From Polynucleobacter sp. (GTDB lineage Bacteria > Pseudomonadota > Gammaproteobacteria > Burkholderiales > Burkholderiaceae), in assembly GCA_030696845.1 (NCBI GenBank), contig JAUYRJ010000024.1, positions 1-42,345 on the forward strand: 42,345 bases of DNA. Direction: 5' to 3'. A model generated the notes under the pieces. The model was not told the origin of the DNA, made no database searches, and saw only the letters and a list, made by a program, of their open reading frames with translations. Below are positions 1 to 42,345 of this stretch, one piece after another. Position 1 is the first letter of the stretch. Each line of letters starts with the position of its first letter. A program made the position numbers and the translations under genes.

Positions 1-511
1 CCAGCTCCCATTTGCCAGCCGCGCTACCAACCATTACAAAACGCTCGGCTGGACGACCTTGCTCCGCTAGGGCCTTCACCAAATGACTACCAACAAAACT
101 TCCAAATGAAAAGCCCGCAACCACCAGAGGCAACTTGGATACTGAATTCGTCCACATCTGCTGCTCAGTCAACTCATTACTCATCCACGTTATAGGCTCG
201 CGCATCCACTCCGATACATGCAATAAATCGGCAAGCTCGCCAACACCTTCATCGTGCACTCCGGCTGTGCCCCCAACGCCACGGAAATTAGGGCGTACGC
301 TAACGTAGCCCAATTGATTAAATGCGCGTGCAACAGTTTGTGCAACCTTGTTATCCATCGTGCCACCCAGTAATGGGTGCGGATGAGCCACTAATGCGAG
401 GCCCCTTATTGGCGTTGCAGGATCGCTCTTGAGTGCGTCTGGTAAATCGATTGACATTTCAATCGGGCCAACGAGTCCATCAATGGAGATTACTTGCGTG
501 CGGCTATTCAT
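1..511 (-). CDS. alpha/beta hydrolase (3' end beyond window)
   Basis: The reading frame opens with ATG at 511 and runs off the left edge after 170 codons, so the C-terminus is missing. It carries the HPHPLLGGTMDNKV block (residues 43-56), the NFRGVGG strand/turn (75-81) and the nucleophile elbow GFSFG with Ser135. These are the hallmarks of the short alpha/beta-hydrolase family (COG2945-like) of cytosolic, probably esterase-type enzymes. No signal peptide is seen. It starts 32 nt after the stop of the ferredoxin gene and is probably the third gene of the vanZ-like/ferredoxin unit. The catalytic Asp and His should lie outside the window. The substrate is unknown. Confidence 0.85.
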   Translation of the reverse strand, partial: MNSRTQVISIDGLVGPIEMSIDLPDALKSDPATPIRGLALVAHPHPLLGGTMDNKVAQTVARAFNQLGYVSVRPNFRGVGGTAGVHDEGVGELADLLHVSEWMREPITWMSNELTEQQMWTNSVSKLPLVVAGFSFGSFVGSHLVKALAEQGRPAERFVMVGSAAGKWEL

Positions 512-543
512 AAAAAGACTTTGGATTAAGTAATGGCGGTAGA

Positions 544-852
544 TTAAGCAAGCAACAAACGCTGAACCGGCTTACCTTGGATCAAATGGGATTGAATAAT
601 TTCCTCGACATCTTCCGTATCGATAAATGTATACCAGACCCCTTCAGGATAAATCACCAAAACTGGTCCCTGATTACAGGCATCGAGACAGCCCGCCTTA
701 TTCACTCGAATTTTCCCCGTCCCAGACAATCCTAATTCTTTAACGCGATTTTTAGCGTAAGTAAATAATTCAAACGCATTATGCTGAGCGCAGCAGTTTT
801 CGCCATTAGCGCGCTCATTCAGGCAAAAAAAGAGGTGGTGTTTAAAGGTCAT
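544..852 (-). CDS. (2Fe-2S) thioredoxin-like ferredoxin
   Basis: This 102-residue protein matches the thioredoxin-like [2Fe-2S] ferredoxin family. Candidate ligands are Cys10, Cys20 or Cys21, Cys55 and Cys59; the second pair sits in GCLDACNQGP. The shape (short N-terminal Cys pair, then CxxxC about 35 residues later, ending VVYP-like/VWYTF) is like the Aquifex and Azotobacter ferredoxins and the NuoE C-terminal fold. It is probably a cytosolic electron carrier whose partner is not encoded nearby. It lies 7 nt after the VanZ-like gene and 32 nt before the alpha/beta hydrolase, which suggests co-transcription. The electron donor and acceptor cannot be inferred. Confidence 0.88.
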   Translation of the reverse strand: MTFKHHLFFCLNERANGENCCAQHNAFELFTYAKNRVKELGLSGTGKIRVNKAGCLDACNQGPVLVIYPEGVWYTFIDTEDVEEIIQSHLIQGKPVQRLLLA

Positions 853-859
853 TGAAAAA

Positions 860-1969
860 TTATATCGGTCGTTTCAATAATGTGGGTTTTAACTGATGTT
901 GTATTGCCCATACCATCGCAAATGGTAGCCAAGCATAAGAAATCCACTGCATCAAATCATTGAAATGCAGTAAACGGCCTTGATACCATGCCTTCAAGGT
1001 CAATGTGAAATAAGGGTTGTCGGGAAATAAATTCACGAGCAAGGTCATTAGCAGCAAGCTAATGAGTCCAGCCCAAAATCGGCACGCCAAGGGCCAGCGC
1101 AAACCCCATAGCAAGATTAGGCTGCCGAACACCATTCCCCATGTTGCGCCAGCAGTAAGCCAGGAAGAGCCAAACTCAGAACCAAACTGTAAACTCGTAA
1201 AACCGGTTTTAATCAGTATCGTGATGAACAATAATGCCGTAAGCAGGCGCCATTGTGGCGCCTTTGATCGCATTCCTATCGATAACAGCATTCCCACCCC
1301 AAACCAACATGCGGTAGTGATGAGTCCCTCCCGCACGGTTTGATTCATCACTAGTGTTCCCCAGTTTTCAGGGCCGACAAACTGCCGCCATGCTCCCATG
1401 CCGAGCCATGCGCTCTGTGGATAGATCTGCGCCCATGGAAACAACAAAAACAGGGCGGATGCGCCCCAGTTCAAACCAAACCACTCATCGAACTGTCGCC
1501 GCAACGCGCTGCCAGAAAGCCACTGCGGACCCAGCGGGATTGCCAGTAAAGCGCCAATCAGGCTGCCCAGCGCATTGGACCACCAATCGGTTTCACTGGG
1601 TATGCGGGTAGGCAACCATGTTTGCAGGGTTTCCACCACGCCGGCCAATATCGCGCCCATTGCAAGGGCAATCAGTAATGCGGGCAATTGCCGGTAGCGG
1701 GGGTAAAGCGCAAATACCAACAAAAAACCAAGTGGAATATAGGCCAATACATTTGTTACTACGTCGAATGCGGGTATAAAGCGGGGCATCGGCGCCGCTA
1801 TCCAAGCGATACCCCTGACGCCATTTCGCATATCAAAATCAAATGGATTGAGGCTGGCGTAAATAATCAAGAAGGCGTAAACGAGCGTGATTGCCCTTGC
1901 TAAGGGCATGGCCTGCATGGGCCAAACGAGCTTACGCGGACGAGGATTTTGCGAGGGTTCCGACGGCAT
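860..1969 (-). CDS. VanZ family integral membrane protein
   Basis: A 369-residue polytopic membrane protein with roughly nine or ten hydrophobic segments. The first third (about residues 24-150) matches the VanZ domain: YASLNPFDF after the first helix, then DVVTNVLAYIPLGFLL, then ETLQ, then RIPSETDWWSNALGSLIGA. The remaining two thirds is an extra multi-helix region found in long proteobacterial VanZ proteins. VanZ proteins have been linked to teicoplanin resistance in Gram-positives, but the role in betaproteobacteria is unknown. It diverges from birA across 37 nt and is followed by the ferredoxin gene. The start at 1969 gives a short polar N-terminus; Met18 or Met21 are alternatives. Confidence 0.85.
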   Translation of the reverse strand: MPSEPSQNPRPRKLVWPMQAMPLARAITLVYAFLIIYASLNPFDFDMRNGVRGIAWIAAPMPRFIPAFDVVTNVLAYIPLGFLLVFALYPRYRQLPALLIALAMGAILAGVVETLQTWLPTRIPSETDWWSNALGSLIGALLAIPLGPQWLSGSALRRQFDEWFGLNWGASALFLLFPWAQIYPQSAWLGMGAWRQFVGPENWGTLVMNQTVREGLITTACWFGVGMLLSIGMRSKAPQWRLLTALLFITILIKTGFTSLQFGSEFGSSWLTAGATWGMVFGSLILLWGLRWPLACRFWAGLISLLLMTLLVNLFPDNPYFTLTLKAWYQGRLLHFNDLMQWISYAWLPFAMVWAIQHQLKPTLLKRPI

Positions 1970-2006
1970 CCTGCAATTTTAGGTCAGACCTTTCTACAAT
2001 GATGAA

Positions 2007-2792
2007 ATGAATGGAAACTGGATCCTCGAGCGCGTTAACGAAACGCGCTCCACAAACGACGACCTCATGTCCCGGTGGCGATCCGGGCAATTAATAGACC
2101 CAGTCGCTAGACTAGCTAAATACCAGACCCACGGCAAAGGGCGGGCAGGTCGCGTATGGCATGCAGCCCCAAATGACTCATTATCTTTTTCATTGGCCTT
2201 TCCATTTAATAAGACCCCATCAGAGCTTAGCGGTTTAAGCCTGCTAGCAGGGCTGGCCGTAATTGATGGATTATGTGCCGCACTCAATACCAATGAGCCA
2301 ATGCTGCATGAATGCGGCCTTCGACTTAAGTGGCCAAATGACCTAATGATCGGTAACGCCAAATTCGGCGGCATCCTAATCGAAGGAGGTCAAGCGACCC
2401 CCCAAGAGCCCAGCTGGATGGTCGTTGGAGTTGGTATCAACTTACGATCCACCCAATTACAAACCATCAATACCGAGCCAATAGCATCGATAAACCAATT
2501 CCTTTCGCCTGGTGACAAATTACCAGATCCCGAGTGGATTTGGCTAAAACTGATTGATGCGTTTGAGCGTGCATTAATCGAATTTGACGAGCGCGGTTTT
2601 GCTCCTTTCGTGGAACGTTGGTCGCACTGGGATGCATATCAAGGAAAGGCTGTATTCACCCAGACCTCTGCGCAAAACGGCATTGAGGGTATCGCATCGG
2701 GCATTAACGCTTCCGGCGCCTATTTGATTCAAACGCCGAGTGAATTGCTCACTGTTCATGCTGGTGATGTGTCATTGAGAGAAAAACGATGA
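2007..2792 (+). CDS. birA: biotin--[acetyl-CoA-carboxylase] ligase
   Basis: This 261-residue enzyme makes biotinyl-AMP and transfers biotin to the carrier protein of acetyl-CoA carboxylase. Visible motifs are the biotin/AMP loop GKGRAGR (43-49, usual form GRGRRGR), KWPNDL (108-113), KFGGIL (119-124) and VGVGINL. The N-terminal winged-helix repressor domain of E. coli BirA is absent, because the catalytic domain begins almost at residue 1. It should therefore be a catalytic-only ligase with no operator-binding role. Its stop overlaps the coaX start by 4 nt (ATGA), so the two are translationally coupled, a common betaproteobacterial pair. Confidence 0.95.
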   Translation: MNGNWILERVNETRSTNDDLMSRWRSGQLIDPVARLAKYQTHGKGRAGRVWHAAPNDSLSFSLAFPFNKTPSELSGLSLLAGLAVIDGLCAALNTNEPMLHECGLRLKWPNDLMIGNAKFGGILIEGGQATPQEPSWMVVGVGINLRSTQLQTINTEPIASINQFLSPGDKLPDPEWIWLKLIDAFERALIEFDERGFAPFVERWSHWDAYQGKAVFTQTSAQNGIEGIASGINASGAYLIQTPSELLTVHAGDVSLREKR

Positions 2793-3634
2793 GTCTTTAT
2801 GTGTTATTTGATATTGGCAATACACGCCTTAAATGGGCCGTTGTCGAATCCCACCAAAACCCTATCGACCGCAATAAAAAATTATGGCTGTATTCCGGGG
2901 CGATTGATACTAAGCTCCTGCATTCACCTGAGCATAGTGCGGAATTAGCCCATTACATTTTGCAAACCGTCCCCAAACCCGATGCGATTGGCGTGTGCTG
3001 CGTTGCTGCTGAGGAATGCATTACCAATCTCAGGCATCTCCTCTCACAGTGGAGCGATGTGCAGTGGTTACGGCTGATGGGCGACTCCCCCTTTTCTGAG
3101 CTCCGATCCTTATACGAAAATCCCGCACAGCTCGGCGCCGATCGCTGGGCCGGAGTCATCGCCGCACGCACCCTGTCCACCGCCAATAGCCTCATTGTGA
3201 ATGCTGGTACGGCAAGCACCCTCGACTTTCTTGGGGCTAACGCGGTACACCACGGAGGCTGGATCATCCCTGGGCTGGGCTTAATGCAATCCAGCCTGAG
3301 CAGCAATACTGCAAGGCTGCCGGCCACCTCACAGACCGAAGCCATTAATGGCTTCGGTCTATCTACGGATGCCGCTATTTATAAGGGATGTTTAGCGGCA
3401 CAAATCGGTGCAATTCAAAGTGCTTTGCACACCGCACTTGAAATGCGCCAACCCGTTGATCGGATCTGGATAGATGGCGGCAATGCCAAAAACCTAGCTG
3501 CCGAACTCAAACAAAATAATCTGTTTACTGCTATCTCTATTGAACCCATCAATGGATTGGTGCTGCGCGGACTATGGGCATGGCTTCTAAAAGAAGTGCG
3601 ACAGCTTACCCACGAATACGGCCAAGCAGACTAG
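2789..3634 (+). CDS. coaX: type III pantothenate kinase
   Basis: A 281-residue ASKHA-fold kinase that phosphorylates pantothenate in the first step of coenzyme A synthesis. Type III marks are the N-terminal FDIGNTRLKW (catalytic Asp8), GADRW (116-120), NAGTASTLDF (138-147), GGWIIPGLGLM and the late WIDGGNAKNL. It is coupled to birA by a 4-nt overlap. The 3' end overlaps the convergent rfaE2 by 29 nt (3606-3634). No type I kinase (coaA) is visible here, so this is presumably the cell's pantothenate kinase, although the rest of the genome is not seen. Confidence 0.95.
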   Translation: MSLYVLFDIGNTRLKWAVVESHQNPIDRNKKLWLYSGAIDTKLLHSPEHSAELAHYILQTVPKPDAIGVCCVAAEECITNLRHLLSQWSDVQWLRLMGDSPFSELRSLYENPAQLGADRWAGVIAARTLSTANSLIVNAGTASTLDFLGANAVHHGGWIIPGLGLMQSSLSSNTARLPATSQTEAINGFGLSTDAAIYKGCLAAQIGAIQSALHTALEMRQPVDRIWIDGGNAKNLAAELKQNNLFTAISIEPINGLVLRGLWAWLLKEVRQLTHEYGQAD

Positions 3635-4094
3635 TCGTGGAGCGCTCGTAAATAAAAGGAATGGCGACCGCTACGCCACCCCAACTTTTTACAAGGCGCG
3701 TTTCCTCGAGTGCATCGATATCGTAATCACCGCCCTTGACATAAATATCGGGTCGTATTGCTGCAATCAGTTGAACCGGCGTTTTCTCGGCAAAGAGCAC
3801 AACCAAATCAACACTGGCTAGCGCAGCGATTAAGGCCTGGCGATCCGCCTCTGTATTAATTGGCCTATCTTCTCCTTTTGCAAGCATTTTGACTGAGGCA
3901 TCGGTATTGATCCCCACCACCAGGCTGCCACCCAAACTGCGGGCTTGATCAAGATAGCTAGCGTGTCCGCGATGCAAAATGTCAAATACGCCATTAGTAA
4001 AGACGATGGGACGGGCCAAGTTGCTTAGTTTGCTTGGCAAGTCGGCTATGCTGCACAGTTTGGATTCGAATGCGGGTTTGGCTAGGATAGTCAT
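3606..4094 (-). CDS. rfaE2: D-glycero-beta-D-manno-heptose 1-phosphate adenylyltransferase
   Basis: This 162-residue nucleotidyltransferase corresponds to the C-terminal domain of E. coli HldE. It adenylylates heptose 1-phosphate to ADP-heptose for the LPS inner core. The nucleotide-binding signature is TNGVFD (33-38) with HRGH (41-44), followed by KGGDYD and the C-terminal ERSTTSLLGRIR. It is a free-standing cytidylyltransferase-fold protein, so the kinase half must be encoded elsewhere. It starts 17 nt after the photolyase stop and could be transcribed with it. Its 3' end overlaps coaX. Confidence 0.93.
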   Translation of the reverse strand: MTILAKPAFESKLCSIADLPSKLSNLARPIVFTNGVFDILHRGHASYLDQARSLGGSLVVGINTDASVKMLAKGEDRPINTEADRQALIAALASVDLVVLFAEKTPVQLIAAIRPDIYVKGGDYDIDALEETRLVKSWGGVAVAIPFIYERSTTSLLGRIRG

Positions 4095-4111
4095 GTCATC
4101 GTATTTTAAAT

Positions 4112-5695
4112 CTAGATCGTTTCAATATTTTTTAATATAACGCTTGCATGCTGTTTAATTTGATCTTTCTCCACATCATCAATGCGTTTTAAATTTGCTG
4201 TCATTAAACGGGTGCGTGGATTTTTTTCAAATTCCGACTGATGATGCATTAAAAAATTCCAATACAAGGTAGTAAAGGGACAGGCATCCTCACCAGCCCG
4301 CTGTTCTGGCTTATAGGGGCAGTGGCCACAATAATTACTCATGCGCTTAATGTAGGCCCCGCTGGATATGTAGGGCTTACTTGTAAAGCGGCCACCATTG
4401 GCAAATAAAGCCATGCCGGCTACGTTTGGTAACTCTGCCCACTCTACGGCATCAACATACACCGCCAAGAACCAGCTGCTCACTGCCTGGGGCGACAGCC
4501 CAGCAAGCAAGGAAAAATTGCCCACGACCATTAAACGTTGTATGTGGTGAGCGTAGCCATAGTCCAGTGTTTGACCCACTACGTCCGCCATGCATGCCAT
4601 TTTAGTTTTACCTGTCCAATACCACCCAGGCAATGCGCGCTGGTATCCAAAATAATTGGCTTGACCCATTTTGGGCATATCAAGCCAATACACTCCACGA
4701 ATAAATTCTCGCCAGCCCAAAATTTGTCGTATCAAACCTTCTGCCGCCTCTAAGCTCACCTCCCCGGCTCGCCAAGCCGCCTCAACACGATCAATCACCT
4801 CCCTGGGATGAATGAGTTTGAGATTCAGACTAGACGACAAGAGCGAATGCCAGCCAAATGGGGTATCAGTCCACATGGCATCCTCGTATTTTCCAAAATG
4901 CACTAGGCGAGCGTCAATAAAGCGCTCTAGAGCAAGTAAGGCATGCTCCCGAGTCACTGGCCACAGAAAGTGCTTCAAACTGCCTGGGTGGTCTTTAAAT
5001 CGCTCCGCAACCCAAGCAAGGACCTCTTGCGTAATGGCGTCCGGCTGTATGTATTCTGGAGGATCTATGAGCCCAGGGCCCTTTTTAGGGTAACTGGATC
5101 GATTAGCTGCATCGTAATTCCACTGCCCACCCTCCGGCTCTCCCGACCCGTCTATGAGCACTTTGTACTTTTTACGCATTTGCCGATAAAAGAATTCCAT
5201 TCGAAGTTCGGTCTTTTCTCCCGCCCATGCCCTGAATTCATCTATCCCGCATAAGAAATGGGTATCAGTATGAATTTGTAAGGGAATAGCCAGTTCGGTA
5301 CAAACGGCTTTTAATTCCTCCCATACCCGCCATTCACCTGGTTCAGTGCAATGCACCGCAGAAGGGTGATACTGACTTATTGCCTGCTTTAGGGCTTCGC
5401 CCAAACTATGGTCTGTAGCAGCATCCATCCGCCGATAAACCAGCCGATACCCCGCCTGCATGAGTGCATCCGCAAAATGCCGCATGGCCGCCAAAAAAAT
5501 AGCGATGCGAGCTCGATGGCTCCATACCCAAGATGCTTCTGCCGCAGACTCGATCATTAAAACCACATCATTACTGCGATCTGCGTTTTGTAATGTGGGG
5601 CAATCCAGCGTTAATTGATCCCCCAAGACCAAGATGAGGTGACGAACCGGGGTGGCGATAGGCGTATCTTTAAACGGGGCTGTTTTCTGGACCAT
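4112..5695 (-). CDS. phrB: FeS-type bacterial (6-4) photolyase / cryptochrome
   Basis: A 527-residue member of the deoxyribodipyrimidine-photolyase-related family (FeS-BCP). These flavoenzymes use blue light to repair (6-4) photoproducts. The N-terminal domain starts ILVLGDQLT (21-29). The C-terminal FAD domain holds Cys368, Cys456, Cys459 and Cys472 (YCGHCP ... GEDACPF). The spacings 88-3-13 are the same as those of the [4Fe-4S] ligands known from Agrobacterium PhrB (Cys350/438/441/454). All four ligands are intact, so the protein should be functional. It is transcribed divergently from the glutathione peroxidase operon over 62 nt and is followed by rfaE2. The symbol follows the Agrobacterium enzyme, not E. 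coli CPD photolyase. Confidence 0.93.
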   Translation of the reverse strand: MVQKTAPFKDTPIATPVRHLILVLGDQLTLDCPTLQNADRSNDVVLMIESAAEASWVWSHRARIAIFLAAMRHFADALMQAGYRLVYRRMDAATDHSLGEALKQAISQYHPSAVHCTEPGEWRVWEELKAVCTELAIPLQIHTDTHFLCGIDEFRAWAGEKTELRMEFFYRQMRKKYKVLIDGSGEPEGGQWNYDAANRSSYPKKGPGLIDPPEYIQPDAITQEVLAWVAERFKDHPGSLKHFLWPVTREHALLALERFIDARLVHFGKYEDAMWTDTPFGWHSLLSSSLNLKLIHPREVIDRVEAAWRAGEVSLEAAEGLIRQILGWREFIRGVYWLDMPKMGQANYFGYQRALPGWYWTGKTKMACMADVVGQTLDYGYAHHIQRLMVVGNFSLLAGLSPQAVSSWFLAVYVDAVEWAELPNVAGMALFANGGRFTSKPYISSGAYIKRMSNYCGHCPYKPEQRAGEDACPFTTLYWNFLMHHQSEFEKNPRTRLMTANLKRIDDVEKDQIKQHASVILKNIETI

Positions 5696-5709
5696 AAAAC
5701 ATCTTAGCT

Positions 5710-5737
5710 GGAATGACTTAGACTTAAGCCTTATTCC
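5710..5737. promoter_or_regulatory. imperfect inverted repeat in the divergent phrB/gpx promoter region
   Basis: The 62-nt gap between the phrB start (5695) and the gpx ATG (5758) must hold both promoters. It contains GGAAT at 5710-5714 facing ATTCC at 5733-5737, with the small palindrome CTTAAG (5723-5728) between them, so GGAAT is read on each strand toward its own gene. GGAA-type -35 elements are typical of ECF sigma factors, but no convincing -10 is seen at the right spacing. A shared operator or paired ECF promoters is an inference only. Confidence 0.25.
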
Positions 5738-5757
5738 CTATTTTGCTTGATCCAGCC

Positions 5758-6330
5758 ATGCGCCGTATTCTATTTTTATGTGGTTTTTTTCTCTCCCTAC
5801 TCTCTAGTACGCCCACTTTTGCCCAAACGAGCCAATCTGGCTGTAGTCCACTTCTCTCCCATACCTTTTTACGTCTACAGGACGAGGTGCCGCAAAATTT
5901 ATGCCAATATCAAGGCAAGGTTATTTTGGTTGTAAATACGGCGAGTTACTGCGGTTTTGTCGGTCAATACGATGATCTTGAGAAGATCTACACCAAGTAC
6001 AAAGATAAGGGGTTTGTAGTTTTAGGGTTTCCATCCAATGACTTTGGTCAGCAAGAGCCGGGAAGCAATAAACAAATTGCGGAATTTTGCAAGAACACTT
6101 ATGACGTGAAGTTCCCGATGTTTGCCAAATCGGTTGTATCCGGAAAGAATCCGAACCCACTCTTTAAAATGCTGATTGAAAAAACGGGTACAAACCCCCA
6201 ATGGAATTTTTATAAATACCTCATTGATCGCAATGGCAATGCGACTGATGCCTACAGCAGTCTTTCCAATCCGAGCGGGAAAGCCATTACGACACACATT
6301 GAAAAGTTGCTTAAAGGAAGTTCGCAATGA
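5758..6330 (+). CDS. exported glutathione peroxidase family protein
   Basis: A 190-residue glutathione peroxidase-fold protein that should reduce hydrogen or lipid peroxides using thiols. Residues 1-22 form a signal peptide (MRR, hydrophobic core, cleavage near TFA/QT), so it acts in the periplasm. The catalytic set is visible: Cys65 in NTASYCGF, Gln98/99 in NDFGQQEPGSN, and Trp149-Asn150 in PQWNF. The usual CGLTPQ is CGFVGQ here. The ATG at 5758 is chosen over an in-frame TTG at 5743 because it gives a normal signal peptide. Its stop overlaps the next start (ATGA), making it the first gene of a coupled five-gene operon. Confidence 0.9.
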   Translation: MRRILFLCGFFLSLLSSTPTFAQTSQSGCSPLLSHTFLRLQDEVPQNLCQYQGKVILVVNTASYCGFVGQYDDLEKIYTKYKDKGFVVLGFPSNDFGQQEPGSNKQIAEFCKNTYDVKFPMFAKSVVSGKNPNPLFKMLIEKTGTNPQWNFYKYLIDRNGNATDAYSSLSNPSGKAITTHIEKLLKGSSQ

Positions 6331-7730
6331 GTAAAAAACGCATCGCCATTATTGGTGCCGGCATTTCTGGTTTAGGCTGCGCTTACGGCCTTCGAAATCA
6401 TCCTGATCTTGAAATTACGATTTACGAAGCAGGCAATCATATCGGCGGTCACAGCAACACGGTTGATATTGAAATCGATACCCCAGATGGAAAAATTAAA
6501 CACGGTGTTGATACCGGATTTCTGGTTTTTAATCGCAGAACCTATCCGCGCTTAGTGCGCCTATTCGAAGAATTGCAGGTTCCGATCTTCCCATCCGAAA
6601 TGTCTTTTTCGGTGAAACTGGAAACGGCGCCCTCCCTTGAGTGGGCTGGCAATGATCTCAATTCCTTTTTTGGACAACGGCGTAATGTATTTCGTCCAGC
6701 GTTCTGGAAAATGGCCTTTGACATCATGCGGTTTAATAAATTAGCCACTGCATTGGCTGTTGCGCAAATGCGCGATGAGCCCTCGCTTGGTTCAGTAACG
6801 CCCCCGGACGAGAGTATTGCCGACTTTTTAGACCGCCATCGCTTCAGCCAACCTTTTCGTGAATGGTATTTTTTACCGATGATCGGCGCGATTTGGTCAT
6901 GCTCAGTAGATCAAATGCTGGAGTTTCCAATTCAGACCATGGCGCGCTTTTGTCATAATCATGGCCTACTTCAGATTCAGAATCGCCCTCAGTGGCTAAC
7001 GGTTCAAGGCGGGTCGCGCGAATACGTTAAGCGCCTGGTCGCGTCGCTGGATGCAAGGGGCGTGAAGTGGGTTCGCGAACCCGCCCTGAAGATCAATGCA
7101 CCCTTGGCTGGTGCAGGCGAACAATTCATTGAGGTGCTTAGCACGAGTGGCGCGGCCCAGTTTGATGAAGTAGTCATGGCATGCCACAGCGATCAAAGTC
7201 TGCAACTGCTTAGTGGTATTGACAAGGCAAGTCAGGCCATCCTCAATTCAATTCCCTATCAAGCCAACCGCGCAATTTTGCATACTGATGCATCTTTCTT
7301 GCCAGAGCGGAAGCGCTGCTGGGCGGCATGGAATTACACTGCACAAACTAAAAATAGTTCAATCTCAGAAGATCACGTTAGTGTGAGCTATCTGATTAAT
7401 CGCTTGCAGCCTCTTCCAACCGCATTCAATGACGTGCCGATTATTGTCACGCTCAATCCCTTGCGCGAACCCGATCCAGCGAAAATCCTTCAAGAAATCC
7501 ATTACGCTCACCCCGTGTTTGACATGCGCGCAACTCAGGCACAGTCAACCCTTGCCTTAATTCAAGGAAAGTCTTCCATCTGGTATTGCGGCGCATGGAC
7601 TGGATATGGGTTTCACGAAGATGGTCTGCGCTCTGGAGAATTGGTTGCTGAAGCTATTTTGGAACTTACCAATCAGCCCGATAGTCAACGTCCACACCAA
7701 CAGGTATCTACACTAAATGCATCCACCTGA
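6327..7730 (+). CDS. FAD-dependent amine oxidase/desaturase-like flavoprotein (COG2907)
   Basis: A 467-residue flavoprotein with an N-terminal dinucleotide-binding fold: GAGISG (10-15), acidic end of the second strand at Glu34, then GGHSNTV. The GVDTGFLVFN motif is characteristic of COG2907 proteins, which resemble protoporphyrinogen oxidase and carotenoid desaturases. This family is repeatedly found beside DUF1365 and a CFA-synthase-like gene, including in the RpoE-ChrR singlet-oxygen regulon of Rhodobacter. From that context I infer action on membrane fatty acids or oxidised lipids; the exact reaction is not shown by sequence. It overlaps gpx by 4 nt and the DUF1365 gene by 14 nt. Confidence 0.88.
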   Translation: MSKKRIAIIGAGISGLGCAYGLRNHPDLEITIYEAGNHIGGHSNTVDIEIDTPDGKIKHGVDTGFLVFNRRTYPRLVRLFEELQVPIFPSEMSFSVKLETAPSLEWAGNDLNSFFGQRRNVFRPAFWKMAFDIMRFNKLATALAVAQMRDEPSLGSVTPPDESIADFLDRHRFSQPFREWYFLPMIGAIWSCSVDQMLEFPIQTMARFCHNHGLLQIQNRPQWLTVQGGSREYVKRLVASLDARGVKWVREPALKINAPLAGAGEQFIEVLSTSGAAQFDEVVMACHSDQSLQLLSGIDKASQAILNSIPYQANRAILHTDASFLPERKRCWAAWNYTAQTKNSSISEDHVSVSYLINRLQPLPTAFNDVPIIVTLNPLREPDPAKILQEIHYAHPVFDMRATQAQSTLALIQGKSSIWYCGAWTGYGFHEDGLRSGELVAEAILELTNQPDSQRPHQQVSTLNAST

Positions 7731-8514
7731 TCTGAACGCCAAACTGAATTTTGGCGTTGTACAACACCGCCGTTTTCGTCCGGCGAAAAATGCATTTTCG
7801 TATTCTGTTTTTACGATTAGTATTCCCATGCGGGAGCGTAGCCGAAATCCCACACTACTCAGTAAGCACGGTCTTGGAGATAACTGTTTTCGGTTTTTTT
7901 CGTTTTTTGATCAAGACCATGGGCACGGCGATGCCAATAGCCTCGCCTGGATAGAGGGAATTCTGTCTGATTATGGAATCGATCATAGCGACGGGGAGAT
8001 CTGGCTCCAGACCTTTCCCCGCGTTCTAGGTTATGTTTTCAATCCAGTCAGTTTTTGGGTTTACACCAAGCCCGATGGTCAGGTACGCGCCCTAGTGGCC
8101 GAAGTCAACAACACCTTTGGCGAGCGGCATTGTTACTTTCTGGCGAAAGACTCTGGAGAGGCGCTGCGATCCGGAGAAACCCTGACTAGTAATAAGGTCT
8201 TTCATGTTTCCCCATTTTGCGATGTGAGCGGTCAATACCGTTTTCGGTTCTTATTTCCGCAGGACAGCCAATCTGGCTGCAATACCGTAAGCCGCATAGA
8301 GCTATATGAGGACGAAGGGGCCTTGATTCATACTAGTATCAGCGGTGTGGCGCACCCCCTAACTAGGGCTTCTCTCTATTTATCCATATTGCGCTATCCT
8401 CTCATGAGCGTTGGGGTGATCGGACGCATTCATTGGCAGGCATTAAGGCTATGGATCAAAGGTGTGCCGTTTCACTCCAAACCCAAACCGCCCGACCTTG
8501 AAGTCACTAGATGA
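7717..8514 (+). CDS. DUF1365 family protein
   Basis: A 265-residue DUF1365 protein. It opens with NFGVVQHRRFRPAKNAFSYS, the usual start of the family (conserved H-x-R-xx-P), and contains TFPRVLGYVFNPVSFWV, then EVNNTFGERHCYFL and HVSPFCDVSGQYRFRF. No transmembrane helix is clear and no catalytic residues are established for the family. It almost always sits between a COG2907 flavoprotein and a CFA-synthase-like methyltransferase, as here, so a role in modifying unsaturated fatty acids is inferred. The start overlaps the upstream gene by 14 nt and the stop overlaps the next start (ATGA). Confidence 0.9.
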   Translation: MHPPDLNAKLNFGVVQHRRFRPAKNAFSYSVFTISIPMRERSRNPTLLSKHGLGDNCFRFFSFFDQDHGHGDANSLAWIEGILSDYGIDHSDGEIWLQTFPRVLGYVFNPVSFWVYTKPDGQVRALVAEVNNTFGERHCYFLAKDSGEALRSGETLTSNKVFHVSPFCDVSGQYRFRFLFPQDSQSGCNTVSRIELYEDEGALIHTSISGVAHPLTRASLYLSILRYPLMSVGVIGRIHWQALRLWIKGVPFHSKPKPPDLEVTR

Positions 8515-9779
8515 ACCGACCTGGACAATCCCTCCTTTCAAGACTGAGTTTTTCTCGATCCGCCCAGCCAAATAGGCGTCATACCATTCCGCTTGCGGCG
8601 CGAACGCTATTGGCCTTACTAGGTAATCTTAAATCCGGCCACCTTAGCTTGACGCTACCCGATGGTAGAACCGAGTGCTTTGGCAACCCCAGCGACAGCT
8701 TGCATGCCGACATCCATATTCTGGATTGGGCTGTATTTAAAGAAGTGCTAACGCATGGTGATATTGGCTTTGCAGAGTCCTACATTCGCGGCCAATGGAA
8801 TACCGCCGATCTCAAATCGCTGCTTGAGATTGCTATCCGCAACCGCACGCTTTTAGAAAAAGCAATTTACGGTAGCTGGTTTGGATCCGTTTTCTATCGT
8901 ATGAAACATCGACTGCGCAATAACTCCAAATCGGGTAGCCGTAAAAATATCCATGCGCATTACGACCTCGGCAATCCGTTTTATTCGCTTTGGCTTGATC
9001 CCAGTATGACGTATTCCAGCGCCTGGTTTGCGGATGAGCAACACATTTCGTTACCACAAGCGCAAGCAAATAAATACCAACGTATTCTGAAGTCTATTGA
9101 TGGCGGTCCTGGCAAACGCATACTGGAAATTGGTTGCGGTTGGGGCGGCTTTATCGAAGAGGCTGGAAAAGCGGGCTGCCAAGTGACGGGACTCACTTTA
9201 TCGCAAGAGCAAAAGGCATTTGCAGAAGAACGAATCACTAAATTTGGATTACCCTCTGAAGTCCGCTTTCAGGACTATCGCGACTGCCAAGAGCAGTTTG
9301 ATGGCATTGCCTCCATTGAAATGTTTGAAGCAGTCGGCGAAAATCACTGGGCTGAATACTTTAAGACCGTTGCGGCTTGCCTTAAATCAGGCGGCAAAGC
9401 CTGTATTCAAACGATTGTGATTGCGGAAGAGCTGTTTGAGCGCTACCGCAGCAGTACAGACTTTATCCAGCAATATGTGTTTCCGGGGGGGATGCTGCCT
9501 TCTAAAACTGCTTTTAGAGAATATGCTGCACGTGCAGGTTTGCGTATCGAGGATGAATTCGCCTTTGGCGCCGACTATGCTAAAACGCTGTGCATCTGGT
9601 TTGATGAATTCAATTACAAAGTTAATGACGTGCTTCGCCTCGGTTTTGATGAAGCCTTTATCCGACTCTGGAACTTTTATTTAATGTATTGCGCAGCTGG
9701 CTTTGCCGAGCGCAATATTGATGTGGTGCAGTTCACCTTAGTTCACAACACCGACCCCGGGGATCGCTTACGACCATGA
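8511..9779 (+). CDS. cyclopropane-fatty-acyl-phospholipid synthase family methyltransferase
   Basis: A 422-residue SAM-dependent methyltransferase of the CfaS family, which adds a methyl or methylene group to the double bond of membrane phospholipid acyl chains. Key blocks are HAHYDLGNPFY (148-158), TYSSAWF, the SAM loop EIGCGWGG (206-213), LTLSQEQ, and FIQQYVFPGGMLPS. The N-terminal ~140 residues are the lipid-binding region. In this gene neighbourhood such proteins can be true CFA synthases or the methylases of furan fatty-acid synthesis; sequence reading alone cannot separate these. It overlaps both neighbours by 4 nt. Confidence 0.88.
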   Translation: MNRPGQSLLSRLSFSRSAQPNRRHTIPLAARTLLALLGNLKSGHLSLTLPDGRTECFGNPSDSLHADIHILDWAVFKEVLTHGDIGFAESYIRGQWNTADLKSLLEIAIRNRTLLEKAIYGSWFGSVFYRMKHRLRNNSKSGSRKNIHAHYDLGNPFYSLWLDPSMTYSSAWFADEQHISLPQAQANKYQRILKSIDGGPGKRILEIGCGWGGFIEEAGKAGCQVTGLTLSQEQKAFAEERITKFGLPSEVRFQDYRDCQEQFDGIASIEMFEAVGENHWAEYFKTVAACLKSGGKACIQTIVIAEELFERYRSSTDFIQQYVFPGGMLPSKTAFREYAARAGLRIEDEFAFGADYAKTLCIWFDEFNYKVNDVLRLGFDEAFIRLWNFYLMYCAAGFAERNIDVVQFTLVHNTDPGDRLRP

Positions 9780-10552
9780 ATCAAATCGGTATGCGGCACT
9801 TTAAGGGTAAGCGTGTTTGGGTTATTGGCGCAACCAGTGGCATTGGCGAGGCTTGCGCCATTGCGCTATTTGCTGAGGGTGCGTCGGTAGCTCTATCCGG
9901 TCGGCGGGTTGATAAGCTCCAAGCGGTAGCTCAGCACGGCAAACCCAATCAAAGTCTTTTTCTGCCCCTCGATGTAACTGATCCAGCAGCCATTCCACTG
10001 GCGCATCAGCGTATTTTGCAAGACTGGGGTCAACTGGATTTATTGCTTTTTGTTTCTGGGATTTACATTCCCCTCCGCGCCGATAATTTTGAAATGGAAT
10101 CGGCTGAAAAAACCATTGATGCCAACGTACTCGGCCCAATGCGCGCCGTTGCGGCAGTACTGCCCGATATGCTTCAGCGCCGTAGCGGGCATATTGCTAT
10201 CGTTGGTAGTGTGGCAGGGTATAGCGGGTTACCCAAGGCATTAGCCTATGGCCCTAGCAAAGCGGCCATGATTAATTTTTGCGAAACCCTCTTTTATGAT
10301 TTGCAGCCACTGGGTATCGGCGTCCACATGATTTCACCGGGTTTTGTGAAAACAGAAGCAACCGCACAAAACGATTTTGAGATGCCTGCCCTCATTAGCG
10401 CAGAAGAGGCTGCTAAGCACATCCTCGATGGAATTCGGGATGGCGAATTCGATATTCACTTCCCAAAACGCTTCTCGGGTTTCTTAAAGTTCTTACGTTT
10501 ACTGCCTTACCCTATTTACTTTTGGATTTTACGTCGCTTCGTTAAGATTTAA
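9776..10552 (+). CDS. short-chain dehydrogenase/reductase (SDR)
   Basis: A 258-residue classical SDR. It has the NAD(P)-binding GATSGIG (18-24), SGRR after the second strand (an arginine pair suggests NADP(H)), Asn117, catalytic Ser145, and Tyr158-x3-Lys162 in YGPSK. The C-terminus is basic and hydrophobic (PKRFSGFLKFLRLLPYPIYF), which may tether it to the membrane. It is the last gene of the gpx-COG2907-DUF1365-cfa-SDR operon, coupled by ATGA. An SDR at this position recurs in related clusters. The substrate is unknown but probably lipid-derived. Confidence 0.88.
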   Translation: MNQIGMRHFKGKRVWVIGATSGIGEACAIALFAEGASVALSGRRVDKLQAVAQHGKPNQSLFLPLDVTDPAAIPLAHQRILQDWGQLDLLLFVSGIYIPLRADNFEMESAEKTIDANVLGPMRAVAAVLPDMLQRRSGHIAIVGSVAGYSGLPKALAYGPSKAAMINFCETLFYDLQPLGIGVHMISPGFVKTEATAQNDFEMPALISAEEAAKHILDGIRDGEFDIHFPKRFSGFLKFLRLLPYPIYFWILRRFVKI

Positions 10553-10587
10553 ACGCACATCACCAAGCTTGCCGCATCAGGCGTTTA
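10550..10587. terminator. possible weak bidirectional terminator between SDR and dsbA-like gene
   Basis: The convergent ends of the SDR and DsbA-like genes share an inverted repeat: TAAACGC (10550-10556) pairs with GCGTTTA (10581-10587) around a 24-nt loop. There is no proper T tract on either side, so this is at best a weak terminator. Confidence 0.2.
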
Positions 10588-11241
10588 CTGGTATTTGTCT
10601 TTCCGCACTTTTTCAACCAAGTAATCCATTACCGCTATTGCCTTTGCGCGAGTACCCGCAATTGAAGGGGAAGTAATGTATTTGCCCTGAATAGCGACTG
10701 TAGGCACCCCATCAATCCGATAGGCATCGCCTAATTGCTTTGCTGCTCTCGCCTTAGAAACAACAGCAAATGAGCGATACGCTGCTAAAAATGCATTGCG
10801 ATCCACGCCCTGACTTGCAACCCAGTCCGCAATCTCATTTTCATTTAATAAGCGCTTATTTTCTTTATGGATGGCGTACATCACTTTGGAATTTAAATTA
10901 CTTTTGCCTAGCGCTTCCAAGGCATAAAACAGTTGACTGTGGGGCATCAGCTCATCGCGAAACGCAATGGGAACCTGACGAAAAACCACATCCTTCGCTT
11001 GGCGTTTTTCCCACGCTGTAATTTCTGGATCGAAATCATAGCAATGGGGGCAGCCATACCAAAAAAATTCCAGTACCTCGACTTTTCCTTTGGTGTCCAA
11101 GGGTTGGGCAACTGGCAACGTTCGGTAATCAAAACCCGGCTCAATTTTGACGGGCGTCTGCGCAATCGCGATAGGGGATAAAAAAGCGGTTGCGGCAATA
11201 GCGACAAAAGCAAAACGGCTGATATGCAGGAGGAATTTCAT
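10585..11241 (-). CDS. dsbA: DsbA-like periplasmic thiol:disulfide interchange protein
   Basis: A 218-residue exported oxidoreductase that introduces disulfides into periplasmic proteins. Residues 1-27 are a signal peptide ending AIA. The active site is CPHC (64-67) in FFWYGCPHCYDF, identical to the E. coli DsbA dipeptide, and the cis-proline loop is GVPTVAI. The start codon overlaps the stop of the SPOR-domain gene by 1 nt (TAATG), so it is the last gene of an argS-SPOR-dsbA run. This order is common in Burkholderiales. Confidence 0.93.
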   Translation of the reverse strand: MKFLLHISRFAFVAIAATAFLSPIAIAQTPVKIEPGFDYRTLPVAQPLDTKGKVEVLEFFWYGCPHCYDFDPEITAWEKRQAKDVVFRQVPIAFRDELMPHSQLFYALEALGKSNLNSKVMYAIHKENKRLLNENEIADWVASQGVDRNAFLAAYRSFAVVSKARAAKQLGDAYRIDGVPTVAIQGKYITSPSIAGTRAKAIAVMDYLVEKVRKDKYQ

Positions 11242-11858
11242 TATTTATTTACCTTGATTACGGCGGGCTTTATACCCATGCCGGTAAGCTTACTACGAAC
11301 AATACCGCTATCGTCCACATTAGCAAAGGGACCGATGCGTACGCGCCAAACGGTTTTTCCATCAACCACACCCTCGCTCACTTGTGATTGCATGCCCTGC
11401 ATAGCGAGGCTGGCTTTTTGCGCATCGGCATCCGATTGACTGGCAAATGCGCCGGTTTGAACAAAAAATATCACTTCTGCTTTAGGGTTACTCGTCCCCT
11501 CTGGCGAAGGTTTCCCGCTAGCGATATCCGCTATCGGATCAATACCAGTAGCCCCCGTGGCGGGGACTTTGCTTTGCAAGGGCTTATTTAAATCAACCTG
11601 CGACGCAGACTTATCTTCGTTGGCTGGCGCTGTATTTTCGGCTGGAGCTACTGGCTTGATGGTGAGCGGTAAATTAGGTACTTGAACCCCTGGTCGCTCT
11701 TGCGGCGGACTTTTGGATATGTAGAAAGCGACCAACAAGGCAAGCGCCAGTCCGATCGCCAAACCAATTACTAGGCCTAGAATCGTACCGCCAAATTCAC
11801 TGGACTGTGCCGACGCTGCAGAACGATTTTGTAAACCGGGTTGTTTGGTTTGCATCAT
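11241..11858 (-). CDS. SPOR domain-containing membrane protein
   Basis: A 205-residue single-pass protein. A short cytoplasmic N-terminus precedes a Gly/Ala/Leu-rich transmembrane helix at about residues 25-47, then a Pro/Ala-rich linker. The C-terminal SPOR domain (about 128-205) contains VQTGAFASQSDADAQKASL and WRVRIGPF. SPOR domains bind denuded glycan strands at the division septum, so an FtsN-like role in division is likely. It lies 12 nt after argS and overlaps dsbA by 1 nt. Confidence 0.9.
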   Translation of the reverse strand: MMQTKQPGLQNRSAASAQSSEFGGTILGLVIGLAIGLALALLVAFYISKSPPQERPGVQVPNLPLTIKPVAPAENTAPANEDKSASQVDLNKPLQSKVPATGATGIDPIADIASGKPSPEGTSNPKAEVIFFVQTGAFASQSDADAQKASLAMQGMQSQVSEGVVDGKTVWRVRIGPFANVDDSGIVRSKLTGMGIKPAVIKVNK

Positions 11859-11870
11859 GATTCCCTTATA

Positions 11871-13604
11871 TTACATTTTTCTTGGGGCAGAAACTCCGAG
11901 CAAGCCCAAGCCATTCTCGATCACCTGTCGCGTTGCTGACAACAACGCTAATCTCGCTAATTTTAAATCCGGATCATCGACTAAAACCCGATCGGCGTTA
12001 TAGAAAGCATGAAAATCCCCCGCTAAATCACGCAAATAAAACGCAACCGTATGGGGCGATAGCTCCGTGGCCGCTACTGTTAGCATTTCAGGGTATTCCG
12101 CCAAGCGTCTGAGCAAATGGTCTGCAGCCTTACTGTCTAATAAAGCAAAATTGGCTTTCTGTAGCTCTATTTCACTCCCATTCCACTGTTGCAAAATGGA
12201 GCAAATCCGAGCGTGTGCATATTGCACGTAAAACACCGGATTTTCATCATTCTGCTGCAACGCCAAATCAACATCAAATACAAATTCCGTATCCGCCTTG
12301 CGTGAGATCAAGAAAAATCGAACCGCATCTCGGCCACGCTGCAAGGCTAAATTGCGCTCCTCTGGAGTCATTTCCTCCGAAACACCTCCAGACCATTCGA
12401 CTAAATCGCGTACCGTGACGTAGGAACCCGCGCGTTTAGAAATCTTAACCTCTTGACCATGGCGCATTACCGTCACCATTTTGTGCAAAACATAATCTGG
12501 GTAATCCGCTGGAATACTCCATCCCCGTTTTTGCGCTACGCCTTGTAAGCCAGATCGCACACGCGCTATGGTTCCATGATGGTCACTACCTTGTACATTA
12601 ATTACCTTACTAAACCCACGTTGCCACTTGCTCGCATGGTATGCCACATCAGGCACAAAATAGGTATAGCTGCCATCGGACTTTCGCATAACACGGTCTT
12701 TATCATCACCGTCATCCGTTGTTCTGAGCCACAAGGCATTGTTCTCTTCATAGGTTTTACCGATCGCCCCTAAGTCGGTCACAATCTGCTCAACACTCCC
12801 ATCGGCATACAGCGAAGACTCGAGGTAATAGCAATCAAACTGCACGCCGAAAGTTCGCAAATCAATATCTTGCTCGTTGCGCAAATAGGCAACTGCAAAT
12901 TGCCTGATTGACTCTAAGTCATCCACACCCTTAAATTGGGATGAGGCCTGATATGACTGGGCTATCTCTGCAATGTACTCACCGTTGTATGCCTGCTCTG
13001 GCCATTGCGCATCGCCCGGCTTTAATCCCTGTAGTCGAGCCTGTACGGAAGCGGCTAAGTTTGCAATCTGAACGCCAGCGTCGTTATAGTAAAACTCGCG
13101 ATGCACTGCGATCCCTTGCGTATCAAGTACATTGGCAATGGCATCGCCAAGCGCAGCCTGCCTGCCGTGGCCAACATGCAGCGGTCCAGTGGGGTTTGCG
13201 GATACGAACTCAATCATAGCGCGAAGGGGCGCATGGGCTTTCTGCCTGCCGAACTGCGCTTTTTCCATCAACACAGATTTAATAACCTCCGTCTTTGCGC
13301 TATTGCTTAAGCGAAAGTTAATAAATCCTGGTCCAGCGATTTCGCTCGTCCGAATTAAATCTGAAAAATCCGCTTGTTTTTGCAGATTATCGACAATGGC
13401 TTGCGCCAACTCCCTGGGATTAAGTTTCCACGCTTTTGCAATCTGCAACGCGATATTGCATGCTACATCGCCATGCTCTACCGATTTGGGCCGCTCTAAG
13501 CGAGGCTCTACTGGCGAGTCGAGCGCTATCCCACGCTCGTGTGCAATGTCCCCAAGGGCATTCTTAAGGTGTTTAATTAATCGATTTTTATGAGTTAGCA
13601 GCAT
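11871..13604 (-). CDS. argS: arginyl-tRNA synthetase
   Basis: A 577-residue class Ia synthetase that charges tRNA-Arg. The N-terminal Arg-tRNA synthetase domain ([14 protein letters not shown]) is followed by the HIGH motif as HVGHG (143-147, in [13 protein letters not shown]). The KMSKS region reads VKISKRAG, and the DALR anticodon-binding domain is at the C-terminus ([13 protein letters not shown] onward). Length is typical. It diverges from the DUF1840 gene over 71 nt and leads the SPOR-dsbA unit. Confidence 0.97.
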
Positions 13605-13675
13605 AGGATAATGAGTTTATCAGGCGTCAGGGCACGGTATTCACAGTTGCGCCCATCTGGTGTTAAGCTGAGTCC

Positions 13676-13993
13676 ATGATCTATCAATTTCGCTCTAAAG
13701 CAAGCCCTGATGTCATGATGCTATCGGACTTAACTCAGCGTATTTTTGACATTCTTAAGCGCCCCCTCGAGACTCGCGGCATTCTTTTGCCTGAACAACT
13801 AGGCGATTACATCAAACAACTGGAATTGGCGATCGCTGAGGATCAGGAAATCAGAAGCCCAAACACAGAGAATCGGGATGAGAAAGAGCAAGATTTACCT
13901 AAAGCGGATCGCCTTGGTCAGCGTGCCTTTCCTTTCCTGGAGCTATTAAAACAAGCCCATGCCGCAAACGAGCCGATTCTCTGGGGGGTCTAG
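13676..13993 (+). CDS. DUF1840 domain-containing protein
   Basis: A 105-residue soluble protein with the DUF1840 pattern: YQFRSKASPDVMML at the start, RGILLPEQLGDYIKQLE in the middle, and QRAFPFLELLKQAHAANEPILWGV at the end. A charged, low-complexity linker (about residues 58-80) separates the two halves. The family is largely confined to beta- and some gammaproteobacteria and has no assigned function. It ends 3 nt before the convergent metH stop. No obvious operon partner exists. Confidence 0.85.
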   Translation: MIYQFRSKASPDVMMLSDLTQRIFDILKRPLETRGILLPEQLGDYIKQLELAIAEDQEIRSPNTENRDEKEQDLPKADRLGQRAFPFLELLKQAHAANEPILWGV

Positions 13994-13996
13994 ACT

Positions 13997-16738
13997 TTAT
14001 TCCAATGAGCTGGAGAGTGATCGGCGAACTGCCTCAATCGACTCACCACGGCGCTTAGCGAGATCCTCAAGCTGATCTGCCGCAATCTTACCCACATTAA
14101 AGTACTGCGCACTCGGATGGGCTATATAAAAGCCACTAACACTGGATGCGGGATCCATAGCAAACGATTCGGTAAGCGTCATACCAATATCTTCAGAGCC
14201 GACAATTCGCAGCATATCGCGCTTGACCTCATGCGCAGGGCACGCTGGGTAGCCTGGCGCAGGACGAATACCGCGATATTGCTCATCAATCATTTCTTCA
14301 TTCGTCAGCACTTCATCTACCGCGTAAGCCCATAAATCCGTACGTACACGGTGGTGCATGAGCTCGGCAAATGCTTCAGCAAGGCGATCAGCCAAGGCTT
14401 TGATCATGATCGCGTTGTAATCATCGTGCTTTGCCTGAAATTCCGCGACCTTCTTTTCAACGCCATGGCCTGTTGTTACCGCAAAACAGCCAACGTAATC
14501 TGCCACACCAGAATCTTTTGGCGCAACATAGTCGGCTAAACAGCGATTAGGACGCTTAACGCCATCGACTACCGGGCGCTCGGACTGTTGCCGTAAGTTA
14601 TGCCACACAAATAAAGGATGGGTTCGCGTTTCATCGGTGTACAAGACAATGTCATCGCCAATCGAATTGGCAGGATAAAAGGCAACAACACCATCTGCTT
14701 GCAGCCACTGCCCTTTGATTATTTTTTCTAATAAGGCCTGTGCATCAGCGAATACTTTTTTCGCCTCTATCCCCACAATCTCATCATCTAAAATCGCCGG
14801 AAACTTGCCCGCCAAATCCCAGGTTTGAAAGAATGGAGTCCAATCAATAAACTTGGCGATCTCGCTCAGCGCAAGGTTTTTAAAGACGCGCCGCCCGATA
14901 TATTTAGGCTTCTCTGGCGTATATGCCGTCCAATCGATGCGTTCACGGTTTTGGCGCGCTGCCTCAAGTGAAATGCTGGGGCTGACTTTCCGGTTAGCGT
15001 GTTGCAAGCGAATACGCTCATAATCATCACGCAAATCTTGAATAAATTTGTTCGCACTCTCTTCAGACAATAAACTGGAAGCGACTGATACAGAGCGTGA
15101 CGCATCGGGAACATACACTACTGGGCCATCGTAATGTGGTGCGATTTTGACTGCGGTATGAACGCGTGATGTCGTTGCGCCGCCAATCATGAGTGGCATT
15201 TGCTTATCGCGAAAATAGGGGTCACGCTGCATTTCTTGAGCGACATAAGTCATCTCTTCTAGCGAAGGTGTAATTAATCCGGAGAGTCCGACGATATCGG
15301 CATTCTCTTCCTTAGCCTTTTTCAGAATTTCAGCGCAAGGCACCATCACGCCCATATTGACTACTTCAAAGTTATTACACTGCAGAACGACAGTCACAAT
15401 GTTTTTGCCAATGTCGTGTACATCTCCCTTAACGGTCGCCATTACGATCTTGCCTTTGGCTTTGGCTTCGCCACCTGCCTCGACATGCAAGCGCTTTTCT
15501 TCCTCAATATACGGAATCAAATGCGCGACCGCTTGCTTCATGACGCGCGCGCTCTTGACGACTTGAGGCAAAAACATTTTTCCCTCTCCGAACAAATCGC
15601 CAACGACATTCATGCCGTCCATCAGAGGACCTTCAATGACCTCAATCGGCCTTCCGCCCGAACCCATAATATCGGCGCGGAGCTCTTCCGTATCATCCAA
15701 AATAAAGTTGGTAATACCATGCACTAGTGCGTGCGTTAGTCGATCGCGTACCGGCGCTTCACGCCAAGCCAAGTTCTCAACCTGCTTGGTGCCGTCGCCC
15801 TTAAATTGATCGGCGATCGCAAGCAAGCGCTCGGTTGCCGTCTGTCCATCTTTTTCTTTAAAGCGATTGAGAACAATGTCTTCGACGCGCTCACGTAAAT
15901 CAGGATCCAAGTCGGCGTAAACTCCGAGCTGTCCGGCGTTCACAATGCCCATATCCATTCCCGCCTTAATCGCGTGATACAGGAATACGGTGTGGATCGC
16001 CTCGCGCACACGGTCATTGCCGCGGAATGAAAAGCTGACATTGGAAACGCCGCCGCTCACTTTGGCGCCTGGCAGATTTTCTTTTATCCAGCGCGTCGCA
16101 TTAATGAAATCAACCGCGTAGTTGTCGTGCTCCTCGATACCAGTTGCAATGGCAAATATATTTGGGTCGAAAATAATGTCTTCCGCTGGGAAATGAAGCT
16201 CATCGACCAAAATGCGATAACAGCGCTGACAAATCTCTGTCTTACGCTTAAAAGTATCCGCCTGCCCTTGCTCATCAAATGCCATCACCACAGTAGCGGC
16301 GCCATAGCGGCGAATGAGTTTGGCCTGATGGCGAAATGCCTCTTCACCCTCTTTTAAAGAAATCGAATTAACGATCGGCTTACCTTGAATGCATTTCAAG
16401 CCCGCCTCGATCACGCTCCATTTAGATGAGTCAATCATGATGGGCACGCGCGCAATGTCTGGCTCGGATGCAATCAAATTCAAAAAGCGCACCATCGCCG
16501 CCTCGGAGTCCAGCATTGCCTCATCCATATTGATATCGATGATTTGCGCGCCATTCTCAACCTGTTGGCGCGCGACAGCCAAAGCCTCATCAAACTGATT
16601 GTTCAAAATCATGCGCGAGAATGCTTTTGAACCAGTCACATTGGTACGCTCGCCAATATTGACAAAGCCCACTGCTGGAGTGACATTAAAAGACTCGAGA
16701 CCAGAGAGCTTCATGGCCGGCATCGCTTTCTGAATCAT
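13997..16738 (-). CDS. metH: cobalamin-dependent methionine synthase, pterin/B12/activation part
   Basis: A 913-residue protein holding three of the four MetH modules. The methyl-THF-binding domain (about 15-290) includes [12 protein letters not shown]. The B12 cap and Rossmann domains (about 300-570) carry the base-off signature DVHDIG (439-444), with His441 as lower cobalt ligand. The SAM-dependent reactivation domain has [13 protein letters not shown] (about 822-834). The homocysteine domain is absent and is supplied by the adjacent upstream gene, which it overlaps by 4 nt. A two-gene MetH is usual in Burkholderiales. It transfers methyl from 5-methyl-THF to homocysteine. Confidence 0.95.
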
Positions 16739-17802
16739 TCCGTAACCTCGTTTTCCGTATCGCGGTAAAACACCCGCGGCTTGCGTTTAGCAACCGCATT
16801 CGCAATTGCGCGAATATGCTCTGGCGTCGTACCACAACAGCCGCCCACTAAATTGACTAGGCCATCCTTTGCAAAACCATCCACTAATTCCGAGGTAATT
16901 TCGGGCGTTTCATCAAATCCGGTATCACTCATTGGATTGGGCAATCCCGCATTGGGATAGCACGAGACTGCTGTATTACAAATGCGGGCTAGCTCAGCAA
17001 TGTACGGCCGCATTAGCGCCGCGCCCAAGGCGCAGTTCAAACCAAATGTCAGCGGCTTGATATGACGTAAGCTATTCCAAAAGGCTTCCACCGTTTGACC
17101 AGACAAAATTCGGCCCGACGCATCCGTCACGGTACCCGATACCATCACCGGCAAGTTAACACCCGCCTCTTCAAAGAACTCGTCCAGCGCAAACATGGCG
17201 GCTTTGGCATTTAAGGTATCAAAAATAGTTTCCACCAAAAAGAGGTCTGCACCGCCCGCATAAAGGCCTTCAATCTGCTCTCGATACGATGCGCGCAAGG
17301 CATCAAAAGTCACATTCCGAGCCCCAGGATCATTAACGTCGGGAGAAATGCTGGCTGTTTTGGGTGTTGGGCCTATTGCTCCCGCTACAAAGCGCGGTTT
17401 CTCGGGCGTACTAAATTTAGCGCACGCGGCGTGTGCAATACGCGCTGCTGCTTCATTCATTTCACGCGCTAAACCAGGCATTTTGTAATCATCTTGCGCT
17501 ACTGAAGTTGCGCCGAAGGTATTGGTTTCAATAATGTCAGCGCCCGCATCCAAATACTCTTCATGGATTTTTTGGATGATCTGGGGCTGAGTTAGAACTA
17601 ATAACTCATTGTTTCCCTTCAAGTCACCGGGATGATCTGCAAAACGAGCATTACCCGGCAGACCGCGATAGTCGGCTTCAGTCAGCTTATATTGCTGAAT
17701 CATGGTTCCCATGGCGCCATCTAAAATTAAAATGCGGTCTTTTAGTAGCGCAGGCAAATCGTTGCCTCGGGTAAATACCGGATTGGAACCGTTTGATTGC
17801 AT
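16735..17802 (-). CDS. metH: methionine synthase homocysteine-binding subunit
   Basis: A 355-residue homocysteine S-methyltransferase domain: [11 protein letters not shown] (26-36), ETNTFGA (92-98) and the zinc-thiolate ligands Cys257 (LNCALG) and Cys322-Cys323 ([10 protein letters not shown]). It equals the N-terminal module of E. coli MetH and must work with the downstream 913-residue protein, to which it is coupled by a 4-nt overlap. The Asp-rich pterin domain is not included. The 77-nt divergent gap to phaM shows no SAM or SAH riboswitch and no clear MetR box. Confidence 0.94.
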
Positions 17803-17879
17803 TGTTTTAATAGAGGGATTAGTCTTAATAACCCACTATTCTATCGATATTATCTACATCAAGCTGACTTGGAGGCTGT

Positions 17880-18308
17880 ATGTTTGGAACCATTCCCGAA
17901 TTTAATCAAAGCATGGAGATGCTTAAAACCATGTGGGGGCAAGGGATTGCAGCCGGTCAAACTGCGGGGCAGTTCCCCTTTACCGCCGATCCATCCAAGG
18001 GACCTGCTGGTTTTGCGGCATTTCCTGGGGTTGATATCGACGAACTTGAAAAGCGCATCAAAGACTTAAAAAGCGTTGAAAACTGGCTTTCCATGAACCT
18101 CAACATCCTGAAAACGACCATTCAGGGACTAGAAGTACAACACGCCACCTTATTAGCGCTCAAGTCTTTTGGTGAGGCCATAACCCCAAAAACAGAAGAT
18201 TCAGGCGAGCCAGCCAAGAGCCGTGCTACGCCGAAGCCACGCAAAACAGCCACACCCCGTCGGAAGAAAGCACGCGGCGCAACTTTCCTTGACGCCACAG
18301 GTGATTGA
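17880..18308 (+). CDS. phaM: PhaM-like polyhydroxyalkanoate granule regulator
   Basis: A 142-residue protein resembling PhaM of Ralstonia/Cupriavidus, which binds PHB granules, PHA synthase and DNA. The N-terminus MFGTIPEF leads to the conserved FPGVDIDELEKRIKDLKSVE and WLSMNLNILKTTIQGLEVQ coiled segment (about 50-90). The Ala/Lys/Arg/Pro-rich tail (about 113-134) is histone-like and fits DNA binding. A strong GGAGG site precedes the ATG. The last 83 nt lie antisense to the metallo-hydrolase gene. PHA synthase is not in this window. Confidence 0.85.
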   Translation: MFGTIPEFNQSMEMLKTMWGQGIAAGQTAGQFPFTADPSKGPAGFAAFPGVDIDELEKRIKDLKSVENWLSMNLNILKTTIQGLEVQHATLLALKSFGEAITPKTEDSGEPAKSRATPKPRKTATPRRKKARGATFLDATGD

Positions 18309-19323
18309 GGTGGGCAATGGCTTCACCCATCGCAAAACTCATTTGATGGGTATCGAGACTGCGCTTAAATAGCACTGGTACGATATCCCGCGCGTGATGC
18401 GGCGTTTGGCAGGCGCTGAGGGTTTCAGCCAAACGGTCGACGTGATGATCTTGCAATTGCTTGATTCGGTAATGTAGTCCCTTAAATGGCTTACCGTGGG
18501 ATGGCAGCACCACTGTATCTGCGGGCAAGTCCGCATATTTTGTTAATGAATCCAAATACAAACCTAAGGGGTCTGCATCGGGCTCACTGTCGTACACACT
18601 CACATTCGTTGAAATACGCGGTAGAACCATATCCCCTGAAATCAAACACTTCAGTTCTGGTGAATACAAAGTGGCATGCTCGGGTGCGTGCCCATACCCC
18701 ATGATCACCTGCCACTGGCGCCCGCCAATCGCAATGCGCTCCCCATCCATGATGCGGCGATAGCGCTTTGGCATCCCGGGAACCATGCGCCTGTAATAGT
18801 CTGCTCGGCCACGCAGTTTTTCAAGGTCTTCGCTGCTATGCAATCCATGCCGCTGAAAATGATCTGCTGCACCCCCGCTTCCCGGCGTTGCGCCAATCGC
18901 GGCCCCGCCCTGGTCGTGACTCAACCACTGGGCAGTCAAATAATCCGACATGGACATCCATAAAGGGGCCTGCCAACGCTCGCAAAGCCACTGGGCTAGT
19001 CCCACATGATCTGGATGCATATGGGTCACAATCACGCGCAATATAGGCAAACCTGCCAATTGGCTTAACTCAATTTGCTCCCAAATCGCACGGGTTTCTT
19101 CATTAGCAATCCCACAATCGACAATGGTCCAGCCCATACGGCCATCCAACTCATCCTGGATAAGCCATAGATTGATATGATCTAAGGCAAATGGCAAGGG
19201 CATTCGGACCCAGCGCACTCCGGGCAACAACTCGAGGGGGACCCCTTGCTCTGCCAGCTGATCCCCCCAGGGGTATTCAATTGCTGTAGGGTGCATTGCG
19301 TTTAGCTCAGAATCAGGCTTCAT
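18226..19323 (-). CDS. metallo-beta-lactamase-fold hydrolase
   Basis: A 365-residue MBL-fold enzyme. The zinc motif is HMHPDH (101-106, in VTHMHPDHVGL), followed by GYGHAPEHATLY, the bridging Asp in ISGDMVLPRIS, and LPSHGKPF. A C-terminal extra domain of about 100 residues is rich in His and helical, as in glyoxalase II-like and LACTB2-type proteins. It is cytosolic. The substrate is not evident; thioester or nucleic-acid hydrolysis are both known in the fold. The 3' end overlaps phaM by 83 nt. Met10 is an alternative start. Confidence 0.88.
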   Translation of the reverse strand: MKPDSELNAMHPTAIEYPWGDQLAEQGVPLELLPGVRWVRMPLPFALDHINLWLIQDELDGRMGWTIVDCGIANEETRAIWEQIELSQLAGLPILRVIVTHMHPDHVGLAQWLCERWQAPLWMSMSDYLTAQWLSHDQGGAAIGATPGSGGAADHFQRHGLHSSEDLEKLRGRADYYRRMVPGMPKRYRRIMDGERIAIGGRQWQVIMGYGHAPEHATLYSPELKCLISGDMVLPRISTNVSVYDSEPDADPLGLYLDSLTKYADLPADTVVLPSHGKPFKGLHYRIKQLQDHHVDRLAETLSACQTPHHARDIVPVLFKRSLDTHQMSFAMGEAIAHLNHLWRQGKLRRVLSSDGVWLFCVASA

Positions 19324-19355
19324 ATTTGCGTTGGGTTTATTTAATAGGAGTTGCT

Positions 19356-19544
19356 GTGGCTCAGTCGCCTTGCATTAATTGGTGTGAAATGAATCCGAAA
19401 AGTGGCTATTGCTTGGGCTGCTATCGCACGATAAACGAGATCGCAAGTTGGTCCTCTTTATCAGAAGAGCAGCAACTTGCTATCCTTGCGCAAATCGATG
19501 ATCGCAAAAACGCATCAGACAAGAAGCCTCGTTTGAGTCTTTGA
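19356..19544 (+). CDS. DUF1289 small cysteine-rich protein
   Basis: A 62-residue DUF1289 protein with Cys-x3-Cys-x8-Cys-x2-Cys in SPCINWC and GYCLGC, followed by RTINEIASWSSLSEEQQ. The four cysteines suggest a bound metal ion or Fe-S cluster. The GTG at 19356 is chosen because AGGAG lies about 6 nt upstream and the family begins with SPC near the N-terminus; a longer ORF from 19296 would overlap the divergent metallo-hydrolase start. The function is unknown. It ends 3 nt before the AcuI-like gene's stop on the other strand. Confidence 0.85.
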   Translation: MAQSPCINWCEMNPKSGYCLGCYRTINEIASWSSLSEEQQLAILAQIDDRKNASDKKPRLSL

Positions 19545-19547
19545 CCT

Positions 19548-20531
19548 CTAACGATTGACGTCCACAATCAAGCGACCGCGCACATTCCCCTTCATTAATT
19601 GCTCGGCATACTGAATTACCTCACCCAAAGTAATCTCCTGAGAGATCGCATCCAGCGTCTTTAAATCCACCAACTGACTAAGTTGCGCATAAGCTGCGAT
19701 GCGTTTTGCTTTCGGCACCGTGACACTATTAATTCCATATAAAGTAACCCCACGCAAAATAAACGGGGCGACGGTTGCCGGAAAGTCCATTCCTTGAGCT
19801 AAACCACAGGCTGCGACGGCACCTTCGCTCTTGGTCGCCGCGCAGGCATTGGCAAGCGTATGGCTGCCCACGCTATCCACCACACCAGCCCAACGCTCTC
19901 GCGCCAAGGGCTTACCTGGCTCGGAAAGGGCTTTGCGATCGATGACCTCTGCAGCACCCAAAGATCGCAAGTAATCTGCTTCCTGAGGGCGTCCACTGCT
20001 CGCCACCACTGTAAAGCCCAATTTGCTGAGTAAAGCAATAGCAAAACTGCCAACACCGCCCGCGGCACCCGTCACCAGCACCTCACCATCGCTTGGCTGG
20101 AGTCCATGCTTTTGTAATGCCATCACGCACAGCATGGCTGTATATCCTGCTGTCCCGATTGCCAGGGCCTGCTTGGCTGTAAATCCATTGGGCAGCGGAA
20201 TCAACCAGTCCGCCTTCACTCTGGCTTGCTGGGCAAGACCGCCCCAATGGCCCTCGCCCACACCCCAACCATTAAGCAATACCGCATCACCCGCCTTAAA
20301 TTCAGGGGATGCGCTTTCTATCACTTCACCGGCAAAATCGATACCTGGCACCATAGGAAAACTACGCACTACTGGACCTTTACCAGTAATCGCCAGCCCA
20401 TCTTTGTAATTTAGGGTGGAATACAAGACTTTGACACGCACATCCCCTTCTGGGAGTGCCGCCTCATCGAGTTGACCAAGCTCGGCTCGATAGCCTGTAT
20501 CGTCCTTATTAATCACAATCGCTTTAAACAT
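19548..20531 (-). CDS. acuI: YhdH/AcuI-type NADPH-dependent acryloyl-CoA reductase
   Basis: A 327-residue medium-chain dehydrogenase/reductase of the YhdH/AcuI family (E. coli YhdH has 324 residues). It is expected to reduce acryloyl-CoA to propionyl-CoA with NADPH. Features are NYKDGLAITGKG near the N-terminus, PGIDFAGEV, NGWGVGEGHWGGLAQ, and the cofactor loop GAAGGVGSFA followed by SSGRP. It contains no structural-zinc Cys cluster, as expected for quinone-reductase-like members. The start at 20531 has AGGA 5 nt upstream; a 25-residue N-terminal extension is possible but has no support. Confidence 0.9.
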   Translation of the reverse strand: MFKAIVINKDDTGYRAELGQLDEAALPEGDVRVKVLYSTLNYKDGLAITGKGPVVRSFPMVPGIDFAGEVIESASPEFKAGDAVLLNGWGVGEGHWGGLAQQARVKADWLIPLPNGFTAKQALAIGTAGYTAMLCVMALQKHGLQPSDGEVLVTGAAGGVGSFAIALLSKLGFTVVASSGRPQEADYLRSLGAAEVIDRKALSEPGKPLARERWAGVVDSVGSHTLANACAATKSEGAVAACGLAQGMDFPATVAPFILRGVTLYGINSVTVPKAKRIAAYAQLSQLVDLKTLDAISQEITLGEVIQYAEQLMKGNVRGRLIVDVNR

Positions 20532-20626
20532 CATTTTCCTTTCGGTACAAAATTCATATGGCTGATTTACACAAGCAATCCTTAAACCGTTTATCCTAGC
20601 AGGCAATACCGATTATGGAGCGTTCC

Positions 20627-20911
20627 ATGAAAAAAATTCTACTCTTAACTGGACTTGTTACCTTGATTGCTGGCGGCTGCTCCTCCAGTGAGGTGAATAT
20701 GTCGATGGGCAATATGCGCTTGATTCGTTCATCCGCCACCCCCCAGGAAGTGATGAATTACGCCACTAAAGTTTGCCAATCTGACTTTTATATGGGGGCG
20801 AGCTTTATTTCCAAGGCGGCGAAAGAATATCGTTTTAAATGCGTTAGAGCGGAAGAGAATGAGGTGTTAATACCCATACCTGGAACCTCCATCGACTCCA
20901 ACCCCAAATAA
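20627..20911 (+). CDS. small predicted lipoprotein
   Basis: A 94-residue protein with a Lys-Lys N-terminus, a hydrophobic stretch and a lipobox-like AGGC, giving Cys18 as the lipidation site. The start at 20627 is preferred because GGAG lies 6 nt upstream (20617-20620); the ATG at 20615 would destroy that arrangement. The mature part has two further cysteines (CQSDF and KCVRAE) that could form a disulfide. I do not recognise a family. It precedes the flavin reductase by 23 nt and may be co-transcribed with it. Confidence 0.7.
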   Translation: MKKILLLTGLVTLIAGGCSSSEVNMSMGNMRLIRSSATPQEVMNYATKVCQSDFYMGASFISKAAKEYRFKCVRAEENEVLIPIPGTSIDSNPK

Positions 20912-20934
20912 GTACCGAATCAGAAAATAATTAC

Positions 20935-21435
20935 ATGAACCTTTTATCACCTCAGGAATTGCGTAAAGCATTCTCTAGCTTTGCGACTGGGGTAACGGTC
21001 ATCACCGGGTTTGACTCCCATGCGCAAGCTATCGGTATCACCATTAGCTCCTTCAATACAGTTTCACTTGAACCGCCATTGGTACTGTGGAGTTTATCGG
21101 AGCGATCCGCTTTCATGCCTCATTTTCAGGTAGGCCATCGACAACTGATTCATGTTTTAGAGCGCTCGCAAGAAGACCTGGCCATGCGCTTTGCTAAAAC
21201 CAATAGCGATCAATTTTCTGGTCTCGAATACCAAATTGAATCCTCAGGTCTGGCTAAATTGAGCGGTTGCGTAGCTCACCTTGAATGCGAAACCGTGGCG
21301 ACATATCCGGGCGGCGATCACCGTATTATTGTTGCCCGCGTGGATGACTTCGCTTACGATCTAGAACGTGATCCGCTCATTTTTTCTCGCAGTCAATTTA
21401 TGGGCTTAAATCTGCCCGAAAAAAGTCTCGGTTAA
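20935..21435 (+). CDS. flavin reductase family protein
   Basis: A 166-residue FMN-binding split-barrel protein of the flavin reductase family (HpaC/NtaB-like). Motifs are FSSFATGVTVITG (14-26), AIGITISSFNTVSLEPPLVL and the late GGDHRIIVARVDDF. Such proteins supply reduced FMN/FAD to a partner monooxygenase using NAD(P)H, and some act alone. No monooxygenase gene is adjacent. It lies between the small lipoprotein and a glutathione S-transferase on the same strand with short gaps, suggesting one transcript. Confidence 0.88.
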   Translation: MNLLSPQELRKAFSSFATGVTVITGFDSHAQAIGITISSFNTVSLEPPLVLWSLSERSAFMPHFQVGHRQLIHVLERSQEDLAMRFAKTNSDQFSGLEYQIESSGLAKLSGCVAHLECETVATYPGGDHRIIVARVDDFAYDLERDPLIFSRSQFMGLNLPEKSLG

Positions 21436-21453
21436 TTACAAAAGGAAACATCC

Positions 21454-22092
21454 ATGATGCGTCTCTGGGGTAGAACCAACTCCATCAATGTTCAAAAAAT
21501 TCTGTGGTGTTTACATGAGTTGGGGTTAAAAGAAGGTAGCGACTTTGAGCGTATTGATGCCGGACTTCAATTCGGCATTAACAATACACCGGAGTTTTTG
21601 GAGCTCAACCCAAACGGCTTAGTACCAACCATCCAAGATGGCCAGCTCGTATTATGGGAATCGAATGCCATCTTGCGATACCTCGTGCGTAAATACGATC
21701 AGAATAATCGCTTTCCAGCCGACATTAATAGTCAAGCCTCTGCTGATAAATGGATGGATTGGCAACTCACAACCTTTTGGCCGGAGCTGCGCCCCGCTTT
21801 TCTGGGGCTAACGCGAACACCTGAACCAGAGCGCAACTACGCTTTAATTCGCAAGAACTTCGAGACTGCTGATAGGCAGTTGCATATCCTTGACAGAACC
21901 TTACAGAAAAATACGTACTGCGCAGGCAGTCGATTTAGCCCGGCAGATATTGTTCTTGCCTTATGCATTCATCGCTGGATGATGTTGGCGGATAAATTCC
22001 CCGAACACGTGGGCAAGCGTTCATCCTACCCAGCGCTTGAGGCCTGGATAAAGCGCTTAGGAACAGAAACGCACTTCCTGAAAGTAATCTAG
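21454..22092 (+). CDS. glutathione S-transferase family protein
   Basis: A 212-residue two-domain glutathione transferase. The N-terminal thioredoxin-like domain starts MRLWGRTNSINVQKILW, with a Ser/Asn pair (RTNSINVQK) at the usual catalytic site, and has LNPNGLVPTI (cis-Pro) and LWESNAILRYL (glutathione binding). The helical C-terminal domain has FSPADIVLALCIHRW. It is cytosolic and conjugates or reduces electrophiles. An AAGGA sequence precedes two tandem ATGs (21454 and 21457). Its stop is 1 nt from the RND pump stop on the other strand. Confidence 0.9.
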   Translation: MMRLWGRTNSINVQKILWCLHELGLKEGSDFERIDAGLQFGINNTPEFLELNPNGLVPTIQDGQLVLWESNAILRYLVRKYDQNNRFPADINSQASADKWMDWQLTTFWPELRPAFLGLTRTPEPERNYALIRKNFETADRQLHILDRTLQKNTYCAGSRFSPADIVLALCIHRWMMLADKFPEHVGKRSSYPALEAWIKRLGTETHFLKVI

Positions 22093-22093
22093 T

Positions 22094-25000
22094 TTAGGCT
22101 TGCTTAAATTTCTTGGCGTGGTGGTCTGCGCCAATAAAGAGATACATTGCAGGCACCACAAAAAGAGTAAACAAGGTTCCAATCGACAGGCCGGTGAAAA
22201 TCACAATGCCCATCGATTGGCGTCCTGCCGCTCCAGCCCCAGAGGCGATTACCAAGGGCACTACACCCAATACCATAGCAGCGGTTGTCATCAAGATCGG
22301 GCGCAAACGAACGCTACTAGCCTCAACGATAGCATCGAGCTTACTGCGCCCCGCCGCCTGAAGCTCATTAGCAAACTCCACAATCAAAATACCGTGTTTA
22401 CTAATTAAGCCCATCAGGGTCACAAGCCCCACCTGGGTATATACGTTTAGCGTAGTAAATCCTAAATTGATAAAGATTAAAGCTCCAAATAAAGCCAGCG
22501 GCACCGACACCAGAATCACAATGGGATCGCGGAAACTTTCAAACTGGGCAGCAAGAACCAAGAAAACAATCAAGATGGCGAAGAACATGGTAACTAAAAA
22601 GCCGCCAGACTCTGCCATAAATTGACGCGATGGGCCCGCGTAATCAATGGAGTACCCATTAGGAGCAACCTCTTTAAGGGATTGTCCAATAAATTTCAAT
22701 ACTTCTTCCTGCGAAACAAAAGGCGTACTGACGCCAATGATGGTAGCGGAATTAAGTTGCTGAAAGTGATTAATCGACTGCGGAACCACACGTTGCTTGA
22801 TGCTAGCAATGGTGCGCGCTTGAATCATGGCGCCACTGGGTGTGCGAATGTAGTAATCTAAAATTTGATCAGGATTAAGACGATCCACTTGTTTAACTTG
22901 TGGAATCACTCGATATGAACGCCCCGCAACCGAGAAATAATTGACAAAGCCTCCGCCCAATGCGGCTGATAAGGCATTGCCTACATCGCGCTGCGTCATC
23001 CCTAAGGCGGCTACTTTTTCTCGATCGATTTCCAATACATTCTGCGGCTTATCAATCTTTAGGTCGCTATCGACAAAGAAGAACATGCCACTCTTGCGGG
23101 CTTTATCTAGCACCGCTTGTGAGACCTCATTGAGATTTTCGTATGGCTCAGTGGTATTAATAACTACCTGAACAGGCAGGCCTTGTGCGCCTGGTAAGGC
23201 AGGGAATTGGAATGCGGCGACGCGAACGCCAGCAATGCTATTCCACTTGTTTTGCATATCCTGCTGAAAACTACTTGCGCTACGACTGCGCTCATCCCAG
23301 TCTTTCATGAGAACACCACCAAAACTACTGGTTGGACTCGTGATTTGAAACATCTGTAAATACTCGGGCTCTGCTGCGGCAATCTGTTGAATTTGATCTG
23401 CATAAGTCTGCATCTGATTCACCGTGGCATTTGGCGGCCCAGAAGCCTGCATCAACACAATACCTTGATCTTCTGTTGGCGCTAACTCCGAATGGGCTGT
23501 TGCGTATAAATATGCAACTCCGCCAAGCAATAACACCCCCATCACAATAATGACCTGCCAAGTACTGAGCAAGTCGCGCAATATGATTTGATACCGATGA
23601 TGTACCTTTTCAAAAATAGCATCAATCTTCTGTACGAAAGGCGATGCCTCCTGTCCCTCCGTGAAGATGCGCGAACACATCATCGGTGATAAGGTTAGCG
23701 CAACCACACCAGATACGGCGACGGCACTGGCCAAGGTAAATGCGAATTCCGTAAAAAGGGCTCCTGTTAAGCCGCCCTGAAATCCAATCGGAATATAAAC
23801 CGCAATCAGAACAACGGTCATTGCCAGGATGGGATTGCCTAATTCTCGCGCAGCGATTAAGGCTGCCTCTAACGGAGATTTTCCTTCCTTCATATGGCGA
23901 TCTACGTTTTCCACCACAATAATCGCATCGTCTACCACAAGGCCTATTGCTAGCACAAGCGCTAACAAAGTCAGCAGGTTAATTGAATAACCTAGCACCT
24001 GCATCAAAAAGAAGGCGCCAATCAAGGATAGTGGCATCGCGATGACGGGCACCAGAACCGCTCGAAAACTTCCTAAAAATAAATAAATAACAACGGTTAC
24101 GATGAGCAAAGCCTCTAACAATGTCGCAACTACTTCCTCAATTGAGGTATTAATAAACTTGGTAGAGTCATACACAACCTTGCCCGTAAGCCCTGTTGGT
24201 AGCTGTCTTTGTATGTCAGGCAGCACTGCGCGAATGCGCTCTGCCACGTCGAGCAAGTTGGCATCCGGCGCCACTTTAATCCCGATGAATACCGATTGCT
24301 TGCCACTAAACGCCACATTAGTGTTGTAGTCATCCGAGCCCAAACTGACCGTAGCGACCTGATCTAAGTAAACAATGTCAGCGCCATTACGCTTAACAAC
24401 TAATTTGCGAAACTCTTCTAAGGTGTGGAGGTCTGTTCCCGCAACGAGATCAACCGCAACCATTTCGCCCTTAGTGCTTCCAACTGCGGATAAGTAGTTA
24501 TTAGCAGCGAGGGCGTTATACACATCATCGGCACCAATACCCAAGCCAGCCATCCGATCACGATCAAGCCATGCCCGCAGAGCAAATTTTCTACCACCTA
24601 AAATTTCCGCATTTTGAACACCGCTAACAGAGTCGAGCTTGGGCTTCACCACACGCAGTAAATAATCTGTTGTGCTGTTGTTTGGTATTACATCACTGTA
24701 AAAGCCTAAATACATAGCGGCAGTTGATTGCCCTACTTGCACAGTTAATACGGGTTGCTGCGCTTGTGGCGGCAGCTGATTGCGCACCGAACTGATCTGA
24801 GTATTAATTTGAGTCAGCGCGCGATTTGCATCGTAATTTAATTGCAGGGTAGCAACGATGGTTGATATGCCGCTCACGCTAGTTGAGGAGAGGTAATCAA
24901 TTCCCTGCGCTTGTGCGATGGCCGCCTCTAAGGGCTGAGTAATAAATCCAGCAATGGTTTCCGGATCCGCTCCAAAGTAGGCAGTAGTAATTGTGACAAT

Positions 25001-25129
25001 CGCATTTTGGGTTTGCGGATATTGGTTTACCGGCAGTGAACCTACGGCCTTGAGTCCGAAAACCAAGATGAGCGCACTGACAACCAGTGATAAAACAGGT
25101 CTGCGTATAAATAGATCAGTCCACTTCAT
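22094..25129 (-). CDS. RND multidrug efflux pump, inner-membrane permease
   Basis: A 1011-residue HAE1-type RND transporter that uses the proton gradient to export drugs or lipophilic compounds from the periplasm. The first helix follows FIRRPV (8-13). The porter domain has GADPETIAGFITQPLE, and the proton-relay aspartates Asp400-Asp401 lie in GLVVDDAIIVVENVDRHM. The second half repeats the fold (ASSVRLRPILMTTAAMVLG). The length is slightly short of AcrB (1049). It is the third gene of an OMF-adaptor-pump operon, 22 nt after the adaptor. The exact substrates cannot be told from sequence. Confidence 0.95.
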   Translation of the reverse strand: MKWTDLFIRRPVLSLVVSALILVFGLKAVGSLPVNQYPQTQNAIVTITTAYFGADPETIAGFITQPLEAAIAQAQGIDYLSSTSVSGISTIVATLQLNYDANRALTQINTQISSVRNQLPPQAQQPVLTVQVGQSTAAMYLGFYSDVIPNNSTTDYLLRVVKPKLDSVSGVQNAEILGGRKFALRAWLDRDRMAGLGIGADDVYNALAANNYLSAVGSTKGEMVAVDLVAGTDLHTLEEFRKLVVKRNGADIVYLDQVATVSLGSDDYNTNVAFSGKQSVFIGIKVAPDANLLDVAERIRAVLPDIQRQLPTGLTGKVVYDSTKFINTSIEEVVATLLEALLIVTVVIYLFLGSFRAVLVPVIAMPLSLIGAFFLMQVLGYSINLLTLLALVLAIGLVVDDAIIVVENVDRHMKEGKSPLEAALIAARELGNPILAMTVVLIAVYIPIGFQGGLTGALFTEFAFTLASAVAVSGVVALTLSPMMCSRIFTEGQEASPFVQKIDAIFEKVHHRYQIILRDLLSTWQVIIVMGVLLLGGVAYLYATAHSELAPTEDQGIVLMQASGPPNATVNQMQTYADQIQQIAAAEPEYLQMFQITSPTSSFGGVLMKDWDERSRSASSFQQDMQNKWNSIAGVRVAAFQFPALPGAQGLPVQVVINTTEPYENLNEVSQAVLDKARKSGMFFFVDSDLKIDKPQNVLEIDREKVAALGMTQRDVGNALSAALGGGFVNYFSVAGRSYRVIPQVKQVDRLNPDQILDYYIRTPSGAMIQARTIASIKQRVVPQSINHFQQLNSATIIGVSTPFVSQEEVLKFIGQSLKEVAPNGYSIDYAGPSRQFMAESGGFLVTMFFAILIVFLVLAAQFESFRDPIVILVSVPLALFGALIFINLGFTTLNVYTQVGLVTLMGLISKHGILIVEFANELQAAGRSKLDAIVEASSVRLRPILMTTAAMVLGVVPLVIASGAGAAGRQSMGIVIFTGLSIGTLFTLFVVPAMYLFIGADHHAKKFKQA

Positions 25130-25151
25130 AAGGTAATTTGACTCGCTCTAT

Positions 25152-26471
25152 CTATTGTTCTTGCGGTTTTGGATTTGGATTATTAGCAGGCTGAACACTA
25201 TTATTGATGATGAGCGGCGTGCCATTCTTTAACTTAAGCTGTCCACTGGTCACAACTAATGCGCCAGGCTCAATCCCCTTGATAATGGCAACCTGGTCAC
25301 CGCGCGTTAGCCCTGTAGTGACAAATATCTGTTCGGCCTCCAGCACTGGTTTACCCTTCTTATCAAGCCGATCCGTTTTGCGGGCAATAAACACTGTGCT
25401 TCCATAGGGGTTATAGGTGACCGCAGTTTGCGGTAGCGTCAGATACTTCACCCGCTCGCCTAAATTAATATTGACGTTTGCAAACATACCCGGCAATACT
25501 TTTTTATCCGGATTGCTCACTACTGCTTCAATTTGCATATTCCGTGTATTGAGTTCTACTTTAGGGCTGACTGCTGTAATCTTGCCTTTGAATGTCGCAT
25601 CCTTAAAAGCATCTGTTGTCATTTCAATTTCTTGTCCAACCTGAATCATGCCAGCCGTACCTTGAGGCAGGGTGAAGTCCACGAAAATAGGATCTAAGGT
25701 TTGGAGTGTCAGTAGCTTATCCCCGGGATTAACATACTGACCTGGGTTAATAGTCACAATTCCAACGCGTCCGCTAAATGGTGCTTTGAGGTTTTTCTTT
25801 GCTACTAAAGCGGCCTGTTGCTCTACTTGTGCAGCCTTGGATTTAGCATCCGCCGCGCTGGTATCAAATACATTTTTACTAATGGCCTGAATTGCCAACT
25901 GCTGCTTATCCCGCTCATTAATAATCTTCGCAAGATCAGCCATCGCCTTTAATGAGTTGAGTTGCGCCACGTCCGATACATCATTGAGCTTAATTAACAA
26001 AGCGCCTTCTTGAACATCCATACCCGACTGGACTGGAACGTTTTGAACTAAACCGCCTAACTCGGTACTCAGATCAACGCCACGGAACGCGCGAATGTTG
26101 CCAACACTATTGAGCGTAGGCTGCCACTCATCCTCTTCCACAACCATTGCAGAAACTGTAGCTGGCGGCAAGCCCATGCTCGAGATAAAGTACTTAATCA
26201 TGAATGTCTTTAGCTGATTAAAGCCAAAGATCAATCCTAATAACAGCAAAACAACTATCAGCATGACAGTCATACGGCGGCGTAGCGGAGTCATCGCCAT
26301 TAACTTGGCATAGGACTTTGTACCCTTAAACCGCTCACGCGGACGTGCCGTGTTACCAATTCGCTCTAGGATGGATTTAAACCATTGCCATGTCCCGTTT
26401 AATTTTTCCATGACCTTCCATTCTTCGGCTTTGATCTTGAGCTTGAGGTAAAGATTCTCAAGAGGCTTCAT
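25152..26471 (-). CDS. RND efflux periplasmic adaptor (membrane fusion protein)
   Basis: A 439-residue HlyD/AcrA-family adaptor that links pump and outer-membrane channel. After the single anchor helix (about 69-86, MLIVVLLLLGLIFGF) come the barrel-sandwich half-motifs (SGMDVQEGALLIKLND; LKAPFSGRVGIVTINPGQYV), an alpha-hairpin and the beta-barrel. Unusually, about 65 charged and amphipathic residues precede the anchor, instead of a lipoprotein signal. The upstream ATG is kept because AGGA lies 8 nt before it and it overlaps the OMF stop (ATGA). Met59/Met61 are weaker alternatives without a clear ribosome-binding site. Confidence 0.92.
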   Translation of the reverse strand: MKPLENLYLKLKIKAEEWKVMEKLNGTWQWFKSILERIGNTARPRERFKGTKSYAKLMAMTPLRRRMTVMLIVVLLLLGLIFGFNQLKTFMIKYFISSMGLPPATVSAMVVEEDEWQPTLNSVGNIRAFRGVDLSTELGGLVQNVPVQSGMDVQEGALLIKLNDVSDVAQLNSLKAMADLAKIINERDKQQLAIQAISKNVFDTSAADAKSKAAQVEQQAALVAKKNLKAPFSGRVGIVTINPGQYVNPGDKLLTLQTLDPIFVDFTLPQGTAGMIQVGQEIEMTTDAFKDATFKGKITAVSPKVELNTRNMQIEAVVSNPDKKVLPGMFANVNINLGERVKYLTLPQTAVTYNPYGSTVFIARKTDRLDKKGKPVLEAEQIFVTTGLTRGDQVAIIKGIEPGALVVTSGQLKLKNGTPLIINNSVQPANNPNPKPQEQ

Positions 26472-28009
26472 TGTTCATTCCTCGCCATACTTCCTGGTTG
26501 ATATGCAGGTCCTTCTCGATTCCACCAACCGCCGCCTAAAGCGGCGAAGAGTGCTGCCGTATCGGCAAACCGCACTGCTTGCGCCTGTACTGATTTCACT
26601 TTGGCTTGCTGATATAAGTTTTGGTAATACAAAACAGCCAAGTAACTGCTTGTGCCTAACTTATATTGCTCTTGAACCAAATCCAATGTTTCTTTTGAAT
26701 AACGCTCCGCATCGGACGCGGCCTTCAATGACTGCGCACCTGTTTCTAATGCACGCAATGCGTCTGCCACTTCTTGGAATGCATTCAATACGGTTGCTTG
26801 ATACTGAAAGACGGCTTGCTCATAAGTCGCCATAGCACCTCTGCGCTGCGCCAATAACTGGCCGCCCTGAAATAAGGGCTGGAACAGTCCACCAGCCACA
26901 GACCAAATGGTAGCCGTAGGGCCAAATAAGGCATTGGATGTTAATGCTACCGAACCTATGCTGGCGCTTAAATTTAGTTGCGGCAATAGATTGGCGGTAG
27001 CTACTCCGACCAAGGCATTCGTTGATTTTAATAATGCTTCGGCAGCCCTTATATCAGGGCGCTGACGTACCAAACTAGAAGGTAATGATAGTGGGAGCTT
27101 TTCTGGCAAATGCAAGCTAGATAGGTCAAACTCAGCAACTTGGGCATTACTTGGAAACTCACCGGTGTAGACTGCGAGCTGATTTCGCGCAAATGCCAAG
27201 TTACGCTCATAGGCCAGCAGATCAACTTGTGAGTTGGATACGAGGGTTTGCTGTGAGGTCAAATCAACTCGCGAAACCGTACCAATCTTGAGTTGGCGCT
27301 CCGTGACATCGGCAAGATCTTGTTGGGCTTTTAATATCTCTTTAGTAGCTGCGTACTGCGCACGCAAAGCCGCCTCTCGTACGGCAGACGTGACGATATT
27401 TGCAGTCAAGGCTAAATAGGCCCCCTCCAGCTGAAATTGCTGAATCTCAGCTTGTGCACGCGCACTCTCAACCGTCCTTCTTGCTGCTCCAAATACATCC
27501 AGTCGATAGCCCAGATTGACTGATGTGTTGTAAATGCTATAGATATTTTGACCGGGTATTCCAAACGTCGCCAATGATTGTTGCTGCCTTCCAGTGTTTG
27601 CATTCAAGCCAATCGTTGGAAAATACTGCCCGCCAATTTGTGCATTGACATTCTCTTGCGCAACCCTCAATGCCGCATCAGCCGCAGCTAGGTTGGGATT
27701 CTGCTCTAAGGCTTTTTTAATTAATAACTCTAGCTGGGGTGATTTAAATAAGGTCCACCACTGAGCAGGTATATCTGCATCCTGAATAATTTGCTGTTCT
27801 GTACCCCCGGGAACATTGGGTGCGGTAGCTAATTTCTCGCTAATCGGCTTTTCTGTAAATCGCACTGCTGCTGGACTGTTAGGCTGCTTAAAGTCTGGTC
27901 CGACAGCGCATCCACCAAAAACGGCTGCAAGCGTTACCAGCATTCCACGTAGAACGTGATTAGTACGCGGATGTATTCGGGATTGCAGATCTGGATTTAT
28001 TGCTCTCAT
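26468..28009 (-). CDS. RND efflux outer-membrane factor (NodT/OprM family lipoprotein)
   Basis: A 513-residue trimeric outer-membrane channel of the NodT/OprM family. The N-terminus carries a lipobox (VFGGCAVGPDF, Cys near 34) after a long n-region. Two repeated outer-membrane efflux domains follow, with QNPNLAAADAALRVAQENV and, in the second, RQRPDIRAAEALLKSTNA and GTSSYLAVL. It is the first gene of the operon. Its start has AAGGA at ideal spacing, but that site is inside a perfect stem-loop (28013-28040). The gene order OMF-adaptor-pump is like the metal-type CzcCBA operons, not the usual adaptor-pump-OMF of drug pumps. Confidence 0.94.
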   Translation of the reverse strand: MRAINPDLQSRIHPRTNHVLRGMLVTLAAVFGGCAVGPDFKQPNSPAAVRFTEKPISEKLATAPNVPGGTEQQIIQDADIPAQWWTLFKSPQLELLIKKALEQNPNLAAADAALRVAQENVNAQIGGQYFPTIGLNANTGRQQQSLATFGIPGQNIYSIYNTSVNLGYRLDVFGAARRTVESARAQAEIQQFQLEGAYLALTANIVTSAVREAALRAQYAATKEILKAQQDLADVTERQLKIGTVSRVDLTSQQTLVSNSQVDLLAYERNLAFARNQLAVYTGEFPSNAQVAEFDLSSLHLPEKLPLSLPSSLVRQRPDIRAAEALLKSTNALVGVATANLLPQLNLSASIGSVALTSNALFGPTATIWSVAGGLFQPLFQGGQLLAQRRGAMATYEQAVFQYQATVLNAFQEVADALRALETGAQSLKAASDAERYSKETLDLVQEQYKLGTSSYLAVLYYQNLYQQAKVKSVQAQAVRFADTAALFAALGGGWWNREGPAYQPGSMARNEQ

Positions 28010-28012
28010 ATC

Positions 28013-28040
28013 AGTCCTTATTTGAACACAAATAAGGACT
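28013..28040 (-). promoter_or_regulatory. perfect 12-bp stem-loop enclosing the efflux operon ribosome-binding site
   Basis: On the minus strand AGTCCTTATTTG, loop TGTT, CAAATAAGGACT is a perfect 12-bp hairpin ending 3 nt before the outer-membrane-factor ATG (28009). The Shine-Dalgarno AAGGA lies in the 3' arm, 5 nt from the ATG, so folding would hide it. The stem is followed by no T tract, so it is not a terminator. Either translational control or a repressor operator with dyad symmetry would explain it. Confidence 0.7.
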
Positions 28041-28097
28041 TTCTTCCTATATCTATATGCTTTGAAAGGAATGCATAACGATTGACTTTAACAAAGA

Positions 28098-28109
28098 TTT
28101 GCTAGCAAA
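28098..28109. promoter_or_regulatory. 12-bp perfect palindrome upstream of efflux operon
   Basis: TTTGCTAGCAAA is a perfect palindrome about 90 nt upstream of the outer-membrane-factor start. It would suit binding of a dimeric repressor, but no regulator gene is adjacent and no clear -35/-10 pair could be placed around it. Confidence 0.3.
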
Positions 28110-28122
28110 GCCGTGGGCGAAT

Positions 28123-28269
28123 CTATGAGATTTCGATGATTTTTAATGTTGGCTTCGTATAAGTGGTGAGCATTTTCACTGGCACGATTTCCTTTATTTT
28201 AATAAAACCTCTTCGGATCCCTGCTTGAGTTGATATATATTGTGCTACCTCAGAAAATAAGGCTTTCAT
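28123..28269 (-). CDS. candidate small ORF, 48 residues, unrecognised
   Basis: An ATG at 28269 opens 48 codons ending in TAG (28123) in the leader region of the efflux operon. The product would start MKALFSEVAQYISTQ and end KPTLKIIEIS. It is basic with alternating hydrophobic residues and no signal peptide. Another open stretch upstream ends in a TGA that overlaps this ATG (ATGA), as coupled genes do. Against it, the ribosome-binding site is weak, codons such as ATA and AGA are used, and a frame this long is expected by chance in AT-rich DNA. It resembles no family I know. Confidence 0.25.
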   Translation of the reverse strand: MKALFSEVAQYISTQAGIRRGFIKIKEIVPVKMLTTYTKPTLKIIEIS

Positions 28270-28524
28270 AGCCTATTTCTTTTTTCTTCTCGTCGGAATG
28301 GATTGTAGTTGCTGCGATTAGATACTTTTATCCCTCTCGCCTTCCATTTGCTTTCTTGCTTGGCGCATCAATAAAACGATTGATTTTCATACTGAATCAT
28401 TATTGCTGCCATCATTAATCATTCCGTACGAAAGATAAAAAAATGATCAATTTTTAAAAAATACAAAGGGGAGTCTTTTATTTCACGTATTTCATCCCAG
28501 ACCCACCCTCAGTAAATCAAAGCA

Positions 28525-29610
28525 CTAGCTCAAAAAAAGGTGGTTGCCATCCAATGTTTTATTCGCATTAAGCGCTTCCATGGAAACAAAAGAAGGCGTC
28601 TTTAAGCTGCTCATCTGGTTCATATCAAAAACCGAAAAATTCAAACTATCAATGGTGCGAATATAGAAATGGTTTTGGTTTAAGTCCCGCAAAACTGTCC
28701 AGCTAGTGACTTCTGACGCAGATTCTTCAGCGGCACCAAGCATGCTGCGTTCGCCAGCAGGCATGTCGCTTGAGACGTCCACAGAAATTCCTGTTGGTCG
28801 ATCAAAATTATTCATCACGTGACTCAGAGTCAAGATAGCCTCTTGCGGTGTCTTGCCCTTGTATACAAATTGAGAATAATAGGCAGCCCTCACAAAGCGT
28901 CCAGGAGAGGTTGCTGTGCTGGGGAGGTTTGCCATATTGGCTCCGCCGTCAAACGCCTTCACTTCCAACTTGTTAAATTGGGCTGTATTTTTATCTACAT
29001 TCGTTAAAAATGTGTAATTGCCCATATTTTGAAGATGCCAAGGGAAGGGTGGGTTATTAGTCAAGACACCGACTTCATTGTCATACACCTCAGTTTTGCC
29101 TGACGACCACTCGATCACGATGCCAGCGCCAGTACGATCCCAAAGCGCGAAATGAATTGGCGCTGGCTCGGCCCCAAGCAAAGGAATAACGGGCAACCAA
29201 AATTGAACATCCTTGTTCTCTATTGCCTGCTTAACTTCAGCCACCGTCTTAAAGTTTCCGAGCGCCCAAACCCCAAGATCCGTTACGGAGATTACCTCAC
29301 TATCCGTTACTCCTGAAACATCCGGCGAAGAATTACCACCTAGGGAATTGGTTGAGATGGTCAGACCATACTCATTCATCGCCTCGTGTAAGGTCCCTTG
29401 TTTTGCCTGACTGATGCCACCTACTAATACGCCAAAAATAGCGTACTTCGTGTTGAAAGTCACCCCCTGCTTACCGGCGGGTGTAAACGATTCCATTCGG
29501 GTGCCCACTGGAAAGTACGCCATTTGATTGGGAGATGGTCCAACAAATTCTAATGTTCTACCCGTATAAATCAGGCCATTTGCATCGTAATAAGCTAAGA
29601 CAGTGCACAT
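28525..29610 (-). CDS. linear amide C-N hydrolase, choloylglycine hydrolase/penicillin V acylase family
   Basis: A 361-residue Ntn-hydrolase. After Met removal the N-terminal nucleophile would be Cys2 (MCTVLAYY). The family arginine is Arg18 in GRTLEF, and the position that is Asp in many bile-salt hydrolases is Glu21 here. Other matches are TNNPPFPWHLQNMGNY and PGRFVRAAYYSQF. No signal peptide precedes Cys2, so it should be cytosolic. Known members cleave bile salts, penicillin V, N-acyl-homoserine lactones or linear amides. The start has GGAG 5 nt upstream. It stands alone between two gaps of about 0.5 kb, which suggests an acquired gene. Confidence 0.88.
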   Translation of the reverse strand: MCTVLAYYDANGLIYTGRTLEFVGPSPNQMAYFPVGTRMESFTPAGKQGVTFNTKYAIFGVLVGGISQAKQGTLHEAMNEYGLTISTNSLGGNSSPDVSGVTDSEVISVTDLGVWALGNFKTVAEVKQAIENKDVQFWLPVIPLLGAEPAPIHFALWDRTGAGIVIEWSSGKTEVYDNEVGVLTNNPPFPWHLQNMGNYTFLTNVDKNTAQFNKLEVKAFDGGANMANLPSTATSPGRFVRAAYYSQFVYKGKTPQEAILTLSHVMNNFDRPTGISVDVSSDMPAGERSMLGAAEESASEVTSWTVLRDLNQNHFYIRTIDSLNFSVFDMNQMSSLKTPSFVSMEALNANKTLDGNHLFLS

Positions 29611-29894
29611 AAGCTCTCCATCGTAAAGAAAATTAATGAGTATCGTTTTGCTACTTTAAGGGTGTTTACGTAATACGGTAAAAATCACATTCGGGATCAG
29701 TCTGGTGATTAATAACTTTCTTTATTCATTTAGCCAACCTTAGTTATTGCCAACGTTTGACCGCGCCCCATAACTACCTTGCAGCTTCAAATTATCTACG
29801 CTCAAATAACGTTTTAGTAAATACATACTATGTAGCCAGTATAAAACAGCCTGTTTCTATGTCTTCTCTTTGCTTCGCCCATGCCACCTTCGAA
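29611..29894. other. non-coding stretch upstream of the amidase
   Basis: About 280 nt with no supported gene. It contains the amidase leader and, near 29666-29685, a small TTTAC/GTAAA inverted repeat around TTACGTAA-like sequence that could be a promoter or operator. An open frame on the plus strand at 29757-29957 has no family resemblance or ribosome-binding site. No RNA gene could be recognised. Confidence 0.4.
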
Positions 29895-30127
29895 TCAAGA
29901 GCGCGCTCTGAGACGGCTTTCTGCATGCTTATAGCGCCAGGCAGCCTGAATCATTGACGTATTTTGCGATGCGACAATGCAGTCGCCCTTCCCCTTGATC
30001 TCAGCCAAATGCTGGCGACCTTCAATATCGTTTGGCGTGCACACGGCAGACGAATGTCGTGAGTAAGCGCTTTAAGTAAAAATAGGGAATGTTCTGGAGA
30101 CTTATATCGGAATTCTGCTGAGCAGAT
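29895..30127 (-). pseudogene. probable frameshifted gene remnant downstream of glmS
   Basis: Two minus-strand open frames join into one plausible protein tail. From 30127 one frame reads FRYKSPEHSLFLLKALTHD and IRLPCARQ. After about 30045 the coding-like frame continues one base off with DIEGRQHLAEIKGKGDC, IVASQNTSMIQAAW and RYKHAESRLRARS to a TGA at 29897-29895. Codon use looks native before the shift in the first frame and after it in the second, and poor (ATA, AGA, AGG) if the first frame is followed on. No ATG or ribosome-binding site is seen. It looks like a 5'-truncated gene with one lost base. I do not recognise the family; a 49-residue GTG-started gene (30044-29895) is the alternative. 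Confidence 0.35.
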
Positions 30128-30137
30128 TCACTCTAAG

Positions 30138-31970
30138 CTACTCCACCGTAACGCTTTTGGCTAAATTTCTGGGCTTATCAACATCGGTTCCACGTGCACA
30201 GGCCGTGTGATATGCCAACAGTTGCAAGGGTACGACATGAAGAATCGGGGATAGATCACCGTAATGCTCTGGTAGCCGAATGACAGCTATGCCCTCACTA
30301 CTCACTATTTCAGTATCAAGATCAGCAAATACGTATAGCCTTCCACCGCGCGCTTTGACCTCTTGCATATTGGACTTAAGTTTTTCCAGCAAGATGTCGT
30401 TTGGCGCCACCGTTACTACGGGCATCTTATCGGTGACAAGCGCCAAGGGACCGTGCTTTAACTCTCCAGCGGGATAGGCTTCTGCGTGAATGTAGGAAAT
30501 TTCCTTAAGTTTTAGCGCGCCCTCAAGAGCGATGGGGTAATGCAATCCGCGCCCTAAGAAAAGCGCATTCTCACATTTTGCAAACACATCACTCCAAGCG
30601 ATGATTTGTGGCTCTAGAGCCAAAACTGAGTTCAATGCCTTGGGTAAATGCCGAAGCGCGTTGAGCTGTTGTTTTTCCTCCTTGGCATCAACACGACCTT
30701 GCCGTTTCGCAACGGACATAGTCAACAAATACAAAGCGAGTAATTGCGTCGTAAATGCCTTAGTTGAAGCAACCCCGATCTCGGTACCCGCCTTAGTTAA
30801 GAAATGCCAATCCGTTTCGCGAACCATCGCGCTGCTGGCTACATTGCAGATGGCAAGCGTCAGCAAATGACCCAAACCTTTAGCATGACGTAAAGCAGCC
30901 AAGGTATCGGCCGTTTCACCCGACTGAGATACAACGACAACCAGTGCCTTGGGATTAGGTACAGTAGTGCGGTAGCGATATTCACTAGCGATCTCAACTT
31001 GTGTCGCTATACCAGCAATACTTTCCAACCAATATTTGGCCACACACGCAGAGTAGTAGCTTGTGCCACAAGCCAAAATTAAAATCTGATCAAATTGCTG
31101 CCATGTGACTGGATCCGCATTAAATAGATTTGGTCCAAATTGCGTAATATTTGCAAGTGTGTCGGCAACCGCTCGTGGTTGCTCAAAAATTTCTTTTTGC
31201 ATGTAGTGCTGATAGGGGCCAAGGTCTACTGAGTCTGCCTGCGCAGGCATCGGCCTTTGCTCACGCTGAATCGCTGTCCCAGCACAATCCAGTATTTCAA
31301 TATGATCTGCTTTTAGAACAGCAACATCGCCTTCTTCTAAGTAGATCATGGAACTTGCGCGGCCCGCAAGCGCGAGCGCATCCGAAGCCAAGAAATTTTC
31401 ATTCTCGCCTAGAGCAACAACCAGCGGTGACCCCACACGGGCGCCAACTAGGGTGTCGGGGCAGTCTTGGGCAATTACCCCAATCGCGTACGCACCGTGC
31501 AGTCTTGGCAATACCGACTTAACGGCAGCTACTAAATTACGCGGACTACTCGCAATATAGGCTTGATGAATCAAGTGGGCAATCACCTCTGTGTCTGTCT
31601 CGGAATCGAATACATAACCAGAAGACATGAGTTCTGTCCTCAAGGTTTCATAATTCTCAATAATGCCGTTATGAACCACGGCAATTAACTGATTAGAGAT
31701 ATGGGGGTGCGCATTTTGCGTATCCGGCTTGCCATGCGTTGCCCAGCGTGTATGGGCAACTCCTAATGTGCCATGAAAATGATTACCTTGTTCAGCCAAC
31801 TCCGAAACCCGCGCGGTGGTGCGCGCGCGCTCGATCTCGTGCTTTGCATCAGCGCCATTAATAACCGCAAACCCGCAAGAGTCATACCCGCGGTATTCAA
31901 GGCGACGCAGCCCTTCAATTAAAACAGGAACAATATTCTTACTTGATGCCGCACCTACGATTCCGCACAT
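30138..31970 (-). CDS. glmS: glutamine--fructose-6-phosphate aminotransferase (isomerizing)
   Basis: A 610-residue enzyme that makes glucosamine 6-phosphate, the first step to UDP-GlcNAc for peptidoglycan and LPS. The N-terminal glutaminase begins MCGIVGA (nucleophile Cys2), with [16 protein letters not shown] and [11 protein letters not shown]. Two SIS sugar-isomerase domains follow ([40 protein letters not shown]) with the C-terminal [12 protein letters not shown]. The length is standard. The start overlaps the glmU stop by 1 nt (TAATG). No glmS ribozyme is possible because the genes abut. Confidence 0.97.
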
Positions 31971-33448
31971 TATTTTTTAACCTTCACTGTTTTTTTAGGG
32001 GCAAGCTTCACGGCCTGTTTTCTTACATTGGCTTTGCTTGCCTCTACCTTTTTTTCGTGCTTGACAGGGCGCTGCCACTGTAAAGAGACTTGTTTTGCTC
32101 GTGATACGGTAAGCTGATTGGCTGGCGCATCTTTTGTCAGTGTTGTGCCCGCACCCAATGTGGCGCCACGACCGACTCGCACTGGCGCAACAAGCTGCGT
32201 ATCGGAGCCGATGAATACATCGTCTTCAATGATCGTTTGGTGCTTATTCACTCCATCGTAATTACATGTAATCGTCCCAGCGCCAATATTAACGCGGGCA
32301 CCCACAATGGAATCGCCCACATACGCCAAGTGATTTGCTTTACTATTGGCGGCAATGCGACTGTTTTTAACTTCAACAAAATTTCCGATATGTACGTCGT
32401 TTGCTAAATCAGCGCCCGGTCGCAATCTGGCATAAGGACCAATCAAGGAATTGGCGCCCACAGTAGCGCCATCTATATGACTAAAGGCATGCACTACCGC
32501 ATTCGTATTAATTTCACAGTCTCGCAAAATGCAATAAGGGCCCACACGCACCCCTGACGCTAAGCTTACATTGCCCTCAAAAATACAACCGACATCGATA
32601 AATACATCGGTTCCGCAGCGTAAGTTGCCACGTACATCTATTCGCGCAGGATCTGCCAACGAAATTCCTGCATCCATTAACTGGCGTGCGATTGTATGTT
32701 GATATATACGTTCTAGGCTCGCTAGTTGCTCACGGCTATTGACGCCAACCGTTTCCCATTCAAACTCTGCTTGCGTCGTTCGAATCGGAACGCCGTCGCG
32801 TGCGGCCATCTCTATCACATCGGTTAAATAATATTCGCCCTGCGCATTACTGGCTCGCAATGATTTAAGCCACCGCTTGAGTGGTCGTGTTGGCAACACC
32901 ATGATGCCGGTATTAATTTCGCGTATCGCTTTCTGTTCGCGATTGGCGTCTTTTTCTTCCACTATCCCCGTTACAGCGCCATCAGCAGCACGCAAGATAC
33001 GACCATAACCTGCTGGATTGTCCATTTCTTGAGTAAGCAAGGCTAAGGCGGAATCCTGCCCGCGCGCTCCATCGGCCAACTTACTTAAATACGTGAGTGT
33101 CTTTTTTGAGGTGAGAGGCACATCACCATAAAGGACTAAGGTCGGCTCATCAACATCTAGCTTTGGCAAGGCCTGTAGCAACGCATGGCCAGTTCCCTTT
33201 TGCTCTTTTTGCATCACCGTAGTCACATTTGCTAAGGCGGGATGCTCTTTTTTTCCGGACTCCAAATATGCCTGTATATCCGTTGCGCCATGACCAATAA
33301 CCACAATCGGGGATGCTTTTGGCGACAGGGCATGAGCAGTTGCCAATACATACTCTAGCAGCGGCTTTCCGGCAAGGGTCTGAAGTACTTTCGGCAACGC
33401 CGATTTCATGCGCTTTCCTTGGCCGGCGGCGAGTATGACAATATTCAT
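31970..33448 (-). CDS. glmU: bifunctional UDP-GlcNAc pyrophosphorylase / glucosamine-1-P acetyltransferase
   Basis: A 492-residue bifunctional enzyme that acetylates glucosamine 1-phosphate and couples it to UTP. The N-terminal uridylyltransferase has [17 protein letters not shown] (6-22) and LYGDVPL. The C-terminal left-handed beta-helix has hexapeptide repeats and [29 protein letters not shown] and [11 protein letters not shown]. Unlike E. coli GlmU (456 residues), it ends in a Lys-rich tail of about 35 residues ([12 protein letters not shown] ... KTVKVKK). It lies 1 nt after ttcA and is coupled to glmS. Confidence 0.97.
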
Positions 33449-33449
33449 A

Positions 33450-34364
33450 TTAGAGATTATAAGTGCCCTGAATTACGCTGCCGCAGGACAATTCATCCAG
33501 ATCAGCCTCATCAATTCCACGGTCGCCCTGAGTTCTTCCTGCCAAGCCCCCAAGCGGCCCATCGATTCCGCCACTGACTTCTAAATTCGTAAAGTCAAAC
33601 GCACCACGATCCATCAGATGCGACGGAACGATGTGGTGCATAGACCGAAAGAGATTTTCGACGCGGCCCGGATACTTTTTTTCCCATTCGCGCAACATTT
33701 GCTTCATGGCGCCACGCTGAAGATTGGGCTGACTGCCACATAAATCGCATGGAATAATAGGAAACTGCATGTCTTGCGCATACCGCTCTAGCAGCTTTTC
33801 TGGCACATAGGCTAAGGGCCGAATCACAATATGCTTGCCATCATCTGAACGCAATTTGGGCGGCATGCCCTTTAACTTGCCTGCATAAAACATATTGAGT
33901 AGCAAGGTTTCTAAAATATCATCGCGGTGATGACCCAGCGCAATTTTGCTTGCTCCAAGCTCATCTGCGACACGATACAAAATTCCACGTCGCAATCGAG
34001 AGCACAGGCCGCAAGTGGTTTTTCCTTCTGGTATTACACGCTTCACAATGCTGTACGTATCTTGCACTTCTATATGAAACGGGATTCCCAGTGATGAGAG
34101 GTAATTTGGCAATATTTCTGCTGGAAAATTGGGCTGTTTTTGATCTAAATTCACCGCCACAATCTCAAACTGAATGGGCGCACGCTCTCGTAATTTCAGA
34201 AGAATATCTAACATGGCGTAGCTATCTTTTCCACCCGAGACGCAAACCATTACCTTGTCGCCATCTTCGATCATGCCAAAATCGCCGATAGCTTGGCCCA
34301 TTAATCGAGTAATTTTTTTCTCGAGCTTGTTTTCTTCAAAAATAGCTTTGCGTGGATCGCTCAT
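33450..34364 (-). CDS. ttcA: tRNA 2-thiocytidine(32) synthetase
   Basis: A 304-residue PP-loop ATPase that thiolates C32 of some tRNAs. The PP-loop is SGGKDS (43-48). CGLC (118-121) and the downstream [12 protein letters not shown] supply the cysteines for the [4Fe-4S] cluster and persulfide transfer. [15 protein letters not shown] is typical of the family. The length matches E. coli TtcA (311). It sits 19 nt after folB and 1 nt before glmU on the same strand, a conserved Burkholderiales order. Confidence 0.95.
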
Positions 34365-34383
34365 GGCTGTCTTTTAATGATGA

Positions 34384-34776
34384 CTACTCTTTAATCCGAA
34401 AGACTTCGACTCCAACAGAGTGGCAGTCGGGATAAACATCGGGCTTGGCGGTGGAAACGCGCGTTGCCATGACATTGGGGTGGGCCAGCATTGCCGCAGC
34501 AATATCGTCGCACAAGGTTTCTTGCAAATGAATGTGGCCTTGCTGCGAGCGCGTGCGAATGGTTTCACGCATAAAGTCGTAGTCAAGCACCTCTTCCAGC
34601 AAGTCATTTTCTGGCGTGTTTAACTCAAACGGTATGTATAGATCGATATTGAGAATAACCCGTTGCTCGGCTTTTTTCTCAAAATCATGTACGCCGATAT
34701 TGATATAAATTTCATAATCCCGCAGAAACAAACGGCGGCAGTTATTCAGCTTGGGGTGAGACAGGATTGCGTGCAT
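34384..34776 (-). CDS. folB: dihydroneopterin aldolase
   Basis: A 130-residue FolB-family protein that cleaves 7,8-dihydroneopterin to 6-hydroxymethyl-dihydropterin in folate synthesis. Recognisable parts are IYINIGVHDFEKKAEQRVIL (about 23-42), the LLEEVLDYDFMRETI helix and the C-terminal SVGVEVFR. The length is typical. It lies 12 nt after a PTR1-like SDR gene, so a dihydroneopterin-pathway enzyme and a pterin reductase are probably made together. Confidence 0.93.
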   Translation of the reverse strand: MHAILSHPKLNNCRRLFLRDYEIYINIGVHDFEKKAEQRVILNIDLYIPFELNTPENDLLEEVLDYDFMRETIRTRSQQGHIHLQETLCDDIAAAMLAHPNVMATRVSTAKPDVYPDCHSVGVEVFRIKE

Positions 34777-34788
34777 TCAGAAAAAAGC

Positions 34789-35610
34789 CTATTCAGTTTT
34801 AAACATAACATCGCGCGATGAAGGCATCAGGTGTTGCCCGCCATCAACGTAAATGGTGGTGCCGGTTATCGCATTAGACTCCGCTATGAATACGGCTGCT
34901 TTTGCGATATCTTCTGGCGTCGATGATCGCTTTAATGGCGTCATCATATGCGCTGTTTTAAAGCCCTCTTCGGTTTGTGGTCCTGAGGGTAAGGAAATTC
35001 CTGGCGCCAAGCCGACTACGCGCAAGTATGGAGCGAAATCCATTGCCATCATCTGCGTAGCACATTGCAATGCGCTCTTCGAAAGCGTATAGGAAAAATA
35101 ATCGGGATTTAGATTGATTAGTTTTTGGTCAAGCAGTTGAATAACCGCGGGTATGTTGGCGCGCTCTAAGCTCCGCTCTGTTTTGGTTTTTTGTTGTTGG
35201 TATAACAATTGCGCCAATACCACGGGAGCCACCAGATTAATTTTCATCATCTGCTGCAAAAAACCCGAATCCAAGACGCCAGACTCTGTGCCAGCTCGAT
35301 CATATTCAAATTGGGATGCACTGTTCACAATGCAATCTAAGGCGCCCATTTGGTCTTGGATTGACTTAAATAAGGCAATAATTTCGGCTTCAATTGCAAG
35401 GTCAGCACGAAATGATCTTGCCTGCTGACCCAAACCCTGAATTGCCACTACCGTCTCTTGAGCCTCTTTTTTAGATTGGCCATAATGTACGGCTACATCC
35501 CACCCCTGCCGCGCAAACTGCAAGGCAATTTCACGACCTAGACGTTTGGCAGCGCCTGTCACCAAAACGGACTTTGCGGTCTTCGATGGGGATATCGAAC
35601 TGGGTTTCAC
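34789..35610 (-). CDS. SDR with pteridine-reductase signature (PTR1/FolM-like)
   Basis: A 273-residue short-chain dehydrogenase. The N-terminal loop TGAAKRLG (18-25) fits the TGX3RXG motif of pteridine reductases. The active site is Asp161-Tyr174-Lys178 (SYTLSK), with Asp in place of the usual catalytic Ser at the same 13-residue spacing as Asp181-Tyr194-Lys198 in Leishmania PTR1. I therefore infer NADPH-dependent reduction of dihydrobiopterin/dihydrofolate-type pterins. A 12-nt gap to folB supports this. It diverges from midA over 24 nt. No signal peptide is seen. Confidence 0.85.
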   Translation of the reverse strand: MKPSSISPSKTAKSVLVTGAAKRLGREIALQFARQGWDVAVHYGQSKKEAQETVVAIQGLGQQARSFRADLAIEAEIIALFKSIQDQMGALDCIVNSASQFEYDRAGTESGVLDSGFLQQMMKINLVAPVVLAQLLYQQQKTKTERSLERANIPAVIQLLDQKLINLNPDYFSYTLSKSALQCATQMMAMDFAPYLRVVGLAPGISLPSGPQTEEGFKTAHMMTPLKRSSTPEDIAKAAVFIAESNAITGTTIYVDGGQHLMPSSRDVMFKTE

Positions 35611-35634
35611 TTTTTTCTCTTAGACTAGCGAGTT

Positions 35635-36816
35635 ATGGATATTACCTTGACCGACGCTGAAAAAGAGCACTCTTCTGCGCTTCTCAGTGAAATTGCCCAA
35701 GAAATCGCCTCTTGCGCGGGCTGGATTCCGTTCTCACGCTACATGGAAATGGCCCTATATCAGCCTGGTAAAGGCTATTACAGCGCTGGAGCCCATAAAT
35801 TAGGTGCCGGCGGGGACTTTACTACCGCCCCTGAAATCAGTCCTTTTTTTGGCATCACCATGACGAATACGATTCTGCCGATCTTGGAAGGCTTTCGGCA
35901 AAATGGGCTGCCTACGCGCATCTTGGAGTTTGGCGCTGGAACCGGCAAACTTGCCGAGTCCATCCTCAACCGTCTGCACGAGCTGGATTTTCCCTTAGAT
36001 CAGTACGACATCATTGAGATATCCCCTGATTTGGCACAACGTCAAGCTCATCATCTACAAGGGATGAGCGAACTGCGTGGCTGGGATACCAAGCTGAATT
36101 GGCTTAGCGCTCTACCAAATGCATTTCAAGGGGTGCTCATCGCCAATGAGGTGCTTGATGCTATCCCATGTGAGCTCATTATTTTTAAAGATGGGGTATG
36201 GCGCTGGCAAGGGATCACCATTGCAAATGGCTCCTTATCGTGGAAAACGGGTGCGGCCGTCAATCAAGAACTGCTACCCGACTATCTGCTGAGTAATGAC
36301 CTTTTTCCAGATGGGTATATCACTGAAATTCATCCCCAAGCTAACGCATGGATGTCCGCACTGTGCCAAGCAATAAATAGTGGCCTGATTATGGCGTTTG
36401 ACTATGGATTTCCAGACTCCGAGTATTACCATCCGCAGCGCCAGCAAGGCACGCTGATGGCACACCATCGGCATCACGCCATTCCTGATCCATTTCACCT
36501 GCCGGGTCTTTGTGATCTTACTAGCCATGTCGAATGGTCTTCGATTGCACAGAGCGCCTTGAATGGCGGTTCTAATGATATTTTCCTTTGCAATCAAGCC
36601 GCCTATCTCTTAGAGGCAGGCATCGGTGAACTGGTTTTAGAAAAAGCCGACCCCGCAAATCCCGATGTTTTTTTACCCATCTCTAACGCCCTGCAAAAAT
36701 TACTCTCCGAGGCCGAGATGGGAGAATTATTTAAGGTATTTGCCTGCTCGAAAAATTTATCAAATCGAGATTTGTCTGACTTACCTGGGCTTGGCGGTCG
36801 TAACCGATTAGGATAA
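35635..36816 (+). CDS. MidA/NDUFAF7-family SAM-dependent methyltransferase
   Basis: A 393-residue member of the DUF185/MidA family, bacterial relatives of NDUFAF7, the arginine methyltransferase that helps assemble complex I. The conserved start region has FSRYMEMALYQPGKGYYS, followed by GGDFTTAPEISPFFG, the SAM loop ILEFGAGTGKLAE, and VLIANEVLDAIPCELI. The C-terminal part holds QGTLMAHHRHHAIPDPF. It diverges from the pteridine reductase gene. Its substrate in bacteria is not established. The nearby NDUFA9-like gene gives a loose complex I theme. Confidence 0.9.
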   Translation: MDITLTDAEKEHSSALLSEIAQEIASCAGWIPFSRYMEMALYQPGKGYYSAGAHKLGAGGDFTTAPEISPFFGITMTNTILPILEGFRQNGLPTRILEFGAGTGKLAESILNRLHELDFPLDQYDIIEISPDLAQRQAHHLQGMSELRGWDTKLNWLSALPNAFQGVLIANEVLDAIPCELIIFKDGVWRWQGITIANGSLSWKTGAAVNQELLPDYLLSNDLFPDGYITEIHPQANAWMSALCQAINSGLIMAFDYGFPDSEYYHPQRQQGTLMAHHRHHAIPDPFHLPGLCDLTSHVEWSSIAQSALNGGSNDIFLCNQAAYLLEAGIGELVLEKADPANPDVFLPISNALQKLLSEAEMGELFKVFACSKNLSNRDLSDLPGLGGRNRLG

Positions 36817-36825
36817 TAAAGCCCT

Positions 36826-37950
36826 CTAAAGAGAGTCGCTAATCGCACTCAACCGGGCAGCGTCCATCGCAGCACGAATTCGCTCACCGTTTCCGCGCTC
36901 AGCCTCTGATAAGGTCTTTAGTACATCTTGATTTTTTATATTTAAAGCCGCCTGTAGCGCTTGCGAAATAGGGGTAGTAGCGAATTGTACGGTCTGCGCT
37001 AGCGCCACTAATTGCTCTGCCCGCTCGGGCTTGCGCCAAACATCTGCGCGATTAAACCAGGCGAGGATTGCTTCGGCACTTGAATTTGATTCCGTAATAA
37101 CACGCCTTAATGAAGAGAATAATTGGGCAAAATCACGCACTTCATTAGGCATGCGTACACATTGAGCCCACTCCCGAATCGCGCCCTCCGACAAATTGGC
37201 TGATATGATGGCACAGACCGCATTGATGCGGTCTGTAGTTTGTTTCAATAAATCAATCTGGGTAGCCAGCAGTCCCTTTTGATCGTCATTGCTTAAGAAA
37301 GGAATTAATGCGGCCGGCAAAATACGATCGCTTGCCCCAAGCTCCATTAATACCTCGAACATTCGTAACGGCTTACTTGAGCTCATTCCTCGACTCAGTT
37401 CTTGCCAGACGCGCTCTGGTGATAAGGCGCTCAACTCTCCCGAGGCCACGATTGCTTTTAATACTAATAAGGTTTCTGGAGCTATTGTAAATTCAGGGAA
37501 GCGTGCTGCAAACCGCGCTACACGCAGCAGTCGCAAGGGATCTTCAGCAAATGCTGCCGATACATGACGAAAGCGTTTCGCTTTGATGTCTTCCTGACCG
37601 CCGTAGGGGTCAATCACTGGCCCCACCAAAGAACCGACCTCATCTACACGCTGCGCCATGGCATTGATCGTAAGGTCGCGTCGCTGTAAATCCTGCTCCA
37701 AGGTAACCGAGGGGTCCGCATAAAAATGAAAGCCTTGGTATCCGGTTCCGGTTTTTCGCTCGGTACGCGCCAATGCATACTCGGCTTGCGTTTGAGGATG
37801 CAGAAAGACAGGGAAATCGCTTCCCACAGGACGAAATCCTAAGGCAATCATCTGCTCCGCTGTTGCGCCCACCACCACGTAATCCATGTCGTTGACTGGT
37901 ATGCCCATGAGAGCATCCCGAATTGCCCCACCAACGGCATAGATTTTCAA
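36826..37950 (-). CDS. cca: CCA-adding tRNA nucleotidyltransferase, lacking HD domain
   Basis: A 374-residue class II nucleotidyltransferase that builds or repairs the 3' CCA of tRNA. Catalytic parts are GGAIRD (7-12), DMD (21-23), [23 protein letters not shown] and [15 protein letters not shown]. The E. coli enzyme (412 residues) has a C-terminal HD phosphohydrolase domain. Here the region after about residue 225 contains no His-Asp pair, and the only histidines lie in the first half, so phosphatase/phosphodiesterase activity should be missing. It overlaps the NDUFA9-like gene by 4 nt. Confidence 0.92.
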
Positions 37951-38858
37951 GCCAAGAGACTCCGAATCGACTGTCGCGAGATGCCAAACGTACTCACCAG
38001 ATCATCTGCCTGCGCAGGCGGCAAGACGTTTGGCAAGCGCATTGAGGCAATATTGTCGCGGGACATCAGTGTAGGGATCGGTAATAATTCAAACATCATG
38101 GCCTGTACGTAACCCACGAATGCCGGCATGGGAATCACACGGGTTGAGGTATGCGCTTTTTCTGCCGCAAAACGCACTAACTCTGCCATGCTCAATACAT
38201 CGGGACCCACTAAGGTATAGATTTGATGAATGGCTTGACGCATGTGCATCGAGGCAACAAAGGCGCTGGCTACGTCATTCACGCTGACCGGCTGAAAGAG
38301 TGCCTGCGCATTCGCCAGCGGAATCACCGGAAATACTTTTGCCAGGCTAGCAAACATATTAATAAACTGGTCTTCTTGCCCAAAAATGACGGACGGTCTA
38401 AAAATAGTCCAATCTAAATTGCTTGCTCGTACGGCTGCTTCGCCATCCCCCTTGCTGCGCTGATACATCGACGGCCCATGTGAGTCTGCGCCCAATGCGC
38501 TCATATGCAAATACCGTTTAATGCCGCTGGCTTGCATGGCTACGATAATTTTTTTGGGAAGCTCTACGTGAGCCTTCTCAAATACCTTACCGTATGGTTT
38601 AGCGGGTCGATCATGCAAAACGCCTACTAAATTGATGACCGTTCCCGATGGCTTCATTTGCGTGCATAAACGATTTAATGTTTGGGCATCATTTACGTCT
38701 GCGTCTATCAGGTGCAGGCTGGGTAACAAGCGCAAATCCCTTGCGGCAGCAAGATGGCGTGTTGGCATGAGAACAGAATGCCCTGCTTGCTGGAGTTTAC
38801 GCGCGATAACGCGCCCCACAAACCCATTGCCGCCAATTAATAAAACGTCGTATTTCAT
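37947..38858 (-). CDS. NDUFA9-like NAD(P)-binding atypical SDR
   Basis: A 303-residue atypical/extended SDR like the NDUFA9 accessory subunit of complex I. The NAD(P) loop is GGNGFVG (9-15), followed by [28 protein letters not shown] and [16 protein letters not shown]. In place of the YxxxK motif it has a YQRSKGDGE segment (Tyr and Lys present). A short hydrophobic patch near 245-255 could tether it to the membrane. It overlaps slt and cca by 4 nt each, forming an slt-NDUFA9-cca run. The bacterial function is unproven. Confidence 0.88.
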
Positions 38859-40816
38859 GGTAACTCACTCTGGTTAGCTGCCTTGGGGGAAATCATTCCC
38901 AGACGCTGTTTTAATGAAATCGTTTGTCCGTGCATTACGCCAGAGTAATAGCTGGCGTTAGACAATACGTTTTTGACATAGGTGCGCGTCTCGTTAAAGG
39001 GAATGGTTTCAGCAAAAATAGCCCCCTCTACCGGCCCATTGAGGCGTTCACGCCACAACTTTGAACGGGACGGACCCGCGTTGTATGCTGCCGATGCCAA
39101 CACCCAAGACCCATCCAAATCGGTCAGAACCATGTTCAGATAATTACTGCCCAAGGTGAGGTTGGTATTAGTGTCTTTTAGTTTATCTTGGGTATAAGAC
39201 GTCATGCCAATCTTTTTCGCCACATACTTTGCTGTATTGGGCATAACTTGCATCAGGCCAGAAGCGCCTACCGAAGAGGAAGCATTCATAATAAATCGGG
39301 ACTCTTGACGAATAAGGCCATATGCCCAGGCTAAATTGAGGTCAATTTGACGCGCAATTGGTGCCAACTCATCGCGGTAGGGCGTTGGAAAGCGTAAGGT
39401 AAAGTCATGCTCGACTTTGGTTCGGTCTGCCGTATTAACCGCACGGTCATATAACTGAATCCGTTTGGCGTATTCTGCGGCGGCTAATAATTGCTTATCG
39501 CTCATGCCGCGCAACTCCCAATTCCATTCGCGATTACCTTCAAAACGTAAATTCATGGCATAAAAACGTTCACCCCGAATAAAGCCTTTGCGCTCCGCCA
39601 TTGGCTTAATATCCTGCTCGCCCACTTTGACGCGCGCTGGAATTTGCGATTTTTTTCCTAACTCTTCACGCGCTAACTGTCCATAAAAGTGAAATTGATC
39701 CTGAATAAGCTCGAACTGCTCTTTCCCTTTTGCATCTTGCCCAATCGCCTCTAGTGCCCTACCGTACCAATACGTCCAGGCTGGATCTTTTGCGCGCACC
39801 ACAGGGTTCATGCCCTCAATCGCCTCTTTTGCTAGTGGCCAATCTTGTGCTCGCAAGGCCGCACGCACTTTCCACTCTTGGCTCTCAACGGATAACAACT
39901 CATTAAAGCCCAGCTCTTGCTGTAAGCGATAAGCGTCATCCGCCCTAAGATCTTGCTTCTTGGCTAAAAATTGCCCTATTACACCCCATGCAGCCGCCTG
40001 ATTCTCTTTGCTATACCGCGAGGCATTTTGTGAGAAGTCCCGAAATGCTTTTATTGGATCGGCGCGCGCCGCTTTCACAATCTCACCAATCGGATCTTCG
40101 CCAGCAATGCGACGTGCCACTGTCTCAAGCCCGATTTCAGCTGCGCCACGACCATATGCTTTTGCTTCCGCTGTAGAAATTGCGCCCGCACTCAGCAGTT
40201 GCTGAATGAGCTCGGGACAAGACTGTCCATAATATTTCGGATCCAACATCACAAGACGGGCATCGTGCGCCGTTTTTGCTGCAAGCTCGCCTTGAGCTAA
40301 GCGGGATTGCAGAGCGTAGCATTTCACGGCAGTATCATCATCCAAAGCGAACTTAGGATATTCAGCATCAAAGGTACGCCAGTCTTTTCGCTTTCCTAGC
40401 ACCAACAACCAATCATTGCGCATTCGATCTGCAAGCGCAGTACCCTCATATTTACTCAGAAATGCCGTAACTTGACTATCAGCAGACGTATCCGCACGCG
40501 CTATACCACTGCCATCAAATAACTGGGGTTTAATTCTGAAGTACTCGACATAATCACCAAAAACATAATTGGGTAAGCTTGCCGCTAGCTGCTGTGCCCG
40601 TGCTGCATCATTTTTGCGGGCAGCATCGCGAAGCTCTAAAAAAGTTCGATCTGCCTCGGTTAGATCAATTGCTGTGGGTGATGGTTTTTTTGCCATCGCC
40701 AAACCACCAAGCGTGAGCATCGCAAGAATAAGTACTACACTTGCAAATCGGGTTTGCATGTTTTGTTGGCTATTCGGGCCTGCTTTAGCGCTTTGAATGT
40801 ATTTAAATGGCGTCAT
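38855..40816 (-). CDS. slt: soluble lytic murein transglycosylase
   Basis: A 653-residue Slt70-like enzyme that cleaves peptidoglycan to 1,6-anhydro products. A signal peptide spans about 20-42 (MQTRFASVVLILAMLTLGG, cleavage near AMA/KKP). The long helical superhelix precedes the C-terminal catalytic domain: AYGLIRQESRF, with catalytic Glu505, then SVGASGLMQVMP and LASAAYNAGPSR. The start at 40816 gives a longer n-region; Met20 (40759) is an alternative and neither has a strong ribosome-binding site. It overlaps the NDUFA9-like gene by 4 nt. Confidence 0.93.
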   Translation of the reverse strand: MTPFKYIQSAKAGPNSQQNMQTRFASVVLILAMLTLGGLAMAKKPSPTAIDLTEADRTFLELRDAARKNDAARAQQLAASLPNYVFGDYVEYFRIKPQLFDGSGIARADTSADSQVTAFLSKYEGTALADRMRNDWLLVLGKRKDWRTFDAEYPKFALDDDTAVKCYALQSRLAQGELAAKTAHDARLVMLDPKYYGQSCPELIQQLLSAGAISTAEAKAYGRGAAEIGLETVARRIAGEDPIGEIVKAARADPIKAFRDFSQNASRYSKENQAAAWGVIGQFLAKKQDLRADDAYRLQQELGFNELLSVESQEWKVRAALRAQDWPLAKEAIEGMNPVVRAKDPAWTYWYGRALEAIGQDAKGKEQFELIQDQFHFYGQLAREELGKKSQIPARVKVGEQDIKPMAERKGFIRGERFYAMNLRFEGNREWNWELRGMSDKQLLAAAEYAKRIQLYDRAVNTADRTKVEHDFTLRFPTPYRDELAPIARQIDLNLAWAYGLIRQESRFIMNASSSVGASGLMQVMPNTAKYVAKKIGMTSYTQDKLKDTNTNLTLGSNYLNMVLTDLDGSWVLASAAYNAGPSRSKLWRERLNGPVEGAIFAETIPFNETRTYVKNVLSNASYYSGVMHGQTISLKQRLGMISPKAANQSELP

Positions 40817-40869
40817 TCTTATAGTCTAACTTTGATTTGTTTTTTCATGAACGCCATTCTCGCTTGATA

Positions 40870-41520
40870 ATGCTAAATATGCCTAAGGTTGATTTAAAAA
40901 CCCTCCGAAACCGACTTTTAATGCAGCGTGAGGTATTTTCCCAGACGCCAGAGGGCATCTCATGCTTGGACTCCATTACCTCGCACCTCAGCCGCGCCCT
41001 GAGCACCGAACTGGCGCGCCTTGAATCGATTGCGCTGTATTGGCCGATTCGGGAAGAAATTGATCTGCGCGATACTTTACTAACTTGGGCGTCGGCATCC
41101 CCCCATCGTCACCTTGCTTTGCCTGTGACACGAGCTGATCGGCACCTGGATTTTTATGCGTGGGGCAATGGAGATCATCTGGTTCCAAATCAATATGGCA
41201 TCCCAGAGCCCGATCTCGGCCATACCAACAGTAAGCGTATTGAACCGGATTGCATTTTGATTCCATGCGTAGGGTGGTTGCTGGATCATAGCGCGCATCG
41301 CCCAAAACAGCGGGAGCACTTCTGGCGACTAGGTTATGGCGGCGGTTTTTTTGATAGAACACTGGCTCAGGTACGCCAACACAAACCAACCGTACTATGT
41401 ATTGGAGTCGGATTTGATTGGCAGGCACTTGATCCTGAGGAATGGCAACCGGCAGCCCATGATGAGCCCTTGGATGCCATGCTGACTGAATCCGGTTTAC
41501 ATCACCCCCAAAGAAACTAA
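40870..41520 (+). CDS. 5-formyltetrahydrofolate cyclo-ligase
   Basis: A 216-residue enzyme of the 5-FCL family (E. coli YgfA) that converts 5-formyl-THF to 5,10-methenyl-THF with ATP, recycling a folate storage form. The N-terminus has LRNRLLMQREV, then YWPIREEIDLRD and HLALPVTRADRHLDFYAW, and the ATP/substrate loop LGYGGGFFDRTL. The ATG at 40870 is preferred to a TTG at 40837, which would add an atypical leader; 40879 is also possible. It converges with metF, and the two stops overlap by 4 nt. Both act on one-carbon folates. Confidence 0.93.
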   Translation: MLNMPKVDLKTLRNRLLMQREVFSQTPEGISCLDSITSHLSRALSTELARLESIALYWPIREEIDLRDTLLTWASASPHRHLALPVTRADRHLDFYAWGNGDHLVPNQYGIPEPDLGHTNSKRIEPDCILIPCVGWLLDHSAHRPKQREHFWRLGYGGGFFDRTLAQVRQHKPTVLCIGVGFDWQALDPEEWQPAAHDEPLDAMLTESGLHHPQRN

Positions 41521-42345
41521 TTTGGACCCAAACTTAAGTTTTCGGCAATAGCCAATACGGCATCGGCTTGATTGAGGGAGTAGAAGTGCAATCCAGGAGC
41601 CCCCGCAACCAGCAACTGATCGCATAAATCCGTCACCACATCTTCGCCGAAGGATTTAATCGATGCCACGTCATCACCGAAGGACTGTAAGCGCAGGCGT
41701 ATCCAGCGAGGCACTTCGGCTCCGCAAGCATCTGAAAAACGCAGCAATTGACTACTATTGGTGATGGGCATAATGCCCGCAATAATCGGCTCGACTACGC
41801 CCAAGTCATAAGCCTCATCCACAAACCGGAAATACGCGTCTGTATTAAAAAAGTACTGGGTTACAGCGGAATTGGCTCCAGCCTTCATTTTTTCCACGAA
41901 GAACTGCAAATCGCTGGCTGGCGATTTTGCCTGAGGATGGGTCTCGGGATAAGCCGCCACATCAATGTGAAACCAGTCACCAGTTTCAGCACGAATAAAT
42001 TCTACCAATTGATTCGCATGCGAGAACTCACCATACTGACCCATGCCGGAAGGCAGGTCGCCGCGTAAGGCGACAATGCGACGGATACCAAGCTCACGAT
42101 ATTGATTGAGCATCGCACGCACACTGTCACGCGAACTGCCAACACAGGACAGGTGGGGAGCAACCGCTTCCCCGGCAGCATGAATCTCGCTCACAACCTG
42201 CAAAGTACCAGACTGCGTGGAGCCGCCGGCCCCAAATGTAACGGAATAGAACGCCGGCTTGAGTGAATCACTCAAGCGCTCACGCACAAGTCGTAATTTA
42301 TTTTCCCCTTCGGGTGTTTTAGGAGGGAAAAATTCGACGCTCAGT
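41517..42345 (-). CDS. metF: 5,10-methylenetetrahydrofolate reductase (5' end beyond window)
   Basis: A MetF-family FAD enzyme that reduces methylene-THF to methyl-THF for methionine synthase. The frame enters the window edge reading LSVEFFPPKTPEGENKLRL, so only the first few residues are missing. A GTG inside the frame at 42287 is not the start. Visible motifs are FYSVTFGAGGST, IVALRGDLP, HIDVAAYPETHPQAK, ITQYFFNTDAYFRF-like AVTQYFFNTDAY and PIIAGIMPI. At about 275 residues visible, the length is standard. It overlaps the 5-FCL gene by 4 nt, tail to tail. Confidence 0.94.
   Translation of the reverse strand, partial: LSVEFFPPKTPEGENKLRLVRERLSDSLKPAFYSVTFGAGGSTQSGTLQVVSEIHAAGEAVAPHLSCVGSSRDSVRAMLNQYRELGIRRIVALRGDLPSGMGQYGEFSHANQLVEFIRAETGDWFHIDVAAYPETHPQAKSPASDLQFFVEKMKAGANSAVTQYFFNTDAYFRFVDEAYDLGVVEPIIAGIMPITNSSQLLRFSDACGAEVPRWIRLRLQSFGDDVASIKSFGEDVVTDLCDQLLVAGAPGLHFYSLNQADAVLAIAENLSLGPN

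Follow-up and report, generated by a model that had tools for sequence, protein, structure and literature searches.

The stretch of DNA analysed here (42,345 nucleotides, called the window below) comes from a Polynucleobacter genome of 1.95 Mb and carries on its minus strand an efflux operon of three genes, the second of which overlaps the end of the first (Table 1). On the 3' side the operon is met by two convergent genes, one glutathione S-transferase-like and the other flavin-reductase-like, while a glmS-like gene and a choloylglycine-hydrolase-family gene precede it in the same orientation. Of the two, the choloylglycine-hydrolase-family gene is the nearer to the pump, from which a gap of 515 bp separates it. 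Among 89 related rows, by contrast, 60 have a GlmS-like C-terminus shortly before the pump, ending no more than 420 nt upstream of the codon aligned with residue 34 of its protein; in the remaining 29 no GlmS end was recognised upstream. The original prediction had stated that no regulator gene flanks the operon, and Pfam analysis of the eight neighbouring open reading frames agrees with it: seven belong to non-regulator families and one, of 98 amino acids, matches no family.

Table 1. Position of the efflux operon, its leader elements and the upstream genes in the window
Feature	Position	Strand	Basis or remark
5' arm of the stem, AGTCCTTATTTG	28029..28040	minus	sequence and repeat search; 12 nt
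Loop, TGTT	28025..28028	minus	4 nt
3' arm of the stem, CAAATAAGGACT	28013..28024	minus	12 nt; 100% complementary to the 5' arm
Shine-Dalgarno sequence, TAAGGA	28015..28020	minus	all within the 3' arm; 5 nt from ATG
Core element, TGTGTTCAAATA	28019..28030	minus	leader comparison; genus-conserved before the pump operon
Outer-membrane factor (NodT-type efflux outer membrane subunit)	26468..28009	minus	first gene of the operon; 513 aa
RND periplasmic adaptor subunit	25152..26471	minus	overlaps the end of the outer-membrane-factor gene
RND permease subunit	22094..25129	minus	best-scoring NCBIfam models describe multidrug RND permeases; curated cut-offs are not reached
Choloylglycine-hydrolase-family gene	28525-29610	minus, same as pump	upstream; Pfam scan
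glmS-like gene	30138-31970	minus, same as pump	upstream; SIS and amidotransferase domains

The leader of the first gene reads, on the minus strand, AGTCCTTATTTG-TGTT-CAAATAAGGACT-GAT-ATG, with the start codon at 28009-28007, so that the inverted repeat of 12/12 pairs around a four-nucleotide loop, ending 3 nt before ATG, stands exactly as first described. The AAGGA assigned to its 3' arm was also found there, and with the preceding T it makes a six-nucleotide match to the anti-Shine-Dalgarno sequence. The choice of the start codon is supported by the nearest relatives, since ATG and TAAGG(A/G) keep identical spacing in 7/7 leaders of this clade. Perfect stems of 12 bp with loops of 3-8 nt occurred on average 0.025 times per dinucleotide-shuffled window (n=40), while the real window has two; the dyad is thus unlikely to be a product of chance, as had been claimed, yet it is not the only such stem. 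The second one, at 3333-3360, is a perfect loopless palindrome of 14 bp (AGACCGAAGCCATT/AATGGCTTCGGTCT), longer than the pump-leader dyad and located inside the type III pantothenate kinase gene (2789-3634, plus strand).

As RNA, the 81-nt leader is predicted to fold with the 12-bp stem at -19.3 kcal/mol (z -2.9; 2 of 200 shuffles were equally good), and the 34-nt stem segment taken separately gives -15.5 kcal/mol (z -6.5). When 35 likely open reading frames of the window were picked and the 14 with a recognisable ribosome-binding site were ranked by its openness, the pump site proved to be the most closed, with an unpaired probability of 0.00 and the next value at 0.12. The ribosome site therefore lies within a stable predicted leader stem, which is the mark of Shine-Dalgarno-sequestering leaders. 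An intrinsic terminator on the operon strand was considered and rejected, since the minus-strand stem is followed by GATATGAG with no U run; a terminator-like score at the dyad was obtained only for the plus strand, where no reading frame of at least 80 aa ends close upstream. A search of the window between 27700 and 28700, together with nine further loci, against Rfam yielded no family match at E up to 1.

Modelling at 20 °C gave the Shine-Dalgarno sequence an unpaired probability of 0.00 as long as the modelled transcript began no later than the first base of the 5' arm, and about 0.5 once the 5' end had passed the arm. Of the switch proposed originally, either an RNA element or an operator, this part is upheld by the model: any transcript containing the entire 5' arm would have its ribosome site shut. 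Its particular form as a thermosensor, whose stem melts with rising temperature, agrees with the pairing of the Shine-Dalgarno sequence modelled at low temperature, but the stem is perfect, without mismatches, and the modelled unpaired fraction of the site is 0-3% at all temperatures between 5 and 75 °C, for which reason this form was rejected. In eight other modelled leaders the openness of the site shifted by no more than 0.06 between 5 and 45 °C. AAGGA pairs with UCCUU and not with the four U that serve as the pairing partner in the fourU class, as described in PMC11182007. We regard temperature sensing as scarcely credible here. Since the modelled site remains shut over the whole range from 5 to 75 °C, something must open the stem or bypass it.

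Related leaders were collected as 91 rows with at least 65% identity, taken from 61 genomes (30 loci kept) and from a genome collection (the best 80 of 110); the same-genus loci L029 and L030 (53%) and loci outside the genus fell below this cut-off and were left out. The rows comprised 80 distinct leaders with the element described below, eight duplicates, which were dropped, and three leaders (L007, L047 and L028) missed by the pattern, which had been set by eye and allowed variation at four positions. The 80 leaders with the element fall into a nearest clade of seven (six distinct sequences), the larger clades A and B with 66, and a most distant clade of seven.

Within the nearest clade the window is the only case of a perfect stem. 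The other six leaders keep 8-10 of 12 standard pairs, the same C.A mismatch being common to all six, and their 34-nt stem segments have z values from -0.5 to -3.2. Across the six distinct sequences five pairs are invariant, one is broken in 5/6 and another in 4/6. Covariation of the arms, which the original prediction had expected in close relatives, amounts to one compensated pair (C-G to U-A) among 12; it was equalled by 87 of 500 shuffles and is not significant. Judged by these alignments, the result comes close to the lack of covariation that the prediction had itself named as counting against it. When longer leader stretches are folded, five of the six nearest relatives favour a structure other than the dyad stem, with the ribosome site still mostly paired (0.20-0.22 unpaired). 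The full stem, with up to three mismatches allowed, occurred nowhere apart from the window's own copy in the 41 genus genomes searched, and a repeat family was discarded on these grounds.

A different impression arises when the window is compared with arms of the L034 type. The 5' arm differs from them at 4 of 12 bases and the 3' arm at 2, and every difference leaves perfect pairs. In a simulation random placement of four changes in the 5' arm gave perfect pairing with p = 6e-5, a value that is post hoc, assumes one ancestor (of the L034 type) and holds the 3' arm as observed. Such orderly differences provide moderate evidence that pairing itself may have been under selection in the window lineage.

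The conserved feature of the leader is the centre of the dyad and not its arms, which the earlier reading had missed. Of 83 distinct leaders, 82 have a TRTGTTCAAAT-like 11-mer directly ahead of the pump; among these, L007 and L047, with C at position 8, were included manually, and L028 is the only leader of the 83 that lacks it. Variation is confined to positions 2 (G/A), 5 (T/G), 7 (C/T/A) and 8 (A/T/C), and the other seven are invariant (n=82). The 11-mer stays with the pump mostly regardless of what lies upstream, being present in 28 of the 29 leaders in which no GlmS end was recognised. As the four bases 5' of the core exist in 16 forms among 80 leaders, conservation of the core is independent of pairing. 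On the preferred reading the genus keeps it for a reason that acts at the level of sequence, possibly as a part of a promoter. A literature search found no paper on the pump leader or on Polynucleobacter transcript starts.

Outside the pump the core is not enriched. Its exact form TRTGTTCAAATA has a single copy in the window genome, that of the dyad; in seven relatives it has eight copies, with the pump site in 7/7 and one extra copy in one relative, and the reversed control gave 0 and 3 copies, respectively. The looser form TRTGTTYAAATA, present in 31 of 41 genus genomes, has 46 copies in all and its reversed control 47, and the idea of a regulon marked by this core was abandoned, as its copy number is that expected by chance. 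Thus it is the location before the pump that appears remarkable, while about one copy per genome is the chance level. For the extended pattern TTGAC-N13-TRTGNNCAAAW, with one mismatch allowed, a perfect site at the pump was detected in 5/7 genomes and no site at the pump in the window genome and G010; away from the pump one-mismatch sites numbered 13, with 14 for the control.

In the larger clades A and B the element is accompanied by upstream motifs at rigid distances: TTGA[CT] lies 73 nt upstream of it in 47/66 leaders and AATCA 33 nt upstream in 58/66. A second TRTGNNCAAA site is present 54-56 nt upstream in 49/66 leaders of these clades, and the arrangement TTGAC-N13-TRTG in 53/66. Some 10-35 nt before the element, and downstream of the TTGAC motif, 19 of 80 leaders (L013 and others; 12 in a stricter form) contain a GC-rich hairpin AATCAGG..CCTGATT, the left half of which is conserved more widely while the right half is not.

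A dimeric regulator, be it a repressor or an activator, whose gene lies elsewhere might bind the TTTG-N4-CAAA centre of the dyad and block the operon. For such an operator one can cite the perfection of the dyad, a second 12-bp palindrome of the same type (TTTGCTAGCAAA) at 28098-28109, about 60-70 nt upstream of the dyad, and the second TRTGNNCAAA site of the larger clades, but at 54-56 nt this site is missing from 7/7 leaders of the nearest clade and from 7/7 distant ones. The half-sites are not conserved alike either: the right half is kept while the left one, represented by the 16 forms mentioned above, varies, which speaks against the palindromic operator of the TetR/MarR type put forward in the original prediction. 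No regulator was seen among the eight neighbouring reading frames, although for proteins of this type linkage is common but not obligatory. Altogether an operator seems quite unlikely.

The dyad may instead act chiefly at the DNA level as a promoter element, with TRTGTTCAAAT serving as an extended -10 region (TRTGn plus TCAAAT), a transcription start within the 3' arm or beyond it and a symmetry that is a by-product, in which case the RNA hairpin would hardly ever form. The extended -10 consensus is TRTGnTATAAT, and the seven positions invariant in 82 leaders are precisely those that agree with it; the rigid upstream spacings are of the kind expected from protein-DNA geometry, and persistence of the element with the pump where no GlmS end is recognised upstream points in the same direction. 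However, sigma-70 prefers A at -11, and this strict form was not found: the 82 leaders share TRTGnT..AAT, with C at -11 in 74 of them. A start 7 nt downstream of the element would, moreover, remove the conserved and well-placed TAAGG(A/G) of the window clade, a promoter scan of 27900-28700 returned no minus-strand match, and TTGAC-N13-TRTG, where it occurs upstream, offers a better -35/-10 arrangement that would leave the element within the RNA. We consider the promoter a possible but rather doubtful explanation. If the element is only a promoter, the result is an ordinary one, which still defines where the operon is read.

The same core can be read as a minimal frame, RTG-TTC-AAA-TAA, and translational attenuation would then follow if a ribosome on it opened the stem or re-initiated at the ATG 8 nt further on. 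Only A and G occur as the first base of RTG, and TTC predominates as codon 2; a stop appears within eight codons in 77/80 leaders, directly after three codons in 54, whereas in the two alternative frames no stop interrupts the stretch in 50/80 and 58/80 leaders, respectively. In the window the TAA stop of this frame overlaps the Shine-Dalgarno sequence. The frame has, however, hardly any ribosome site of its own, since AGG or GGA lies 4-13 nt before RTG in only 10/80 leaders and in 0/7 of the window clade, and the T preceding RTG is invariant without any need for it in a reading frame. Nor do the stops at codons 4 and 7 replace each other: with all 80 leaders pooled, the codon 7 stop is present in 41/55 leaders with the codon 4 stop and in 21/25 without it. 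Attenuation of this kind is therefore very unlikely.

Potential for hairpin formation recurs across most of the genus. In the larger clades the element is usually followed by a hairpin distinct from that of the window, CAAATA...AGAGGA/AAAGGA-TATTTG, with the ribosome-site-like AGAGGA or AAAGGA in its 3' arm; this purine run is 15 nt from ATG, a distance greater than a usual ribosome site allows. The outer pairs CAAATA/TATTTG are intact in 95% of cells over 63 leaders and in 33-60% when slid. Stretches of 53 nt containing the hairpin have a mean z of -1.4, with 32/66 below -1.64, whereas the control stretch upstream of it gave -0.2 and 5/66, counts that are not independent as the leaders are related. 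A home-made tree-based covariation test on 63 of 65 leaders (L050 and L085 were dropped as hard to align) revealed no column pair that beats the null (best E 4.2), and changes in TATTTG mostly disrupt pairs without compensation. In the seven leaders of the most distant clade there was neither an excess of folding (mean z -0.1) nor a Shine-Dalgarno run. Conservation of the core, as far as can be judged from these comparisons, does not hinge on pairing.

Seen in this way, the leader might be a genus-wide and so far undescribed riboregulator of Polynucleobacter with two hairpins, composed of an AAAUCA..UUAC hairpin, an invariant URUGUUCAAAU-like linker and a ribosome-site hairpin at fixed spacings, which would have collapsed to one perfect lock in the window lineage. 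We hold this to be unlikely; if true, it would amount to a pump-specific switch without a linked regulator. Striking in L078, L058, L040 and L082 when these leaders are taken singly, long-range or kissing pairing of UUAC in the first hairpin with GUAA or GUAG in the second was tried and rejected: own versus swapped partners gave z 4.4, an unrelated stretch 4.6, values ranged from -3.5 to +4.6 and a reversed control went as high as 6.5.

The likeliest role of the dyad, to which we assign a probability of roughly 0.45, is that of a cis-acting translational lock on transcripts starting upstream of it. We infer that mRNA begun upstream of 28040, either a long pump transcript or read-through, would fold into the 12-bp stem and close TAAGGA, so that the outer-membrane-factor gene would be poorly translated unless the stem were opened or bypassed, and perhaps also the overlapping adaptor gene. 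Transcripts beginning inside the repeat and devoid of the 5' arm could provide such a bypass, whereas read-through from upstream would be silenced; in that case the conserved centre would act as a promoter. The perfect stem would then be a lineage-specific tightening around the pump element TRTGTTCAAAT. The position of the 5' end of the pump transcript decides between the lock and the promoter. Linked repressors are the usual view of RND pump control; here no linked regulator is seen and a leader element is kept throughout a genus of freshwater bacteria, which suggests that the pump is controlled in cis, and the variety of natural stems, from perfect to broken, eases testing. A hairpin hiding a ribosome site is of a known kind, and more interest attaches to the element in its centre that the genus keeps.

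Among candidate cis-regulatory RNAs there is one named for the genus, the Polynucleobacter-1 motif RF01718, listed in a table of PMC2864571; the pump leader, in contrast, has no Rfam counterpart in the interval and loci searched. RNA thermometers of the fourU and ROSE classes likewise have a paired Shine-Dalgarno sequence, but the pump stem differs from them in having no mismatches, no four-U partner, no modelled melting in the physiological range and no Rfam match. The translational attenuators of drug-resistance genes, ermC and cat-86, offer another likeness, a tiny frame beside a hairpin that hides the ribosome site, though in the pump leaders this frame is mostly without a ribosome site of its own. 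The general class of Shine-Dalgarno-sequestering cis hairpins may be compared as well: unlike them the pump stem has no known trigger, is perfect in one genome only and is described by its sequence and a folding model, but, as in them, the stem holds the ribosome site in its 3' arm beside the start codon. Inverted repeats also shield transposase genes of the IS10/IS50 type from outside transcription. The pump dyad belongs to a chromosomal efflux operon at which no transposon is seen, and a start inside its repeat is putative, but the two share the same logic, in that long transcripts would form a silent hairpin while short ones starting within the repeat would not.
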